DNA of 64,000 bases from Verrucomicrobiia bacterium (GTDB lineage Bacteria > Verrucomicrobiota > Verrucomicrobiia > Limisphaerales > DASXHY01). Under the pieces are notes generated by a model that worked only from the letters and a program-made list of their open reading frames with translations, was not told the DNA's origin and did no database searches. Position 1 is the stretch's first letter. Each line of letters opens with the position of its first letter. Both the position numbers and the translations under genes were made by a program. This document shows positions 1 through 64,000 of the stretch, piece after piece. Location of the stretch: assembly GCA_035629175.1 (NCBI GenBank), contig DASPIL010000046.1:1-64000 (forward strand). The letters run 5' to 3'.

Positions 1-111
1 TCGCCGCACGTGCTCCAGCGGCAAATCCTCCGCTTCAATCTTCTGCACAACGCCCATCTTGAACGCCTCGCTATACCGAATACCATGATTTTGCCCTGCT
101 CGTTTTGCCAT
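1..111 (-). CDS. Transposase-like helix-turn-helix protein, N-terminal fragment cut by window edge
   Basis: The minus strand reads 37 codons from an ATG at 111-109 to the window edge with no stop. The peptide contains RYSEAFKMGVVQKIEAEDLP, which has the look of the N-terminus of IS3-type OrfA or related helix-turn-helix transposases (a YSxxFKxxVV motif followed by a helix). Such proteins bind the element ends for transposition. No good Shine-Dalgarno sequence precedes the ATG. The gene diverges from metG. Only the first helices are visible, so whether it is an intact transposase, a solo regulator or an element remnant cannot be told. Confidence 0.5.
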   Translation of the reverse strand, partial: MAKRAGQNHGIRYSEAFKMGVVQKIEAEDLPLEHVRR

Positions 112-144
112 ATGAGTGACAACCTATTTCAGGACCGGACCACG

Positions 145-195
145 TCACCCTCTCCCCCAGCCCCTCCCGCTCCTGTGTCGCGGGCGAGGGGAGGC
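145..195. repeat. CT-rich imperfect palindrome upstream of metG
   Basis: The segment reads CCCTCTCCCCCAG, then CCCCTCCCGC at 161-170, and about ten bases later a GCGGG...GGGG arm (180-191). It can fold into an imperfect GC-rich hairpin. It resembles the short CCCTCTCCCC-type dispersed palindromes common in Verrucomicrobia intergenic DNA. Only one copy is in the window, so its repetitive nature is inferred from general familiarity and not shown here. Confidence 0.4.
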
Positions 196-247
196 TTTCC
201 GTTTTTCTCAGTGCGCTTTGCGATCCCGTTCGCCAAACTGCCGCGGC

Positions 248-1807
248 ATGACCAAACGATTCTATATCACCACGGCCATTGATTACGTCAATGGCCAGCC
301 GCATCTCGGCCACGCATACGAGAAGGTGATTGCCGATGTGATCGCCCGCGCGCAGCGCAGCCTCGGCGCCGAAGTGTTCTTCCTCACGGGCCTCGATGAA
401 CACGGCCAAAAGGTCGAGCAGGCTGCCCTCGCCCAGCAGAAAACGCCGCAAGCCTACTGCGATGAACTTGCCGCCATTTGGAAGACGTTTGCAGGCCGGC
501 TGAACCTCTCGAATAACGACTTCATCCGCACAACGGATCAACGCCATCAGAAAGTCGTCCAGGCATGCCTCGACAAGGTCAACGCGGCAGGACACATCTA
601 CAAAACCACTTACAAAGGCTTCTACTCCACCCGGGAGGAAACATTCCTGACGGAAAAGGATCGCCGGCCCGATGGCACCTTCGATCCCGCCTACGGCAAT
701 GTCGTGGAATTGCAGGAGGACAATTATTTCTTCCGGCTCAAAGACCAGCAGCAATGGCTGATCGACTACATCGAGCAAAATCCATCCTTCATCTTCCCGA
801 GCTATCGCCGCAACGAGGTCCTGGGGTTTCTGAAAAACAACACGCTCGAGGACCTTTGCATCAGCCGCCCCGTGTCGCGGTTGAATTGGGGCATTCCGCT
901 TCCGTTCGATTCCAACTATGTCACCTACGTCTGGTTTGATGCGCTGGTGAATTACATCAGCGTTCCTGCCGATCATGCCGATCCCGCCATTGCACAGGCG
1001 CTTGGCTCCGCAGCGCCACAGCCGGCCCATCCCGCGCAGGCACTCTGGCCCGCTGACATCCATGTGATTGGCAAGGACATCCTGAAATTTCACGCGGTAT
1101 ATTGGCCGATCATGCTGAAGGCCCTTGGGCTGCCATTGCCGCGGAAGCTCGTGGTTCACGGCTGGTGGCAGAAGGACGGCCAGCGCATGAGCAAGAGCAC
1201 GGGGAACGTCGTGGATCCCGTGGCTGTCATTGACGAGTGGGGCGTTGACGCCTTCCGGTTTTACGCATTGCGCGAACTCGCTGTTGGACCCGACGGCAAC
1301 TGGACTGATTCCGGATTCAAGGCGCGCTATTCCGCTGAACTCGCAAACGGTTTGGGAAATCTCGTGAATCGTTCGCTTTCGATGCTGAAGAGGTATCGCC
1401 AAGGCATGGTCCCTGCCCTTTCCAACGAACTGCAGGGCGATGCGGACAAGGCGGTTTCTGAAACGCGGCGTCAGTTGGAGGAACTTGAGCTCCAGGGCGC
1501 GCTGCAAACGATCTGGTCGCTGATCACGCGGGCGAATCAATACGTCGATCAAACCGCGCCGTTCAAGCTTGCAAAGGATCCTGCGCAGGCGGGACGGCTC
1601 GACGAGGTGCTGTATAACCTTGCGGAAACGTGCCGCATCCTGGCGCTGCTCCTCTGGCCGTTCATTCCAGACACGGCCACGAAAATTTTTCGTCAGCTGG
1701 GCCTCACCGAAGAGCCGCACCAGCTCGCTGCGGCCGCGTGGGGCGGACTTGCCGCGGGTCACGAAATCACTGATCCCGTGCCCTTGTTTCCCCGCAAGGA
1801 CGTATGA
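248..1807 (+). CDS. metG: Methionyl-tRNA synthetase
   Basis: The 519-residue class I aminoacyl-tRNA synthetase charges tRNA-Met with methionine in the cytoplasm. The HIGH-type motif is HLGH at residues 19-22 and the KMSKS-type motif is RMSKS at 313-317, followed by TGNVVDP. The anticodon-binding helical domain occupies the last ~150 residues. The connective-peptide region around residues 120-170 shows no CxxC zinc knuckles, so it looks like the zinc-free form. There is no C-terminal tRNA-binding (EMAP) extension, and the protein ends soon after PLFPRKDV. The ATG at 248 puts MTKRFYITTAIDYVNG at the N-terminus, as expected for the family; the open frame upstream of it runs through repeat DNA and is not credible coding. 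Confidence 0.97.
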   Translation: MTKRFYITTAIDYVNGQPHLGHAYEKVIADVIARAQRSLGAEVFFLTGLDEHGQKVEQAALAQQKTPQAYCDELAAIWKTFAGRLNLSNNDFIRTTDQRHQKVVQACLDKVNAAGHIYKTTYKGFYSTREETFLTEKDRRPDGTFDPAYGNVVELQEDNYFFRLKDQQQWLIDYIEQNPSFIFPSYRRNEVLGFLKNNTLEDLCISRPVSRLNWGIPLPFDSNYVTYVWFDALVNYISVPADHADPAIAQALGSAAPQPAHPAQALWPADIHVIGKDILKFHAVYWPIMLKALGLPLPRKLVVHGWWQKDGQRMSKSTGNVVDPVAVIDEWGVDAFRFYALRELAVGPDGNWTDSGFKARYSAELANGLGNLVNRSLSMLKRYRQGMVPALSNELQGDADKAVSETRRQLEELELQGALQTIWSLITRANQYVDQTAPFKLAKDPAQAGRLDEVLYNLAETCRILALLLWPFIPDTATKIFRQLGLTEEPHQLAAAAWGGLAAGHEITDPVPLFPRKDV

Positions 1808-1901
1808 GCGCGGGTTTGGATAGGGTCGATCCCTACCGTGACCCACGCCGAAATGGAAGCCACTGTGTGCGGCGGCGCGCCTGCCCCGCGCCTCTCCAAC
1901 C

Positions 1902-2351
1902 ATGAACGAAGAGTTTCCCATTCTTATCGCCGAGCAGAACGAGAATGACGTCCTGCTGATGCAGCGGGCGTTTCGCGTTGCTGGTTTCAAGAACCCATTT
2001 CACATCAGCCACAGCGGCACGGACGTTGTCGATTACCTCAAAGGCAATCCGCCGTACGCGGACCGCGAGAAGCACAAGTTTCCGCGCCTGCTGATGATGG
2101 CGTTGAAAATGCCGGAAATGGATGGGTTCGAGCTGCTCGCGTGGCTTCAGAAGCACAAGGAATGCAACGTAATCCCGCGCATTGTCTTCAGCGCATCGGA
2201 CCGCGAGGAAGACGTGCTAACCGCGTACCAACTCGGGGCCAATTCTTACATCCTCAAGCCAATCGGCTTCGACGCCATGGTGAAGACGCTGCAGTTGGTG
2301 TTTGCCTATTGGGACATGTGCCGCAAACCGAAGCTGCCGCCGAAGTGCTGA
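1902..2351 (+). CDS. Single-domain receiver-like protein lacking the phosphoacceptor Asp
   Basis: The 149-residue protein has a CheY/Rcp1-type receiver fold and no output domain. The beta1 acidic pair, normally E-D or D-D, reads EQ (residues 11-12). The phosphoacceptor position reads Ala67 in MMALKMPEMDG, where the family has LLDLKMP. The switch Ser/Thr (S97) and the conserved Lys before Pro (K119 in ILKP) are retained. The usual aspartyl phosphorylation should therefore be impossible, and the protein probably acts as a constitutive or phosphorylation-independent binding partner. No histidine kinase is adjacent. It sits alone between metG and the outer-membrane barrel gene. Confidence 0.85.
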   Translation: MNEEFPILIAEQNENDVLLMQRAFRVAGFKNPFHISHSGTDVVDYLKGNPPYADREKHKFPRLLMMALKMPEMDGFELLAWLQKHKECNVIPRIVFSASDREEDVLTAYQLGANSYILKPIGFDAMVKTLQLVFAYWDMCRKPKLPPKC

Positions 2352-2384
2352 ACGAGTGCTCGCGCTTTGAAGCCTGCAGGTATT

Positions 2385-2460
2385 CCTGCTGTGCCAAATC
2401 TAGAAGCCGGTACTGCCGGTTTCCCCTCCCACGCCATTGACAATCGTCGTCCGCGCTCCT
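2385..2460. repeat. Possible degenerate palindromic repeat remnants
   Basis: The gap between the receiver gene and the barrel gene contains a GCCGGTACTGCCGG-type inverted arm (about 2405-2420). It also holds, at 2439-2459, a minus-strand sequence beginning GGAGCGCGGAC that partly matches the window's GGAGCGC repeat family (see 22369, 51309, 59545). The match is weaker than at those loci, so this is only a candidate. Confidence 0.25.
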
Positions 2461-2498
2461 ATTTCGATCCCGTCATCATAACAACAAATCTGATCACC

Positions 2499-3155
2499 AT
2501 GAAAACAACTGCGCTCCGATTCGCAATTGCAGCCCTTTCCACAACAGCGGCGTTGAACGCTGCACACGCTCAGGAAACCCGTTTTTACATCCGAGGCGAC
2601 GTTGGCGGCACGTGGAGCCCCGACGCGGAATTGAAGGAATTCTTTGGCTCAACCGGCGGAGGCCGCAGTGTGGAGTTCGATCCCGGCGCGCGCTTTGGAA
2701 TCGCTGGCGGATATCAGCTGACAGACTGGTTCGCACCCGAAATTCAAACCGGATTCATGGCTGCCGGAATTCATTCGATCACGGACGCCGACCGCGTTGA
2801 CGCGGTGTTCTCGCAGGCCCCGCTGCTGGGAAATCTTCGGTTTCAATGGCCGACGCAATGCCGATTCACTCCGTATGCGGGAGGAGGCGCGGGCGTTTCG
2901 TTTTCGACGCTCGCGGTCGACGACATCGTCCTCGACGGAACCCGCATTGATGGCAGCGAGGTGGACGCGGTGTTCGCATACCAGGCGTTTGGCGGGATTC
3001 GTTACCAGTTGAATGACCGCATGGGTTTGAGTCTTGAGTATCGGTATTTTGCAAGCTGCGCCCCTGAATGGGAGGCCGACAATCTGCCCGGCGAAATTCG
3101 ATTCGGTGAAATCGAAACTCATTCAGTCAGCATCGCCTTCGACTTCAAATTCTGA
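2499..3155 (+). CDS. Outer-membrane beta-barrel protein (OmpA/OmpW-like porin-family fold)
   Basis: The protein has 218 residues. An N-terminal signal peptide ([24 protein letters not shown], about 23 residues) precedes alternating polar/hydrophobic strands such as [35 protein letters not shown] and [20 protein letters not shown]. It ends in SIAFDFKF, with the terminal aromatic recognised by the BAM complex. This is the pattern of the eight-stranded outer-membrane beta-barrel family. The ATG at 2499 was chosen because it begins a clean signal peptide; the open frame starting at 2367 adds 44 residues that look like repeat DNA. Substrate or exact role is unknown. It stands alone, with no operon partner downstream on the same transcript evident. 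Confidence 0.85.
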
Positions 3156-3253
3156 GTCCGAACCGCCGTGGTCACCTTCGGCAACCTTGGATCGGGTCGC
3201 GGATTAAAATGGAAAATGGACAACAAACAATTGCGGACGATACAGTCCGGGCG

Positions 3254-4042
3254 ATGTCGCTCTCGAACAAGCCGCTCACGATTGCGGGCAAGACCTTCCA
3301 GTCGCGCCTGATTCTGGGCACGGGAAAATTTTCGTCGCCTGAAGCCATGCGTGATGCATTGGCCGCCAGCGGTACTGAAATGGTAACCGTGGCCCTGCGC
3401 CGCGCTGACCTCAGCGGGAAGAAGGATCCCTTTGCCAACATCCTGGAATTTGTTGACCCTAAGAAGTACCTGCTCCTGCCGAACACCAGCGGCGCCATGA
3501 ATGCCGAGGAGGCGGTGCGTCTCGCGCGGCTGGCCGCCGCCGCAGGCCTTCCTAAATGGGTGAAGCTCGAGATCCACCCCGACCCGCGCTACCTGCTGCC
3601 CGATCCAATCGAAACCTTGAAGGCGGCTGAGATTCTTGTGAGGGAAGGATTCACGGTGCTGCCGTACATCAACGCGGATCCCGTGCTGGCGAAGCGGCTT
3701 CAGGATGTGGGCACCGCGACCGTGATGCCGCTCGGTTCGCCCATCGGTTCGAATCGCGGCATTCAGACCCGCGACCAGATTCGAATCATTCTGGAGCAGG
3801 CGACGGTTCCAGTGGTGGTCGATGCAGGGATTGGCGCGCCGAGCCATGCCGCCGAGGCATTGGAGATGGGCGCGGACGCCGTGTTGGTGAATACCGCGAT
3901 TGCGGTCGCTGCGGATCCCAACCGAATGGCGGTCGCGTTCCGAATGGCTGTTGAAGCAGGGCGCGCCGCCTACGAATCGGGCCTCGCCGCGACGCAGGAA
4001 ACCGCCAGTGCCACCAGCCCCCTCACGGCATTCCTGGACTGA
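3254..4042 (+). CDS. thiG: Thiazole synthase ThiG
   Basis: ThiG condenses deoxyxylulose 5-phosphate, dehydroglycine and ThiS-thiocarboxylate into the thiazole phosphate moiety of thiamine. The 262-residue protein has the (beta/alpha)8 fold with the expected LILGTGKF start of strand 1, the Schiff-base lysine region [10 protein letters not shown], and the phosphate-binding [14 protein letters not shown] and [27 protein letters not shown] segments. The start at 3254 ([15 protein letters not shown]) matches family length; an ATG at 3209 would add 15 residues and cannot be excluded. No thiS or thiH is visible in the window and I see no TPP riboswitch upstream. It opens a compact operon running to 9551; hldA starts 6 nt after its stop. 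Confidence 0.95.
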
Positions 4043-4048
4043 TCGCGC

Positions 4049-5065
4049 ATGCAACGTAATTCCCTTTCGCCTCGCCGCGTGCGCCAGATCCTGGAGCAGG
4101 CAAGCAGCACGCGCGTGCTCGTCATCGGCGACCTGATGCTCGATCACTTCATCTGGGGCAGCGTCGCCCGCATCTCGCCGGAAGCGCCCGTTCCCGTGGT
4201 TGAATTCGAGCGAGAGAGCTTCATGCCCGGCGGCGCCGCCAATGTCGCGCGCAACCTGACCGCGTTGAACGTGGCCGCAGAACTGTTCGGCAGAGTCGGC
4301 AACGACGAAGCGGCGGGGCATCTGAAGCGGCTTCTCGTTGAACAAAGGATCGGGTGCAGTGGAATCGTGAGTCGCCGCTCCCGTCCCACCAGCCTCAAAA
4401 CGCGCATCGTTGCGCACAAGCAACAGGTCGTCCGCATCGATCGTGAAAGCCGTGATGGCCTGGAGGAGGGACAACGGAAACAGCTCCTGGCGCGGGTCCA
4501 GTCCGAGTTGCGTCGCGCGGACGCTGTCATTGTCGGCGATTACGGAAAGGGCGTAGTGAGCCAGGCGTTGTTGGACGAGGTGAAAAAGCTCTGCCGCAGC
4601 CATGGAGCCTGGTTGAGTCTCGATCCAAAACCCGTTCACCTGTTGAATTTGAACGGCCTTTCCCTGATCACGCCGAATCGGAAGGAAACGTTCGAACTCG
4701 CGAATCTTCCAGACGAAACGCGCGCGGCGGATCCGCTGGCCGACAAGAATTTGCTGCGGGCGGCCGATTGCCTGCTGCGCGAACTGCGGCCTGTCGTGCT
4801 GCTGATCACGCTCGGCGAACTCGGCATGCTCATGTGCCAGCGCGATCACCCGCCGGTGCATATTCCGACCGTCGCGCAGGAGGTCTTCGACGTGTCCGGC
4901 GCGGGCGATACCGTGATCGCGACGTTTACCCTGGCAATCGCCGCAGGAGCTTCGCCGCTCGAAGCCGCCATCCTCGCGAACCATGCGGCGGGAATTGTGG
5001 TTGGGAAAATTGGCACTGCGACGGCCGCCGTCGATGAACTCGTTGCCAGCTTTCGAAGAGCATGA
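4049..5065 (+). CDS. hldA: D-glycero-beta-D-manno-heptose-7-phosphate kinase (HldE kinase domain / HldA)
   Basis: The 338-residue PfkB-family sugar kinase matches the N-terminal kinase half of HldE (RfaE1), which phosphorylates heptose 7-phosphate at C1 on the way to ADP-heptose for the LPS inner core. Visible signatures are VLVIGDLMLDHFIWG near the N-terminus, PGGAANVARNLTAL (substrate-binding PfkB signature 1) and DVSGAGDTVIATF at ~281-293, with the catalytic base D287. The nucleotidyltransferase half is absent, so a separate HldC would be needed. The last codons overlap panB by 4 nt (ATGA at 5062). Its presence implies a Gram-negative envelope with heptose-containing LPS. Confidence 0.92.
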   Translation: MQRNSLSPRRVRQILEQASSTRVLVIGDLMLDHFIWGSVARISPEAPVPVVEFERESFMPGGAANVARNLTALNVAAELFGRVGNDEAAGHLKRLLVEQRIGCSGIVSRRSRPTSLKTRIVAHKQQVVRIDRESRDGLEEGQRKQLLARVQSELRRADAVIVGDYGKGVVSQALLDEVKKLCRSHGAWLSLDPKPVHLLNLNGLSLITPNRKETFELANLPDETRAADPLADKNLLRAADCLLRELRPVVLLITLGELGMLMCQRDHPPVHIPTVAQEVFDVSGAGDTVIATFTLAIAAGASPLEAAILANHAAGIVVGKIGTATAAVDELVASFRRA

Positions 5066-5847
5066 ACACCGCGAAGATGACATGGGAATCGATTCACGCA
5101 ATGAAGCCGCGTGGACGGCGGATTGCCGCGCTCACGGCGTACGATTTTCCAATGACGCGATTGCTCGATGAAGCCGGGATCCCGCTTCTCCTTGTCGGTG
5201 ATTCGCTTGGCATGGTGGTTCTCGGTTATCCCGACACGACGCATGTCACGATGGATGAAATGCTGCATCACACCCGCGCCGCCGCCCGCGCGAAACCTTC
5301 CGCGCTGCTCGGCTCCGACCTTCCCTATCGCAGCTACGACACGCCCGAACAGGCTGTCGCCAATGCCCGGGCACTGGTTGCTGCGGGCGCCGAATATGTG
5401 AAAGCCGAAGGGGGCCGCGAAATCCTGCCGCAGGTCCTCGCCATCCGTGCCGCAGGCATCCCGTTTGTTGGCCATATTGGAATGCTGCCACAGCATGTCG
5501 TCGAGGAGGGAGGCAAGTATCGGATCAAGGGGCGCGATGATGCGGGGCGCTTGAAACTGCTCGACGACGCGGCAGCGCTGGCTGAAGCGGGAGCGTTTGC
5601 GGTGGTGCTGGAACTTGTCACGCCGCCTGTCGCCTGGGAAGTGACGGAACGTTTCCCATTCGCAACGATCGGCATCGGGTCGGGGCCCGATTGCGATGGA
5701 CAAATCCTCGTGACACACGATCTCATCGGCGCATTTCCATGGTTCACGCCAAAGTTCGTCACGCCCGCTGTGCGTACAGGGAACGATATTCGCGCCGCTG
5801 TTCAAAACTGGCGGACGAACCTGGAAGCTCCCCGAAACGTTGCATGA
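5062..5847 (+). CDS. panB: 3-methyl-2-oxobutanoate hydroxymethyltransferase
   Basis: PanB transfers a hydroxymethyl group from 5,10-methylene-THF to 2-oxoisovalerate, giving ketopantoate, the first committed step of pantothenate and CoA synthesis. The 261 residues cover the full (beta/alpha)8 barrel. Motifs include LLVGDSLGMVVLGYPDT (metal and substrate site), KAEGGREILPQV, FVGHIGMLPQHV and IGIGSGPDCDGQILVTHD. The start overlaps hldA by 4 nt and the stop overlaps moaC by 4 nt, so translation is probably coupled. No panC or panD is in the window. Confidence 0.96.
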   Translation: MNTAKMTWESIHAMKPRGRRIAALTAYDFPMTRLLDEAGIPLLLVGDSLGMVVLGYPDTTHVTMDEMLHHTRAAARAKPSALLGSDLPYRSYDTPEQAVANARALVAAGAEYVKAEGGREILPQVLAIRAAGIPFVGHIGMLPQHVVEEGGKYRIKGRDDAGRLKLLDDAAALAEAGAFAVVLELVTPPVAWEVTERFPFATIGIGSGPDCDGQILVTHDLIGAFPWFTPKFVTPAVRTGNDIRAAVQNWRTNLEAPRNVA

Positions 5848-6302
5848 AAGCGAAACGACTGACACACATTGACCGAAGCGGGGATGCGATGATGGTCGAC
5901 GTTTCCAGCAAACCTGTGATGACGCGCGAAGCCGTGGCGCGCGGGGAAATTCGATTGCAGAAGTCGACGATTGCGTTGATCGATTCTCAAGTCATGGCCA
6001 AGGGCAACGTGCTCGCGGCGGCAAGACTGGCTGGCATTCTCGCCGCCAAGAAAACCGGCGAACTCATCCCGCTCTGCCATCCTCTCCCCCTCACCCATTG
6101 CGAGGTGAATTTTGAGATTCCAAAAAGCAAGGATCGCATCGTGATCTCGGCATCCGCAAAGATTGCGGCGCAAACAGGAATTGAAATGGAAGCATTGACC
6201 GCAGTCAGCGTCGCCGCCCTGACGATTTACGACATGTGCAAGGCGGTGGACAAGCAGATGCGCATCTCGGACATCCATCTCGTTTCCAAAACCAAGAAAT
6301 GA
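5844..6302 (+). CDS. moaC: Cyclic pyranopterin monophosphate synthase MoaC
   Basis: MoaC converts the MoaA product (3',8-cyclo-7,8-dihydroGTP) into cyclic pyranopterin monophosphate in molybdenum-cofactor synthesis. The 152-residue protein carries the family hallmarks GELIPLCHPLPLTH and QTGIEMEALTAVSVAALTIYDMCKAVDK. The ATG at 5844 sits in an ATGA overlap with panB and yields the standard MoaC N-terminus (LTHIDRSGDAMMVDVS). It is followed by mogA with another ATGA overlap, so the two cofactor genes are probably translated together. moaA, moaD and moaE are not in the window. Confidence 0.96.
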   Translation: MKAKRLTHIDRSGDAMMVDVSSKPVMTREAVARGEIRLQKSTIALIDSQVMAKGNVLAAARLAGILAAKKTGELIPLCHPLPLTHCEVNFEIPKSKDRIVISASAKIAAQTGIEMEALTAVSVAALTIYDMCKAVDKQMRISDIHLVSKTKK

Positions 6303-6781
6303 AACTCGCAACAGGCATCATCACCATTTCCGATCGCGCCTCCAAGGGTCTGTACGACGATCTTGGCGGGCCGGCGGTGAAACAAGCTGCGGAAGGCCAT
6401 GGCTGGGATGTCCTGGCGGAAACGCTTGTTGCCGATGAAAAAAGCGAGATCCAGCGCGCGATTCGCAAACAGATTGCGCAAGGCTGCCAATTGATACTGA
6501 CCACTGGCGGCACGGGTGTTGCCTTGCGGGACGTGACGCCCGAAGCGGTGCGTGAGATCGCCGTGCGTGAACTTCCAGGGTTCGGCGAAGTCATGCGGAT
6601 GGAATCGTTGAAGATCACAAAGAACGCGATCCTGTCCCGCGCCCTTGCTGCCGTGGTCGACAAGGCGCTTGTCATCTGCCTGCCGGGAAAGCCGAGCGGG
6701 GCCGTCGAATGCCTGGGGTTTGTGGCGGGCGCGATTCCTCATTGCGTGGAAGTGCTGCAGGAAGTGCCGACCAGCTGCTGA
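6299..6781 (+). CDS. mogA: Molybdopterin adenylyltransferase (MogA/MoaB family)
   Basis: The 160-residue protein adenylylates molybdopterin before molybdate insertion. Family signatures are ITISDRASKGLYDDLGGPA near the start, LILTTGGTGVALRDVTPEAV (the GGTG pterin/nucleotide-binding loop) and the C-terminal LPGKPSGAVECLGF. The start lies in an ATGA overlap with moaC and the next gene begins 9 nt after the stop. Separating MogA from MoaB by sequence alone is uncertain; the length and C-terminus fit MogA slightly better. Confidence 0.9.
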   Translation: MKLATGIITISDRASKGLYDDLGGPAVKQAAEGHGWDVLAETLVADEKSEIQRAIRKQIAQGCQLILTTGGTGVALRDVTPEAVREIAVRELPGFGEVMRMESLKITKNAILSRALAAVVDKALVICLPGKPSGAVECLGFVAGAIPHCVEVLQEVPTSC

Positions 6782-6790
6782 AAGGTTCCG

Positions 6791-7984
6791 ATGGATCTCG
6801 AGTCGCTCATCGCTTCGGCACAACAACAGGGCGCGAGCGATCTCCATCTCGAAGCGGGTTTTCCACCCGCGCTCCGCATTCGCGGGTCGCTTCGAACAGC
6901 CGGCGAGCCCATCCCCGGGGCAACCCTGCTCGCGTTCGCAAGGGCCTTGATCGGCGATGCCAACTGGCCTGGATTTCTGCAACGCCGTTCCGCTGATTTT
7001 TCACGGAGCATTTCGGGCGCGCGCTGCCGCATCCATGTGCTTCAATCCGCCCGCGGCATCGGCTTTGCGATCCGGCTTCTGTCCGCCGCGCAAGTCACGG
7101 TTGAGCAGCTGAACCTGCATCCCGACCTGAAAAAACTCACGACGCATCAACATGGCCTCATCCTCATCAGCGGACCGACAGGTTCTGGAAAATCGTCGAC
7201 CCTCGCGGCGTTGATCCAGGAAATCAACCTGCGCGACACTCGGCACATCGTCACCATTGAAAGTCCCGTGGAATATCATTTCCGTCCGCGCAAAGCCTAC
7301 ATCCGGCAGCGGGAAGTTGGCCGTGACACGCCGAGCTTCGAACAGGGTTTGCTCGATGCGTTGCGGCAGGATCCTGATGTTGTGATGGTTGGTGAAATGC
7401 GGGATCCGGAAACCATGCGCCTGACATTGAGCGCCTCGGAAACGGGGCACCTGGTTCTTGCGACCGTGCATTCCTCCACGTGCGCGGAGGCGCTGCAGCG
7501 TGTGGCAGGAGCCTTTCCCGCCGAGATCCAGAACGCCGTGTGCGCTCAGCTCGCAGATTGTCTCGTCGCGGTGGTTTCGCAGCGGCTGCATTTCCGTTCC
7601 GACATCCACCTGCGCGTCCCCGAATGCGAGGTCCTGATCGCAACGCACGCTGTGAGGAATTTCATCCGCAATCGCGAGTTTTTCAAAATCATCTCCGCGA
7701 TCGAAACAGGCGCAGACCACGGGATGTGGTCGTTCCAGCGTTACCGACAATGGCTGGACCAGCGCAAACAATGGCATCGCGGCGAAGTCTCTGAAGCGCC
7801 AGAAGCTGACATGCCGGACGTTGCACCGGTTTTAGAATCCGCCTCCGCACCTGCGTCGTTGCCCCCGCCTTCGCCGAAGGTTGTGGAACCTGGCGCCACC
7901 CGGATCGAACCGGCGCGAGGAGGCCGAATTGAAATTGAACCCGAAGAAGGCGGGTTGGAGCGAATCCTCAAAAAACTGGAATGA
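6791..7984 (+). CDS. PilT-like type IV pilus retraction ATPase
   Basis: The 397-residue member of the secretion-ATPase (GspE/PilT) superfamily has Walker A GPTGSGKSS (128-136), the Walker B region DPDVVMVGEMRD (194-205) and an ATVHSSTCAEAL His box. The HAVRNFIRNREFFKIISAIETG segment corresponds to PilT's AIRNLIREGK signature. Such ATPases depolymerise pilin at the inner-membrane base of type IV pili and power twitching. Residues 340-397 form a Pro/Ala/Glu-rich tail beyond the usual PilT length. No other pilus genes are adjacent; instead it sits in a biosynthetic operon and shares an ATGA overlap with the next lipoprotein gene, so a non-motility role is possible. Confidence 0.88.
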   Translation: MDLESLIASAQQQGASDLHLEAGFPPALRIRGSLRTAGEPIPGATLLAFARALIGDANWPGFLQRRSADFSRSISGARCRIHVLQSARGIGFAIRLLSAAQVTVEQLNLHPDLKKLTTHQHGLILISGPTGSGKSSTLAALIQEINLRDTRHIVTIESPVEYHFRPRKAYIRQREVGRDTPSFEQGLLDALRQDPDVVMVGEMRDPETMRLTLSASETGHLVLATVHSSTCAEALQRVAGAFPAEIQNAVCAQLADCLVAVVSQRLHFRSDIHLRVPECEVLIATHAVRNFIRNREFFKIISAIETGADHGMWSFQRYRQWLDQRKQWHRGEVSEAPEADMPDVAPVLESASAPASLPPPSPKVVEPGATRIEPARGGRIEIEPEEGGLERILKKLE

Positions 7985-8418
7985 TCATTCTGAAAACGTG
8001 GTCAGCAGTCATCCTTGCTGCCTTTCTCATTTGCGGCTCGTCAATCCTCTCGGGGTGCATGTCCAAATCGGCAGCGCAAGCCCATGCGCGCGCCGCCTAC
8101 CTTGCGGGACAGCGGGATGCCATCGCGCAATTGAACCAGCAACAGCCTTCCGACACCACACAATCCGTGGTGCCGAATCTTCCCTCGAATGTCACATTCA
8201 TAGGCCCCGTGGAGCATCCGGTGGTCGCGTGGCGCACAGGCCTGACGCTCGCGCAGGCAATCCTCGGCGCGGTCTACCAGTCGGATCTTGATCCCGTCAT
8301 GATCCTGATTCGGCGCAGCAATGAAGAGATTCGAATTGAACCCTCACGCCTTCTCAACGGCACCGATATCCCGCTGCGTCCCGGCGACATTGTTTTCATT
8401 CAGATGCCCGCCGAATGA
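7981..8418 (+). CDS. Small lipoprotein with SLBB/beta-grasp-like C-terminus
   Basis: The protein has 145 residues. A signal peptide with lipobox ILSGC places Cys26 as the lipidated residue. The C-terminal half (LTLAQAILGAVYQSD..PVMILIRRSNEE..IEPSRLLNGTD..LRPGDIVFIQ) resembles the soluble-ligand-binding beta-grasp domains of polysaccharide-export lipoproteins, but the polysaccharide-export domain itself is missing. It is therefore probably a small outer-membrane or periplasmic lipoprotein of unknown function. It overlaps both neighbours by 4 nt, suggesting co-translation with the PilT-like ATPase and the BioF-like enzyme. Confidence 0.75.
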   Translation: MIILKTWSAVILAAFLICGSSILSGCMSKSAAQAHARAAYLAGQRDAIAQLNQQQPSDTTQSVVPNLPSNVTFIGPVEHPVVAWRTGLTLAQAILGAVYQSDLDPVMILIRRSNEEIRIEPSRLLNGTDIPLRPGDIVFIQMPAE

Positions 8419-9551
8419 TCATGCCAGCCGAACTGCAGCAGGCCGATCGCACCTCCGTGCGGTTCCGCGAACGCAAGCTGATCTCTTTTTCCGGCTGCGA
8501 TTACTTCCGTCTCGCAAGCCATCCCTCTGTCTTGACTGCGGCGGGCAACGCGATCGGCGAGATCGGGCTGAACGTCGCCGCCTCGCGGCGCACCACGGGG
8601 GACCATCGGGTCTACCGTCAACTGGAGTCGGAGCTTGCGGACTTCTTTCACGCGCCCAACGCGCGGCTCGTCGCCACTGGATACGCCGCGCCACAGGTCG
8701 TGGCACAGGCCTGGGCTGGAAGATTCTCCCACGTGTTGATCGATGAACGGGCACACGTTGCCCTGCAGGATGCATCGCGGTTCTTCGATTGTCCCATCCT
8801 GCGCTTTCGGCATCGCGATCCCGATGCCCTTGCGCAAGCATTGAAACGGATCGGTCCGACAATGCGCCCCGTGGTGTTGACCGACGGACTCTTCGCCTTT
8901 GACGGAACGATCGCGCCGCTGCGCCGCTACAGGAGTTTGCTTCCTCGCGATTCGTGGATCGTTGTGGATGACGCTCACGGTGCAGGCGTGCTGGGCGCCA
9001 CTGGAAAAGGGTCACTCGAGGCGGAGAGAGTTCCACGCACAGCCATTGTTCAATGTGTGACGTTGAGCAAGGCGTTCGGCGTTTACGGCGGGGCAGTGAT
9101 CGGCTCCAAGGAACTCTGCAGCCAGATATTGCAGGCAAGCGCGCTCTTTGCGGGATCGACCCCGATGCCATTGCCGCTCGCCCAGGCAGCCAGGGTTGCA
9201 ATTCGACTCCTTCGTGCGCCGGCATTGCGGCGGCGGCTGCAACAAAACGTCGCCTCGGTAAAACAGCCTTTGCGCCAGGCTGGCTTCGACATTCCGGATA
9301 CGCCTGCGCCAATCATCCCAGTCGTCGTCTCTAAGCGTAACCAGGCGGCATCCTTGAAACGCGGGTTGCTTGCCGCGGGAATCTATCCACCTTTTCTGAA
9401 ATATCCGGGCGCTCCGCCCGAGGGGTATTTTCGTTTCGTGCTGTCGAGCGAACATTCGCAGGCGCAACTGCAAACATTGGTTCAAACCCTAACGCGCTGG
9501 AATGCGAATCGCCGGCGAAGCAACAAACCCGGCTCAAGCTTGCGTGCATAA
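8415..9551 (+). CDS. BioF-like alpha-oxoamine synthase family PLP enzyme
   Basis: The 378-residue fold-type I PLP enzyme is related to 8-amino-7-oxononanoate synthase, KBL and SPT. Seen motifs are ISFSGCDYFRLASHP near the N-terminus (compare SNDYLGL), the cofactor-stacking His in LIDERAHVALQD, DDAHGAGVLGATGKGS, and the Schiff-base lysine in TLSKAFGVYGG. It is more divergent than the BioF encoded at 36200, which is adjacent to bioA and is the likelier biotin enzyme, so this paralogue may condense another acyl-CoA with an amino acid. It ends the operon, and its last 18 nt overlap the convergent AraC regulator gene. Confidence 0.85.
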   Translation: MIMPAELQQADRTSVRFRERKLISFSGCDYFRLASHPSVLTAAGNAIGEIGLNVAASRRTTGDHRVYRQLESELADFFHAPNARLVATGYAAPQVVAQAWAGRFSHVLIDERAHVALQDASRFFDCPILRFRHRDPDALAQALKRIGPTMRPVVLTDGLFAFDGTIAPLRRYRSLLPRDSWIVVDDAHGAGVLGATGKGSLEAERVPRTAIVQCVTLSKAFGVYGGAVIGSKELCSQILQASALFAGSTPMPLPLAQAARVAIRLLRAPALRRRLQQNVASVKQPLRQAGFDIPDTPAPIIPVVVSKRNQAASLKRGLLAAGIYPPFLKYPGAPPEGYFRFVLSSEHSQAQLQTLVQTLTRWNANRRRSNKPGSSLRA

Positions 9552-10301
9552 AGCATTGCGTTCTCCGCGCCTGTATTGGGTCGGCGACAAACCGACGGTT
9601 TGCCGGAATTGCCGCGTGAAGGCGCTTTGATCCGAATAACCGCAGTCGAGCGCGATTTCGGCAATGGTCCGGTCACTCGCGCGCAGCAGCCGCACCGCCT
9701 GTTCCATCCGTGTCTTCTGCAGCAGCTGGCCTGCGGTGAGTTGAAAAATGCGACGCACCCGCTGTTCGAATTGGTATTCCGACAGCCCCGCGTGCGCGGC
9801 CAGTTCACGCACCCGCAGGGGTTCGTGGTAGCGCGATTGAATGCGCTGCACCGCGCGCGCGACTTGCGCATAGTCGCCGCCCTTCTCCTGCCCCGCCGGC
9901 AAGTCTCTGGAGATGCCAACGAGCCCGATCACTTCACCCGCCCGGTTGCGCAGCGGCAGCTTGTTGGTCACGCACCACCCGCGCCCGCCGGAGTGATAAA
10001 AGTGCAGCTCCAGCTGATCTCGAATCGCTTCGCCGCTGCGCAGCACGCGTTCGTCCTGGGCGCGATACGTCTGGCCGAGGGCCGACGGAAAAACTTCGTC
10101 CGCACGGCGGCCGAGCACCTCCTCCTTGCGTTGCAGGCCGCAGCGTTCCACCAGCGCCTGGTTCACGACGACATACTCGTAACGGCTGTTCTTCACAAAG
10201 AACACGAGGTCTGCAAGGCAATCGAACAGCGCCTCCCCGACCAGCGGCTCCGCAAGCTGGGAGAGCAGTTCATGCCGCAATTTGGACGGGTCCTTCGCCA
10301 T
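9534..10301 (-). CDS. PAS-domain AraC-family transcriptional regulator
   Basis: The 255-residue protein has a PAS domain at roughly 20-135 (DLVFFVKNSRYEYVVVNQAL, a PAS core, ending LRNRAGEVIGLVGISRD). It is followed by a double helix-turn-helix AraC/XylS DNA-binding domain at ~150-248 (VRELAAHAGLSEYQFEQRVR and IALDCGYSDQSAFTRQFRQT). The PAS domain replaces the usual cupin sensor, so the signal is probably a small molecule or redox state. The gene is divergent from the 4-hydroxyproline epimerase operon with 77 nt between starts, the classical arrangement for a local activator, so control of hydroxyproline catabolism is the best guess. The 3' end overlaps the upstream bioF-like gene by 18 nt on the opposite strand. 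Confidence 0.88.
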   Translation of the reverse strand: MAKDPSKLRHELLSQLAEPLVGEALFDCLADLVFFVKNSRYEYVVVNQALVERCGLQRKEEVLGRRADEVFPSALGQTYRAQDERVLRSGEAIRDQLELHFYHSGGRGWCVTNKLPLRNRAGEVIGLVGISRDLPAGQEKGGDYAQVARAVQRIQSRYHEPLRVRELAAHAGLSEYQFEQRVRRIFQLTAGQLLQKTRMEQAVRLLRASDRTIAEIALDCGYSDQSAFTRQFRQTVGLSPTQYRRGERNALCTQA

Positions 10302-10378
10302 GTTGTGCCGAAATCCTAGTGACTGCTCGCCTAATCAACAAGACGCCGCTTCGAACTGGAATATGATCCCGCATCACC
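10302..10378. promoter_or_regulatory. Divergent regulator/catabolic operon promoter region
   Basis: These 77 bases separate the AraC-type regulator start from the epimerase start. TATGAT at 10362-10367 matches a sigma70 -10 box for the forward operon, but I find no good -35 at the right spacing, as often seen for activator-dependent promoters. If used, transcription would start only a few bases before the epimerase ATG. The regulator binding site cannot be defined from one copy. Confidence 0.35.
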
Positions 10379-11320
10379 ATGCATCCTAACGTGCAGAAAC
10401 TGCAGGTCATTGATTCGCATACTGCCGGCGAACCAACACGCATCGTCGTCAGCGGCGGTCCCAATCTGGGACGCGGATCCATGGCGCAACGCCGCGATCG
10501 GTTTCAATCCGCCTTTGACCAATTCCGATCCGCGGTCGTCAACGAGCCGCGCGGATCCGATGTCGTGGTCGGCGGAATCCTGGTTGAACCCGAAGATTCC
10601 TCGTGCGTGACGGGAATCATCTTCTTCAACAACGTCGGCTATCTCGGAATGTGCGGCCATGGCACGATCGGATTGGTCGTCACTCTCGCCCACCTCGGCC
10701 GCATTCAAACTGGCGAACATCGCATCGAGACGCCCGTTGGAATTGTGTCGGCAACCCTGCATCCCAATGGCGAGGTTTCTGTCGCAAATGTTCCCAGCTG
10801 GCGGGCGCACAAGGGCGTGGTTGTCGAAGTCCCCGGAATCGGACCTGTGCAGGGCGATGTCGCTTGGGGCGGCAACTGGTTCTTCCTCATCCAGAATCAT
10901 GGACAGGTTTTGCAGCTTGATCGTGTTGATGCCATGACGGACTACTGCTGGCGCGTGCGGCAGGCAGTCAACACACAGGGTTTTCCCGAAGTGGACCATG
11001 TCGAATTGTTCGGCCCGCCGCAGCGAGCGCTTGCGCAATCGCGGAACTTCGTGCAGTGCCCCGGCAAAGCCTACGATCGTTCGCCCTGTGGAACGGGAAC
11101 GAGTGCCAAGCTCGCATGCCTTGCCGCGGACGGAAAGCTGGGCGAGAACGAACCGTGGATTCAGGAAAGCATCATTGGCAGCACCTTCACGGGGCGTTAC
11201 ACCTGGCTCGATCGCGATGCCGGGAAAGTGGCGCCCGTCATTACTGGCACCGCACACGTGAACGCGGAAATCACCCAAATCCTCGACGAGCGCGACCCGT
11301 TCTGCTGGGGCATCCGATAA
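10379..11320 (+). CDS. 4-hydroxyproline 2-epimerase (proline racemase family)
   Basis: The 313-residue enzyme of the proline racemase family interconverts trans-4-hydroxy-L-proline and cis-4-hydroxy-D-proline, using two active-site residues as acid and base. Both are cysteines here: C92 in NNVGYLGMCGHGT and C237 in DRSPCGTGTSAK. Cys/Cys with this spacing fits hydroxyproline epimerase or proline racemase and argues against trans-3-hydroxyproline dehydratase, which has Thr at the second site. The downstream dehydrogenase, deaminase and semialdehyde dehydrogenase support hydroxyproline as substrate. It opens the catabolic operon; the next start is 29 nt after the stop. Confidence 0.93.
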   Translation: MHPNVQKLQVIDSHTAGEPTRIVVSGGPNLGRGSMAQRRDRFQSAFDQFRSAVVNEPRGSDVVVGGILVEPEDSSCVTGIIFFNNVGYLGMCGHGTIGLVVTLAHLGRIQTGEHRIETPVGIVSATLHPNGEVSVANVPSWRAHKGVVVEVPGIGPVQGDVAWGGNWFFLIQNHGQVLQLDRVDAMTDYCWRVRQAVNTQGFPEVDHVELFGPPQRALAQSRNFVQCPGKAYDRSPCGTGTSAKLACLAADGKLGENEPWIQESIIGSTFTGRYTWLDRDAGKVAPVITGTAHVNAEITQILDERDPFCWGIR

Positions 11321-11349
11321 CTCCAATTCCCCCGCGCGTTGGAGCATTC

Positions 11350-12477
11350 ATGAGCTGGGATGTGATCATCGTAGGCGCTGGCATCGTGGGAGCCGCGTGC
11401 GCATCGGAATGCGCCAGGAACGGCCTCAAGGTGCTGGTGCTCGACCGCGGCCCTGTTGGCGGCGGAACCACTGCCGCGGGGATGGGGCACATCGTCGTCA
11501 TGGACGATTCCGAACCGCAATTCGCGCTCACGCACTATTCCCGCCAGCTCTGGCTGGCGCTGCGTCCCACGCTCCCCGCCACTGTTGAATACGAGGCGTG
11601 CGGAACGTTGTGGGTTGCAGCCGACGACGAGGAAATGGCGGAGGTTCGCCGGAAGGAACGTTTCTACACTGAGCGAGCCGTGCAGGTGGAGGTTCTCGAC
11701 AGCGCCTCCATTCAAGCGGCCGAACCCAATTTGCGCGCCGGCCTTGCTGGGGGATTGCGCGTGGTGAACGACGGAGTGATTTATCCGCCCGTGGCCGCAG
11801 GCCACCTGCTAGACCTCGCAAAACGTGACGGTGCAGAGGTCAGGCTCGGCACAACCGTGCATGCGCTTCTGCAGAACGGCGGGGTCAAGTTGTCCGACGG
11901 GTCCGAGCTCTCGGCCGATCGCAGCGTGAGTGCCACGGGCCCATGGTCCCCTGCCCTCACGCCAGGATTACCCGTTCGCAAACGCAAGGGCCACCTGCTG
12001 ATCACGGATCGTTACCCGGGCTTTGTGCATCACCAAATCGTGGAACTCGGATATCTGAAGAGCGCACATTCCATGGGCAAGGATTCCGTTGCATTCAACA
12101 TTCAACCGCGGCAAACGGGCCAGATGCTGATCGGATCTTCACGACAGTTCGACGATGACAGCGCCTCCGTGAACAGCGGAATCCTCAATCGCATGCTGAG
12201 CCGCGCCATTGAATATCTGCCAGCACTCCGGAAATTGTCATCGATACGCGTTTGGACCGGGCATCGCGCCGCCACTCCTGACAAGCTCCCAATCATCGGG
12301 CCCAGCATTGTGAGCGATCGCATCTGGCTCGCGACGGGACATGAAGGCCTGGGGATCACGACGTCGCTCGGAACAGGCCGGCTGCTTGCGGATCAGTTGC
12401 TTGGCAGAAAGACTGCAATCCCCGCGGAACCCTATCTGCCGTCGCGCTTTTCCAACGCTGGAGGTGCGAATGAATGA
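11350..12477 (+). CDS. FAD-dependent D-amino-acid (D-hydroxyproline) dehydrogenase, DAO-fold subunit
   Basis: The 375-residue DAO-family flavoprotein has the Rossmann motif DVIIVGAGIVGAACASECAR at the N-terminus and the C-terminal IWLATGHEGLGITTSLGTG segment typical of glycine-oxidase/DadA-type enzymes. With the two following genes it forms an apparent three-subunit dehydrogenase. It would oxidise cis-4-hydroxy-D-proline to 1-pyrroline-4-hydroxy-2-carboxylate and pass electrons through the iron-sulfur and second flavin subunits to the respiratory chain. The ATG at 11350 gives MSWDVIIVGAG; the longer open frame upstream overlaps the epimerase and is spurious. Its 3' end overlaps the ferredoxin-like gene by 8 nt. 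Confidence 0.9.
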   Translation: MSWDVIIVGAGIVGAACASECARNGLKVLVLDRGPVGGGTTAAGMGHIVVMDDSEPQFALTHYSRQLWLALRPTLPATVEYEACGTLWVAADDEEMAEVRRKERFYTERAVQVEVLDSASIQAAEPNLRAGLAGGLRVVNDGVIYPPVAAGHLLDLAKRDGAEVRLGTTVHALLQNGGVKLSDGSELSADRSVSATGPWSPALTPGLPVRKRKGHLLITDRYPGFVHHQIVELGYLKSAHSMGKDSVAFNIQPRQTGQMLIGSSRQFDDDSASVNSGILNRMLSRAIEYLPALRKLSSIRVWTGHRAATPDKLPIIGPSIVSDRIWLATGHEGLGITTSLGTGRLLADQLLGRKTAIPAEPYLPSRFSNAGGANE

Positions 12478-12718
12478 ACGCGTCAACCTGCGGATCAATG
12501 GCGTTTCGATCAATGTGCCGAAGGAAACTGTGCTCGCTGCAGCCATTGCGATTGCGCGGGTGCCGCATTTCCGCAAGTCGATTTCCGGCCAGCCTCGCGC
12601 GCCCTTGTGCGGCATGGGCATTTGCATGGAATGCCGTGTCACGATCAACGGCCAGCCGCATTGCCGAAGCTGCCAGGTGACTTGCGCGGAAGGCATGGAT
12701 GTGAGGACCGGCCTGTGA
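12470..12718 (+). CDS. [2Fe-2S] ferredoxin-like subunit of D-hydroxyproline dehydrogenase
   Basis: The 82-residue protein of the plant-type ferredoxin fold has LCGMGICMEC with cysteines 47, 52 and 55, and a fourth ligand probably C68 (HCRSCQV). It matches the small HcnA-like or gamma subunits of heterotrimeric amino-acid dehydrogenases. It probably relays electrons between the two flavin subunits. It overlaps the upstream gene by 8 nt and shares its stop base with the next start (TGATG), the expected geometry for a stoichiometric complex. Confidence 0.9.
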   Translation: MNERVNLRINGVSINVPKETVLAAAIAIARVPHFRKSISGQPRAPLCGMGICMECRVTINGQPHCRSCQVTCAEGMDVRTGL

Positions 12719-13968
12719 TGCGCGAGTTCGACATCGTTGTGATTGGCGCCGGGCCCGCGGGGTTGGCAGCAGCCTCCGTGGCGGCAGAGTCGGGCAGCGC
12801 GGTTGCGCTTGTCGACGACACGCCATGGCTCGGCGGCCAGATTTGGCGCGGTGAACATACCCGGAAATCTGTGCCTCTGGCGCGGCGCTGGGTTGAACGA
12901 TTTCGCCAGAGCGGCGCCACTCTGCTCGATCAGGCGAGCGTTGTCGCCGCACCTGGTCCAGGCGTGCTGCAGGCAGAGCGTCCCCAGGGCACCGTTGCCG
13001 TACGCTGGAAGAAACTCATCCTTGCAACGGGCGCGCGTGAATTGTTCCTTCCGTTTCCCGGCTGGACCCTGCCTGGTGTCTTCGGTCCCGGTGGACTGCA
13101 GGCGCTCGTCAAGAACGGCTGGCCGATTGCGGAAAAACGGGTCGTGATCGCCGGCAGCGGGCCATTGTTGCTTGCCGTTGCGGATGGTTTGAAGAAGGCG
13201 GGCGCGCGCATTCCGATCGTTGCCGAACAGGCGCCGATGTCCAACGTGCTCGGCTTCGCCAGCGAACTGGTCAAGCATCCGTCCAAACTGCTTCAGGGCG
13301 CGGGAATTCGTTCGCGCACAATAGACGTCCCCTACCGTTTCAACACCTGGGTGACAAAAGCCGAAGGCACCGCGGCTGTTGAAAGCGTCACCCTCACGGA
13401 TGGACGACGCACCTGGACAGAGGCATGCGATGCGCTGGCGTGTGCCTTTGGGCTGGTGCCGAACCTTGAGCTGCCGGTTCTCGTTGGATGTGAACTCGAA
13501 GGCGGCTTCGTGCGGGTCAATGAATTCCAGCAAACCAGCATTCCCTCGATCTATTGCGCTGGCGAAATCACGGGGATCGCGGGCGCTGATGCTGCCTTGA
13601 TTTCCGGCCAGATTGCAGGGCACGCCGCGGCAGGCCGCGAGTCGCAAGCGGCAAGGCTTGCGCGGGAGCAACCACGTTGGCGCGCGTTCCAGCGGGCGCT
13701 GGAAAAGGCATTTGCGCTGCGCGCCGAGGTCACGCAGCTCGCCGCGGATGACACTCTCCTGTGCCGCTGCGAAGACGTCGCAATCGGCCGTGCGCGGCAG
13801 TTCAAGAGCTGGCGCGACGCCAAATTGCAGACGCGTTGCGGCATGGGCGCCTGCCAGGGACGCATCTGTGGCACAGCAGCGAAATACGTGCTCGGATGGC
13901 AGGCGGATTCCGTTCGCCCGCCAGTGCTTCCCGCGCGCGTCGAATCTTTAATCGAAAACCAAATATGA
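12718..13968 (+). CDS. FAD/NAD(P)-binding subunit with C-terminal BFD-like [2Fe-2S] domain (HcnB/alpha-subunit type)
   Basis: The 416-residue pyridine-nucleotide-disulfide-oxidoreductase-like protein carries FDIVVIGAGPAGLAAASVA at the N-terminus and a second nucleotide fold (KRVVIAGSGPLLLAVADGL). CAGEITGIAGADAALISGQI serves as the FAD-closing segment. The C-terminal ~90 residues have a CxC...CGMGACQGRIC pattern, the BFD-like [2Fe-2S] domain of HcnB and related alpha subunits. It probably forms the electron-accepting subunit of the D-hydroxyproline dehydrogenase. The start at 12718 (MREFDIVVIG) shares one base with the previous stop; the stop overlaps the deaminase start by 4 nt. Confidence 0.9.
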   Translation: MREFDIVVIGAGPAGLAAASVAAESGSAVALVDDTPWLGGQIWRGEHTRKSVPLARRWVERFRQSGATLLDQASVVAAPGPGVLQAERPQGTVAVRWKKLILATGARELFLPFPGWTLPGVFGPGGLQALVKNGWPIAEKRVVIAGSGPLLLAVADGLKKAGARIPIVAEQAPMSNVLGFASELVKHPSKLLQGAGIRSRTIDVPYRFNTWVTKAEGTAAVESVTLTDGRRTWTEACDALACAFGLVPNLELPVLVGCELEGGFVRVNEFQQTSIPSIYCAGEITGIAGADAALISGQIAGHAAAGRESQAARLAREQPRWRAFQRALEKAFALRAEVTQLAADDTLLCRCEDVAIGRARQFKSWRDAKLQTRCGMGACQGRICGTAAKYVLGWQADSVRPPVLPARVESLIENQI

Positions 13969-14864
13969 AAATGAAATGGCAAGGTGTTATCCCGGCAATG
14001 ACCACGGCGTTCCAGCCGGACTACAGTGTGGATCACGCATTCATAGCGCGACACGCAAGCTGGCTTGTCGAGAATGGCTGCACGGGAATTGTCGCGCTCG
14101 GATCACTTGGCGAAAGCGCGACGCTCAGCTTTCAGGAAAAAGCCGACATCCTGAAGACTTGCGCGCGCGCTCTGAACGGCAAGGCGCCTGTTGTGGCAGG
14201 CATCGCATCATTGAGCACGCTGGAAGCCGTCGAGCTCGCCAAAGCCGCTGAACAGGCCGGATGCTCGGGTTTGATGGTATTGCCGCCCTACGTGTACACC
14301 AGTGACTGGCGCGAGATGAAGGCGCACCTGCAAGCGGTAATCCGTGCGACGAATCTTTCCTGCATGCTCTACAACAATCCCGTGTCTTACAAAACCGACT
14401 TTCTCCCGGAACAGATCCAGGAACTGAGCCAGGAACATGCAAATCTGGAGGCCGTGAAGGAATCGAGCGCGGATGTTCGTCGTGTCACAGCCGTGAAGGC
14501 TCTTTGCGGCGATCGCCTGAAAATCTTTGTCGGCGTCGACGACCTCATCGTGGAAGGCGTTCTCGCAGGCGCCGCCGGCTGGATCGCAGGACTCGTCAAC
14601 GCCTTTCCACGTGAATCGGTGCGCCTGTATGAAATGGCCTTGAATGGAGAGGCTGGGCGCGCCGCGGAATTGTATCGATGGTTCCTGCCGTTGCTGCGCA
14701 TGGATACAGTCCCGAAGTTCGTGCAGTTGATCAAACTGGTGCAGCAGGAAGTCGGGATGGGGAACGAACGCGTGCGGGGTCCGCGACTCATCATGGCAGG
14801 CGCAGAACGCGAGGCTGCGTTGAAAACCCTGAAAGTTGCATTGGACAACCGTCCCGTAATCTGA
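13965..14864 (+). CDS. Dihydrodipicolinate synthase family protein, probable 1-pyrroline-4-hydroxy-2-carboxylate deaminase
   Basis: The 299-residue (beta/alpha)8 class I aldolase-fold enzyme of the DapA/NanA family has the Schiff-base lysine K165 (LEAVKESSAD) and the conserved tyrosine Y136 (CMLYNNPVSY). In hydroxyproline degradation this family member deaminates 1-pyrroline-4-hydroxy-2-carboxylate to 2-oxoglutarate semialdehyde and ammonia. Assignment rests on operon context between the dehydrogenase subunits and the semialdehyde dehydrogenase; by sequence alone it could be another NAL-family lyase. The ATG at 13965 overlaps the preceding stop; a second ATG two codons on is also possible. 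Confidence 0.88.
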   Translation: MKMKWQGVIPAMTTAFQPDYSVDHAFIARHASWLVENGCTGIVALGSLGESATLSFQEKADILKTCARALNGKAPVVAGIASLSTLEAVELAKAAEQAGCSGLMVLPPYVYTSDWREMKAHLQAVIRATNLSCMLYNNPVSYKTDFLPEQIQELSQEHANLEAVKESSADVRRVTAVKALCGDRLKIFVGVDDLIVEGVLAGAAGWIAGLVNAFPRESVRLYEMALNGEAGRAAELYRWFLPLLRMDTVPKFVQLIKLVQQEVGMGNERVRGPRLIMAGAEREAALKTLKVALDNRPVI

Positions 14865-14921
14865 AGGCTGGTGTGCAACGCACCCGATTTGAATTCAGCC
14901 AAAGCAGCAGCAGACTGTGAT

Positions 14922-16505
14922 ATGAAACTGGAAGGACTCTCGATTCTGGGAAATGGCCGCGCGACAGCGACGGGAACAGCAACGCCTGCAGTCAACGCCG
15001 CCACGGGCGCCAGGCTTGACCCCGGTTATCACTGGGCCAGTCGCCACGACGTGGATCGCGCGGCCGAGCTTGCCGATTCTGCATTCGCGCAGTTCGCACA
15101 GTGGCCTGCCAAGGGGCGCGCAGCCCTCCTGCGGCGGATCGCGGAGTTGATCGAATCGAACGCGGCGGCGATCCAGGAACGCGCGCATCTGGAAACCGCC
15201 CTTCCGTTGGGCCGGCTCCAGGGCGAAACCGCCCGCACCTGCGGCCAGCTGCGGCTTTTCGCCACCCTGATCGAAGACGGCTGGTGGATGAACGTGCGGA
15301 TCGATCACGCCGATCCCAATCGCAAACCCGTGCCGAAACCTGACTTGCGATCCATGTTCACTCCGCTCGGGCCCGTGGTGGTGTTCAGTTCGAGCAATTT
15401 CCCGCTGGCTTTTTCCGTGGCTGGCGGCGACACCGCTTCGGCTCTTGCCGCAGGTTGTCCCGTCATCGTGAAGCCGCACCACGGACACCTTGGCACGTCG
15501 GAAATGGTGGGACTGCTCGTGCAGCAGGCGGCGCGGGAAATCGGCGCTCCTGACGGAACGTTTTCCATGCTGTTCGGCCCAGGGCGCGAGGTCGGCGTTG
15601 CGCTTGTGAAACATCCGCTCATCAAGGCCGTCGGTTTCACTGGCTCGCGATCCGGCGGCCGCGCGCTCATGGATGCCGCCGCTGCGCGACCCGAGCCCAT
15701 CCCGGTCTACGCTGAAATGGGAAGCATCAATCCCGTGTTCGTGCTGCCTGAACGGCTCAGCCAAAAAGCGGAGGAATTGGCGGCCGGGTTGCACGCTTCT
15801 GTCACCCTGGGTGTCGGCCAGTTCTGCACCAATCCCGGCCTCGTGTTTGTTCCGCGCGGTTCCGGATCCGATGTCCTGGCCCGGAAGTTATCGGAACTGA
15901 TCCGCAGCACGCCGCCAGCCTCCATGCTGACCACCGATCTCTGCAAGGCATATCAAAAGGGCGTGGGCACCTTCTCGCAGGCAACCGGCGTGCGCGTGCT
16001 GGCGCAAGCTGCTGCAGGCACTGGCGAAAATCCACAGGCGGGCGCAGCGTTGTTTGCCACCGATGCTTCCAACTTCCTGAAGCATCCGTCGCTGATGGAT
16101 GAAGTCTTTGGTCCATCGACACTTCTCGTTGAATGCGATTCGGCCGATCAAATGTTGAAGGGCGCGCAGATATTGGAAGGCCAGCTGACGGCCACCTTTC
16201 ATGGGACCGAAGCGGATCTGGCCAATCACCGCCAGCTGATCCAGGCAGCCGTCGCCAAGGCGGGACGGATCGTCTGCAACGGATTTCCCACGGGCGTTGA
16301 GGTGTGCCATGCGATGACCCACGGCGGACCGTATCCCGCCTGTTCCGACCCGCGCACGACATCGGTGGGTTCGCGCGCGATCGAACGCTTCGTTCGCCCG
16401 GTTTCGTTCCAGGGCTTCCCCGATGCCGCGCTTCCCGATGAATTGAAGGAAGGAAATCCGTTGAACGTGTGGCGCCTCGTGGATGGCCAGTGGCAGCAAG
16501 GTTGA
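14922..16505 (+). CDS. 2-oxoglutarate (2,5-dioxovalerate) semialdehyde dehydrogenase
   Basis: The ALDH-superfamily enzyme has 527 residues. The catalytic nucleophile is C302 (GVGQFCTNPG) and the general base E265 (VYAEMGSINPVFV). The VFSSSNFPLAFSVAGGDTAS segment and the shortened, NADP-favouring coenzyme region are characteristic of the alpha-ketoglutarate semialdehyde dehydrogenase branch. It would oxidise the deaminase product to 2-oxoglutarate, which enters the TCA cycle. The ATG at 14922 gives the family-typical MKLEGLSILGNG; a GTG at 14871 would add 17 residues. The gap of 57 nt to the deaminase gene is the largest within the later part of the operon. Confidence 0.93.
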   Translation: MKLEGLSILGNGRATATGTATPAVNAATGARLDPGYHWASRHDVDRAAELADSAFAQFAQWPAKGRAALLRRIAELIESNAAAIQERAHLETALPLGRLQGETARTCGQLRLFATLIEDGWWMNVRIDHADPNRKPVPKPDLRSMFTPLGPVVVFSSSNFPLAFSVAGGDTASALAAGCPVIVKPHHGHLGTSEMVGLLVQQAAREIGAPDGTFSMLFGPGREVGVALVKHPLIKAVGFTGSRSGGRALMDAAAARPEPIPVYAEMGSINPVFVLPERLSQKAEELAAGLHASVTLGVGQFCTNPGLVFVPRGSGSDVLARKLSELIRSTPPASMLTTDLCKAYQKGVGTFSQATGVRVLAQAAAGTGENPQAGAALFATDASNFLKHPSLMDEVFGPSTLLVECDSADQMLKGAQILEGQLTATFHGTEADLANHRQLIQAAVAKAGRIVCNGFPTGVEVCHAMTHGGPYPACSDPRTTSVGSRAIERFVRPVSFQGFPDAALPDELKEGNPLNVWRLVDGQWQQG

Positions 16506-16590
16506 TCGAACGGTTCCGCGTCGTTCGCGATCTTCCAAGATTTCAAGGTTGCGCTTTGAACTTCGAACTTTGAACTTTGGCGCGCAACTT

Positions 16591-17913
16591 ATGCGTCACG
16601 AACCGATTTCTCCGCAACTGTTCATTGGCAACCGGGGTCGCCTGAAACCGCTCCTGCCGCCCATGGCACTCGCGATCGTCAATGCCAACGACGTCTGCCC
16701 GACCAATGCGGATGGAACGCTGGCGATGGTCCCCAACTCCGATCTCTTTTACCTCACAGGCGTGGAACAGGAGCAAACCATTCTCCTGCTCTTTCCGGAT
16801 GCCGACGACGAAAAGCAGCGCGAAATTCTGTTCCTCCGCGAACCGAGTTCCGAGAATCAACTCTGGGAAGGGCACAAGCTGACAAAGGACGAAGCACGAG
16901 CCGTCACAGGGATTAAAACCATTCATTGGCTCAGTGAATTCCCACGCCAGTTGCATCGGCTCATGTGCGAGGCCCAGTCGGTTTTCCTCAACAGCAACGA
17001 GCACAAGCGCGCCGTGGTTGAAGTGCAAACCCGCGAAGCGCGGTTCATCGCCGACACGATGCGGCAATATCCATTGCACCGTTATGAACGCCTTGCGCCC
17101 CTGCTCCATCGCTTGCGCGCGGTGAAATCCGGGATCGAGATCGATCTCCTTCGCACGGCCTGTGACATCACGGGCAAGGCCTTTGCGCGCGTGGCGCGCT
17201 TCACCAAACCCGGCATTTCGGAATCCGACATCGAGGCTGAGTTCGCGCACGAGTTCATTCGGGGAAGGGCGCGTTTCTCCTATCTGCCAATCATTGCAAG
17301 CGGACGAAACGCCTGCTGCCTGCACTACATCGCCAATGACCAGGAGTGCCGCGATGGCGATATGCTCCTGCTTGACGTCGCCGCCTGTTATGCCAATTAC
17401 AACGCAGATCTGACGCGCACGATCCCGGTGAATGGAAAATTTACGCGCCGCCAGCGCGCGGTTTACGATGCGGTCCTGCGTGTTCTGCGGCAGTCCATTG
17501 CAAACCTTCAACCCGGAAAGCACATCAAGGAGTGGCAAAAGGAAGGCGAGCAACTGCTCGAGAAGGAACTCGTTGATCTCGGACTGCTCACCCTGCGCGA
17601 AGTGAAACGACAAAATCCGGACTCGCCCGCGTTGAAAAAATATTTCATGCACGGCCTTGGCCACCCTCTCGGTCTCGACGTTCATGACGTTGGCATCACG
17701 ACAGAGCCGATGCAGGAAGGCTGGGTAATGACCGTCGAGCCCGGCATCTACATCCCTGAGGAAAACCTTGCCGTGCGACTTGAGAACGACGTGGTCGTGA
17801 CGCGGAACGGTCCCGTCGACTTGATGGCGGAGATTCCTGTTGAAGCGGACGAAATCGAAGCCCTGATGGCGCGGGGATCGCGCGCGTCGCGAACGGCCCG
17901 CAGGCGTCGGTAG
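16591..17913 (+). CDS. pepP: Xaa-Pro aminopeptidase (M24B, aminopeptidase P)
   Basis: The 440-residue metallopeptidase removes the N-terminal residue from peptides with proline (or hydroxyproline) in second position. The creatinase N-terminal domain precedes the pita-bread fold. The five dinuclear metal ligands are all present: D262, D273 (NADLTRTIPV), H358 (HGLGHPLGLDVHD), E383 (TVEPGIYI) and E398 (RLENDVVV). The start at 16591 gives MRHEPISPQLFIGNRGRL; upstream sequence (16550-16580) is a GAACTTT-type direct repeat, not coding. It lies 85 nt after the hydroxyproline operon on the same strand, so it may be a functional partner that frees imino acids from collagen-like peptides. Confidence 0.95.
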   Translation: MRHEPISPQLFIGNRGRLKPLLPPMALAIVNANDVCPTNADGTLAMVPNSDLFYLTGVEQEQTILLLFPDADDEKQREILFLREPSSENQLWEGHKLTKDEARAVTGIKTIHWLSEFPRQLHRLMCEAQSVFLNSNEHKRAVVEVQTREARFIADTMRQYPLHRYERLAPLLHRLRAVKSGIEIDLLRTACDITGKAFARVARFTKPGISESDIEAEFAHEFIRGRARFSYLPIIASGRNACCLHYIANDQECRDGDMLLLDVAACYANYNADLTRTIPVNGKFTRRQRAVYDAVLRVLRQSIANLQPGKHIKEWQKEGEQLLEKELVDLGLLTLREVKRQNPDSPALKKYFMHGLGHPLGLDVHDVGITTEPMQEGWVMTVEPGIYIPEENLAVRLENDVVVTRNGPVDLMAEIPVEADEIEALMARGSRASRTARRRR

Positions 17914-18543
17914 CGACCTTGCGCTCGCGCCGCGCATCAGCCCGGACGAACCTTTTTGAGCCCATCGTGCAGTCCTCCCGCCGTCGCACTGATTGCCGAG
18001 AGGAGGCAACCACGAATCACTCGAACCACACGAAACGCAGCAAGCTCCTGAATTCAGCGTCTCGAGCAGTCAAAACGCTGTGTCTTTCGTGGTTATACCG
18101 ACTGTCCGTGGTCAACCAAATAGCCTCACGCGAAGGCCGCGACGAAGAGAAGAGGAAGATCGTAGGGGAGGTTTCTCCCGACGAGTCGGGACTGTGTCGC
18201 CGACTTCCATGTCGGCAGGCGTCACAGGCGAGCCAGATTTGGACCCCAGTGAGCTCTGCCCTACCTGCATGGTGGGTTGAAGAATCCGTGTGTACCCGTT
18301 GTCCATCCGTGGTTAGATTTGAATCTTAAAGGCAGTGCCCTCTGTTCGTGTGCTTAGTGTGATTCGTGGTTAAAAAATCCCTCTGTCCGCCTTGGCTTCA
18401 GTTCGGGCAAATTAGCGTAATTCGCTCTTCCCGTATTGTTTGCGCTCTGCCGTGCTGCATGATTCGTGGTTGCCCAGCCTTTCGGCATCGAATGGACTTG
18501 TGCGAGGATGGAGGAACATTGAGACTCATTCGCGTTCAGGCAC
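17914..18543. repeat. Repeat-rich intergenic region
   Basis: These 630 bases hold no credible gene. They contain runs built from CGTGGTT and its complement AACCACG: ACCACGAATCACTCGAACC begins at 18009, TTCGTGGTTATACC lies near 18090, TCCGTGGTTAGATTTG near 18305 and TTCGTGGTTAAAAAATCCC near 18363. There is also a block at 18174-18221 beginning with the palindrome TCCCGACGAGTCGGGA. The same two kinds of block recur elsewhere in the window (63241-63625 and 36061-36108), so they are dispersed repeats. The lepB promoter probably lies in the last 100 bases, but no clear boxes stand out. Confidence 0.7.
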
Positions 18544-19107
18544 ATGGCAAAGGATACCAACGGTTCTACGCTGCTGCGATGGCTGCAGATCATCACCATC
18601 GGGCGCAACCCGGCATTTACGCTCGTCCGCATCCTCTTTCTCGTGGCCGGCGTCTGGCTGGTTTACAAGTTCGTTGCCGTCCCGATCAAGGTTCAGGGTC
18701 CGAGCATGCTGCCCACCTACGCGGACAATGGGGTCAACTTCGTGAACCGCCTCGCGTATCGCTGGCACGACCCGCGCCGATACGACGTGGTTGCCATTGC
18801 ACACTCGGGCGAACACCGCCTGCTGATGAAACGCGTCCTCGCCCTGCCCGGCGAGACCATTGAGTTCCGCAATGGGAAGGTATTCATCAATGACGAACTT
18901 TTGCCGGAACCTTATCTCACTCCCGGGTTTCCAACCTCCTGGACCATTGCGCCGCAGACCGTGGCGCCCGGTCACTATTATGTTGTGGGCGATAACCGGA
19001 CGATGCCCGAGGAATTGCACGTCAAAGGCCAGGCGCAGCGGCGCAGAATCATTGGCAAGGTCCTTTTATGGAAAAATCTATTCGTATCATCACGATCGCG
19101 GTCGTAG
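18544..19107 (+). CDS. lepB: Signal peptidase I
   Basis: The 187-residue inner-membrane serine protease cleaves signal peptides from exported proteins. One N-terminal transmembrane segment (LVRILFLVAGVWLVYKFV, about 28-45) precedes the catalytic domain. The nucleophile is S54 in VQGPSMLPTY, the general base K96 in LLMKRVLALPGE, and box E is YVVGDNRTMPEE. Its compact size is closer to Gram-positive-type SPases than to E. coli LepB. The 3' end overlaps the next gene by 40 nt in another frame. Confidence 0.93.
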   Translation: MAKDTNGSTLLRWLQIITIGRNPAFTLVRILFLVAGVWLVYKFVAVPIKVQGPSMLPTYADNGVNFVNRLAYRWHDPRRYDVVAIAHSGEHRLLMKRVLALPGETIEFRNGKVFINDELLPEPYLTPGFPTSWTIAPQTVAPGHYYVVGDNRTMPEELHVKGQAQRRRIIGKVLLWKNLFVSSRSRS

Positions 19108-19622
19108 TCGCCGTGGGCATACTGGCGTGGCGCTACTTCTTCCCCAGCCCCGAACGTGTGATCAAGTCAAACCTCGCCGACCTCGCTGAAACGGTGTCGT
19201 TCGAGGGTGATGAGGGAAACATCAGCCGCGCTTTGTCCGTCGACAGCGTCGGGGGTTACTTCACCCAGGACGTCGAACTTGAAATCGATGTGCGCGGCTA
19301 CATCGGGCGGCAATCAATCAACAGCCGCACGGAAATCCGCCAGGGGTTGCTCGCCGCCCATGCCAATTTAAAGAATCTTCGCATTGAGTTCCTGGACATC
19401 CACGTGGAGCTGCAACCCGATGGCGAAACCGCCGTGGCGAACCTGACCGTCGATGCCTTCATCAACGGGGAGCGGGCCATGTTGCAGGAGGTGAACTTCA
19501 CGTTCAAGAAGGTTGAGGGCAAGTGGCTGATCTCCAAGATCGCAACAGTCAAAACCTTGTCACTGCTGGATTGGCTGCCCCACGGTGAACGCCTGGTTTC
19601 CTCCTTTGGCAGCGCAGCATGA
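19068..19622 (+). CDS. Membrane-anchored NTF2-like protein, function unknown
   Basis: The protein has 184 residues. It begins with a single N-terminal transmembrane or uncleaved signal segment (IRIITIAVVVAVGILAWRYF) and then a ~150-residue alpha+beta domain. The repeated strand pattern (VELEIDVRGYIGRQSINSRT, LRIEFLDIHVELQPDGETA, MLQEVNFTFKKVEGKWLISK) suggests an NTF2/SnoaL-like cone fold. No catalytic motif is recognisable. The gene overlaps lepB by 40 nt and the glycosylase gene by 4 nt, so it is part of a three-gene operon. Either envelope housekeeping or a simple hitch-hiker is possible. Confidence 0.75.
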   Translation: MEKSIRIITIAVVVAVGILAWRYFFPSPERVIKSNLADLAETVSFEGDEGNISRALSVDSVGGYFTQDVELEIDVRGYIGRQSINSRTEIRQGLLAAHANLKNLRIEFLDIHVELQPDGETAVANLTVDAFINGERAMLQEVNFTFKKVEGKWLISKIATVKTLSLLDWLPHGERLVSSFGSAA

Positions 19623-20227
19623 CGCCTGAAGCTGTCGAATACCTGCGGCGGACGGATCCCACGATGGCAAAGCTCATCGCGCGCGTCGGGCCCTGCACTC
19701 TCAAACCGAAGACGCGCCGCTCTCCGTTTGAGGCGCTCGTGTCTGCCGTCACGCATCAGCAACTAAACGGCACTGCCGCCATGACCATTCTCAGGCGGGT
19801 CCTCGCGTTGTATCCCGGAAAGCGCTTTCCAAAACCCGAGGACATCCTGGCGACGCCCGACGCCCAGTTGCGCGCGGCCGGATTGTCCGCGGCAAAGGCT
19901 GCATCAATCCGTGACATCGCGGAAAAAGCACTCAGCGGAATTGTGCCCACTGCCGCGGCAGCGCGAAAATTATCGGACGCCGAAATTCTGGAACGACTCA
20001 CCAGCGTCAGAGGCGTCGGACCCTGGACGGTCGAGATGCTGCTGATCTTCACGCTTGGCCGGCCCGACGTTCTGCCTGTTGGCGATTACGGCGTGCGGAA
20101 AGGATTTGCGTTGATCCATGGCTGGAAGGATCTGCCGACCCCGAAGGAACTTCTAAAGGAAGGCGAACGCTGGAAGCCCCATCGCAGCACCGCCGCCTGG
20201 TACTTGTGGCGCGCGCTGGAACTGTAG
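19619..20227 (+). CDS. DNA-3-methyladenine glycosylase II-like (HhH-GPD superfamily)
   Basis: The 202-residue base-excision repair glycosylase of the AlkA/MAG type hydrolyses N-glycosidic bonds of alkylated purines. The helix-hairpin-helix is LTSVRGVGPWTVEM (127-140) and the catalytic aspartate is D156 in VLPVGDYGVRKGF. The N-terminal TBP-like domain of E. coli AlkA is missing, as in yeast MAG-type enzymes. The ATG overlaps the upstream stop by 4 nt. A second HhH-GPD enzyme of the OGG1 class lies at 29572. Confidence 0.92.
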   Translation: MTPEAVEYLRRTDPTMAKLIARVGPCTLKPKTRRSPFEALVSAVTHQQLNGTAAMTILRRVLALYPGKRFPKPEDILATPDAQLRAAGLSAAKAASIRDIAEKALSGIVPTAAAARKLSDAEILERLTSVRGVGPWTVEMLLIFTLGRPDVLPVGDYGVRKGFALIHGWKDLPTPKELLKEGERWKPHRSTAAWYLWRALEL

Positions 20228-20290
20228 TGTCCTGGCGCGATACGCTCCAAACCTATTGACGGGTCCACGTATCCCGGCGGAGACTGCCGC

Positions 20291-20623
20291 ATGCCTGCTC
20301 AAGAATTGAAAATTGAAACACTGCAGACTGGCAGCGGTCCCCAGCCGCGCCGCGGACAAACCGTGTCCGTTCATTACACCGGAACGTTCCTCGACGGAAA
20401 GAAGTTCGACAGCTCGGTGGATCGCAAGCAGCCGTTCGAATTTGTGCTCGGCACCGGCCAGGTCATTGCAGGCTGGGATCAGGGCGTCGCGACAATGAAG
20501 GTCGGCGACAAGGTGCGCATGACGATTCCTCCCGCCCTCGCATATGGCGCAGCCGGATATCCGGGAGCAATCCCGCCCAATTCCACGCTGATCTTCGAAG
20601 TCGAATTGCTCGCCGTGAAATAG
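20291..20623 (+). CDS. FKBP-type peptidyl-prolyl cis-trans isomerase
   Basis: The 110-residue single-domain FKBP catalyses prolyl isomerisation during protein folding. The canonical motifs are VSVHYTGTFLDGKKFDSS, FVLGTGQVIAGWDQGVATM, VGDKVRMTIPPALAYGAAG and IPPNSTLIFEVELL. No signal peptide is visible, so it should be cytosolic. A short AT-rich hairpin (GAAATGG...CCATTTC, 20631-20651) follows the stop but has no T-run, so it is a weak terminator candidate at most. Confidence 0.95.
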   Translation: MPAQELKIETLQTGSGPQPRRGQTVSVHYTGTFLDGKKFDSSVDRKQPFEFVLGTGQVIAGWDQGVATMKVGDKVRMTIPPALAYGAAGYPGAIPPNSTLIFEVELLAVK

Positions 20624-20695
20624 GCGCGCAGAAATGGGTTGAATCCATTTCCAAACCCTTTACTTATCTGCCGCCAGAATTCGAATTGAGCTAAC

Positions 20696-22006
20696 GTGAA
20701 ACTGACAGACCTCCGCGGCATTCTCCAATACATCCCGCAATTCCGGGAAAAGACGTTCATCATCGCGGTCGATGGGGTCATCGTCACGGACGAGAATTTT
20801 GCCAACATTCTCCTCGATGTGGCAGTGCTCCGTTCGTTGAACATCCGCGTCGTGCTCGTTCATGGCGCCTCCGCCCAAATTCGCGCGGCTGCAGAGAAGC
20901 ACAACGTGCGCGCTTCCAACCTCGATGGCTCAGGCATCACGGATCTTCCCACGCTGCAACTCGCAATGGATGCAGCCAACCGCCTCACGCACGAAATCCT
21001 GGAAGGTCTTTCGGCGAACGACCTGCGCGCAGCCTGCACGAACGCAGTCATCGCACACCCGCTGGGCATCATCCAGGGCATTGACCACCTCAACACGGGA
21101 AAGGTGGAGCGCGTCGATACCGAACTGCTGCAAACGCTGTTGAGCCAGGGCATCGTTCCCGTGGTTCCGCCGCTGGGCTTTGATGGCGACGGCAAGACGT
21201 ATCGCGTGAATTCGGACGGCGTCGCCGTGGCCATTGCGGAAGCGCTGAAGGCAACGAAGCTGATATTCATCACTGCGCACGATGGATTGCGGTACAATGA
21301 TTTGTTGATCCGCCAGATGCTCGTGGCGGAGTTGAAGAAGCTTCTCCAGCAGAACACGGCCGGTTTTCCCGCGGAAATCCTTTCCAAGGCGCAACACGCC
21401 GCAGTGGCCTGCACTGCGGGAGTCCAGCGCGTGCACATCATTAACGGACGCGTCGACGAAGGCCTGCTGGCAGAGGTCTTTTCGAACGACGGAATCGGGA
21501 CGCTAATATACGCGAATGAGTACCAGCAAATTCGCCCCGCGAAGAAGAAGGACGTTCGCGCCATTCAACTGCTCACGAAGAAAGCGGTTGAATCGGACGA
21601 GCTGGTGAAGCGCACGCGGGCAGTGATCGAGAAATCGCTCGGCGACTATTATATCTTTGAGATCGATCGCAATCCCGTCGCGTGTGTCGCGCTGCACGTG
21701 TATCCCGAGCACAGCAAAGGGGAACTCGCGTGTCTTTACGTCAATCCTTCACACGAGAACCAGGGAATTGGACGCAAGCTCATCCAGTTCGTCGAGGCCA
21801 AGGCGCGTGAGTTGAACCTCAACGAATTGCTGACGCTTTCGACCCAGGCGTTCACATATTTCCAATCCAAGGGCGGATTTGCGGAAGGAACACGTGACGA
21901 TCTGCCGCCGAGCCGCCGCGACAAGTACGATCAAAGCGGACGAAACTCGAAGGTGCTGGTGAAAAAGCTGCGCGCCACAGCGGCGCCTGTTATCACCGCC
22001 GCCTGA
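20696..22006 (+). CDS. argA: N-acetylglutamate synthase (amino-acid kinase + GNAT fusion)
   Basis: The 436-residue ArgA-type protein makes N-acetyl-L-glutamate from acetyl-CoA and glutamate, the first step of arginine synthesis. An amino-acid-kinase fold domain (about 1-285; VLVHGASAQIRAAAE, GQ-like VPVVPPLGFDGDGKTYRVNSD) binds arginine for feedback control. It precedes a C-terminal GNAT domain (~290-425) with the acetyl-CoA loop NPSHENQGIGRKLIQFVE. The likely start is GTG at 20696, placed just upstream of KLTDLRGILQYIPQFREKTF, which matches the family N-terminus. It converges with yhbY, 22 nt away. Confidence 0.94.
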   Translation: MKLTDLRGILQYIPQFREKTFIIAVDGVIVTDENFANILLDVAVLRSLNIRVVLVHGASAQIRAAAEKHNVRASNLDGSGITDLPTLQLAMDAANRLTHEILEGLSANDLRAACTNAVIAHPLGIIQGIDHLNTGKVERVDTELLQTLLSQGIVPVVPPLGFDGDGKTYRVNSDGVAVAIAEALKATKLIFITAHDGLRYNDLLIRQMLVAELKKLLQQNTAGFPAEILSKAQHAAVACTAGVQRVHIINGRVDEGLLAEVFSNDGIGTLIYANEYQQIRPAKKKDVRAIQLLTKKAVESDELVKRTRAVIEKSLGDYYIFEIDRNPVACVALHVYPEHSKGELACLYVNPSHENQGIGRKLIQFVEAKARELNLNELLTLSTQAFTYFQSKGGFAEGTRDDLPPSRRDKYDQSGRNSKVLVKKLRATAAPVITAA

Positions 22007-22028
22007 GGTGAAGGGCAGGCGCTCGCGG

Positions 22029-22313
22029 CTAGACCTCAGCCGCGGGTTTCGGACGATAGAGCACGACCACGTTGCCGACCCGCATGATCAAGTGGCTGGA
22101 TGTCTTTTCCGCCAGCTGCGGGGCGAGTTCCTTCTTTTGCTCCTTGAATTCGGCAAACTTGATTTTGATGAGACCATGCTGCGACAGAGCCTCGTCGACG
22201 CTCCGCACAAATCCTTCGCTCAGGCCCGCCTTGCCCACTTTCAGGACGGGCTCAAGCCGTTGCGCGGCGGCCTTCAATTTGCGGATCTCGGGATTGCCAA
22301 GAGGTTCAAGCAT
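22029..22313 (-). CDS. yhbY: YhbY-family RNA-binding protein (CRM domain)
   Basis: The 94-residue protein consists of one CRS1-YhbY (CRM) domain, which associates with pre-50S ribosomal particles in E. coli. Typical features are LRKLKAAAQ-like helix 1 (here IRKLKAAAQRLEPVLKVGKA), the GxxG-like GKAGLSEGFV loop and the LIKIKFAEF strand. It ends in IMRVGNVVVLYRPKP. It is transcribed toward argA. Confidence 0.92.
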   Translation of the reverse strand: MLEPLGNPEIRKLKAAAQRLEPVLKVGKAGLSEGFVRSVDEALSQHGLIKIKFAEFKEQKKELAPQLAEKTSSHLIMRVGNVVVLYRPKPAAEV

Positions 22314-22368
22314 CGCGGCAGTCTAAACATCCCGCAGCCAAAATGCCAGCAGCACGAAGCGCTGGACT

Positions 22369-22523
22369 GGAGCGCCGATTTTCAATCGGCTTCGGGTGTC
22401 CATTTTTCGCAGGGGCGTTCGAATTCGTGAAGGGGTGGCCCTCGTTTTTGGCAGCGGATATCCCTCTCAATCGGGACACGATCGGTTTTCGAATATTGCA
22501 AGCCGGATGCAAATCGGCGTTCC
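22369..22523. repeat. REPIN-like inverted repeat pair
   Basis: This gap of 355 bases (22314-22668) between yhbY and the secreted protein has no gene. A forward unit at 22369-22390 begins GGAGCGCCGATTTTCAATCG. A related unit on the other strand at 22502-22523 reads GGAACGCCGATTTGCATCCG. Each contains an internal GCCGATT/AATCGGC-type arm, and the two are in inverted orientation. The same pattern recurs at 51309-51439 and 59545-59652. Nothing else recognisable lies in the gap apart from the presumed promoter of the next gene. Confidence 0.65.
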
Positions 22524-22668
22524 GGCAACCGTGGGCAATCGGCTCCGCGCTCAAATTCCTTTCACCCTATTGGGGTATTCACCTCTTCGCCTCCCCGATG
22601 TATCCTGCCAAACCCTCGTCGCTGCGCGATTGGCTCGAGCCCGCACAGCCGCATGGGATTGATACGTT

Positions 22669-25600
22669 ATGAATTTCGCACGCGCATTCGTTTTCCTCCT
22701 TTTCCTTTCTGTACCTGTGACGGCACAGACCAGCCTCACTCTCACGAACGGAACCACGACTTTTGCTTCGCTCACGAACACGATCGTCCAAATGAGCGGA
22801 CGCAGCGAGTTGTGGCTCACGGCGTCCAACACGCCGCTTTCAACATCATTGATTCACCTCAACTCGCGCGACTCCTGGCTGTTTCTCCCGGGGATAATTC
22901 CATCGGTCGCTGCGTCGAGCTACCTAGGTCAGGTGCGCGTAAACGGGGCGAATGCGGTTGTCGATAACAACGTCCGCGTCATCCAGTATTCAACAGGGTC
23001 CGTCATCATCCCATACCCCTCGAACCTCCAGCCTCTCGAAGTCTTTGCTGGCCCGCATTTTACTGGTGCCTCCCGAACCCTCAGCCCTTACACCGCCTAC
23101 AACTCGGCAAACCTGGGATCCATGAGCCAGGCGATCAGCTCGTTTCGGCTCAAGCGCGGCTACACCGCAACGCTGGCCCAGAACGACAACGGCACAGGGA
23201 TCAGCCGCAATTATGTGGCCCAGGATGGCGACCTGGAGGTGAGCCTTTTACCGTCCGCGCTGGATGACAAAGTGCGTTTCGTCCGCGTGTTTCCATGGCG
23301 CTGGGTGACCAAGAAAGGCGCCTCGGATATTTCGCCCTCCGAACTCAATGCGCATTGGTGGTACAACTGGAGCATCAACGCCAACTCCACACGCGACCGC
23401 GAATACGTGGCGATCAAGCAGCAGCCGAACTGGCCAGACTTGAACCAGAACTGGCAGACACGCGGAATCAACCACCTGCTTGGATACAACGAACCCAACA
23501 ACTCCGTCGAAGACGCCTACGAAAATCTGAACCCGCCGGGATCGGTTGATGACGCTGTCGCGCGTTGGGGCGACCTTCTCGGCACGGGACTGCGAGTCGG
23601 CGCTCCCGCGGTCACGGACGGCGGCCAGGGCTGGATCACGGATTTCCTGAACAAGGCCGACGCCGCTGGCGTGCGGGTGGATTACGTTCCCATTCATTAC
23701 TATCGCAGCTACGGGAACAACGGGGACGCGGCGGGCGCTGCGAATCAGCTCTACAATTTTCTCAAGACAATTTACGACATCGCCAAACGTCCGATCTGGC
23801 TGACCGAGTTCAACAACGGCGCGAACTGGACGGGCGGCGCAGATCCCACCTATGAACAGAATGCGGCAGTGATTCAGGCGATGATCCGAATGATGGACGA
23901 CACTCCCTGGATTGAACGGTATTCCGTTTACAGCCGCGTGGAGTTCGTGCGCCAGACCCATTACGACGAAGGCGGGCTGACCCCGATGGGCACGATGTAT
24001 CGCGCTCACATTGCTCCCTTGTCGCACGTCCAGGCGCTGCCAAACAACGGAACGCGCAGCTTCGCCGAGTTGGGATTCGACGGCAATTCCCTGGACCGTT
24101 CCGGCCACGGCAACAACGCGCTGGTTTCCGGCGGTCCTGTCTACACCAACGGTCCTGCGGGCCAGGCGCTTGTATTCGACGGCGTGAACACGAAGGTCAC
24201 GCTGCCCCAGAATATCGCGAGCAGCAACGCCTTCACCTTTGCCGCCTGGATAAAATGGGACGGCGGCGCAAACTGGCAGCGCATCTTCGACTTCGGGAAC
24301 AGCACGACGCATTACATGTTCCTCACGCCGAGTTCGGGAAGCGGCACGTTGCGGTTTGCGATTCGAAACGGCGGCACGGAGCAAATGGTGCAGGCGCCGG
24401 CGCTTGTCGCGAATCAATGGCAGCACGTCGCAATCACCCTCGCGGGCAACACCGCCCGTCTGTATGTCAACGGCACACAGGTGGGGGTTGCCAGCGGAAT
24501 CTCGAGTTCGCCCGCGAGCTTCAGCCCGCGGATGAATTTTCTCGGGGAGAGCCAGTTTGTTGCCGATCCGCTGTTTTCCGGCGCGATGGACGAAGTCATC
24601 ATTGCCAGCTCAGCGCTCAGCCCTGCACAGATCGCCGCGTTGCAAACCAACCAGCCGCCCCAAATGCTGACCCATTTCGTCGCGGGCGGGAACGCACTCC
24701 AGGGCGGGGCTTACACCAATTGGATTGGCGATCTCGCGATTGATGCCGATCCGAACGACACACTCACCTATGGCAAGGTTATTGGGCCCGCGTGGCTCAA
24801 CGTCTCTCCCAATGGCGCGCTGTCCGGCACGCCAACGGGGGCTGATAACGGCACCAACTACTTCACGATCCGCGTCACGGACAATGCTGGGGCAAGTGCG
24901 TTTGCGGTTCTTTCGATCTCAATGCCTGTGGTCAGCGGCAGCGGCACCTGGATTTCGAACGCAGACGGCTTGTGGAGCGAACCTGGGCGGTGGCAGGGCG
25001 GGTTTATCGCGAATGGTCCCAGCTTCACAGCCGACTTCAGCACGTTGAACATCTTCTCCGACCGCACCGTGAACCTCGACAGTTCGCGCACGATCGGCAC
25101 CCTTCGTTTTGGGGACACCTCGGGTGCTCAAACATGGAATCTCATCACGACCAACGGCAGCGATTTGTCTTTGGATTCAGCAACTGCAAGTGCCGCCTCC
25201 ATTGTGGTGAACCAGGGAACAGCGAACGTTGCGGTCCCGCTCAGTGGCCAGAACGGCCTGGTGAAAGGTGGCACGGGGACGTTGATCCTGAGCGGCGCCA
25301 ACTCCTTTTCGGGAACCCTCACCATTGATTCCGCCAGCACCTCAGTCAATGACGGGATCGTCCGCGCCGCCCATCCTGACGCACTGCAGAGCTTCGGCAG
25401 CATTCTCATCCGCAACAACAACAACGGCAGCTCGACGTTGCAACTGGACGGATCGAGCGGGGATGTCGTGGTTCCGGCGCAGATGACAATCAATTGCCGC
25501 AATAACGCGGTGCCGACGATACAGAATCTCGCGGGCACAAACATCCTTGCGGGTCCGATATCCATCGAAGTCGGCGGCAACATGTTCAACATTCAATCCG

Positions 25601-26472
25601 ATGCCGGTCTTCTGGTGTTCGCCTCGACGAACCGTTACGTCGGTTCACTCACCGGCGGGCGCACGTTAAACTTCAGCGGCAACGGGAATCACCTGGTTAG
25701 CGGTCCGATCCTCGCATCTGCCAACGGCGCGCCCATCGGGGTCATCAAGGCGGGAGCAGGCACGCTCACGCTGTCATCCACAAACACCTACACCAACACA
25801 ACCACGGTGTCCGCGGGAACCCTGCGGCTCAATGGTTTCAATGGAACGAGCCCCATCACGGTTGCGAGCGGCGCAACGCTGGGCGGACGAGGCTTCACGC
25901 GAGGCGCAGTGACCATTCAATCCGGCGCAAGACTGTCGCCCGGCGATCCGATCGGCCGCCTGACGATTACCAACAACCTTAATTTGAATGCGGGCAGCAC
26001 GCTTGTGATGGAACTGGATCGATCAATGCCCACAAACGACATGCTGGATGTCACGGGTTTGTTTACGCGCAGCGGAATCCTGGTGGTTACGAATGCCGGT
26101 CCCGAACTTCAAATCGGTGACACGTTCGATTTGATCAATGCAACATCCCAGTCTGGCACGTTCACGAGCGTCAATCTGCCATCGTTGCCAGCAGGATTGA
26201 TTTGGGATGCGACGCAGCTGACGGGAACCGGTGTGATTTCAGTTCAGGCGATCCAACCACCGCAGGTCACAACGTCGTTAAACGGCGCGAACCTTTCGAT
26301 GGATTTTGCGACGCAGGCCGGAGTCCATTACCTCCTTCAATCGACCACCAACCTCGCGGCGCCCGTAGTGTGGAATGACGAGCATGTGATTCAAGGTAAC
26401 GGCGCAGTGCAGAACGTCGGGCTTCCCCTGGATGGCGACCCGGGCAAATACTTTCGGCTTCTTGCATACTAA
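22669..26472 (+). CDS. Secreted GH128-like glycosidase with LamG, Ig-like and PATR repeats
   Basis: The 1267-residue exported protein starts with a ~20-residue signal peptide (MNFARAFVFLLFLSVPVTAQ). Residues ~190-450 resemble the Asl1-like/GH128 beta-glucanase TIM barrel, with the expected acidic pair E275 (LLGYNEPNN) and E380 (IWLTEFNNG). Then come a LamG/concanavalin-like domain (~464-660), a putative Ig domain (~666-765) and two autotransporter-associated beta-strand repeats: VKGGTGTLILSGANSFSGT from ~865 and IKAGAGTLTLSSTNTYTNTT from ~1025. The C-terminal ~70 residues (HYLLQSTTNLAAP...YFRLLAY) form a domain common at the end of large Verrucomicrobia secreted proteins. The likely role is binding and hydrolysing an extracellular beta-glucan; substrate is inferred only. 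It is monocistronic. Confidence 0.85.
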   Translation: MNFARAFVFLLFLSVPVTAQTSLTLTNGTTTFASLTNTIVQMSGRSELWLTASNTPLSTSLIHLNSRDSWLFLPGIIPSVAASSYLGQVRVNGANAVVDNNVRVIQYSTGSVIIPYPSNLQPLEVFAGPHFTGASRTLSPYTAYNSANLGSMSQAISSFRLKRGYTATLAQNDNGTGISRNYVAQDGDLEVSLLPSALDDKVRFVRVFPWRWVTKKGASDISPSELNAHWWYNWSINANSTRDREYVAIKQQPNWPDLNQNWQTRGINHLLGYNEPNNSVEDAYENLNPPGSVDDAVARWGDLLGTGLRVGAPAVTDGGQGWITDFLNKADAAGVRVDYVPIHYYRSYGNNGDAAGAANQLYNFLKTIYDIAKRPIWLTEFNNGANWTGGADPTYEQNAAVIQAMIRMMDDTPWIERYSVYSRVEFVRQTHYDEGGLTPMGTMYRAHIAPLSHVQALPNNGTRSFAELGFDGNSLDRSGHGNNALVSGGPVYTNGPAGQALVFDGVNTKVTLPQNIASSNAFTFAAWIKWDGGANWQRIFDFGNSTTHYMFLTPSSGSGTLRFAIRNGGTEQMVQAPALVANQWQHVAITLAGNTARLYVNGTQVGVASGISSSPASFSPRMNFLGESQFVADPLFSGAMDEVIIASSALSPAQIAALQTNQPPQMLTHFVAGGNALQGGAYTNWIGDLAIDADPNDTLTYGKVIGPAWLNVSPNGALSGTPTGADNGTNYFTIRVTDNAGASAFAVLSISMPVVSGSGTWISNADGLWSEPGRWQGGFIANGPSFTADFSTLNIFSDRTVNLDSSRTIGTLRFGDTSGAQTWNLITTNGSDLSLDSATASAASIVVNQGTANVAVPLSGQNGLVKGGTGTLILSGANSFSGTLTIDSASTSVNDGIVRAAHPDALQSFGSILIRNNNNGSSTLQLDGSSGDVVVPAQMTINCRNNAVPTIQNLAGTNILAGPISIEVGGNMFNIQSDAGLLVFASTNRYVGSLTGGRTLNFSGNGNHLVSGPILASANGAPIGVIKAGAGTLTLSSTNTYTNTTTVSAGTLRLNGFNGTSPITVASGATLGGRGFTRGAVTIQSGARLSPGDPIGRLTITNNLNLNAGSTLVMELDRSMPTNDMLDVTGLFTRSGILVVTNAGPELQIGDTFDLINATSQSGTFTSVNLPSLPAGLIWDATQLTGTGVISVQAIQPPQVTTSLNGANLSMDFATQAGVHYLLQSTTNLAAPVVWNDEHVIQGNGAVQNVGLPLDGDPGKYFRLLAY

Positions 26473-26487
26473 ATAAAACGCATCGTT

Positions 26488-26575
26488 CACGCCGCCAGGC
26501 GTAACGCAGACTTCGAAGTCCGCCGTATTGCCCGTCCTCCGTAGCGGCTACTGCGGAGGGTGGACAGGTGAGGAA
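26488..26575. repeat. Palindromic intergenic repeats upstream of apt
   Basis: Two palindromes follow each other. The first is AGACTTCGAAGTCC around 26510, set in the context GTAACGCAGACTTCGAAGTC. The second is a CCTCCGTAG...CTACTGCGGAGG stem near 26536-26560. Both look like the short mobile hairpins that litter Verrucomicrobia intergenic DNA. Neither is followed by a T-run, so they are unlikely to be simple terminators, although they could shape the 3' end of the upstream mRNA. Confidence 0.5.
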
Positions 26576-26635
26576 ACCTGTGCCCCGGATTTTCACCTTG
26601 CACCGTCCGCCAGTTTTCTTCACAACAACGGACGC

Positions 26636-27169
26636 ATGATTACCAGCCCCAGCGTCGCTGACATTGAACGCGCCATCCGGAACGTTCCGGATTTTCCGCA
26701 ACCCGGGATCCAGTTCAAGGACATCACTCCAGTCCTCGCGGATGCAAAGCTTTTCAGCGCAGCGATTGATCTCATGATCGATGGCTTCAATCCCGGCGAA
26801 GTGGATGCCGTGGTCGGCATTGACGCGCGCGGGTTCATCTTCGCCTCGGCGGCCGCCATCCGGCTCGAGGCAGGGTTTGTTCCCGTTCGAAAGAAAGGGA
26901 AGCTCCCGTTCAAAACGCTGGAACAGGACTACGCGCTGGAATACGGGAAGAATTCCGTGGCGATGCATGTCGATGCACTGCAACCCGGCGCCCGCGTGCT
27001 GTTGATCGATGATTTGCTGGCCACAGGCGGCACGGCAGCCGCAGCAGTCGCGCTCGTTGAAAAACTGGGGGCCACAATCCTGGAAGTGTCGTTTCTGATC
27101 GAGTTGAAATTTCTTAACGGCCGCGATCGTCTGAAGGGAAGCCGCATTCGCTCGCTCGTAGTCTACTGA
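26636..27169 (+). CDS. apt: Adenine phosphoribosyltransferase
   Basis: The 177-residue purine-salvage enzyme converts adenine and PRPP to AMP. Motifs are IRNVPDFPQPGIQFKDITPV near the N-terminus, GIDARGFIFASAAA, VRKKGKLP, and the PRPP-binding loop VLLIDDLLATGGTA (121-134). The ATG at 26636 gives the expected Apt length; the open frame beginning at 26528 would translate the palindromic repeat. The next gene starts 25 nt downstream, so they may share a transcript. Confidence 0.96.
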   Translation: MITSPSVADIERAIRNVPDFPQPGIQFKDITPVLADAKLFSAAIDLMIDGFNPGEVDAVVGIDARGFIFASAAAIRLEAGFVPVRKKGKLPFKTLEQDYALEYGKNSVAMHVDALQPGARVLLIDDLLATGGTAAAAVALVEKLGATILEVSFLIELKFLNGRDRLKGSRIRSLVVY

Positions 27170-27194
27170 TTCAGTTTCGTCACCGAATCTCGCC

Positions 27195-29489
27195 GTGCAT
27201 TGGCTGCAGGAACTCGACCTCGGTCTGCTCCGTTTTTTTAATCAAACACTGAGCAACCCCGTCTTCGACGTCGTCATGCCGTTCCTCAGCGGCAACGCGT
27301 TCTTTTTTCCGGCAATCGTCATCGCGGGGATTGCGATGCTTTGGAAGGGAGAGGCCCGCGCAAGAATCTGCCTGCTGATGATCATTCTCATCGTCGGTCC
27401 GGGCGACGGCTTCGTGATCAACACGATCAAATCGGCGACAGGCCGTGCTCGTCCGTACGTAACCCATTCCGACATTCGCCAGCCCGGCGCCAAGGCACCG
27501 CCTCAATTGAAATCATCCGAGGATGCCGAAATCACGGAAGCAGTGGCCGACGTGGCACCAAGAAAGGCAAGCCGCCGGAGCATGCCGTCGGCTCACGCGG
27601 CGAATTGGTTCTGCGCGACGACGATCTTTTTCATCTACTTCCGCCGCTCGCTCTGGTTTTTCCTTCCGCTTGCCTGTCTCATTGCGTTTTCCCGACTCTA
27701 CAACGGAGTGCATTATCCTGGCGACGTCCTGCTGGGTGCCATCGTGGGTGCGGGTTACGGCGCTGCGGGCGTTTGGCTGTTCAATGCGCTGTGGCAAGCG
27801 TTCGGGCGCAGATGGTTTCCGATCTGGTGGAATCGATTGCCATCGTTGATCCGCCCTGCAGTCCGGCCCTCAGACGATTCGAGCAGGGTTGAAGCAACGG
27901 CATCCGAAATGGATGCGCATTGGCTTCGCCTCGGGTATGTGGTGATCACCGTCCTTCTCCTCCTGCGCATCAGCTACATCTCGGGCGGCGAAATTCAACT
28001 GAGCGGCGATGAAGCCTACCAATGGACGTGGTCCAAGCACCTGGCGCTTTCCTATTTCAGCAAGCCGCCGATGATCGCGCTGACGCAATGGCTCGGAACC
28101 CAAATCTGGGGCGACACCGAACTCGGCGTCCGTTTCTTTTCGCCGGTTCTCGCGGCCGCGGTGAGCCTGTTGCTGCTCCAGTTCTTTCGGCGTCACGTCA
28201 GCAGCTTTGCCGGTTTCGTCCTGTTGCTCGTTTCATCCACCACTCCCTTGCTCAGCGTGGGTGCGACATTGATGACCATTGATCCACTGCTGGTCTTCTT
28301 CTGGACGCTTGCGATGGTCGCGGGCTGGCGCGCAACACAACCGCACGGCAGAACGTCCGATTGGGCATGGGCCGGACTCTGGATGGGATTGGGATTTCTC
28401 AGCAAATACACCGCGCTGTTGCAATGGCTCTGCTGGGCGGTTTTTTTCATTGCCTGGAAACCCGCGCGCGTCCACCTGCAGCGCCCCGGACCCTATGTCG
28501 CATTGCTCGTCAACGCGCTCTGCACGCTTCCCGTGATCATCTGGAATGCGCAGCGTGACTGGATCACCGTGGTGCACGTTGCCGACAATGCAGGACTGGA
28601 TCGCCGATGGAATCCAAGGACGTTTGAATTTCTCGGCGTCGAATTCGCGCTTCTGAACCCAATCTTTTTCGTTGGTGCAATCTGGGCTTCGATTGCCGTT
28701 TGGAAACGGATGCGAACGAACCCGCTCGCGATCTTCCTTTTCTCGATGGGAACGCCATTGTTCCTCGTCTACTTTTTCTGGTCGTTTCGCACCCGCATCC
28801 TTCCGAACTGGATCGCGCCAGCCATCCTGCCGATGTTCTGCCTGATGGTTCTGTACTGGCGTGACCGATGGCCCGAGGTTTGCCGCTGGGCTCGTCCTGC
28901 ACTGACGTTTGGAATATCCCTCGGCGCGTTTGCGGTCGTGTTGATGCACGAGGCTGATCTCGTCAGCAAGTTTGCGGGGCGCCCCCTTCCGCCGAAAATG
29001 GATCCAATGACACGCGTGCGCAGTTACAGCGACTCAGGCCGCGTGATCGAGAGGCTGCGCCAGGAGTTTCGCAAGGACGGCCAGCCGGTGTTCATCATCT
29101 GCGGCCACTACCAGCAGACGGGCTTGTTCAGCTTTTACATCGACGAGGCGAAAACCAATGTCAGCCGGAATCCGGTTGTGTATGCCGAACGCAGCAGCAC
29201 GCCAAAGAACCAGTATTTTTTCTGGCCGGGCTATCGCGATCAACGACGCCGTGGTGAGAATGCTCTCTTTGTGCGCGAGCTCGGCGGACCTCCACTCGTG
29301 GATGGGTGGTTCTTCAAATGGCTGGGCGGCGAAACAAATCTCCTTCTGCATTCCCATCGCGGAAAACCCGCCCCTGCCTCGGTGCTTGAGGATTTCGAAT
29401 CCGTCACGGAACTCGGCCAATTTCATGCCCGTTATCGCGGACGCATCTTTCACACGTACCAGGTCTTCGAATGCCGGTCGCTCAAGTGA
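27195..29489 (+). CDS. PAP2 phosphatase - GT39 (ArnT-like) glycosyltransferase fusion
   Basis: The 764-residue polytopic membrane protein joins two families. Residues 1-~215 form a PAP2 lipid-phosphate phosphatase with all three signature parts: KSATGRARP (79-87), PSAH (131-134) and SRLYNGVHYPGD (166-177). Residues ~245-764 form a GT39/PMT-type transferase with the luminal DE motif (272-273) in SGDEAYQWTWSKHLALSYFS, about ten hydrophobic helices, and a soluble C-terminal domain. Such transferases use polyprenyl-phosphate sugars to modify lipid A or proteins; the fused phosphatase could recycle the polyprenyl carrier or trim lipid A. The start appears to be GTG at 27195. The donor and acceptor are unknown. 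Confidence 0.88.
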   Translation: MHWLQELDLGLLRFFNQTLSNPVFDVVMPFLSGNAFFFPAIVIAGIAMLWKGEARARICLLMIILIVGPGDGFVINTIKSATGRARPYVTHSDIRQPGAKAPPQLKSSEDAEITEAVADVAPRKASRRSMPSAHAANWFCATTIFFIYFRRSLWFFLPLACLIAFSRLYNGVHYPGDVLLGAIVGAGYGAAGVWLFNALWQAFGRRWFPIWWNRLPSLIRPAVRPSDDSSRVEATASEMDAHWLRLGYVVITVLLLLRISYISGGEIQLSGDEAYQWTWSKHLALSYFSKPPMIALTQWLGTQIWGDTELGVRFFSPVLAAAVSLLLLQFFRRHVSSFAGFVLLLVSSTTPLLSVGATLMTIDPLLVFFWTLAMVAGWRATQPHGRTSDWAWAGLWMGLGFLSKYTALLQWLCWAVFFIAWKPARVHLQRPGPYVALLVNALCTLPVIIWNAQRDWITVVHVADNAGLDRRWNPRTFEFLGVEFALLNPIFFVGAIWASIAVWKRMRTNPLAIFLFSMGTPLFLVYFFWSFRTRILPNWIAPAILPMFCLMVLYWRDRWPEVCRWARPALTFGISLGAFAVVLMHEADLVSKFAGRPLPPKMDPMTRVRSYSDSGRVIERLRQEFRKDGQPVFIICGHYQQTGLFSFYIDEAKTNVSRNPVVYAERSSTPKNQYFFWPGYRDQRRRGENALFVRELGGPPLVDGWFFKWLGGETNLLLHSHRGKPAPASVLEDFESVTELGQFHARYRGRIFHTYQVFECRSLK

Positions 29490-29571
29490 AGGGCGCGTGG
29501 TCTTGCGAGCGGCTCGATCCACGGCGTCCGTTCGAACGTAAATCGCCAATGACCCGCGCACGGTAGCCATC

Positions 29572-30423
29572 ATGCGAAACCAGCACTCATTCGTGGTGGA
29601 CCAATACGATCTCGCAGCGACCCTTGTTTCAGGCCAGGCGTTTCGCTGGGAATTCAAGGATGAAGCCTGGAACGGGATCATCGATGGCCGCTGCGTGCGC
29701 CTCGTGAATGGGCCCGGTACGATCTTAGCAGAAACCGCCGTGCCTGTGCAGGATTGGCATTGGCTGCGTCATTACCTGCAGCTGGACGTGACCCTCGAGG
29801 CGATTTTGCAAACTTTTCCTGACGACGAGCCCATGCGCCAGGCTGTTACGTCATGCCGCGGCTTGCGATTGCTTCGCCAGGATCCATGGGAATGCCTGGC
29901 GTCATTCATCCTTTCATCGACAAAGCAAATCGTGCAGATCCGGCAGATCGTGGCTCTGCTTTGCACACGTTTTGGAACCCTCATTCCCTCCTTCGATGCG
30001 AATCCGGCTTTTGCGTTTCCTACTGCGGCGCAGATCGCGTCGGCGACCGAGGGAGAGCTGCGCGCGTGTAAAATGGGATTTCGCGCGCCGTACCTGCTCG
30101 CGGCGGCTCGGGCGGTGGACTCGGGCAGCATCGACCTGGCAGCCCTCCATTCCACTTCACTGGAAACTGCTCGCGGCGATCTGATGCAGCTGGCGGGCGT
30201 CGGCCGCAAGATCGCCGATTGCGTGCTGCTTTTCGCATGCGGTTTTCCGACCGCGTTTCCTGTGGATGTGTGGGTGATCAAGGCCCTGTGCCAGCTGTAC
30301 TTTCCGCGACGCCGTCCCTCGGCGAAACGATTGCTGCGATTTTCTGAAACACACTTCGGCCCGAATTCAGGTTACGCGCAGCAGTATCTGTTTCATTATA
30401 TGCGCACGAAACGAAATGCCTGA
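29572..30423 (+). CDS. ogg: 8-oxoguanine DNA glycosylase/AP lyase (OGG1 family)
   Basis: The 283-residue bifunctional base-excision enzyme has an N-terminal OGG domain (VVDQYDLAATLVSGQAFRWE) followed by the HhH-GPD domain. The hairpin LAGVGRKIADCVLLFACG carries the Schiff-base lysine K213. The catalytic aspartate is D232 in FPVDVWV, matching the K249/D268 pair of human OGG1. This eukaryote-like OGG1 form is less common in bacteria than MutM. Together with the AlkA-type protein at 19619 it gives two HhH glycosylases in the window. Confidence 0.93.
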   Translation: MRNQHSFVVDQYDLAATLVSGQAFRWEFKDEAWNGIIDGRCVRLVNGPGTILAETAVPVQDWHWLRHYLQLDVTLEAILQTFPDDEPMRQAVTSCRGLRLLRQDPWECLASFILSSTKQIVQIRQIVALLCTRFGTLIPSFDANPAFAFPTAAQIASATEGELRACKMGFRAPYLLAAARAVDSGSIDLAALHSTSLETARGDLMQLAGVGRKIADCVLLFACGFPTAFPVDVWVIKALCQLYFPRRRPSAKRLLRFSETHFGPNSGYAQQYLFHYMRTKRNA

Positions 30424-30440
30424 ACAAGCCGCCTGACTTG

Positions 30441-31205
30441 ATGAATCTGAAAACCTTGGAAGTTCTTTTCACGCCCGCCGACTTCAACGAACTGAAACAA
30501 CGGAATCTCGCGGGAACTGCCTGCGTGGTGTTTGATGTTTTTCGCGCGACGAGTTCCATGATCAATGCGCTGGGAAACGGCGCCGAAGCGGTGATTCCCG
30601 TGGGCGAAATTGCGGAAGCCGTCGCACTCCGCGCGCGCAATCCCGCGGTGCTGCTTGCGGGCGAAAGGGACGGCGTGCGCATTCAAGCGGCGCAATCCGG
30701 TGGAGTCGATTTCGATTTCGGCAATTCGCCGCGGGAGTTCACGCCGGCACGGGTGCGCGGCAGAACAATTGTTTCCACAACCACGAACGGCACCCGCGCG
30801 CTTCGCTCATGCGCCCATGCCGCCTCCGTCTGGGCCGCCTCATTCCTCAACCTGGCCGCGACAGCCGAAACCGTGCGCCAGAATGCGAGCGAGTCGTTGA
30901 TCATCATTTGCAGCGGCACATTCGAGGAAACCGCGCTGGAGGATGTGCTAGGCGCGGGAGCACTGTGTGACTTGCTCTGGAACGACGCAGCAACCGCGCG
31001 CGTTTCCGACGCCGCCTTGATGGCCTTGAAGTTGTTTCGAGCTGGGCAGGGCAACCTGTTGGCCGCCGCCTCGGAAGCGCGCAATGGCCGCAAGCTGCTG
31101 TCAAACCCTGATCTCCGGGACGATGTCGCCTTTTCGATGCAGCGCGACATCTGGAATTTTGCGGCGCAACTGCTACAGGATGGCCGGATTGTGCGCGTAA
31201 AATAA
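30441..31205 (+). CDS. ComB-like 2-phosphosulfolactate phosphatase family protein
   Basis: The 254-residue protein belongs to the ComB family, named for the archaeal coenzyme M enzyme that hydrolyses 2-phosphosulfolactate. Seen are CVVFDVFRATSSMINALGNG at the N-terminus, LAGERDGVRI, GNSPREFTP, TTTNGTRAL and IICSGTFEETALEDVLGAG, all hallmark segments. Bacteria without coenzyme M commonly carry this family, so the real substrate here is unknown (sulfolactate metabolism is one possibility). The ATG at 30441 was chosen over the TTG one codon upstream. Confidence 0.88.
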   Translation: MNLKTLEVLFTPADFNELKQRNLAGTACVVFDVFRATSSMINALGNGAEAVIPVGEIAEAVALRARNPAVLLAGERDGVRIQAAQSGGVDFDFGNSPREFTPARVRGRTIVSTTTNGTRALRSCAHAASVWAASFLNLAATAETVRQNASESLIIICSGTFEETALEDVLGAGALCDLLWNDAATARVSDAALMALKLFRAGQGNLLAAASEARNGRKLLSNPDLRDDVAFSMQRDIWNFAAQLLQDGRIVRVK

Positions 31206-31317
31206 TGCGGAAGTATCCGTCGAAGTGTGTGTTTTCAGCCCGGAACTGGCAACCTGCCCGTTCCCTTCTGTCGGCTCTCAAGCGCAGCTACGATGGAACC
31301 TGCCTGAGCGACGCAGA

Positions 31318-32865
31318 TCACGGATTTCCGGGCGGGCGGTAGCTCGCGACCACCCAGTCGCTCAACACCTTGTCGGGTGTCTCGGCGGCATCGCGATCCA
31401 GCACAAATTCCCGGGGACCGGAGTTCTGCACGATCAACTTCAGGCCAAACTGGAAATCCTTGAATCGCTCGGCGCACAAATCCCGCACAGGCTGCCCCTT
31501 TTCCATCGCCTGCATCACAAGGAAGTCGCTCGCCGATTCCGTGAACCGAATGGAAATGCGATGCGTCTCCGAGAAACGCTGCGCAAATTCATCCACAACC
31601 TGCCGGGCTACGAGCCGCTCCTCCTGGTGCGGATCGGACACCATCTTCTGCAGTTCAGCGACAGGATCCTCCACCAATGCCGCAGTGACGACAAACCGCC
31701 TCACGGGTGTTGAGGGAAGCTCAAATTTGATTTCGCGGAAGATGCGTTCGCAAACAGTCATCAATCCGCGCGCGCCCGTCTGCTCAAGGCTGGCAAGTTC
31801 CGCGATCTTCCGAAGTCCTTCATCTGAAAACAGCACTTCAATTCCATACGCAGCGAAGTCCTGCTCGTACTGGCGGATGATGCTCCCCTCGGAATTCTTG
31901 AGGATCATGTAGAGGTCGTCGCTGTTCAGCGGGTGGCACACCACGCGCACAGGCAGCCGTCCGATAAACTCAGGCTCGAATCCGAACTCAATAAAGTCGC
32001 GCGTCTGCGCCGCCGTCAGAATGAGCTCCGATGGATCCATTCCCTTCTCCTTCGCCGCGAACCCAATCGATGCCTCCCGCAGGCGCTTGCGCACGATCTT
32101 TTCAAGACCATCGAAGGCGCCGCTCACGATAAAAAGGATGTGCTTTGTGTTGATCGTGCTAGGGGATTTCCGGCCGCGCTGGCTCAAGTCCATCATCGCC
32201 TGAATCTGCCCTGCAATGTCGTTTGGCGAGCGCGCGGGAACTTCCGTTTCCTCCATCAACTTCAACAGGTTCGTCTGCACGCCGCGCCCGCTGACATCCC
32301 GGCTGCTCGCGTTGCTGGCTGCGCCAATCTTGTCGATTTCGTCGATATAAATAATTCCGTACTGAGCGCGGCTGACATCCCCGTCCGCCAGCCGGACCAG
32401 GTCGCGAACCATGTCTTCCACATCGCCGCCAACGTAGCCCGTCTCCGAAAACTTGGTGGCATCGGCCTTCACAAACGGCACGCCGATCAGGTCGGCGGCA
32501 CTCCGGATCAGGTAGGTTTTGCCGACGCCCGTGGGGCCAACGAGGATGACGTTCTGTTTTGCGTAATGCGGCGCGGCCTTGCCTTCCATCGCAAGGCGAA
32601 CGTGGTGGTAATGATCACACAGCGCTACACTGAGCACCTTCTTCGCTTCATCCTGCTTGATGACAAAGCGGTCCAGGAACGACTTCACTTCGCGCGGCTT
32701 GTGTTTGAACTTGAACTCCTTCGCAGCGGCCGATGCATCGGCAGGCGGATCTTGAAACTGCGGCTCATTGCCACCCCTGCCCTGCAACCGTTGCCGCACG
32801 AATTCAGAAAGCTGGCGTTGAAATTCCTCAGGTGAAAGCGGGCCGGTCGAATTCAAAGGGCGCAT
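31318..32865 (-). CDS. ClpX-like AAA+ unfoldase without zinc-binding domain
   Basis: The 515-residue protein is close to ClpX/HslU. It has Walker A GPTGVGKT (110-117), the pore loop GYVG (residues 143-146), Walker B IIYIDEID (171-178) and a sensor-2 GARG segment. An IGF tripeptide in REASIGFAAKEKG matches the ClpP-docking loop. It lacks the N-terminal four-cysteine zinc domain of canonical ClpX, having instead ~60 low-complexity residues. It also carries about 100 extra C-terminal residues after the usual ELPS end. ATP-driven unfolding of substrates, perhaps for ClpP, is expected. The ATG at 32865 gives MRPLNSTGPLSPEEFQ; upstream codons are not credible. It diverges from the DUF4202 gene. Confidence 0.9.
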   Translation of the reverse strand: MRPLNSTGPLSPEEFQRQLSEFVRQRLQGRGGNEPQFQDPPADASAAAKEFKFKHKPREVKSFLDRFVIKQDEAKKVLSVALCDHYHHVRLAMEGKAAPHYAKQNVILVGPTGVGKTYLIRSAADLIGVPFVKADATKFSETGYVGGDVEDMVRDLVRLADGDVSRAQYGIIYIDEIDKIGAASNASSRDVSGRGVQTNLLKLMEETEVPARSPNDIAGQIQAMMDLSQRGRKSPSTINTKHILFIVSGAFDGLEKIVRKRLREASIGFAAKEKGMDPSELILTAAQTRDFIEFGFEPEFIGRLPVRVVCHPLNSDDLYMILKNSEGSIIRQYEQDFAAYGIEVLFSDEGLRKIAELASLEQTGARGLMTVCERIFREIKFELPSTPVRRFVVTAALVEDPVAELQKMVSDPHQEERLVARQVVDEFAQRFSETHRISIRFTESASDFLVMQAMEKGQPVRDLCAERFKDFQFGLKLIVQNSGPREFVLDRDAAETPDKVLSDWVVASYRPPGNP

Positions 32866-32930
32866 AGTTGTTGGTTCGTTTTCAGGATCACTCTTGCCAC
32901 ACAATCTTTGTTTTGCAATAAGACCGGCAC

Positions 32931-33542
32931 GTGAGCGAATCCACTCAAATAGCGGACGGAAAAAGATTTGCCGCCGCGTTGCAGCGTTTCGATGAAGAAA
33001 ACGCGCGCGATCCCAACCACGAGATCGTGAACGGTACACCGCGCCCTCGCGAACTTGTGTATTCGGAATGGCTCACCGGCTGGGTGTTGCGGCTGTCCCC
33101 CAATGCGTCGGAACCACTGCAACTTGCCGCGCGTTGCCAGCACCTGTGCCGCTGGATGATCCCTCGCAACACGTTCCCGCTTACGAAAGGCGGCTACCTT
33201 CAATGGCGGCACAAGCTAAAGCAATTCCACGCCGAACGTTCCGCCGAAATCCTGCGCGCCGCCGGCTACCCTGATGATATCGTGCAACGCGTGCACGCGT
33301 TGAATTTGAAGAAGGATCTCGCGACGGACCACGAAACCCAGGTGCTGGAGGATGCGCTGTGCCTTGTTTTCCTGGAACATCAGCTCACTGATCTCGCAAA
33401 TCGCAGCACCGAGGAGAAGGTCGTCAATGCGTTGAAGAAGTCGTGGGCAAAAATGTCAGAGGCGGGTCGCGCGCGAGCCCTCGAACTCAATTACGCGCCG
33501 CGTGAAAAGGACCTGCTGGCTCGCGCGCTTGCCGGGACTTGA
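32931..33542 (+). CDS. DUF4202 domain protein
   Basis: The 203-residue soluble protein matches the DUF4202 family, all-alpha and histidine-rich: FDEENARDPN, LVYSEWLTGWVLRL, ARCQHLCRWMIPRNTFP, YLQWRHKLKQFHAE and DHETQVLEDALCLVFLEHQ. The conserved His and Asp residues suggest an HD-type metal-dependent hydrolase. Function is not established. The start is GTG at 32931. The gene diverges from the ClpX-like gene (65 nt apart) and converges on the GYF protein (3 nt between the stops). Confidence 0.85.
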   Translation: MSESTQIADGKRFAAALQRFDEENARDPNHEIVNGTPRPRELVYSEWLTGWVLRLSPNASEPLQLAARCQHLCRWMIPRNTFPLTKGGYLQWRHKLKQFHAERSAEILRAAGYPDDIVQRVHALNLKKDLATDHETQVLEDALCLVFLEHQLTDLANRSTEEKVVNALKKSWAKMSEAGRARALELNYAPREKDLLARALAGT

Positions 33543-33545
33543 ACC

Positions 33546-35981
33546 TCACTCCCCCTGCTCCTCGACGGCGGTCTCCCCTGCGGTGCCTTCCGTTACTTCC
33601 GCATGCCGCCGCACCTGCACGTTCGTGAAGCGAATGGTTTCCTCGGCGCCCTCGTTGTAAGCACCAAATCCGAGCATGCTTTCCTCGGGCAAAATGCTCG
33701 AGAACGACGGAGAACTCGCGCGGCGGAAGATCTCCGTGCCGTTGATCGCGCCCACAGCCCGCCCGTTGTCGAAGCGCAATTCGAGCGAATTTTTGCCCTC
33801 GTTAAGCACGACCCGGCGGCGAGTCTGGGTCTTCGTAAACGCGGGGGACAGATAGACAGCGGCATTCGAACCCCGCTTTCGCACCCGGCACGAATACCAG
33901 CTTTGCGCCGACCCCGGATCGGGGATGCCCAGGACAAGGCCAGCCTGGAAATCACCCGTCGCGGAACTCACCACCTCGAAATCAAAGCGCATCGTGAAAA
34001 CCGGTCCCACCCGCGCCCTTGAATAAAGGAGATATCCATCCGCACCGGAACGTGCCTCAAAGGAACCTTCATTGAGCGGCCGAACTTCACCATGCACGAC
34101 GTTCCATAGCGGATCGGCGGCACTGGATGGCGCAAAACTGACCCAGTTTCCGGTGGCCAATTGCTGTTCCACTTTGAGCGATTCAATTCGGAGTTGAACA
34201 AATCGGCGCGCTCTCTCATCAGCAATTTCACCCGCCAACAATTTTTCGTATGCGTGCAGCGCGGCCTCGACACTGCCCGCGCGGCGAAGCGCCTCCGCCC
34301 GATCGGCTTCCTCGGCAAGAGCGCTCGTTCGCAGGGCAATTTCCCCTGGCAACAAGGTCAGATCCCGGCTCCAGCCACTGAGCGTCGCAGGCTTCAATTC
34401 CCAGTTCAGTTCCGTCAACTGCGTGCGGGCCACGTCATAGCGCCCTGCGAGGGACGCAACCACAGTGTAAGCGCTGCGCCATCCGCGAAGCTCCTTCGTG
34501 TTCGCATGATGGCCGATGTATCCATTGTACATTTGCTCAAGCGAGGGCCAGATATCGTCCCGCCCATAGATGTGTTCGCCGCGCGGAACTTCGAGCTCCG
34601 CTTCGATGTCATGGACACAGTCCAGAAACATGCGCGGAGCATCGCTGTCGAATCTTCCCGAATTGATGGCTGTCACGCCCAGTTCCTGCAACGCTTCGAG
34701 GCTTCCATGCCAGCGCGGCCGCAGTCCCCATCGCATGTTCGACCAGGCATCGGGATGATCCACCTGCCCCGCGACAGCACGATCAAACCACGTCCGCATC
34801 TCTTCAATTCCCGAATCACCCATGGTCACGTAAACCATCCGCCCGGGAGCAAGCGCCCAATCGGGTTTCAACTTCCACGCCTCGGTGAACTGCGCGCGCG
34901 CTCGGGACAGATGCTCACCAAATGCTGCCCAGCCCTCGGCAGTCACACTGCTGGCATAACCGCCGCCGCGGGCGCGCCACGCCGCGCGCGTTTCGTGCTC
35001 TCCCTCCAACACATGGGCGAGCCAAGGAAACTTCGATGCGGCCGCGCGCGTGATCTCGACGATCGTTCCGCTGTGCCGCCTGAATAGCGTGGTCGCATTG
35101 CCTTCGATGAGCATGTCCGCGATGGCCGGCTGGTCGCCGGGCACGAAACTTCCATCCGCAAGCGCCTCCTGGTAATGCCGAATGGCCCCGTTCTCCAACG
35201 GAACGTAAACCTGGGAACCCGCACCCAGCAGTCGTGCCAGCGTGATCGTCGCATAGAACTTCGGATACGCCCGATGCCTGGATTTTTCGAAACCTGTCAC
35301 GGCTCGCTGGAGTAATTCCCGGTGTTCAGTGCGATCCACCGTGTTCAAAGCCATGATCGCCAGAACAAGCGGATCAGTGCAGCGCGGGTCGCCGCGCAGT
35401 TCGTGCAAAAGGCGGCGGAGCGCATGGTCGTTCTCCCGGTCTCCATACTGCACGGCGAGCCATTCGTTCAGAAACTCCCGAACCTTCGAGTCAATTTCTG
35501 GAACTCGCGCGCCGCGTTCCTCGTAACCCTGAACGTATTGCCGATATCGAAATGCGCGTGCCTCCCGCTGGACGTCGCTCTGAGTCAGCGCGTTCGTGGA
35601 AACTGGAATTGGCTGTTGTGCAAGTCGGACCGCATCTGCATCTGATCCCCCGCCGTTGCGCACATCACGGACGAAGTCCATCACGTTCCGAGAAACCCAG
35701 ACGACCTCCACAAATCCTATGACGAGAACCACTGCCACGATGGTTCCTATGACTTTCGATCGTTTTGACGCTCCTGCTGCGCGGGGGATGGGCGGCGGAA
35801 TGACCCGTGGTGCCGTGGCTCCTTCCTTGGAGAGGACAACGTCGATCGGCTCCCAATCCGCCATGCCCTCGCGCCATAAGAGCGCGGTCTCATCCAGCTC
35901 GCCGGAAGCGCGCCGCTGACGCAACAACTCAAGCGTCGTGGCTTCAACAGGCCGTCCCTCCCGGTACAGATTGAAATTCAT
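33546..35981 (-). CDS. GYF-domain, single-TM protein with tetratricopeptide-like body and C-terminal LamG-like domain
   Basis: The protein has 811 residues. The first ~50 residues form a GYF_2 domain (YREGRPVEATTLELLRQRR, ALLWREGMADWEPI), a proline-rich-peptide binder that should be cytosolic. A transmembrane helix follows at ~73-95 (VIGTIVAVVLVIGFVEVVWV). The outer part is a ~500-residue helical, TPR-like region with many Trp and Arg. A beta-rich C-terminus follows (YLLYSRARVGPVFTMRFDFE ... INGTEIFRR ... MLGFGAYNEGAE), like a concanavalin/DUF1080-type domain. It may link cytoplasmic proline-rich partners to an envelope ligand. I do not recognise a specific function. Confidence 0.75.
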   Translation of the reverse strand: MNFNLYREGRPVEATTLELLRQRRASGELDETALLWREGMADWEPIDVVLSKEGATAPRVIPPPIPRAAGASKRSKVIGTIVAVVLVIGFVEVVWVSRNVMDFVRDVRNGGGSDADAVRLAQQPIPVSTNALTQSDVQREARAFRYRQYVQGYEERGARVPEIDSKVREFLNEWLAVQYGDRENDHALRRLLHELRGDPRCTDPLVLAIMALNTVDRTEHRELLQRAVTGFEKSRHRAYPKFYATITLARLLGAGSQVYVPLENGAIRHYQEALADGSFVPGDQPAIADMLIEGNATTLFRRHSGTIVEITRAAASKFPWLAHVLEGEHETRAAWRARGGGYASSVTAEGWAAFGEHLSRARAQFTEAWKLKPDWALAPGRMVYVTMGDSGIEEMRTWFDRAVAGQVDHPDAWSNMRWGLRPRWHGSLEALQELGVTAINSGRFDSDAPRMFLDCVHDIEAELEVPRGEHIYGRDDIWPSLEQMYNGYIGHHANTKELRGWRSAYTVVASLAGRYDVARTQLTELNWELKPATLSGWSRDLTLLPGEIALRTSALAEEADRAEALRRAGSVEAALHAYEKLLAGEIADERARRFVQLRIESLKVEQQLATGNWVSFAPSSAADPLWNVVHGEVRPLNEGSFEARSGADGYLLYSRARVGPVFTMRFDFEVVSSATGDFQAGLVLGIPDPGSAQSWYSCRVRKRGSNAAVYLSPAFTKTQTRRRVVLNEGKNSLELRFDNGRAVGAINGTEIFRRASSPSFSSILPEESMLGFGAYNEGAEETIRFTNVQVRRHAEVTEGTAGETAVEEQGE

Positions 35982-36060
35982 AAATGGGTGTCACAGAGCT
36001 TAGCCGTGCACGCATCAACAGCAAGCTGGCAGTGTGTTCTGCTGCCGGGCGTGTATGACC

Positions 36061-36108
36061 TCCAGCCGGCGTGGAAACGCAGCGATATAGTCCCGACTCG
36101 TCGGGATA
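36061..36108 (-). repeat. Dispersed palindrome-headed repeat copy
   Basis: Read on the minus strand, the block starts with the palindrome TCCCGACGAGTCGGGA and continues CTATATCGC...TTCCACGCCGGC. It aligns, with roughly three quarters of positions identical by eye, to 18174-18221 on the plus strand. It lies in the 218-nt gap between the GYF protein and bioF. Confidence 0.55.
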
Positions 36109-36199
36109 CACCTGTTGCGCCACGCTCGAATCGAATTCCGTTTCCAATTTGCCGCCGACGGCTCATTCGCCTTACTGTCAACGCGAAGACAGGATCAAT

Positions 36200-37387
36200 G
36201 TGAACCGCTTTGATGCCGAATTGCAGAACCGTCTCGGTGCGCTTCGCGAACAGAATATGTATCGCGAACTCCGGCGCATCGATTCACCCCAATCCACCCG
36301 CCTCCTCATCGAGGGGAAGTCGTTCCTTAACTTTTCGTCTAACGATTACCTTGGCCTGGCGAATGATCCCATGCTGCAGCACGCGGCCATGGAATGCCTT
36401 CGAAGTTTTGGTTGTGGCTCGGGCGCATCGCGGCTCGTCTGCGGGTCTCTCGCGCCGTTTCATGAACTGGAAGCCGAACTCGCAGCTTTCAAAAGCACCG
36501 AGGCGGCGCTTTCTTTTCCCAGCGGCTTTGCAGCTGCCATAGGAACGATCCCGGCCATCATTGGCAGGGACGACATCGTGATCCTGGATAAGCTCGTTCA
36601 CGCTTCGATCGTTGATGCCGCGCGGCTCTCAGGTGCGAAGCTGCGCGTGTTTGCACACAACGATCTCGATGATCTCGAAAACAAACTGCGGTGGGCAGCG
36701 CCGCAGTCTGCGTCCGCTCCGCGTTCCGTCCTTGTCGTGACGGAAAGCATTTTCAGCATGGATGGTGATCGGGCGCCGCTGAAGGAAATCGTCGCGCTCA
36801 AGGAGAAGCATGGCGCATGGCTCATGGTGGATGAGGCGCACGCAACGGGAATTCACGGACGCCAGGGCCGCGGCGTCGCGGACGAACTCGGTGTGAGCGA
36901 TCATGTCGAAATCCAAATGGGCACACTGGGCAAGGCGCTGGGCGCAAGCGGCGGCTACATCTGCGGCAGCCGAGGCCTGATTGAAACCCTGATAAACCGT
37001 GCCCGCAGTTTCGTCTTCAGCACGGCTCCCCTGCCCGCGGCTGCCGCCGCTGCATCGGCCGGCCTCAGCATCATTCAATCAGCGCGCGGAGATCGCCTGC
37101 GCCAGACCTTGCAACAGCGCGTCTCAGAACTGAACACCGCGGTGTCGAAATCGACGTGCGACGGTGGTGCGATCGTTCCAATCATGATCGGGGACGAACG
37201 GACAGCGCAGGCAGCTGCGGATGCATTGCGCCAGCACGGCATTTACGTGCCTGCGATTCGCTTTCCGACCGTCGCTCGCGGAGCGGCGCGATTGCGCGTC
37301 ACCGTGACCGCGTCCCACACCGCGGAGGACATCAATATCCTGGTCGCCGCGCTCCGTGACATCTCGCAAAATCCCGCCGTCGCATAA
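36200..37387 (+). CDS. bioF: 8-amino-7-oxononanoate synthase
   Basis: The 395-residue PLP enzyme condenses pimeloyl-ACP/CoA with alanine in biotin synthesis. Motifs are FLNFSSNDYLGLAND, GSGASRLVCGS, the His in LDKLVHASIVDAA, DEAHATGIHGRQGRG and the Schiff-base lysine K245 in TLGKALGASGG. A GTG at 36200 is preferred: an AGGA lies 6-9 bases upstream and it gives a family-typical N-terminus. The longer frame from 36071 reads through a dispersed repeat. bioA starts 5 nt after the stop, so this is the biotin-pathway BioF, whereas the paralogue at 8415 is more divergent. Confidence 0.95.
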   Translation: MNRFDAELQNRLGALREQNMYRELRRIDSPQSTRLLIEGKSFLNFSSNDYLGLANDPMLQHAAMECLRSFGCGSGASRLVCGSLAPFHELEAELAAFKSTEAALSFPSGFAAAIGTIPAIIGRDDIVILDKLVHASIVDAARLSGAKLRVFAHNDLDDLENKLRWAAPQSASAPRSVLVVTESIFSMDGDRAPLKEIVALKEKHGAWLMVDEAHATGIHGRQGRGVADELGVSDHVEIQMGTLGKALGASGGYICGSRGLIETLINRARSFVFSTAPLPAAAAAASAGLSIIQSARGDRLRQTLQQRVSELNTAVSKSTCDGGAIVPIMIGDERTAQAAADALRQHGIYVPAIRFPTVARGAARLRVTVTASHTAEDINILVAALRDISQNPAVA

Positions 37388-37391
37388 CGCC

Positions 37392-38855
37392 ATGCATCCT
37401 CTCGCTCAACTGGATCAACGTTATGTCTGGCATCCCTTCACGCAGATGCGCGATTGGCTCAGGCAGGAACCCATCGTCATAGTGGATGGCCGGGGCGCGG
37501 TTCTGCGCGACGTGAAGAGCAAGGAATACCTCGATGCCAATTCGTCCATATGGACGAACCTTCACGGCCATCAGCATCCACGAATCAACGCAGCCATTCG
37601 CCGCCAGCTCGGCAGGATTGCGCACAGTTCAGCCCTCGGCCTCGCCAATGAACCCGCCAGCCTGCTCGCGAAGCAACTCGTTCGCGTCGCGAATCCACGG
37701 GGAATCGGCGAAACCAAACTTGAAAAGGTGTTCTTCAGCGACGACGGCTCCACTGCATTGGAAGTCGCGTTGAAACTGGCCTACGAATTCACAAAACGCA
37801 CCCGCGGCAGGAAACGGGAGCCGCGCTTCCTGTCACTTGCTGGAGCGTACCACGGCGATACTGTCGGCGCTGTGTCGCTGGGTCATAGCGATCTCTTTCA
37901 CAAGGCTTATTCCGGCCTCCTGTTCAAGACGGACAAAATTCCGGCGCCCTATTGTTATCGCTGTCCGTTCAATCGCGCCAAGCCGCAGCGCGCCGACGCG
38001 CGAATGTACCGAAACTGCCGCCATGAATGCGTCAGCCTCGCCGCCCGCGCGTTTCGAGCCCAGGCCAGGCGCGGCAATTCGTACGCGGCGTTTGTTTTCG
38101 AACCCTTGATGCAGGGGGCTGCAGGAATGATCGCTCAGCCAGAGGATTGGCTCCGGGACGTTTCGGCGATTGCCCGGGATCATGGAACGCTCCTGATTGC
38201 GGACGAAGTCATGACCGGATTTGGCCGCACTGGGTTTGGCGCACCGCTTTCGTCATCCACACGTTCACCACAACCGAGCAACCAGACGCCTGCGCAGGTT
38301 TCCCTATTTGCGTCGCATCACGAAGACGTTCAGCCGGATTTCCTTTGTGTTGCCAAAGGTCTTACGGGCGGTTATTTGCCAATGGCGGCAACGCTCACGA
38401 CCCGCGGCGTGTTTGATGCGTTCCTTGGCGAATACGAGGAATTCAAAACCTTTTTTCATGGCCACAGTTTCACGGCCAATCAGCTTGGAGCAGCAGCATC
38501 ACTCGCGAGCCTGGGTTTGCTGAATGGGGCAGCCAGCCTGGGGGCGCGCCAAATTCTGCAAGCAACGCTGCGCAATGAGTTGGAGAATTTGTGGCAAATC
38601 CCGCAAGTCGGCGATATTCGGCAGGCCGGGTTGGTTGCCGGCATTGAACTGGTTCGCGACTGGCGCACCCGCGAGCCGTTCGCGTTGAAGGAACGGGCAG
38701 GCATCCGCGTGTGCGAAGCCATGGCGCGCCGCGGCGTTCTCACACGCCCCGTCGGCAATGTGCTTGTGCTCATGCCTCCCTACTGCACCACACCACGACA
38801 GGTGCGAAAAATCACAACTGCAATTCACGATGCGTGCGCTGAAGTGTTTCGATAA
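37392..38855 (+). CDS. bioA: Adenosylmethionine-8-amino-7-oxononanoate aminotransferase
   Basis: The 487-residue class III aminotransferase uses S-adenosylmethionine as amino donor to make 7,8-diaminononanoate. The N-terminus VWHPFTQMRDW is diagnostic of BioA. The PLP lysine is K322 in CVAKGLTGGYLPM and the cofactor aspartate is in LLIADEVMTGFGRTG. Compared with usual BioA (~430 residues), it carries an extra Ser/Pro/Gln-rich stretch after GFGRTGFGAP (about SSSTRSPQPSNQTPAQ) and a Cys-rich loop near residues 194-220 (CYRCPFN...CRHEC). Its end overlaps the next gene by 26 nt. Confidence 0.94.
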   Translation: MHPLAQLDQRYVWHPFTQMRDWLRQEPIVIVDGRGAVLRDVKSKEYLDANSSIWTNLHGHQHPRINAAIRRQLGRIAHSSALGLANEPASLLAKQLVRVANPRGIGETKLEKVFFSDDGSTALEVALKLAYEFTKRTRGRKREPRFLSLAGAYHGDTVGAVSLGHSDLFHKAYSGLLFKTDKIPAPYCYRCPFNRAKPQRADARMYRNCRHECVSLAARAFRAQARRGNSYAAFVFEPLMQGAAGMIAQPEDWLRDVSAIARDHGTLLIADEVMTGFGRTGFGAPLSSSTRSPQPSNQTPAQVSLFASHHEDVQPDFLCVAKGLTGGYLPMAATLTTRGVFDAFLGEYEEFKTFFHGHSFTANQLGAAASLASLGLLNGAASLGARQILQATLRNELENLWQIPQVGDIRQAGLVAGIELVRDWRTREPFALKERAGIRVCEAMARRGVLTRPVGNVLVLMPPYCTTPRQVRKITTAIHDACAEVFR

Positions 38856-40554
38856 GGCCTGGCGGATTGGAATTGCCGCGTTTGGCCTGCTGCTCTCGCT
38901 TCACTGCGGCGCCGCCGACCCAGCATCGACGTCAGCCATCGAACAGCTGGACTTTGTGCGGCGATTGAATGCGTTGCTGAAACTGGATCCCGAAACTCAC
39001 CCCGGCCAAATCTCAGACTCGGCCGCGTCGCTGGCGAGCGACGCACGAGTGGCAGTCCGCATCTACAAGACGGAACGCCGCAGCCGTGAGATCGACTTTA
39101 ACGAGGCCAGCCGCGAGGAGTTGAAGAAGCACTTTCATGGTCCTCCGGATCTTCCCGCGTCACGCGAGATACGCGCGCTCGAACACATCGCGCGAACAGC
39201 AAAAAGCCTTGAACCATTGGCCGCTGCAGATCGCGAGATTCTCATACTACAATTGCGGGAAATGATGGCGGGGATGGTGAACAATCGCCGCTCGCCCATA
39301 CCCGCGAGCGTGGGTGTGCTCACGCCCTGGAAATTGTGGTGGAGCGCGCGCGATCGCTCGATTGGTCACGGCAGCACGCCGGCAAGAAATCTCATGATCC
39401 TCGATACAGAGCGAATTTTATCAGCAGATCTCAGCCTCTGCGATCCCAAGCCGTCCGACTTTTGGCAACGGCCGGATTCCATTTCGGATCAGGACCTCAA
39501 TGCCGGGTTCGGAAGGAAAACGGCCCCGGCGTTCTCCGACGCCATTTGGGAATATGAGTCGCCGAAGACAAGCTCTGGAACGCGGCCAGGATTCAATGTG
39601 CGGAGTGGCGGCGTGGAGCTGAAGGTCAAGCTGGCCGACGTGAATTCCGAACCGTTCACAGCCCGCATCTTTCACGCGCTCGGCTACCATGTCGATCCCA
39701 CGGATTACGCTCCTGCGATAAAGGTGCGTTACACCCGCAGGATCTTTCGGGAGTTCAACCTGCGCAAGCCGCTCGCATTGCCGTTGCGACCCGTGTGGGT
39801 TCCAGTTGGCTCGCTTCAATTGCAACCGGAATACGACCCGTTCGACTTTGTCGACCACGCTGTTCTAAAGGACGGAATGAAGCTGAGCGGTGCGGATTTG
39901 AAAACGCGGCTGCTGGTCAATCCCTCGCGCGGACGCGCTGCCGACGATCCTGAAAATTATCGGGAGGAGTTCGAACGCACAATCGATTATGTGGTTACCG
40001 GTCCCGCAAATATTCAGCTCGAAGAGAGCGCTGGCGACGCGATTGGAAGCTGGGATTTTGACGGGCTTGGTCATGAGCATCGCCGCGAGCTGCGTGGCGC
40101 TGGGTTGCTGGCCGCATGGCTTGGCTGGTTTGACTCGCGCTTCGACAACACGCGACTCCGCATCGTTGAAGTCGAGGGCAGGCCCGAGCTGCGGTTTTTC
40201 TTCACCGATCTCGGGGCGGGAATGGGAAGCGGCACAGGATGGCTCGTGCGGCATGGGGAAAATCCTAAAGCAATGGAAAGCGAATTCACCTCGCCCAGAA
40301 TTGTCCGCGGCCCCGGCCGCATGACAACGCCGTTTCGAGTGCATCACTTCCAAACAATCGTGCCCACTGCTGCGTTCCAGCAGATGACCTTCGACGATGC
40401 GCGCTGGATGGCGCGAATGATAGCGCAGCTGACGCCGGAACAAATTCGCACTGCCCTCCAAGCGTCTGGGTACGGCATCGAAGCCGTGGAGCTGTACCTG
40501 GAGAAACTGCTGAGCCGCAGGTCCAAAATGCTCAGGGATCTTGAATTGGAATAA
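38830..40554 (+). CDS. Exported protein of unknown function with kinase-like motifs
   Basis: The protein has 574 residues with an N-terminal signal peptide (IGIAAFGLLLSLHCGAA). I do not recognise a named family. The C-terminal half has an order of motifs seen in protein-kinase-fold enzymes (HipA/PIK/CotH-like). A helix FTARIFHALGYHVDPTDY is followed by WLGWFDSRFDNTRL, with D435 and N440 at the D-x4-N spacing, and then FFTDLGAGMG, with D460-L-G resembling DFG. That would make it an exported kinase-like protein, an inference only. The ATG at 38830 lies inside bioA, 26 nt before its stop, suggesting coupled translation. An alternative is a lytic or binding domain of a Verrucomicrobia-specific family. 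Confidence 0.7.
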   Translation: MRALKCFDKAWRIGIAAFGLLLSLHCGAADPASTSAIEQLDFVRRLNALLKLDPETHPGQISDSAASLASDARVAVRIYKTERRSREIDFNEASREELKKHFHGPPDLPASREIRALEHIARTAKSLEPLAAADREILILQLREMMAGMVNNRRSPIPASVGVLTPWKLWWSARDRSIGHGSTPARNLMILDTERILSADLSLCDPKPSDFWQRPDSISDQDLNAGFGRKTAPAFSDAIWEYESPKTSSGTRPGFNVRSGGVELKVKLADVNSEPFTARIFHALGYHVDPTDYAPAIKVRYTRRIFREFNLRKPLALPLRPVWVPVGSLQLQPEYDPFDFVDHAVLKDGMKLSGADLKTRLLVNPSRGRAADDPENYREEFERTIDYVVTGPANIQLEESAGDAIGSWDFDGLGHEHRRELRGAGLLAAWLGWFDSRFDNTRLRIVEVEGRPELRFFFTDLGAGMGSGTGWLVRHGENPKAMESEFTSPRIVRGPGRMTTPFRVHHFQTIVPTAAFQQMTFDDARWMARMIAQLTPEQIRTALQASGYGIEAVELYLEKLLSRRSKMLRDLELE

Positions 40555-40621
40555 GCTGCAATCTGCGGACTTGTTCGCGAAACTGGAGACGGTTCAGGTT
40601 GGGACACCTGCGCTGCGCGAG

Positions 40622-41380
40622 TTACTTTACGAGTTCCGCGAGCTTCGGTTCGATCGCCTGCGCCCAAATCTCGTAACCGCGCTCCGACAGATGCAGGAAG
40701 TCAGGCATCACGTCGCGCGAGATCGAACCGTCGTCCTGGACGAGTTCTGAGCCGAAATCGAGATAGAACACGTTCTTATCGTCGGCCACCCGGGCGAGCG
40801 CCTGGTTCACCTGGAGAATCTTGCCGCGCTGGGGGGTGAACTTCTCTCCGCGCGGGAAAATTCCGAGCACCAGGATTTTCGTGTCAGGCATGCGGTCCCG
40901 CATCTGTTTCACAATCGTCTGCACGCCTTCAAGGATTTCGCCTTCCGTATTGTCTTCGCGATTCGAGTTGTTGGTTCCAATCATCAACACCGCGGCCTTC
41001 GGCTTGACTCCGTCGAGCTGGCCATTTTCAAAGCGCCAGAGCACATGCTGCGTGCGGTCCCCGCCCACTCCAAAGTTCAGGCATTTGCGCGAGCCGTAAT
41101 ACTTGTTCCAAACATTGCGTCCGGCGTTCTCCCATCCGTGGGTTATGGAATCGCCAATGAAAACGATGTCACAGGCGCCCTGATTATCCTTGGCACGTTG
41201 AAGGACCACGGTTGTCCTGGCGCGGGCGCCCTGGTCCGGCCGCTGGACGGGCACGATGGCAGTGTTGGTGCGAGTGGCCGAGGCCGCGGCGTTGTCCGTG
41301 GAAGGAGTCGCAACCGTCTGTCCGTTCGAAGCGGTCAGCGCCGCAATCGTGAGAAGAAGGAACAAAGCGTATTTTTTCAT
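40622..41380 (-). CDS. Exported SGNH/GDSL hydrolase (PAF-acetylhydrolase-like)
   Basis: The 252-residue esterase has a signal peptide (MKKYALFLLLTIAALTASNG) and the four SGNH blocks. Block I is FIGDSITHGW with S78, block II is NFGVGGDRTQHVLWR, block III is GTNNSN, and block V is DFLHLS with D227 and H230. The family hydrolyses ester bonds of lipids, acetylated sugars or peptidoglycan; similarity to the platelet-activating-factor acetylhydrolase gamma type is clear from GGDRTQHVLWRFENGQ. The natural substrate is unknown. It converges on the exported protein at 38830. Confidence 0.92.
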   Translation of the reverse strand: MKKYALFLLLTIAALTASNGQTVATPSTDNAAASATRTNTAIVPVQRPDQGARARTTVVLQRAKDNQGACDIVFIGDSITHGWENAGRNVWNKYYGSRKCLNFGVGGDRTQHVLWRFENGQLDGVKPKAAVLMIGTNNSNREDNTEGEILEGVQTIVKQMRDRMPDTKILVLGIFPRGEKFTPQRGKILQVNQALARVADDKNVFYLDFGSELVQDDGSISRDVMPDFLHLSERGYEIWAQAIEPKLAELVK

Positions 41381-41473
41381 AGCGGAACGCAGCCTGCGCC
41401 GATTGCAGCTGCGATGTCAATCCGCCGAAGTCGGGCTGCCTGAGCGCCGCTGGAACCAACGCGAGCGTGGGGA

Positions 41474-41504
41474 AAAACAAAGGACCAGGTTTCCCCGGTC
41501 CTTT
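41474..41504 (-). terminator. Rho-independent terminator
   Basis: On the minus strand an 8-bp stem AAAGGACC/GGTCCTTT with a 10-base loop is followed by GTTTTTCC. It lies 159 bases beyond the stop of the large CsgG/EF-hand gene and upstream of the SGNH gene, so it should insulate the two. Confidence 0.65.
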
Positions 41505-41662
41505 GCGAAGTGAACAGATATCAAATCAGACACAAATCAGCGGCGCAGTCCGGCGCGACCGGGCAACCCAGCCCCAGGAGCATTGAGGTCGATCCTGCGT
41601 CCGGAACGCTGGCGTTAAACCATGCCGACGCGGCAAATCCGCACGATTACGGGCCTCGAATT

Positions 41663-44600
41663 CTACTGGGAATGGCGCGGTTGATGGCCCCAATGAGCCT
41701 CGACTTGCATCTTGAACAGAGATTGGGGACCTAATTTTTCGGGCGGTGCCGTCGTCAATGCTGCCTTGATCTTGCCATGGACCTCCGACGTCTGCAGTGC
41801 AGACCGCAGCAGTTGCCGTTGCAAGGAAAGGAATTCGTCGAAATCGAGCTGCCGATTGCGATTCTCGTCGGGATCAAAACCGTCAACGGAGAAGCGCTCG
41901 CCGGCGCACCTCGACAGTTCGGCGGGTGTCAGTGCTCCTGAACCATCGATGTCTGCATCACGGAACGCAGCCCGTGCAAGCGCCTGTTGCACCACATGAA
42001 TCGCGCTCTGCTCTCGTGGACCCAATGTGCGGTCGCCATCCAGATCAAAGGCGATCAGCTCCGCCGCATCCAGACGCCGGTTGGAATTTTCATCGATCCT
42101 TTCGAGCTCCAGCGCAGCGAATTCGTCATCATTCAGCGCTTCCGCCATTTCTGCGCCAGCAAGCCTGCCGTCCTTGTTGGAATCGAACCGCGTCATCAGC
42201 AGCTTGCGGCGTCGATCCTCTGCGGCCTTTGCTTCGCGTGCTTGGTCCCTCTGAATCCGGCTTTGCAGCGCATGTGCGGCTTCGATTTCGCCGGTGCGCG
42301 CGACCCAGACGCCGTTCGTGAAGTCACGCCCGGAATACCCGCCCGTCACATGACTGCCTGATTGCTCGAGTCCAAAGAAAACGTGGTTCCCCGCCCACAA
42401 CATCCAGCTCGGTGACAAACCTGAAGGATAAAACGAACGCATTCCATTCGCGCCAGTCAGCGGCGGAGAAGCGTCTCCCGATTCAAACTTCAGATGCACC
42501 GTTTGGGGAGAGGGCAGTTCGGGACTGAAGCGATGCAGCGCGGCATGGTAACCATTCCGCGCAACAATCCGTTTGCCAATGATGACGTTCTGTTTCTCAT
42601 CCTTGATGTCTTGCGCCTCAGAGTGGGCAACGAGCAGGAAAAGGTTTGATCCCTTCAAAGAGGCCGCAGTGTTTTCCAGGATGACATTGGGCAGTGACTT
42701 CCAAAATGGCGACGGCGGCGCTGCCCGAATCCGCGACGCGAAAGACGGCGGCGCGAATGACGCGTCCGCCTCGGTACGGCGATGTGACACCAGAAGCTCA
42801 GGGCTCGGGGAACTGTTCAGGAGCCTTGCCATTGCACTCTGCGCCCGGAAATCCGGGAGGCTGCCGCGAAACAGCACGCCTTCGGGAAAGATCTCCGGAT
42901 GCGCCGTGATGCAGGGAGTGGCGCCAAGGAGCTGCCAATCGGCGCCGTTCCAGCTGAACAGCCTGGTTTCCGTGGCCAGGCGAATCGCACCATTTGGCCC
43001 GGCGAAAAGTATGTTCCTATCCAATGGTTCCGAATCGAGCAGAGAAACAGGCGGCGTACGCCTGCGGCTCGCCATGATTCGCGTTCTCCGGCCCCCCTCC
43101 AGGATTTCCATCACGACATGCGCGTCCGATGCAAACAGCCGATTGTTGATGACGAACAACTGGTAATTTCCGCCGTCCGAGATGGGCAGCACATTCCACT
43201 GCTTTCGCGCAAAGTCATACTTCAGGATCTTTTTTGACTCGGACATGTACAGCTCGCCTCCAAGGCAAGCACTGCGATGATAGAAATTTCCGCGGCCTAC
43301 AACGTCAAGTTCGGGACAACTCGCCACCGTCCAGGCGCCAGTGTCTGGCTCCAGCAGCGCGACTGCTGAATGCCTCGCGTAACGCGTGCCCTTCCATTGG
43401 CCGTCGGAGCGCATGGTGTAAACCTGCGCGGTGTAGGCGAGCTCCAGCATGAGGCGGTTATCCTGCCAGCGATGCGCGGTGATCACGGCCCCGGGAATCC
43501 CATCACCTTGAAGTTCCTCGACGGGCAGCGGCAGAAATTTGCTAACCGTGACGATGTTGGATACGACTTCGAGAATATTAGTTCGCGCGGCGATCTTAGG
43601 GGCGGCTGCGATTTGCGGTGTGGCAACAGGCGCTGCATTGGACGCGGACGGACGGCTTGCCACGGGCGGCGATGTAGATGCCCCAAGAATGCCGGTTAGG
43701 TGTTGCTCCAGGAAAAGTTCCACCCATCGCGCGCCCGCATCGGCACGAGAACGCGCGCTTCGTTCCTGCATGGCTCGGGCTCGAGCCAGCAAGTTGCTTT
43801 TGTATGCGGCTACAAGTGGAACGAGTTCCGCCGCTTGCGCGCGGGTGTAATTGCGGCTGGAGAACACCTTGTTGAATTCCCGAGTCTCGAAAGGTGTCAG
43901 CGCGGCCAAATACGTCTTTTGAGCCGCGAAGGCAAAAGCCGTTTCTTTTTGCGGGATCGTGGTGGACCAATACTCGCGTTCCATCGCCCTCATCCTTCCA
44001 TTGTGGTCGGAATAATAACTCTGTTGAAGTGCCTCGCGCATGGCGGATGAAACTCCGCTGCCGATTCGTCCGGAAATCAAGTCACCTGCTCCCCAATTGA
44101 GGTAAAGAACGCCAACACTGTTCGTCACGAGCGTGTCCCGTTCCGCATAAACTGCGTCGAAAAAGTTGGTGAATGCCTGGGCCAGCGCCGCGTCGTCGTT
44201 TGGAGCATCGGCGAAGGCAAACGCCTTTGCTTCGAGCCGCAACAATCCGTTGCTCGATGCCGACAGCTCCTTAACGAAATCGTCCCACAACCGCGGCAGC
44301 CTTGTCCCGTCCTCGTTCCACGCAACGAGCCGCGGATTGTGCGGCGGTCGAAACCAAAGTGAATCATGGATAAACGAAAAGACGGGGCTCGCCATCAGTT
44401 CACGGTAAAGGTCGAGGGAATCCTCGGGCCGTTCCTGCCACAGGGCGCCGTAGGTGAGAATGCATTCAAAAATATTTGGACTGCCCGCAATTGAATGGGC
44501 CAGCTCGTCATGTGTCGCGACGCGGTCTCCGACGAAGTAACTGGCCCGCACTGATTCCGAGCTGAGAATGAGCCGCGCAACCCGCCGCGCCGTTGCGCGC

Positions 44601-45952
44601 AGCGTCGCGATCTTATCCCGATTCTGATTGAAGGCAGGGCGATGCCAATGGAACTGCTGCAGCACGTGTGAGGCAGCCTGAAGTGCTTCCACGCCCGTCG
44701 TGTACCAATCAGGTTTGGGCTGCCCCCCTGCCCTGCTCCGTCCTTCCACCCTGGCCTCGCCATCCGGCGAAATCCGCCAGAACTCCTCATAACAATTCAG
44801 CGCGCGAATGGCAGTGTCGCAATCCGAAGGATCTGGATGCTCGCTGACCTGCATGCGACGGATCCTGCTTCGATCGCGGCCATACGAGCGCGTGTCTGGC
44901 GCTGAGACGATCGGCAAACCACTCGTGTACGCGCGCACTCGGACGAGCGCGGTGCGAAGGTCCCTCTTCCCCAGCGCCCATGCCGATTCCGCTGCAGCTT
45001 GCGCGTCTGAAAATAGTTCCCACTTCAGTGCCCACTCGGCTTCTTCCACAAAGCGAGCCGCTTCTTCAGCGGGCGACCACGCGGGCATCGATGACAGGCT
45101 GAGCTTCCCAACAATTTGTTCAGCCAGCCCGTTCACCACCGCTGCAAAATTCGTCCGAGGTGCCGCAACTGAAAGCGACATCGGCAGACCACCGCGTGGC
45201 GGAATCAGCCGCGCGTCGAGCGTCAGCGTTTCGTTCTGATACGTTTCCCGGTCGATCGCGCCATCCACAAGATACGCGCCGCTCCAAAAGGAATCCGAAT
45301 TCAATCGCAACTCCTTCTCCTCGTTCAGCAACTCCAGCCGCTCACGCTCAAGAACGAAAAGCCTCGGTTCGGTCGCCAACCTCTGAATCAAAAGCGCTTT
45401 CAATTGGCTTTCTGCAACAATGCCGGCCGGTGACTGTACCGCGGAACGCAAATTGAGAATCGAAATAGGAATGGCCTGCTCCTTCAAGACCATCAGCTTG
45501 GGCAGCAAGGGGCGCAGCCGTTGCGGGAACGTGGCTGCCCATGCGGCGGAACTTTCGCCTTCCAGCGGCAGTGTCTGCGCGCTCAGAATCACTCCAGGCC
45601 CGACTGCGATCAGCCGCACCGTGACCGAAGCGGCCTCGCCCGCTTCCCGACGTGTAAGGAGCAGCAGGCCATCCGCGCCAAGCAGCTGGCCAAGCTTGAG
45701 GACATCAGGACTGGCGGCGGAAAGCGCCTGTTCCCGGTACACCTTTTCTATTTCCGCACGTTCGAGCAGTGCAACACCGCTCAATTGCGAGAATCCCGCC
45801 GTCAATAAGTCTGTGAGAGGAGCGAGCGAGGGCTGTTCGGGAACGATCGCGAGCCTTGGCACGGGGGTGTCGGCTCCCAGGCACAAAGCGAGGGAACAGA
45901 AGAGAAAAACGATCGCAGCGCTGAGCCGCGCCGGACTTTGCGAGAGCAGCAT
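41663..45952 (-). CDS. Very large exported protein: CsgG/FlgO-like N-terminus and five C-terminal EF-hands
   Basis: The protein has about 1429 residues. A signal peptide (ARLSAAIVFLFCSLALCLGA) is followed by a CsgG/TolB-like domain (PRLAIVPEQPSLAPLTDLLT, SGVALLERAEIEKVYREQ, LLGADGLLLL), with a second related stretch further on (LLIQRLATEPRLFVLERERL). The middle is a long helical and beta-propeller-like region without recognised motifs. Residues ~1255-1375 hold five EF-hand-like loops, including DSNKDGRLAGAE, DLDGDRTLGPRE and DIDGSGALTPAE, predicting calcium binding outside the cytoplasm. The start is uncertain: 45952 gives the cleanest signal peptide, while ATGs at 45970 and 46000 are alternatives. 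Role unknown. Confidence 0.8.
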   Translation of the reverse strand: MLLSQSPARLSAAIVFLFCSLALCLGADTPVPRLAIVPEQPSLAPLTDLLTAGFSQLSGVALLERAEIEKVYREQALSAASPDVLKLGQLLGADGLLLLTRREAGEAASVTVRLIAVGPGVILSAQTLPLEGESSAAWAATFPQRLRPLLPKLMVLKEQAIPISILNLRSAVQSPAGIVAESQLKALLIQRLATEPRLFVLERERLELLNEEKELRLNSDSFWSGAYLVDGAIDRETYQNETLTLDARLIPPRGGLPMSLSVAAPRTNFAAVVNGLAEQIVGKLSLSSMPAWSPAEEAARFVEEAEWALKWELFSDAQAAAESAWALGKRDLRTALVRVRAYTSGLPIVSAPDTRSYGRDRSRIRRMQVSEHPDPSDCDTAIRALNCYEEFWRISPDGEARVEGRSRAGGQPKPDWYTTGVEALQAASHVLQQFHWHRPAFNQNRDKIATLRATARRVARLILSSESVRASYFVGDRVATHDELAHSIAGSPNIFECILTYGALWQERPEDSLDLYRELMASPVFSFIHDSLWFRPPHNPRLVAWNEDGTRLPRLWDDFVKELSASSNGLLRLEAKAFAFADAPNDDAALAQAFTNFFDAVYAERDTLVTNSVGVLYLNWGAGDLISGRIGSGVSSAMREALQQSYYSDHNGRMRAMEREYWSTTIPQKETAFAFAAQKTYLAALTPFETREFNKVFSSRNYTRAQAAELVPLVAAYKSNLLARARAMQERSARSRADAGARWVELFLEQHLTGILGASTSPPVASRPSASNAAPVATPQIAAAPKIAARTNILEVVSNIVTVSKFLPLPVEELQGDGIPGAVITAHRWQDNRLMLELAYTAQVYTMRSDGQWKGTRYARHSAVALLEPDTGAWTVASCPELDVVGRGNFYHRSACLGGELYMSESKKILKYDFARKQWNVLPISDGGNYQLFVINNRLFASDAHVVMEILEGGRRTRIMASRRRTPPVSLLDSEPLDRNILFAGPNGAIRLATETRLFSWNGADWQLLGATPCITAHPEIFPEGVLFRGSLPDFRAQSAMARLLNSSPSPELLVSHRRTEADASFAPPSFASRIRAAPPSPFWKSLPNVILENTAASLKGSNLFLLVAHSEAQDIKDEKQNVIIGKRIVARNGYHAALHRFSPELPSPQTVHLKFESGDASPPLTGANGMRSFYPSGLSPSWMLWAGNHVFFGLEQSGSHVTGGYSGRDFTNGVWVARTGEIEAAHALQSRIQRDQAREAKAAEDRRRKLLMTRFDSNKDGRLAGAEMAEALNDDEFAALELERIDENSNRRLDAAELIAFDLDGDRTLGPREQSAIHVVQQALARAAFRDADIDGSGALTPAELSRCAGERFSVDGFDPDENRNRQLDFDEFLSLQRQLLRSALQTSEVHGKIKAALTTAPPEKLGPQSLFKMQVEAHWGHQPRHSQ

Positions 45953-46174
45953 GAAATGTGAGGACCACATCCGACCCGGCGAAGAATCTTCACCCGCCAT
46001 ACCCTTATAATTCTTCGTCCAGCACCGCCATGGCTTTGTCTCCTGCCGCGCAATCATTCTATCCTGCAGGAACCGGTTTTCGTCTTCAGACGTGCCTCCG
46101 CATCGGATGGAACCTAACGAAGCCGTGATTTGACCGTCAAGCGGCTTCACCTTCACGGCTCGCGTCTTCCGCTG

Positions 46175-46915
46175 TTAAGCCGTTTCCAGCGACATGCTTT
46201 CGTATTTCGGTCGCACCGGGGCAGCTGGCTTTTCCCGGGCGAAGGCAAGATAGAGGAACGCAAAGATTCCTGTGACGGGCAGGATGAGGAGAATCGAAAT
46301 CAGGATGCTCAATCCTCGCGCTTTCACCACCTTGAACGCCCACACGAGCGGAACAATGGGAAACCAAAGCAGAAGAAACCACCAGCCCGACATCTCTGCA
46401 GCGCGCAGCAATGGAATCCATTGCAAACCTGGAATCCACACGAGCCCGCCCGGCACCTTCTTCGCCTTCAACACAATGAGGCGGCAAAGCAATGAAAAGA
46501 ACAGGTGCATCGCGACACCCGCGGCGGCGAGCGCCACAAAGAAAGGGCGTGTCGGCTGGAAATCCCGCAATTCGGGCGGCAGTTGCTCGCGAACACTGTC
46601 CTGAATGGGTTTCAATCTTTCCTCGACCTGAGGGAGGACATCCCGAGCGAGCACAACAGGCAGGATCACCTTTTTGTATTTTCGCGGCGGCGCCGAGTAG
46701 CCAAGCACCCGCTTCGCATCGTCGGAAAGATCGTCCACCCGAATGTTTCCCATGCCGCCCGCGTGGTGAATGAAAATGTAATCCTTGCTCTTGGTGGTCA
46801 CGGTCACGTTGCTGTACGTGGCGGTGGTCGTCATCAAAACGGGGATGACTTGATCGGCAGCGCGAACGTTCACGACAGCCGCCAGCAGCAGGATCGAATT
46901 CAGGATGCGGTTCAT
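46175..46915 (-). CDS. Membrane protein resembling the DUF5684 family
   Basis: The protein has about 246 residues. A signal-like N-terminus (MNRILNSILLLAAVVNVRAA) is followed by a ~100-residue extracytoplasmic part (YIFIHHAGGMGNIRVDDLSD resembles SHD1-like strand motifs). Then come about four membrane segments: FFVALAAAGVAMHLFFSLLC, VWIPGLQWIPLL, SGWWFLLLWFPIVPLVWAFK and LSILISILLILPVTGIFAFL. The GLVWIP...GWWFLLLWFPIVPLV pattern is DUF5684-like. An upstream in-frame ATG at 46984 would add 23 residues. A second open frame on the same strand (46137-47087) is rejected. Function unknown. Confidence 0.75.
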   Translation of the reverse strand: MNRILNSILLLAAVVNVRAADQVIPVLMTTTATYSNVTVTTKSKDYIFIHHAGGMGNIRVDDLSDDAKRVLGYSAPPRKYKKVILPVVLARDVLPQVEERLKPIQDSVREQLPPELRDFQPTRPFFVALAAAGVAMHLFFSLLCRLIVLKAKKVPGGLVWIPGLQWIPLLRAAEMSGWWFLLLWFPIVPLVWAFKVVKARGLSILISILLILPVTGIFAFLYLAFAREKPAAPVRPKYESMSLETA

Positions 46916-47152
46916 CCACGAAGGAAATCCGCGCATTCCCACGACGCTGTCCATTGTCTGTCCCGCTCTGTTCAAATTCTTCATAACGAGTCGAATTGAA
47001 CAACGAAGGCACGAACCGTACCAGCCTGCGCCTCCGGGGTGAGCGCTTAAGGAGGGTAGGAATCACCCCGATGGGGTTGTCAGACAAACACTGAATCCAA
47101 ATAGCGCGGCAGGCTGAGTGACAGCAACCTGCACAGAATCCAATGTGACGGC

Positions 47153-47422
47153 GTGAGAGCGAAAGCCAATAAACACAAAGCGGTATTGCCGATCGGACGC
47201 ACAGCTCGCCTGGCGTGTGAAATTGAAGCCCTGCGGGCGGATTGCTGCAAAGCAGCCTGTCTCCTCGCCCAAGGTGAGACCCAGGACGAGTCTGAACTCG
47301 AAGAATGCGCCCGATTGGACGACGCGCTGGCGGAAGCCCACGCCCTTCTCAAATCCACCCTGACCCAGGTCATCATGTCCCGCCTCAAGCGACGGAGCCG
47401 GGCTGGGACGTCGGAAGTCTGA
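47153..47422 (+). CDS. Possible small helical protein (uncertain)
   Basis: An 89-codon frame with a GTG start reads a basic N-terminus, then a largely alpha-helical, Cys-containing stretch (LACEIEALRADCCKAACLLA, LDDALAEAHALLKSTLTQVI) and a basic tail. Composition is protein-like, but there is no recognisable family, no clear ribosome site and no conserved neighbour. It ends one base before the stop of the convergent DUF2959 gene. It could equally be a chance open frame. Confidence 0.3.
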   Translation: MRAKANKHKAVLPIGRTARLACEIEALRADCCKAACLLAQGETQDESELEECARLDDALAEAHALLKSTLTQVIMSRLKRRSRAGTSEV

Positions 47423-48136
47423 TTAACGGACAGCGTTGGCTTGTTCGACGGCGGCGGGTCTCTCCCGTCCCGTGGCGGCAAGGGGTGCCGAAGGCTGGAT
47501 TACAGATGACAACTTTATCCCGGATTCAGTCATGTCCGACGCGAGTTGTTGCAGCGCTCCCTGAACTTTCTGTGTATTTGTCTCGGCGTTGCGGACGACG
47601 TCCCGCGCCGCCGCCAGCCCCTCAGCGTTAAGATCAGTCCCCAGGCTGCGCTGAATGTCGCTGAAATAGCTCATAAATGGCCTGACTACGGCCTGGGTTT
47701 CTTCGTAACGATTGCACACAAACGCCACCTGATTGCTCACGGCCTGTTTGCGCGCCTCGCTCGTGCTGCGAATCACTTCGTAATTCATCGCGGCCAATTG
47801 TGCATCCCAGGCGGCAAAATATTCCGCGCTCGTTTCCTTCAATTGCGCCATTGCGACATCGCTGCGCTCCACCGCGGCGAGGAGCCTGTCGAGAGAAGCG
47901 CTGTAAGCTTTGAAGGGCGGCTTGAGATCACTGGCCGGACTGTTCACAAGAGTCGACAAAGCCACGATCGTTTCATCGAGAGCCTGGTTTTGGGCCTCCA
48001 CCGTGCGGCTCGCGCGTTGCAGGCTGTCGGCTGTCTTGTCGCCGGTCCGATAACCAACACTGCTGCATCCGGTCACGCCAGCCAGAAGCAATCCGGCCAG
48101 GAGCCACGTCGAAGATTGAGCGCTTGAAGTTTTCAT
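47423..48136 (-). CDS. DUF2959 family lipoprotein
   Basis: The protein has 237 residues. The signal peptide ends in the lipobox GVTGC (Cys24), followed by SSVGYRTGDKTADSLQRASR. It is then almost entirely helical, with a long coiled-coil-like pattern (LQRASRTVEAQNQALDETIV, LLAAVERSDVAMAQLKETSA), typical of the DUF2959 family of envelope lipoproteins. The ATG at 48136 has GGGAACACGAG just upstream; the longer frame above it is spurious. Function is unknown; a periplasmic structural or stress role is plausible. Confidence 0.88.
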   Translation of the reverse strand: MKTSSAQSSTWLLAGLLLAGVTGCSSVGYRTGDKTADSLQRASRTVEAQNQALDETIVALSTLVNSPASDLKPPFKAYSASLDRLLAAVERSDVAMAQLKETSAEYFAAWDAQLAAMNYEVIRSTSEARKQAVSNQVAFVCNRYEETQAVVRPFMSYFSDIQRSLGTDLNAEGLAAARDVVRNAETNTQKVQGALQQLASDMTESGIKLSSVIQPSAPLAATGRERPAAVEQANAVR

Positions 48137-48252
48137 CTCGTGTTCCCCGTTTAAAGCAGGTTTCCAATGTCCAATACATGGGGTGGATTGCCGGGGAATC
48201 GGCCCATCCGTAGATTTAGGGAAGTAGGCGCGGTCCTTGCTTATTGAGTGGC

Positions 48253-48429
48253 ATGAAAGCATTCGCCGCAAGTTCCTCCCCCGGGGCGCACGTTCGGAAT
48301 TTCTATACCGAGAACCTCGCGCCAGTGAATCATCATGAAGAAACACAGTTTCGCGGATGGGATGCCGCGCTCCTCGTTGTCTTGTTTCTGGAAGTCGCGA
48401 TCCTGATGCGTCTTGTTTTGGCCACATGA
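48253..48429 (+). CDS. Small single-pass membrane protein (58 aa)
   Basis: The 58-residue peptide has a hydrophilic N-terminal half (SSSPGAHVRNFYTENLAPVN) and one C-terminal hydrophobic helix (AALLVVLFLEVAILMRLVLA), a tail-anchored topology. GAGTGG about five bases before the ATG may serve as a ribosome-binding site. Its stop overlaps the start of the next small gene (ATGA at 48426), so the two are probably translated together. No family recognised. Confidence 0.55.
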   Translation: MKAFAASSSPGAHVRNFYTENLAPVNHHEETQFRGWDAALLVVLFLEVAILMRLVLAT

Positions 48430-48596
48430 ATGCCACCCACAGCGCCTGCGAAACAACGGGCGGCGTCAGCGAGGTGGACAGATTGCGCGAGCGCCTGGAG
48501 ACAGCGAGCTTTGAGGCGCGCTTCTATCGCGGTCTCTGTTGGGCTCTGCTGGCAATGGGCGCCATCGGCACTCTCGCCCACTTATTGAACCGCTGA
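48426..48596 (+). CDS. Small single-pass membrane protein (56 aa)
   Basis: The 56-residue peptide has a charged helix (VSEVDRLRERLETASFEARF) followed by one hydrophobic segment (GLCWALLAMGAIGTLAHLLN) at the C-terminus. It starts in an ATGA overlap with the upstream small gene and has no Shine-Dalgarno of its own, pointing to translational coupling. The pair may form a small membrane complex. No family recognised. Confidence 0.5.
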   Translation: MNATHSACETTGGVSEVDRLRERLETASFEARFYRGLCWALLAMGAIGTLAHLLNR

Positions 48597-48690
48597 TCCG
48601 CGACGCGACCGCAGCCGCCTCAGCCGCGCAACAATCCGCCTTCGGGACAAGGTGTCGTTCACTCCCTTCTGTTGCCCCCTTTCGAGAAAC

Positions 48691-48715
48691 AAAAAAGCCG
48701 CCCGCAAAGGACGGC
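48691..48715 (-). terminator. Rho-independent terminator of the peroxiredoxin gene
   Basis: On the minus strand GCCGTCC-TTTG(C)-GGGCGGC (one G-U pair) is followed by TTTTTTG. It starts 32 bases after the stop of the peroxiredoxin gene. Confidence 0.8.
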
Positions 48716-48746
48716 CTGAAAACCGGGAAAAGTCTTCGCCGAAAGC

Positions 48747-49226
48747 TTACTTGAGCTTGCCGAGCGTTTCTTGAATCGCCTGAAAATTGGGCAGGTCCTT
48801 GGGCGTTGGTGTCTGTTCGCTGTATTGCACCACGCCGTCCTTGTCGATCACGAACGCCGCGCGCGCCGCGGTCGAACCAAATCCGAGCAGGTCGTCCAGC
48901 AGAACTCCGTAGGCTTTCGCGGTGGTCTTGTTCAAGTCGCTCGCCAGCGTGATACCGATCTTTTCCTTCTGCGCCCAGGCTTCCTGCGCGAACGGGCTGT
49001 CGACGCTGATTGCAATCACATCCGCATTGAGGCCGGAATAGGAGTTCAAGCCCGCGGTGATATCGCACATCTCTTTGGTGCAGACGCTGGTGAACGCGAG
49101 CGGGAAGAAGAGAACCACCGTGTTTTTCTTGCCCGCGTTGTTGCTGAGTTTCACGTCTACCACGCCGGTGGATTGTTTCGATTTAAGACTGAAATCCGGC
49201 GCCTTTGAGCCAACAGAGATTGCCAT
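48747..49226 (-). CDS. Peroxiredoxin (AhpC/TSA family)
   Basis: The 159-residue thiol peroxidase reduces H2O2 and organic peroxides. The peroxidatic cysteine C49 sits in the canonical PxxxTxxC motif (PLAFTSVC), with C54 as a possible resolving cysteine (1-Cys or atypical 2-Cys behaviour). Other marks are KAPDFSLKSKQ at the N-terminus and IAISVDSPFAQEAWAQK. A strong intrinsic terminator follows. It stands alone, so regulation is probably from its own promoter. Confidence 0.94.
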   Translation of the reverse strand: MAISVGSKAPDFSLKSKQSTGVVDVKLSNNAGKKNTVVLFFPLAFTSVCTKEMCDITAGLNSYSGLNADVIAISVDSPFAQEAWAQKEKIGITLASDLNKTTAKAYGVLLDDLLGFGSTAARAAFVIDKDGVVQYSEQTPTPKDLPNFQAIQETLGKLK

Positions 49227-49319
49227 AGTAATTGAGCGTTGTTGTTTTTGATTCGTTTCAGGGACGGGCGAATCATAACGCCCGCGGCGAGAGTGTCAAA
49301 TGCCTGCGGAATCTCCCGC

Positions 49320-50045
49320 TCACCTTCTGCCGTCATACCAGGTATGGCACGCTTCCCGGTTTGTGAGCGTTTTGCCTCCCGCCAGCAACGTTCGCAACAT
49401 GAACCGCGCATGCTCTGCCGGCGTGTAAAGGTGGATCTTGCGGGCCGAGGTTTTCAATGGGTGCCGATGCAGAATCACGATCTTCTTGCGCCGGCGCCGT
49501 GCGAGTTTCTTCAAGCGCTTGCTCAGGTCGATTTCCTCAGCCGCAAAAAGCTCGGTGCTGAAACCGCCCACTTCTCGAAACGCGGCGTGCTCGCAAAAAA
49601 TGAACGAGCCGGCGGCCCATCGGAACATCCGGCTGACGGTATTCCACATTCCAGCGAACCAGGACGCCCGCGGATGATTCCCCATCAGGGCGACAACCGA
49701 ACCGCCCGCAAGGCATTTGCCCGACTCGATTTGTTGCGCGACATCCTCGAACAGCTCCGCGCTGGGATGCGAATCGGCATCAATGAAAATCAGCCAGTCA
49801 CCCTTTGCAGCCGCAGCGCTTCGATTGCGGGCGCGCGCGATTTGGTTGATGGGTTCGAAAACAACCTGGGCGCCAGCAGCCTCAGCGATCTCCGCAGTGC
49901 GGTCGCTTGAATTGTTGTTGCAAACAATCAGTTCCGTCTGCCACGCGCGCCCCGCGAACGGCCCCTGTGCCGCCTGAATCTGCCGCAATGTCTCGCCAAT
50001 CAAACGTTCCTCGTTGTAGGCAGGGACAATGATTGAGATGAGCAT
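49320..50045 (-). CDS. Glycosyltransferase family 2
   Basis: The 241-residue GT-A enzyme has the N-terminal ISIIVPAYNEERLIGETL, NNNSSDRTAEIAEAAGA, the DXD-type IFIDADSHPS, and the acceptor region RWAAGSFIFCEHAAFREVGG. ED-like EEIDLSKRLKKLARR follows. It transfers a sugar from a nucleotide donor, probably to a lipid or glycan of the envelope, but the specificity is not readable. The start at 50045 (MLISIIVPAYNEE) is family-typical; the 29 codons above it are not. Confidence 0.92.
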   Translation of the reverse strand: MLISIIVPAYNEERLIGETLRQIQAAQGPFAGRAWQTELIVCNNNSSDRTAEIAEAAGAQVVFEPINQIARARNRSAAAAKGDWLIFIDADSHPSAELFEDVAQQIESGKCLAGGSVVALMGNHPRASWFAGMWNTVSRMFRWAAGSFIFCEHAAFREVGGFSTELFAAEEIDLSKRLKKLARRRRKKIVILHRHPLKTSARKIHLYTPAEHARFMLRTLLAGGKTLTNREACHTWYDGRR

Positions 50046-50143
50046 GCGCCTTAACTGATCTGCGATGGCATGAAAGTCAAGCTGTCCTCCTCCGCAGATC
50101 GGCGGCTTGTCTTCATGCGCCCACTGCCGCACAGTCAGCCTTC

Positions 50144-51292
50144 ATGAAAGTCATGGCTTTCCCGCTGCAGCTGGCGCTGGCTCTTTTCACTTACTCAATT
50201 TCGCCGGCGCAAACCAATCGCTCCAACTTTGATCTCGTGCGGCAGTTGAACGAGGCGTTTGTCCGCGTTGCCGAAACAGTTTCGCCCGCAGTGGTGGTCA
50301 TAAGCGTCACCGAAAAGCCGCCGCAGTTTTCCCGCCTCGATGATGTGCAGGGCATGCCTCCCAAACGAAATGAACGTCAGTCCCAAGACCCTTTCGATGA
50401 GCCCATGGAAGGCCGCGGCTCGGGAATGATCATCCGCAAGAATGGCTACATCCTGACCAACGGCCATGTTGTCCGGGATGCCGACGCCATCACTGTGCGC
50501 CTGTTCGACGGGCGCGAGTTCAGCGCGCAGGTTCGCGGGATTGACGAGATCTCAGACGTGGCAATTTTGAAGATCGAAGCCGGCGACCTTCCTGTCGTGC
50601 GATTGGGTGATTCCACGCGCGTACGCGTTGGTGAGTTCGCCATCGCGATCGGGGCGCCGTTCCGGCTCGACTACAGCGTCACGGTCGGGCACATCAGCGC
50701 GAAAAGCCGCTCGCAGGTGGTCCCCTCTTTCCTGAACACACAAATCATGGACCAGGACTTTCTCCAAACGGATGCCAACATCAACCCAGGCAACAGCGGC
50801 GGACCGCTCGTGAACATCGAGGGCGAAGTAATTGGCGTGAACACTTTGGTCCGCGGCATGAGCATCGGCATTGGATTCGCCATTCCCATTAACCTCGCGA
50901 AGGAGATTGGCGAACAATTAATCCTGGAAGGACGATTTGTCCGCCCGTGGCTGGGCGTCGAAATCAAGTCCTTGAGCGACGAACCTGAATTGCGTCGAAC
51001 CTTGACCAATATCACGCACGGAGTGGTCGTTGTCGCCGTTGTGCCGGAAAGCCCGGCGGCCAAGTCCGATCTGCGGGAGAATGACGTCATCGCGACCATC
51101 GACGGCGATCCGGTTGTCACGGCCCAGCAGTTGCGCAACCTGGTTCGTGCGAAGACGATCGGTCAGACAGTTTCGCTGGGAATCTGGCGCAATCGCGAAA
51201 AGCTTTCTGTCAGCGTGGAAACTGCGCGCTACGATCCCCCCGGCCAGCCTTCGAAACCAGCCAGCACGCAGGATTCCCAAACGCCACGGTGA
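50144..51292 (+). CDS. HtrA/DegP-like periplasmic serine protease with one PDZ domain
   Basis: The 382-residue S1C protease has a signal peptide (VMAFPLQLALALFTYSISPA) and the triad H108 (TNGHVV), D138 (SDVAIL) and S218 (NPGNSGGPL). One PDZ domain occupies roughly 285-365 (VVVVAVVPESPAAKSDLREN). It degrades or chaperones misfolded envelope proteins. A single PDZ places it with DegS or short HtrA forms. It starts 99 nt from the divergent GT2 gene, in a gap that should hold both promoters. Confidence 0.93.
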   Translation: MKVMAFPLQLALALFTYSISPAQTNRSNFDLVRQLNEAFVRVAETVSPAVVVISVTEKPPQFSRLDDVQGMPPKRNERQSQDPFDEPMEGRGSGMIIRKNGYILTNGHVVRDADAITVRLFDGREFSAQVRGIDEISDVAILKIEAGDLPVVRLGDSTRVRVGEFAIAIGAPFRLDYSVTVGHISAKSRSQVVPSFLNTQIMDQDFLQTDANINPGNSGGPLVNIEGEVIGVNTLVRGMSIGIGFAIPINLAKEIGEQLILEGRFVRPWLGVEIKSLSDEPELRRTLTNITHGVVVVAVVPESPAAKSDLRENDVIATIDGDPVVTAQQLRNLVRAKTIGQTVSLGIWRNREKLSVSVETARYDPPGQPSKPASTQDSQTPR

Positions 51293-51308
51293 TGGCTCGC
51301 GGCAGCAA

Positions 51309-51439
51309 GGAGCGCAGGCTTCAGCCTGTTCAGCACTGTCACATCCCGTGCGTCGGCCTGTTCCCACGTGCCTCTCAGTTCTGATGCTTAAGCGGCACGA
51401 ATGCCGCGCTCCTTTAAGCCGACTGCAAGCCGGTGCTCC
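51309..51439. repeat. REPIN-like inverted repeat cluster
   Basis: The 205-nt gap between htrA and pta holds three units of one repeat. A forward unit at 51309-51328 begins GGAGCGCAGGCTTCAGCCTG. Two reverse units follow, at 51392-51412 (minus strand GGAGCGCGGCATTCGTGCCG) and 51418-51439 (minus strand GGAGCACCGGCTTGCAGTCG). Each unit contains its own short inverted arm and the units face each other. Confidence 0.7.
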
Positions 51440-51497
51440 ACCTTCCATCCAATTTTGCCAATTGCCATGGGCGCTGCCCGGCCCGTACTTTACGCCC

Positions 51498-52550
51498 ATG
51501 CGGTTCATCGCGAACATCATTGAGAAATTGCAGCGGCATCCCAAACGGATCGTCTTCCCGGAGGGATTGGAAGCGCGCGTTCTCCAGGCTGCACGCCAGT
51601 TTTATTCCCTGCAACTGGGTGCGCCAATCCTGCTTGGCGATCGCACGAAGGTCAAAGCGATGGCCGAAGATCTCAACATCTCCCTCGAAGGCATTCGCGT
51701 CATCAATCCGGCCGAGAGTGAGGACCTCGATAACTTCGCCCGGCGCTTTGCCGCGCTGCGACGTTCCCGCGGACTCAAGCCGCCCGAGGCGCGCGACGCC
51801 GTCATGCAACCCAATTACTTTGGCGCCATGATGCTGGCAATGCACCAGGCGGATGGCCTGGTTTCCGGCACCAGCCACACCACGGGCAGCGTGCTGCGGC
51901 CGCTGTTTCAAATTGTGAAAATGGCACCCCAGGCGAACACGGTTTCGAGCTGCCAGATCATGGAAGTGGAGGATTCGCGCTTTGGTGAGCAAGGGGTCCT
52001 GTTCATGGCGGACTGCGGCGTGATTCCCGAGCCTAACGTCGATCAATTGGCGGACATTGCAGTCTCGACAGCGCAGGTCGCGCGTCAACTTTTGGGAATT
52101 CGACCACGCGTCGCCCTGCTTTCTTTCTCAACCAAGGGCAGCGCGATGCATCCCACAATCGGACGCGTCCAGGCCGCGACTGCGCTCGCACGCCAAAAGG
52201 CGGAGCAGATCGCGCTCGAAGCGGATTTCGATGGCGAGCTGCAGGTCGACGCCGCGCTCGTGCCCGAGATCGCATCACGCAAGCTTCCCGACAGCAAAGT
52301 TGCGGGCCAGGCCAACGTGCTCGTTTTTCCCGAACTCAACTCCGGCAATATCGCAAGCAAGCTGGTTCGCCATATGGCCCGCGCCAACGCTTATGGCCAA
52401 ATCCTTCTGGGACTGGATCGGCCGGCGGCGGATGTTTCACGCGGTTCAAATGCGCACGACATCCTGGGTGTGGCCGCCATCGTAGGCGTCCAGTCGATTG
52501 AGTATTCCCATCTCTATCCAGGCGCGGGCAGCCGCCTTCCGGGCGAATGA
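51498..52550 (+). CDS. pta: Phosphate acetyltransferase, catalytic-domain-only form
   Basis: The 350-residue PTA_PTB-fold enzyme interconverts acetyl-CoA and acetyl phosphate. Recognised segments are RIVFPEGLEARVLQAA, PILLGDR, ADGLVSGTSHTTGSVLRPLF, LLSFSTKGSAMHPTIGRV, DGELQVDAALVPEIA, GQANVLVFPELNSGNI and DRPAADVSRGSNAHDILGVA. It lacks the N-terminal P-loop/DRTGG half found in E. coli Pta, but that half is encoded by the next gene. The start at 51498 follows the repeat-filled gap. No acetate kinase gene is in the window. Confidence 0.94.
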   Translation: MRFIANIIEKLQRHPKRIVFPEGLEARVLQAARQFYSLQLGAPILLGDRTKVKAMAEDLNISLEGIRVINPAESEDLDNFARRFAALRRSRGLKPPEARDAVMQPNYFGAMMLAMHQADGLVSGTSHTTGSVLRPLFQIVKMAPQANTVSSCQIMEVEDSRFGEQGVLFMADCGVIPEPNVDQLADIAVSTAQVARQLLGIRPRVALLSFSTKGSAMHPTIGRVQAATALARQKAEQIALEADFDGELQVDAALVPEIASRKLPDSKVAGQANVLVFPELNSGNIASKLVRHMARANAYGQILLGLDRPAADVSRGSNAHDILGVAAIVGVQSIEYSHLYPGAGSRLPGE

Positions 52551-52572
52551 TTGGCGTTCAGCCATCGATGTC

Positions 52573-53691
52573 ATGAACACCACCACGCCGCGTTTGTTTA
52601 TTGCCGCGACCCGCCAAAACGATGGCAAGACCACGGCGTCGCTCGGGTTGATTGCGGCCCTGCAGCAGTACTTCCCACGCGTCGGTTACATCAAACCGGT
52701 TGGCCAGCGGTTTGTCGAAGTGGAGGAACAGAAAATCGACGAAGACACTGTGCTCATGGACAGCGTCTACAGCATGAATTGTCCGCTGGTGGACATGAGT
52801 CCGATCGCGGTAGAGCCGGACTTCACGCGGCGCTATCTGGAGTCCGCCAACAACGAGGCGCTCGTGAAACGCATCCGCAAAGCGTTCGATCGCGTCGCGT
52901 GGGAAAAGGATTTTGTCCTGTGCGAAGGTTCGGGTCACGCAGGCGTGGGCTCCGTGTTCGACCTTTCAAACGCGCAGGTTGCCCGAACGCTCGGCGCAAA
53001 GGTGCTCATCGTCACGCAGGGCGGCATTGGAAAACCCATCGATGAGGTCGCGCTCAACCAGGCGCTCTTTGAAAAGGAAGGCGTCGAAATCGTCGGCGTG
53101 ATTCTGAACAAGGTCCTGGGCGAGAAGATTGATTACATCAGCGACTTCGCCCGCCGCGGGCTGAAGCGGCGCGGGCTTGAACTGCTGGGGGTCATTCCGC
53201 ATCAGCGCGTGCTCTCGTGTCCGACCGTGGATCTCGTGCGCGAAGAATTGGGGGCCGAGCTCCTGAACGCACCGCGCAACCTCAACAGCCTTGTCAACGA
53301 CGTCATTGTGGGCGCGATGGGCGTGAAGAACGCCATGCATTATTTCCGCCGCGACGCGCTGCTCATCACGCCCGGGGATCGCGAGGACATCATCCTGGCC
53401 GCCTGCACCGGCCTCGATGCGCAGAGCGAAACCAAAATGGCGGGCCTGGTTTTAACGGGCAATCTGCGGCCTGGAGCTGAATTGTTGAAAGTCATCCGCG
53501 CCATGCCCATTCCCGTCCTGCTTGTCCCGCAGGACAGCTACGAAGTGGCGGCCAAGGTTCACGACTTGACAGTAAAGACCAGGCCGAACGACGCGGAAAA
53601 AATTTCACTGATCCGCGATATCATCGCGCGCAACGTGAACGTTCCCAAGATTGTTGAGGCGATCAAACATGTCCCTGACCATTCCATTTAA
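52573..53691 (+). CDS. P-loop/DRTGG protein equivalent to the N-terminal half of Pta
   Basis: The protein has 372 residues. A BioD-like P-loop ATPase fold (RLFIAATRQNDGKTTASLGL with GKTT) covers ~1-200, with FVLCEGSGHAGVGSVFDLS and VIGVILNKV-like strands. A DRTGG domain follows at ~200-310, and then a C-terminal segment (ALLITPGDREDIILAACTGL, MAGLVLTGNLRPGAELLKVI). In long-form Pta this half regulates the catalytic C-terminal half. Here it is a separate gene 22 nt downstream, with order reversed. It overlaps hisC by 23 nt. Confidence 0.88.
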   Translation: MNTTTPRLFIAATRQNDGKTTASLGLIAALQQYFPRVGYIKPVGQRFVEVEEQKIDEDTVLMDSVYSMNCPLVDMSPIAVEPDFTRRYLESANNEALVKRIRKAFDRVAWEKDFVLCEGSGHAGVGSVFDLSNAQVARTLGAKVLIVTQGGIGKPIDEVALNQALFEKEGVEIVGVILNKVLGEKIDYISDFARRGLKRRGLELLGVIPHQRVLSCPTVDLVREELGAELLNAPRNLNSLVNDVIVGAMGVKNAMHYFRRDALLITPGDREDIILAACTGLDAQSETKMAGLVLTGNLRPGAELLKVIRAMPIPVLLVPQDSYEVAAKVHDLTVKTRPNDAEKISLIRDIIARNVNVPKIVEAIKHVPDHSI

Positions 53692-54778
53692 TCCCGCGTT
53701 GAAGGAACTCCCGGTTTACCAGCCGGGCCGTCCGATTGAGGAAGTCGCTCGCGAGTTGAACCTCCCGGCGTCCGCGATCATCAAGCTCGCCTCGAATGAA
53801 AATCCGCTGGGTCCCTCCCCTGCCGCGCTTCAGGCCATGCGGGACGTGCTCGCCCACCTGCACCTGTATCCCGATGGCAATGCGTTTTACCTCAAGCAGA
53901 AGCTCGCGCAAAAGCTCGACGTGAACACCGGGAATCTGATTCTCGGGAACGGTTCAAACGAGATCATTGAATTTGTCGGGCACGCATTGATGCAACCTGG
54001 AACCGATGTCGTGGCCGCCCAATATTGTTTCGCGATCTATCCGCTGGTCGCCAAAATATTCGGCGCGAACGTCATCACCGTTCCGGCTCGCGATTTCGGG
54101 CACGACCTGGAGGCAATGTTGAAGGCGATCACGCCAGCGACGCGTGTCGTGTTTGTTGCCAACCCCAATAACCCCACGGGCACCGTGGTGCCACGGGCAC
54201 AGTTGATTGACTTTGCGGACAAGGTCCCGGCGAACGTGCTGCTCGTCATCGACGAAGCGTACATCGAGTTCCTGGACGACGCGGCCGACTTCGTGGCGGA
54301 CATCCGCGCTGGCGGGCGCGCCAACGTGCTGCTGATGCGGACGTTTTCAAAAATCTTCGGTCTCGCCGGATTGCGCCTGGGATACGGGATCGCAGCGCCC
54401 GAAGTGATTGCAACGCTCGAAAAGGTGCGGCAACCGTTCAACATCAATGCCATTGCGCAGGCGGGCGCGATCGCCGCGCTCGATGATGAAGCCCACATGG
54501 AGAAGACGCGGGAAAACAACCGGCGCGGCCTTCTCTTCTATCAGGCTGCATTCAACGAGCTGCAGTTGGAATTCGTGGCGTCGTCCGCGAACTTTGTTCT
54601 CGTGAAGGTGGGGGAGGGACAGCGCGTGTTCAACGACCTCCAAAGGCTCGGCGTGATTGTGCGCCCGATGGGCGGGTACCAGCTGCCGGAATGGATCCGC
54701 ATCTCGGTTGGATCCCCACAAGAAAACGAACGCTGCCTGCAGGCTGTCCGCAAGGTGCTGTCCCCGCAGCCCGCTTAA
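53669..54778 (+). CDS. hisC: Histidinol-phosphate aminotransferase
   Basis: The 369-residue fold-type I PLP enzyme catalyses the transamination of imidazole-acetol phosphate in histidine synthesis. Motifs include IKLASNENPLGPSPAA, YPDGNAFYLK, VFVANPNNPTGT, LLVIDEAYIEFLD and the Schiff-base lysine K228 in MRTFSKIFGLAGLRLGYG. It starts inside the 3' end of the DRTGG gene and no other his genes are nearby, so it may also act on aromatic amino acids. Confidence 0.94.
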   Translation: MSLTIPFNPALKELPVYQPGRPIEEVARELNLPASAIIKLASNENPLGPSPAALQAMRDVLAHLHLYPDGNAFYLKQKLAQKLDVNTGNLILGNGSNEIIEFVGHALMQPGTDVVAAQYCFAIYPLVAKIFGANVITVPARDFGHDLEAMLKAITPATRVVFVANPNNPTGTVVPRAQLIDFADKVPANVLLVIDEAYIEFLDDAADFVADIRAGGRANVLLMRTFSKIFGLAGLRLGYGIAAPEVIATLEKVRQPFNINAIAQAGAIAALDDEAHMEKTRENNRRGLLFYQAAFNELQLEFVASSANFVLVKVGEGQRVFNDLQRLGVIVRPMGGYQLPEWIRISVGSPQENERCLQAVRKVLSPQPA

Positions 54779-54799
54779 CCCGTCAAAACCGCCGGCCGA

Positions 54800-55285
54800 T
54801 CAAACAAGCCTGGTCATGAAAACGCTGTTGGGATCGGGCTTGTACGCAGCGAATGGCGCGCATTCCTGAAATCCGAATTTCCGATACAAGCTGCGCGCCG
54901 GCTCAAAGAACGGCATCGCACCCGTCTCAAGACTGAGTCGTCGATACCCCCGTTCCTGGGCTTCGCTGATGACGTGCGTCAGCAATCGCGCGCCGATTCC
55001 CTGCCGGCGGAACATTCCTGATGTGCGCATGGATTTGATTTCGCCATGCTCTGCATCAAGCTGCTTCAAGGCGCAGCAGCCAGCGATTACGCCGTGTTGC
55101 CTGAGCGTCCAAAACGTGATCTCCGGTTTGCGCAACCCGGCGAGATCGAGTGCATGCTTGCTTTCGGGAGGCGAAAACGCGCGCATATCCTGGATGTGCT
55201 CTTCGAGGAAGGCGGCGATTTCAGAGCCTTGAAGGTTATCTAATTCGATCTTCGATCCTGCGTTGTTCTGTTGGTCTAGGTTCAT
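54800..55285 (-). CDS. GNAT family N-acetyltransferase
   Basis: The 161-residue single GNAT domain has IKSMRTSGMFRRQGIGARLL as the acetyl-CoA pyrophosphate loop (R/Q-x-x-G-x-G/A), followed by SLETGAMPFFEPARSLYRKF, typical of YsnE/ElaA-like acetyltransferases. The acetylated substrate is unknown. It converges on hisC with 21 nt between stops. Confidence 0.9.
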   Translation of the reverse strand: MNLDQQNNAGSKIELDNLQGSEIAAFLEEHIQDMRAFSPPESKHALDLAGLRKPEITFWTLRQHGVIAGCCALKQLDAEHGEIKSMRTSGMFRRQGIGARLLTHVISEAQERGYRRLSLETGAMPFFEPARSLYRKFGFQECAPFAAYKPDPNSVFMTRLV

Positions 55286-55311
55286 AAGGCGTCGTTTCGC
55301 GCCTGAAGGAT

Positions 55312-55704
55312 TTAAGGCGCGCGATTCGTTTCGATCGGAACACCGCCGCCGTCCAAATCCTGTTCGGCAACAAGCTTCCCGCCTTCATCAAACTCGCGTG
55401 TGGATTTGGGTGTTCCGTCCGCGCTGTAATTCATGATCAGGCGAATCCGTCCATCGCGATCAACATAATGAGCATGGTTCGGCAAGCCGTTCGAATAGAA
55501 GAGCGTTCCAAGCGGAGTGCCATCGGGATGAAACCGCCGCACAAGGTGAAGGGTTCCGTCAGGGTTAAATTCCTTTGCCACTTTCTGCCCTGGCTCTGCC
55601 TTCGTTTTTTCCGACGCTTCGGGAGCGCGACAGCCGGCAAGCGCGATTGCCGTGATCACCGCCAAACCAAATGCCGCGCGTGCGCCAGTTCTCATCCAAT
55701 GCAT
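55312..55704 (-). CDS. Small lipoprotein with repeated DGT/DG strand motifs
   Basis: The protein has about 130 residues. The lipobox IALAGC follows a hydrophobic signal (AAFGLAVITAIALAG). After a Lys/Glu linker come repeated hairpin units (FNPDGTLHLVRRFHPDGTPL, YVDRDGRIRLIMNYSADGTP, FDEGGKLVAEQDLDGGGV). They resemble the toxin-antitoxin/MORN-like antirestriction-type repeats seen in secreted proteins. Function is unknown. The start within MHWMRTGARAAF is uncertain; upstream codons in frame do not look like signal sequence. Confidence 0.7.
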   Translation of the reverse strand: MHWMRTGARAAFGLAVITAIALAGCRAPEASEKTKAEPGQKVAKEFNPDGTLHLVRRFHPDGTPLGTLFYSNGLPNHAHYVDRDGRIRLIMNYSADGTPKSTREFDEGGKLVAEQDLDGGGVPIETNRAP

Positions 55705-55825
55705 GCGTAACTGAAACCACAGCGGCCAGCCCAAGTAAACCCTGTTCGTGCCCTCCCTTTGATCGCAAGACAACTTTCAACCTTTTGAGTTTTGAGATTG
55801 GGCATCGATGCCACATGCTGCGGGC

Positions 55826-57223
55826 ATGAGCCAGTATGACTTTGACGTCGCGGTGATTGGCGGCGGCAGCGGCGGCTATGCTGCGGCGCGGACCGCCGCA
55901 GCGGAAGGATTGAAGACAGCCGTGATCGAAGGCGGTTCCGAGGTGGGCGGCCTCTGCATTCTGCGCGGCTGCATGCCAACGAAAGCGCTCCTCCACGCAG
56001 CCGAAGTGATGCACACCGTTTCGCACCCGGAAAAGTTCGGCATCCGCGCGGAAGGCGTTACCTTCGATTTTGCCAAAGTAATGGCGCGCAAAAACAGCCT
56101 GATCCAGGAGTTTGCTGATTACCGGGTTCAACAACTCAACAGCGGCAAGTTCGCGTTCATTCGCGCACAAGCGCGGTTCGCCGACGAACATTCCCTCGAG
56201 CTCGCCGATGCTTCGGGCGCAACCCGAACGCTGAGCGCGGCACATTTCATTCTCGCGACGGGCTCGCGCATCACGCCGTCGCCGCTGGCGGACCTGGACA
56301 CGGTCGGCTATTTGACAAGTGACTCCGCGCTCGCACTGGATCGGCTGCCGCGTTCCATGATCGTCCTCGGCGGCGGGGCAGTCGCACTCGAATTCGCTCA
56401 GTTCTTCATTCGCTTTGGCGTCAAGGTCACGCTGATCCAGCGGAGCCTGCACGTCCTTCATGAAATGGATACGGATGCCGCCAGGGTGGTCGAGCAGGTG
56501 TTTCGCCGGGAAGGCGCCGCGGTTTATACCGGAACCAAACTTATGTCCGCTCGCGCACTTGGCTCACAAAAGGAAGTAACGTTCGAGCACTCAGGCGAAC
56601 TGCGGCGGGTGCTCGCCGACGAGATTTTTTATGCGCTCGGCAGAACGCCCAACATCGCCGGGCTCGGGCTGGACCGCATCGGGGTGGAACTTGAGTTTTC
56701 ACGGATCCGCACGAACGATCACATGCAAACTTCGATACCGCATATTTATGCGGCTGGCGATTGCACGGGTCTGCACGAGATTGTGCACATTGCAATCCAG
56801 CAGGGCGAAACCGCGGCGTTCAACATCGCGCATCCCGACGTGAGGCGTTCCATCGATTACCGCCTCCTCAGCGAGGTTGTCTTCACCGACCCGCAGGTTG
56901 CAGCGGTCGGGCTGACGGAAAAACGGGCGCATGTGCGGAACATTCCATACATCGTGGCGAGTTATCCCTTCGCCGATCACGGGAAGTCTTTGATCATGGG
57001 TGCGACCGACGGTTTTGTGAAACTGCTGGCGGACCAGCAAACGGGCGAGATCCTGGGCGGCAGTTGCGTCGGACCCATGGGGGGTGAGTTGATCCATGAA
57101 ATCATCGCGGCCATGTTCCGGCGGATGACGGTCAACGAGCTGGCCCTGATGCCGCACTACCACCCGACCCTCGCCGAAATCTGGACGTATCCAGCCGAGG
57201 AGCTGGCGGAACAGGTTCGATGA
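55826..57223 (+). CDS. Dihydrolipoamide dehydrogenase-like FAD/NAD(P) disulfide oxidoreductase
   Basis: The 465-residue class I pyridine nucleotide-disulfide oxidoreductase has an FAD-binding N-terminus DVAVIGGGSGGYAAARTAA and the redox-active pair C44/C49 in GGLCILRGCMPTKAL. The NAD fold is MIVLGGGAVALEFAQFFIRF, the FAD-closing segment YAAGDCTG, and the dimerisation domain ends with ALMPHYHPTLAEIWTYPAEE. The usual HPT...E active-site base is represented by HYHPTLAE. No 2-oxo-acid dehydrogenase genes are adjacent, so it may be a stand-alone Lpd or a mercuric-reductase-like relative. The start at 55826 gives MSQYDFDVAVIGGG. Confidence 0.88.
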   Translation: MSQYDFDVAVIGGGSGGYAAARTAAAEGLKTAVIEGGSEVGGLCILRGCMPTKALLHAAEVMHTVSHPEKFGIRAEGVTFDFAKVMARKNSLIQEFADYRVQQLNSGKFAFIRAQARFADEHSLELADASGATRTLSAAHFILATGSRITPSPLADLDTVGYLTSDSALALDRLPRSMIVLGGGAVALEFAQFFIRFGVKVTLIQRSLHVLHEMDTDAARVVEQVFRREGAAVYTGTKLMSARALGSQKEVTFEHSGELRRVLADEIFYALGRTPNIAGLGLDRIGVELEFSRIRTNDHMQTSIPHIYAAGDCTGLHEIVHIAIQQGETAAFNIAHPDVRRSIDYRLLSEVVFTDPQVAAVGLTEKRAHVRNIPYIVASYPFADHGKSLIMGATDGFVKLLADQQTGEILGGSCVGPMGGELIHEIIAAMFRRMTVNELALMPHYHPTLAEIWTYPAEELAEQVR

Positions 57224-57343
57224 TCGTGCCGCTTTCGCGCTCGATGAAATGCAACGGACGAGGGACTCACAAGCCCTTCCCTACGTGCTTTTGCTTATGG
57301 CTGGCAGGCTTGTTTTTTCGAATTTGAGCAATAGACTCTCTGC

Positions 57344-57802
57344 ATGAAGAATGATGTCGTTCCCGTTCAAATTCGGGGAATTCTGCCGGCCAACAGCGGC
57401 TGCGCGTTGTTCGTGGGGAATGATGAAAAGGTCTTCGTGATCAACGTGGAACCCCAAATGGGAATGATCATCAGCAACTTCCTGAGAGACACCCCCAAGG
57501 AACGGCCCCTCACACACGACCTGATTCAAAGCATCTTCAAAGGCTTCGATATCCAGGTCGAACGGATCGTCATCACGGAACTGAAGAACTCCACCTATTT
57601 CGCGCGGCTGATCCTCCGCCAGCAGAATGAGATTGCGAAGAAGCTCGTCGAGATCGATGCGCGCCCGAGCGATTGTCTTGCACTCGCGACCGCGCAGAAG
57701 CGCCCCATCTATGTCGCGAGCCCGTTGTTCGACCAGGTGGAAGACATGAGCGAAGTGCTGGATCGAATCAACGAAACCGGCAGTGAACCGGATCCCGAAT
57801 AG
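57344..57802 (+). CDS. Bifunctional nuclease (BFN/DUF151) domain protein
   Basis: The 152-residue protein belongs to the DUF151 family, whose plant member shows RNase/DNase activity. Recognised are VQIRGILPANSGCALFVGN, FVINVEPQMGMIIS, RPLTHDLIQSIFKGFDIQVE, FARLILRQQN and IDARPSDCLALATAQKRPIY. Bacterial function is unproven. The gene is 3 nt upstream of holA and probably co-transcribed. Confidence 0.92.
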   Translation: MKNDVVPVQIRGILPANSGCALFVGNDEKVFVINVEPQMGMIISNFLRDTPKERPLTHDLIQSIFKGFDIQVERIVITELKNSTYFARLILRQQNEIAKKLVEIDARPSDCLALATAQKRPIYVASPLFDQVEDMSEVLDRINETGSEPDPE

Positions 57803-57805
57803 CCG

Positions 57806-58978
57806 ATGCCTCCTGCCGCCAAGAAAGCCGCACCCCTCCTCCTCGTCTGCGGCGATGACGACTTTGCCGTCAAGCAACGCGCCCGCCAGGTCTACCAGCA
57901 GTGGTCTTCCGAACTTGGTGGAATGGACCACGAAATTCTCGATGCGTCCGTTGGCAACAGTGGCGAAGCCTTGAAGGTGCTGGGACGCTTGCGCGAAGCG
58001 CTTCAAACACTGCCATTTTTCGGGGGCGGGAAAGTCATCTGGTTGAAGGACTGCAATTTCCTCGGCGACGAACGCGCGGCCAGTTCCGCTGCAGTCACGG
58101 AGAACCTCGCGAGCCTTGCGCAGGATCTCAAGGAATTCCCATGGGAGAACGTCCGCCTCATTCTGAGCGCAGGAAAAGTCGACAAGCGCAAAGCGTTCTA
58201 CAAAACCCTCGACAAGCTTGGCACCGTTGAAGCCTTCGCAGGGCTGTCGGCAGATGATAGCGATTGGACGACCCAGGCAGAGAGCCTCGCACGCAAGGCC
58301 CTTCGGCAGAGGAAGAAGGATATCGATGTCGAGGCGCTCGCGGAACTCGTAAGCCGCGTCGGACCCAGTTCCAGCCTCCTCGAAAGCGAGATTGAAAAAC
58401 TCTCGCTGTATGTCGGCGACCGCGCCGAAGTGCAATTGGACGACGTGAACGCCATCTGCACCCGGAACAAGACGGCGCGGGCTTTCGCATTGGGCGATGC
58501 GCTCGGCAACCGGAATCTGCCCGAGTTGCTGCGGCGCCTCGACGAGCAGTTTTGGGAAATGAAGTTTGATTCCCAGCAATCGGAAATCGGAGTTCTTTAT
58601 GGATTGATCTCCAAAGTCAGGACCATGCTTCTCCTGAAAGAAATGATTCGCGAAGGCTGGGTAAAACCTGAGGGCGATTACAACCGTTTCAAGGCGCAAC
58701 TCGAGCAGGTTCCCGCCGGCAGTCTTCCTGCTGATCGCCGATTCAATCCGTTGGCCTTGAATCCCTACATGCTTTACAAAGCCCTGCCGCAGGTGAAACA
58801 GTACGATCAATCCGAACTGGTGCGAGCAATGGACCTGCTCTTGCAATGCAATCGAAAGCTGGTGTCGAGCCAGACCGATCGCGCGCTCGTCTTGCAACAG
58901 GTGCTGGTTCAAATTGTAAGCCGAAGTGAATCAACGGCCCGCCGCGGCCGTAATGCAGTTTCGGGAATGTCGAAGTAA
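57806..58978 (+). CDS. holA: DNA polymerase III subunit delta
   Basis: The 390-residue clamp-loader delta subunit opens the beta clamp during replication. The AAA+-like but ATPase-inactive architecture is visible: LLLVCGDDDFAVKQRARQVY, LPFFGGGKVIWLKDCNFL, VRLILSAGKVDKRKAFYKTL, the helical lid, and the C-terminal collar domain with ALGDALGNRNLPELLRRLDE and YMLYKALPQVKQY. It lies between the BFN-domain gene and the STAS gene, all on one strand with 2-3 nt gaps. Confidence 0.92.
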   Translation: MPPAAKKAAPLLLVCGDDDFAVKQRARQVYQQWSSELGGMDHEILDASVGNSGEALKVLGRLREALQTLPFFGGGKVIWLKDCNFLGDERAASSAAVTENLASLAQDLKEFPWENVRLILSAGKVDKRKAFYKTLDKLGTVEAFAGLSADDSDWTTQAESLARKALRQRKKDIDVEALAELVSRVGPSSSLLESEIEKLSLYVGDRAEVQLDDVNAICTRNKTARAFALGDALGNRNLPELLRRLDEQFWEMKFDSQQSEIGVLYGLISKVRTMLLLKEMIREGWVKPEGDYNRFKAQLEQVPAGSLPADRRFNPLALNPYMLYKALPQVKQYDQSELVRAMDLLLQCNRKLVSSQTDRALVLQQVLVQIVSRSESTARRGRNAVSGMSK

Positions 58979-58980
58979 CC

Positions 58981-59511
58981 ATGAGCACGCCGTCAGCAAG
59001 AATTTTGGTCAAAGTCGGGGAAAAATGTGCCTGCATCAGGATTTCGGGTCGGGCGAATTTCACGTCGAGCATCGACTTCAAAACGCTCGTCAATGAACTG
59101 CTTCAGAAAGGCTACAATTACTTTGTCCTCGACCTCCGGGAATGCACTCTGATGGACAGCACGTTCCTGGGAGTACTCGCAGGTTTCGGCCTGCGGGTGA
59201 CCGCACCGCAACCGGATCAGCAGACACGCACCATCGAGCTTTATAATCCGAATCCCCGCATCACCGACCTGCTGGAAAATCTCGGTGTATTGCACCTGTT
59301 CCGTTTGCAGCAGGGCGAGGTCTGCCTTCCAGAGCCGACCACCGATCACAATCACTCCCCGGGCGCTCCGTCGCGCGAGGAAGTGACGCAAACCTGCCTT
59401 GAAGCGCATCGAACCTTGATGGACCTCAGCCCCGAAAACGCCGCGCGCTTCAAGGACGTGGCTGCGTTTCTCGCCGAGGACTTGAAGAAGATGAAGGCGA
59501 CCGCCCAGTAG
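58981..59511 (+). CDS. STAS-domain anti-sigma-factor antagonist-like protein
   Basis: The protein has 176 residues with a STAS domain at ~5-110. The conserved loop is LDLRECTLMDSTFLGVLAG, with S60 at the position phosphorylated in SpoIIAA-type antagonists. A ~65-residue C-terminal extension (THNH-like linker then EEVTQTCLEAHRTLMDLSPE) follows. It would switch partners by phosphorylation, but no anti-sigma factor or PP2C phosphatase gene is adjacent. It begins 2 nt after the holA stop. Confidence 0.9.
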   Translation: MSTPSARILVKVGEKCACIRISGRANFTSSIDFKTLVNELLQKGYNYFVLDLRECTLMDSTFLGVLAGFGLRVTAPQPDQQTRTIELYNPNPRITDLLENLGVLHLFRLQQGEVCLPEPTTDHNHSPGAPSREEVTQTCLEAHRTLMDLSPENAARFKDVAAFLAEDLKKMKATAQ

Positions 59512-59544
59512 AGGCGGCGTGCCGGGAACACTCACGGCCGTTGC

Positions 59545-59652
59545 GGAGCGCCGCCTTTCAGCCCGCTTACCGCTCACGGACTGAAAGACGCGTCCTCAAG
59601 CCTGACGGTTGACGCAAGGCTGCAGACTCGAGCAGCTCAAAGCCTGCGCTCC
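59545..59652. repeat. REPIN-like inverted repeat pair
   Basis: A forward unit at 59545-59566 begins GGAGCGCCGCCTTTCAGCCC and a reverse unit at 59632-59652 reads GGAGCGCAGGCTTTGAGCTG on the minus strand. They face each other across ~65 bases, as at 22369 and 51309. The arm AGGCGGCG at 59512-59519, just after the STAS stop, pairs with CGCCGCCT inside the first unit and may act as a terminator-like hairpin. Confidence 0.65.
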
Positions 59653-59688
59653 AACAGTGCGTTCACGCCTCCAGGCACCGTCAATCCA

Positions 59689-60405
59689 TTACTCTCCGAG
59701 GTTCCGCTTGAGCAGCGCATTCAGCTTTGCTGGTGAAAGAACCGTTACCATGCGGCCTTTCACAGCAATCAGTCTCTGCTCGCGGAACTTTCCCAGCGTG
59801 CGCGAAAACGTTTCGCTGATTGTTCCAAGTTCCGCTGCCAGGACACGCTTGGTCATCGTCAGTTCAATGTTGACCGCGCGATCCGCCTGCGGATTCGGAC
59901 AACGCTTCACCAGCCAATTCGCGAGCCGCGTTTCCACATCCTTTAACGTCAGGTCCTCCAACTGCCCAACGAGCACCCGCAGATGGCTGCTCATGGATCC
60001 CAACATGCGCAACGCAAGTTCAGGCTGGCGCTTGAGCAATTCCAGGATTCCGGCCTTCTGCACGAGCAGCACCTGGCTCGGTTCGATCGCGCGCGCGTCA
60101 GCCGGGTAACCCCGCTCCGACGCAAGCGCCACTTCGGCGAACGAATCGCCCGCGCGAAACACGTGGATCACCTGCTCCTTTCCCGCCGCGTTCACGCGAT
60201 GCACATTGATGGCGCCGCGTTGCACAACGTAAAACCCCACGGCTGCATCACCCTCGTGAAACAGATACTCACCCTTGTCGAGCACCTTGAGACTGGTGAT
60301 GGTTGCAATGTTCTCCAGGTCGCTCGTCGAGAGTCCGGTAAACAACTGGCAACTGCGAAGCGTGTTGATCGTCGCCACCGTTCTGAAGTCAGTGAGCGTG
60401 GCCAT
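59689..60405 (-). CDS. Crp/Fnr-family transcriptional regulator
   Basis: The protein has 238 residues. A cNMP-binding beta-barrel (LFTGLSTSDLENIATITSLK ... GEYLFHEGDAAVGFYVVQRG ... VFRAGDSFAEVAL) is followed by the Crp-type winged helix (AELGTISETFSRTLGKFREQ). Only a few cysteines are present and no N-terminal four-Cys cluster, so it is not an FeS-type FNR sensor; a Dnr/heme or cyclic-nucleotide type is possible. A strong Shine-Dalgarno (GGAGGGAGG) precedes the ATG at 60405. It starts one nt after the DUF2249 stop, hence co-transcribed. Confidence 0.92.
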   Translation of the reverse strand: MATLTDFRTVATINTLRSCQLFTGLSTSDLENIATITSLKVLDKGEYLFHEGDAAVGFYVVQRGAINVHRVNAAGKEQVIHVFRAGDSFAEVALASERGYPADARAIEPSQVLLVQKAGILELLKRQPELALRMLGSMSSHLRVLVGQLEDLTLKDVETRLANWLVKRCPNPQADRAVNIELTMTKRVLAAELGTISETFSRTLGKFREQRLIAVKGRMVTVLSPAKLNALLKRNLGE

Positions 60406-60406
60406 G

Positions 60407-60649
60407 TCAGGATTCCTCCCTCCAAAAATAAACGATCCAGTCGGCGCCGGTTCCCTTTTCCACCTTCGATGCAAATCCTTCGCTTCCGAATTTCTCAACC
60501 AGGGGCGACGGCAAAAAAGGCGCCACGACCATCAGTCCCCTGCCCGCCTCCAGGGCATCCACGCGTTTTCGGATTTCCGGGAAAGGTTCAATGCCGCGAC
60601 CGATCAGGGTGCGAACGTCGAACCGCGTAAAATTCTTCAAGGGCGGCAT
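60407..60649 (-). CDS. DUF2249 domain protein
   Basis: The 80-residue protein of the DUF2249 family has FDVRTLIGRGIEPFPEIRKR, LMVVAPFLPSPLVEKF and a closing GADWIVYFWRE, the pattern of sulfur-carrier-like TusA-fold relatives often found with NO/denitrification genes. It lies directly upstream of the Crp/Fnr gene and is probably in the same transcript, so it may respond to oxygen or nitric oxide. That link is inference from other genomes. Confidence 0.85.
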   Translation of the reverse strand: MPPLKNFTRFDVRTLIGRGIEPFPEIRKRVDALEAGRGLMVVAPFLPSPLVEKFGSEGFASKVEKGTGADWIVYFWREES

Positions 60650-60818
60650 GGACAGAACTTAGTCGAGGACGAAAAAAAATTGAATGCCTTTGTTTCCATG
60701 GGGTCTCATATTCAGTTCGCTTGAAGACGCAACCGCACATTCAAGACACGTCGGCGACAGGGAAGCCGCCCAGTGGCATCCTTCACGCTGCTTCACAATG
60801 GAGAAAGGAACTTCGATT

Positions 60819-60983
60819 ATGACCCGCACAGTGGAAAACGTGAGCGAAGTAGTGAAGAATCAAAAGCATCCCTTCCGGAAAACCGACAGTCATCCCAAAA
60901 AAACCCTCAAAAACCGCTACGAACGGCGTAAAATCAAAGAATTCATCAACCTGACGGACTGGCTCGCGGACGACGACCTCTGA
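60819..60983 (+). CDS. Small basic protein (54 aa), function unknown
   Basis: The 54-residue peptide is very basic in its middle (NQKHPFRKTDSHPKKTLKNR, YERRKIKEFINLTDWLADDD) with an acidic C-terminus. GAGAAAGGAA sits about 9 bases before the ATG, an excellent Shine-Dalgarno. An in-frame ATG at 60798 overlaps it. It diverges from the DUF2249-Crp/Fnr pair and converges with the methyltransferase (2 nt between stops). I do not recognise a family, but the ribosome site makes it likely real. Confidence 0.6.
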   Translation: MTRTVENVSEVVKNQKHPFRKTDSHPKKTLKNRYERRKIKEFINLTDWLADDDL

Positions 60984-60985
60984 AG

Positions 60986-61954
60986 TCACTCAAAACCAGC
61001 TGTCCTCTTTCGAGCCAGGAGTGTCAAAGTTCCGCCCTGGCGAAGCATGCCGGCCAGGAGAATCGTCGGAAGTCCGGCGAGCCCGAAAACGCTTCCGAGG
61101 ACGAGAGACGCAAAGACTTGGAAGCCGGACCCGGTGCCTTGTCCCAGGATTTTTGCCGGACCTTGGCGTAGAAAATTGTAGAGCAGGTTGTGTCGAAGGC
61201 CTGTGCGGTTCAGGAGCGATTGCACGAAGCTGAACAGGTCGTATTCGAACGCAAACCCCGACGAAACAATCACCTCGAATCCATTCTCGTCCAGCAGCTG
61301 CCGCAATCTTCCACGCGGGAAATGAACGAGATGCCGCGGCACATCGAGGTGAAACCATTTGTCGCGGCAGAGACGTGCCTCCCAGCCCCCAAAGTTCGGA
61401 ATTCCAATCAGAACCACGCCACCGGGTTTCAAGAGTCCATTAACTTCCGACAGGATTGCGCTCGGATCGCGCACGTGCTCGAGCACGTGCCACAGCGTTA
61501 CAGCATCGAACTTTTCGGAAAGCTGAAGCGCGGAAAGTTCGCCGATGTGGACGTTCAAGCCTAGGACGGCGCGAGCATAACTGGCCGCAGCGTCGGAAAA
61601 CTCGGTTCCCTCTGTCTCCCAACCGCGCCGGCGAAACGCGTCCAGCAGCAATCCGCGACCGCAGCCGACATCGAGCACTTTCCTTTTGCCTTCGCTGCAA
61701 TGTTGTTCCACGAGACCGGCGCGATGGCGATATAACGTGCGTTGCAGGATCTCTACGGGAGCCGGGAATCGGCTGTTGCTCGCGGACCCGTAGTACGACG
61801 CTGGATAATAGGGAGAGAGGTCAAGCGGCTGCGGCCACGTGAGCGTGTTGCCGCAGGCCGGACAAATGACAATCTCGAAGCGATCACCCGTGATGTAATC
61901 GCGCGCGGGGAAAAGCGTTTCGAGTTGAGTTGAAGGATGCGAACAATGAGCCAT
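60986..61954 (-). CDS. Class I SAM-dependent methyltransferase
   Basis: The protein has 322 residues. Motif I is VLDVGCGRG (93-101), followed by EFSD acidic loop and DAVTLWHVLEHVRDP (motif II/III) and PGGVVLIGIPNFGG. An N-terminal CPACG segment (residues 31-35) suggests a small zinc site, and a hydrophobic stretch near the C-terminus (FASLVLGSVFGLAGLPTILL) suggests membrane association. This layout is common in methyltransferases of sugar or lipid biosynthesis. The substrate is unknown. Confidence 0.9.
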   Translation of the reverse strand: MAHCSHPSTQLETLFPARDYITGDRFEIVICPACGNTLTWPQPLDLSPYYPASYYGSASNSRFPAPVEILQRTLYRHRAGLVEQHCSEGKRKVLDVGCGRGLLLDAFRRRGWETEGTEFSDAAASYARAVLGLNVHIGELSALQLSEKFDAVTLWHVLEHVRDPSAILSEVNGLLKPGGVVLIGIPNFGGWEARLCRDKWFHLDVPRHLVHFPRGRLRQLLDENGFEVIVSSGFAFEYDLFSFVQSLLNRTGLRHNLLYNFLRQGPAKILGQGTGSGFQVFASLVLGSVFGLAGLPTILLAGMLRQGGTLTLLARKRTAGFE

Positions 61955-62031
61955 TCGCCGCAGAGCCTAGAGACGCTGCCGTTAGGTCGTCAATCGTCGC
62001 GCGCGCTACGTAGTGCAGCTTCCAAACCTCG

Positions 62032-62058
62032 AAAAAAAGGGACGCCATCAGGCGTCCC
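62032..62058 (-). terminator. Strong rho-independent terminator
   Basis: A perfect 8-bp stem GGGACGCC/GGCGTCCC with a 4-base loop is followed on the minus strand by seven T. It lies 57 nt beyond the stop of the PepSY-like lipoprotein gene. Confidence 0.9.
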
Positions 62059-62115
62059 CGGGTTGGGAGAAGAATGAAGCGCAGAAGTCGCGCTCCCTCC
62101 CGATCTGCAGGCGAG

Positions 62116-62640
62116 TCAAGGAACTCCCTGCAGCAGAGTTCCGTCTTCGGCAACTTTCATCGTTGGATTCTTGCCGGAGTCGGCGAACTCAATCGTATAA
62201 ATCACGCGCCCTTCATCCTCGTTTCGTTCGACATCCCGGATCTCGCCATTTGGCGCATGTGCCTGGATTGTGCTCTGCACCTTGGCGGGAAGGGAGCTGA
62301 TCTTGGTGCCGACCGCGCCAGTGGGCGTTAGTGCCTTCTCAAGCGTGCCGACAATCCCCTCCGTTTTTGCCGTGCCCTCGCTGTTCAGCACACGTCCATC
62401 AGCGGAAACCAGCAGCTTTGGATTCACCCCTGAATCGCGAAATTCAATTTCAAATATCTGGATCCCGTTTTCCTCGCGCGTGTCCACATGCGCTATTTCG
62501 GCATTGGGCGCCTGATTGCGAACTGCTTTCTGAACTTCGGAAGGCAGCGCATTAAAATCCTGCGAGGCCTGTTCGACGGTGCGATTACATCCAGCGAGCA
62601 ACGACGCTGCCATTGCGAGGGGTATGAGGTATGTCTTCAT
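62116..62640 (-). CDS. Lipoprotein with two PepSY-like repeats
   Basis: The protein has 174 residues. The lipobox SLLAGC gives Cys18. Two tandem ~60-residue units follow the same plan: LPSEVQKAVRNQAPNAEIAH...IFEIEFRDSGVNPKLLV and LPAKVQSTIQAHAPNGEIRD...VIYTIEFADSGKNPTMKV. This matches PepSY/BLIP-like domains, which often inhibit or bind peptidases in the periplasm. A perfect terminator follows. It is probably monocistronic. Confidence 0.85.
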   Translation of the reverse strand: MKTYLIPLAMAASLLAGCNRTVEQASQDFNALPSEVQKAVRNQAPNAEIAHVDTREENGIQIFEIEFRDSGVNPKLLVSADGRVLNSEGTAKTEGIVGTLEKALTPTGAVGTKISSLPAKVQSTIQAHAPNGEIRDVERNEDEGRVIYTIEFADSGKNPTMKVAEDGTLLQGVP

Positions 62641-62734
62641 AAGTGTTTTCCTGCCCCCAAATTACGCGTTGGTCCCCATCGACCAAAGTAGGTGATGTTC
62701 CACGGGCACAATCACCCAGCATGCCTAAGGTCGG

Positions 62735-63208
62735 TTACGAATTGCTCAAACGATAGAATTGATCGGCGCCGATTGTGAATGTCGTCACGATGTTGTTCGT
62801 TCCCGCAAGGGCCGGCAGAGCCAGCATTGGCGGCCACGCGGGAATGCCAATATTCGTTGTGCCACTCAACGTCGCCGTTTCCGACAGCGAAGCGCTCATC
62901 GAGAACTGACCGCTCACCGTGACTGGGCCACTCAAGGTTGCCGAATAGATGAAGCGCATTGAACCGCCGATCAAAACAAACGGTTCAGGCACAGCGATTC
63001 CACCGTCAAATATTTCCAGCACGCTACCTTCAACGCGCGTTTCACCTCCCGCCCCTGAGCCGCCCAACGCGTCCTCGTCATAGAGAACCAACGTGCCGCT
63101 TTTTAGAATCGTTGTCCCGCATAAAGGTTTGGACCTGCAAATCGGACTCGGGCTTCGTACTGCTATCTCACAATTTCTTGTTTTTTCGGGAACATGTTTG
63201 CGCCGGGT
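62735..63208 (-). pseudogene. Decayed 3' end of a large secreted protein
   Basis: The open frame has no credible start: no ATG lies before ~62960, and it runs back to a stop at 63209-63211. The peptide has the low-complexity strand pattern of a secreted beta-repeat protein (ILKSGTLVLYDED, SMRFIYSATLSGPVTVSGQF, SETATLSGTTNIG). It ends in TIGADQFYRLSNS, the same kind of tail as the GH128-like protein (YFRLLAY). Signal peptide and N-terminal domains are missing, and repeat DNA begins just upstream. I read it as a truncated remnant, but a small real gene starting at a TTG (63091) is possible. Confidence 0.55.
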
Positions 63209-63211
63209 TCA

Positions 63212-63640
63212 CATCCCTCCGTGTTGGAGGGCTTTCCTCGAGGCGTGCGAAAATACTTGGAAACCACGAAAGACCCGAACCACACGAAATCCCGCGCAGC
63301 ATAGAGATGCACCATGACAAACCGCTCTTCCGAAAAGAATCTTGGCGTCCATCGTTGGTCAAAATTCCCTTCTTCAATTCGCGAAATTCCTGTAATTCGC
63401 GTAAACGCCGTTTTCCCCCTTCCGTTTTGGTTGCGGCTCGGCAGCTCTATGTTCATTCGTGGTTCAATCCGAAATGCCTCACGCGGAGGTCGCGAAGGGC
63501 GCGGAGGAAAGAGAGGTTGGACGGGTTCCAGATTTTAGCTTTTAAGCGTTTCAGCATTGTTCTTCAGAATCCGTGTCCATCAGTGTCGATCCGTGGTTGA
63601 ATATCCCTCTCTCTTCTGGCCGCTTGTCTGCGTCCAGATT
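63212..63640. repeat. Repeat-rich intergenic region
   Basis: No gene is credible in this stretch. It contains AAACCACGAAAGACCCGAAC (from 63261), TTCGTGGTTCAATCCG (~63446), CCTCACGCGGAGGTCGCGAA (~63477) and ATCCGTGGTTGAATATCCCT (~63588). All have counterparts in the same order or strand sense at 18009-18480, so both loci are copies of one dispersed composite repeat. The trxC promoter should lie near its right end. Confidence 0.65.
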
Positions 63641-63696
63641 GACCAGAGGGTTGCACGATTCACAAAACCGTGTTCCTTTTCGGGTAGATCAAGGTT

Positions 63697-64000
63697 ATGA
63701 AAACTCGTTTCGAACTGGATGAACGCGGGATTATTCTTTCCTGCACGCAATGCGGAAGCCGCAATCGACTTGCCTACGATCGCCTCAACCAAACTTTCCG
63801 ATGCGGCCGTTGCCAGACTCAACTGGGACCACCGAACGAGCCGTTAAACGTCGAATCTGCAGCGCAATTCGACGCACTGACGCAATCGTCGAGCCTGCCG
63901 GTGCTGGTCGATTTCTGGGCCGATTGGTGCGGCCCTTGCAAAATGGTCGCACCCGAATTGCAGAAGGTCGCGTCGCAAAATGCAGGTGAGTTCATCGTTG
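63697..64000 (+). CDS. trxC: Thioredoxin 2 (TrxC), 3' end beyond window
   Basis: The first 101 codons are visible. A zinc ribbon at the N-terminus (C16, C19, C36, C39: ILSCTQCG ... FRCGRCQ) precedes the thioredoxin fold with the redox motif WADWCGPCKMVAPEL (WCGPC at 77-81). This zinc-containing layout is thioredoxin 2, which reduces cytoplasmic disulfides under oxidative stress. The start at 63697 is family-typical. The remainder is cut off. Confidence 0.93.
   Translation, partial: MKTRFELDERGIILSCTQCGSRNRLAYDRLNQTFRCGRCQTQLGPPNEPLNVESAAQFDALTQSSSLPVLVDFWADWCGPCKMVAPELQKVASQNAGEFIV

Follow-up and report, generated by a model that had tools for sequence, protein, structure and literature searches.

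A stretch of 64,000 nucleotides from a Verrucomicrobiia bacterium (contig DASPIL010000046.1; hereafter the window) carries short, mostly facing hairpin-like repeats at three intergenic loci, which raises the question of what these elements are and what could have placed them there. A sequence-only reading had taken them for REPINs built on one consensus and mobilised in trans by a REP-associated tyrosine transposase (RAYT), none being encoded in the window. Our analysis supports the REPIN identity, to which we assign a probability of about 0.93: the loci are best explained as non-autonomous elements of two inverted REP hairpins with GGAG feet pointing outward, mobilised in trans by RAYTs of the HUH-Y1 type. 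It also adds what had been missed, namely a second family, the GGAG foot itself and a frameshifted cognate RAYT.

In the window, the motif GGAGCGCNGGCTTTCAG with up to three mismatches is matched six times against 1.4 expected, and 0 of 100 shuffles scored as high. Two of the six matches, at 23590 and 33244, and a further one at 6875 are apparently due to chance. All of the previously listed units are present, the coordinates of the reverse ones being inner edges that lie a few bases off (Table 1). The single consensus blends two families, A (22369 and 51415) and B (51309-51412). The element at 22369-22523 lies between a CDS ending at 22006 and a CDS starting at 22669, and its 155 bp is the modal element length genome-wide. 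The right end of the B-family element differs from the B right-end consensus by four mismatches, and no A-family partner of the adjoining unit at 51415-51439 was found within 400 bp. The third pair, flanked by a STAS-domain gene (ending at 59511) and a convergent Crp-like gene (59689-60498, minus strand), is so strongly degenerate that its assignment to A or B is uncertain. Each unit had also been credited with an inverted arm of its own. When folded as single-stranded DNA and compared with shuffles, the hairpins at 22369 (z -3.1) and 51389 (z -2.5) stand out, that at 51309 does so more weakly (z -1.5), whereas shuffles fold as well as those at 22499, 51415, 59545 and 59628, which are therefore regarded as degenerate. 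A search of the window against Rfam found nothing.

Table 1. REPINs and REP units located in the window.
Feature	Coordinates	Strand	Remarks
A-family REPIN, full-length, 155 bp	22369..22523	- (conserved interior reads on -)	Facing outer feet GGAGC/GGAAC; interior aligns with other copies
REP unit GGAGC-GCCGATT-TTC-AATCGGC-TTC	22369..22393	+	7-bp stem, perfect; dG -6.6, z -3.07
Degenerate partner REP unit GGAACGCCGATTTGCATCCGGCTTG	22499..22523	-	Pairs with the 22369-22393 unit
B-family REPIN, 104 bp	51309..51412	+	Two unlike REPs: left CTTCAG loop, right ATTCGT loop; units 51309-51332 (+), 51389-51412 (-)
Lone A-family REP unit GGAGCACCGGCTTGCAGTCGGCTTA	51415..51439	-	2 mismatches; adjoins the B-family REPIN at 51309-51412
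Degenerate REPIN, 108 bp	59545..59652		Units 59545-59569 (+), 59628-59652 (-)

The survey was then extended to the genome, a 5.4-Mb draft in 108 contigs, where GGAGCGCNGGCTTTCAG with up to two mismatches has 76 matches against 3 for the reversed pattern. As read from its copies, the A unit consists of a GGAGC foot, a GCCGACT stem, a 3-nt loop, AGTCGGC and a TTA tail; the REP architecture in this genome places the GGAG foot 0-1 nt before a stem of 6-8 bp. The 25-nt unit GGAGCGCCGACTTNNAGTCGGCTTA, with up to three mismatches, occurs in 49 copies, among them all three window loci, against 0 for the reversed-pattern control, and is thus far from a mere handful. Layout was analysed for 51 strong units in 40 sequence stretches, with partners sought within 400 bp; the stretches were picked for holding a match, a choice that leaves orientation unbiased. 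Of 35 facing partner entries, 33 measure 108-159 bp from outer edge to outer edge. With double counts removed there are 27 distinct facing pairs, spanning 108-159 bp and mostly near 151-155 bp, compared with a single divergent partner and two tandem ones, these three all close to the score threshold, so that both orientation and length are biased and the proposed excess of inverted pairs is borne out. Aligned A copies have a common interior, CGATGATCGAAGAACCGATCG...AATTGAGCGTTAAGC, which indicates that the mobile unit is an oriented element of ~155 bp. Scanning for hairpins with arbitrary heads proved too noisy to serve as the sole test: permuted heads gave about equal raw counts, though fewer strong stems.

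A profile search for PF01797 (Y1 transposase) retrieved five genes, all of them outside the contig that holds the window, in agreement with the absence of a RAYT from the window and with the expectation of one elsewhere. Four of the five are flanked by their own REPs. The C69 gene is flanked by an A REP in REPIN layout (GGAGCGCCGACTTGGAGTCGGCTTA), and the C37 gene by REPs with a GGAG foot (GGAGCGCGGACAGCCTTGTCCGC); both genes are frameshifted, their tblastn matches being split between two frames. The C67 gene has flanking REPs of the form GTAGCG(G/T)CAGGC..., that is, with a GTAG/GTGG foot, and this type is present in 46 copies against 0 in the control. The C42 gene (L013, G000 C42:32910-33212) has a REP family of its own with the foot GGTGTCC (GGTGTCCACCCTTTAGGGTGT). 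HUH (PNHxH) and Y (YIExNP) motifs were recognised in the RAYTs; the NCBIfam model NF047646 (REP_Tyr_transpos) is matched above cutoff by a relative (L095) and just below it by the C42 and C67 genes, and a relative's RAYT aligns with E. coli TnpAREP (4ER8). The RAYT-REP association is kept in relatives, and among other Verrucomicrobiota the RAYT L176 is flanked by similar REPs of A type. In another genome of the same order (G013), PF01797 is matched 30 times, in many cases partially. Classical Y1 transposases of this order (L145-L172) have flanking hairpins with other feet (ATAG, GGTAG), which suggests that more tagged families exist.

B-family elements measure ~105-110 bp and combine two unlike REPs, a left CTTCAG-loop unit and a right unit, GGAGCGCGGCGTTCACGCCGCTTCA, which has 24 genome copies against 0 in the control. 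REPs resembling the B pair flank RAYTs in other Verrucomicrobiota (L097, L179 and L184), and no B-family RAYT was found in the assembly; judged from these sequence comparisons, the B family looks like an orphan in this genome. As the sequence is a 108-contig draft, the assembly could lack an existing B-family RAYT, and errors in it could account for the frameshifts in the C69 and C37 genes.

We infer that RAYTs cleaved and mobilised these REPINs, probably by the following route. The REP hairpin would become exposed as single-stranded DNA, and a RAYT would bind it together with its 5' tetranucleotide foot, cut close to the hairpin at a CT dinucleotide (one is present at the stem's 3' edge, ...GGCTTA) and copy or move the element into intergenic sites. 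An empty-site comparison with genomes of the same order, none of them of the same genus or family, found only the coding flanks in common. With a frameshift in the A-family RAYT (C69) and no B-family RAYT in the assembly, the copies in the window are most probably relics in decay. The same state of the GGAG-family RAYTs, broken or absent in the assembly while copies persist, would also suit domestication of the repeats after RAYT loss as putative protein-binding or chromosome-organising sites; we consider this improbable, as several copies are degrading, which is unexpected under strong constraint.

Convergence among ordinary stem-loops, acting as transcription terminators or stabilising mRNA, might also have produced such loci, as their intergenic location, the third between convergent genes, would allow; the specific foot, loop and tail sequences, the facing spacing of ~155 bp with a conserved interior, the absence of a T-run and the matching copies beside RAYT genes make this very unlikely. 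MITEs derived from a DDE transposon, the two hairpins serving as terminal inverted repeats, would share the inverted ends, the ~155-bp length and the conserved interior, but have just as slight a chance, since both ends are hairpins in their own right and carry a tetranucleotide foot, REP units also occur singly, and the genes found to have matching repeats at their flanks encode Y1 transposases.

Under the REPIN reading, the foot is unusual, as the A, B and C37 families all have GGAG instead of the canonical GTAG/GTGG. Relatives of the C37 RAYT with flanking GGAG REPs are found in Verrucomicrobiota, in one Chloroflexota MAG and in beta- and gammaproteobacteria. A tree of 39 RAYTs contains a split with 98/98 support, one side of which has mostly GTAG/GTGG feet, while on the other side 17 of 17 script-assigned feet are GGAG; the script was confined to the form G[GT][AG]G and could therefore miss other feet. 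Reading by hand also revealed GGAGCGC hairpins at several rows that the script had scored as lacking a foot. The GGAG label is not strictly that of one clade, given that L192 has a GGAG foot yet is nested on the GTAG side. Residue 101 (numbered by alignment to 4ER8), which has been discussed among the GTAG-interacting residues of TnpAREP (PMC6006769), is His in 8 of the 9 GTAG/GTGG rows, whereas every GGAG row has Arg, Thr or Cys there, Arg in the case of L192. L193, on the GTAG side, has His and, by eye, a GT- foot. Our hypothesis, post hoc and drawn from the sequences of few lineages, is that the second base of the foot (T or G) may track RAYT residue 101 (His or Arg/Thr). The REP literature searched, including Di Nocera 2013 (PMC3733652), makes no mention of a GGAG tag.

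The REP feet also appear to host a second type of mobile element. One group II intron has nine five-prime ends in the genome. They lie at C46:66565-66690, on the window's contig ~2.6 kb past its end, and at C107, C85, C69, C67, C66, C33, C74 and C70. Each of the nine directly follows a hairpin of REP type and falls within the tetranucleotide foot, the junction reading ...GCTA|GTGCG (once GCCA|). Seven of the nine sites pass a strict perfect-stem test, compared with 84 of 20,700 random positions; the stems of the remaining two are imperfect and were judged by eye. The hosts are mostly C67-type REPs, with one A-family REP (C69) and one further GTAG-type hairpin (C85). At the nine three-prime ends the next base is C, assuming that the intron ends in ...CTAT, which agrees with a CTA|C insertion site, complementary to GTAG. 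In another genus (G037), three divergent introns are located at GCGCTC|GTGCG after a hairpin, corresponding to a GGAG-type foot. Group IIC introns insert 3' of hairpins, usually T-run terminators, and encode a class C protein with reverse transcriptase and maturase but without endonuclease. The intron-encoded protein here matches the group II RT/maturase model TIGR04416, with 7uim, 5hhl/5hhj and 6ar1 (GsI-IIC RT) as its best PDB matches, and no Rfam match was obtained for the intron RNA domains. The intron seems group IIC-like, judged by its hairpin-adjacent site and its protein matches. The genome also has another, distantly related intron that apparently follows a T-run terminator. A literature search, with subscription papers mostly outside its coverage, found no description of REP-targeted group II introns.

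Taken together, we lean towards the view that REP feet serve two unrelated mobile systems as a common hairpin address. A RAYT clade spread over several phyla would be guided by GGAG rather than GT-G, with residue 101 changed from His to Arg/Thr, and a lineage of IIC-like introns would home to REP feet (CTA|C here, CTC| in the other genus), so that REPs would join terminators and attC as a third kind of hairpin target. The natural covariation of foot base 2 with residue 101, which includes one apparent independent switch, would make guide-sequence recognition by domesticated Y1 transposases testable. REPIN biology would extend to the GGAG foot, and the REP feet point to a new class of landing sites for group IIC-like introns, which bears on how introns spread without gene disruption.

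REPINs or BIMEs with an associated RAYT (TnpAREP) have been described in Pseudomonas, E. coli and Stenotrophomonas (Bertels & Rainey 2011, PMC3116915; Nunvar 2010, PMC2817692; PMC8266576), and E. coli TnpAREP cleaves at CT beside GTAG-tagged REPs (PMC8266576). The present elements agree with these in their two inverted REP hairpins with outward feet, intergenic location, tens of copies and a RAYT flanked by its cognate REP; they differ in having GGAG in place of GTAG, A elements of ~155 bp with a conserved interior, and cognate RAYTs that are broken or absent. GTAG- and CGTC-tagged palindromic repeats, which include those of the Verrucomicrobium O. terrae (Di Nocera 2013, PMC3733652), are likewise tagged stem-loops in Verrucomicrobia, whereas the tag here is GGAG. 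Terminators and attC hairpins are known as sites behind which group IIC introns insert (review, PMC4424553). The intron described above also inserts just past a DNA hairpin, and IIC enzymes, GsI-IIC RT for one, are among the nearest solved relatives of its protein; in contrast to those introns, its hairpin is a REP and its junction falls within the tetranucleotide foot.
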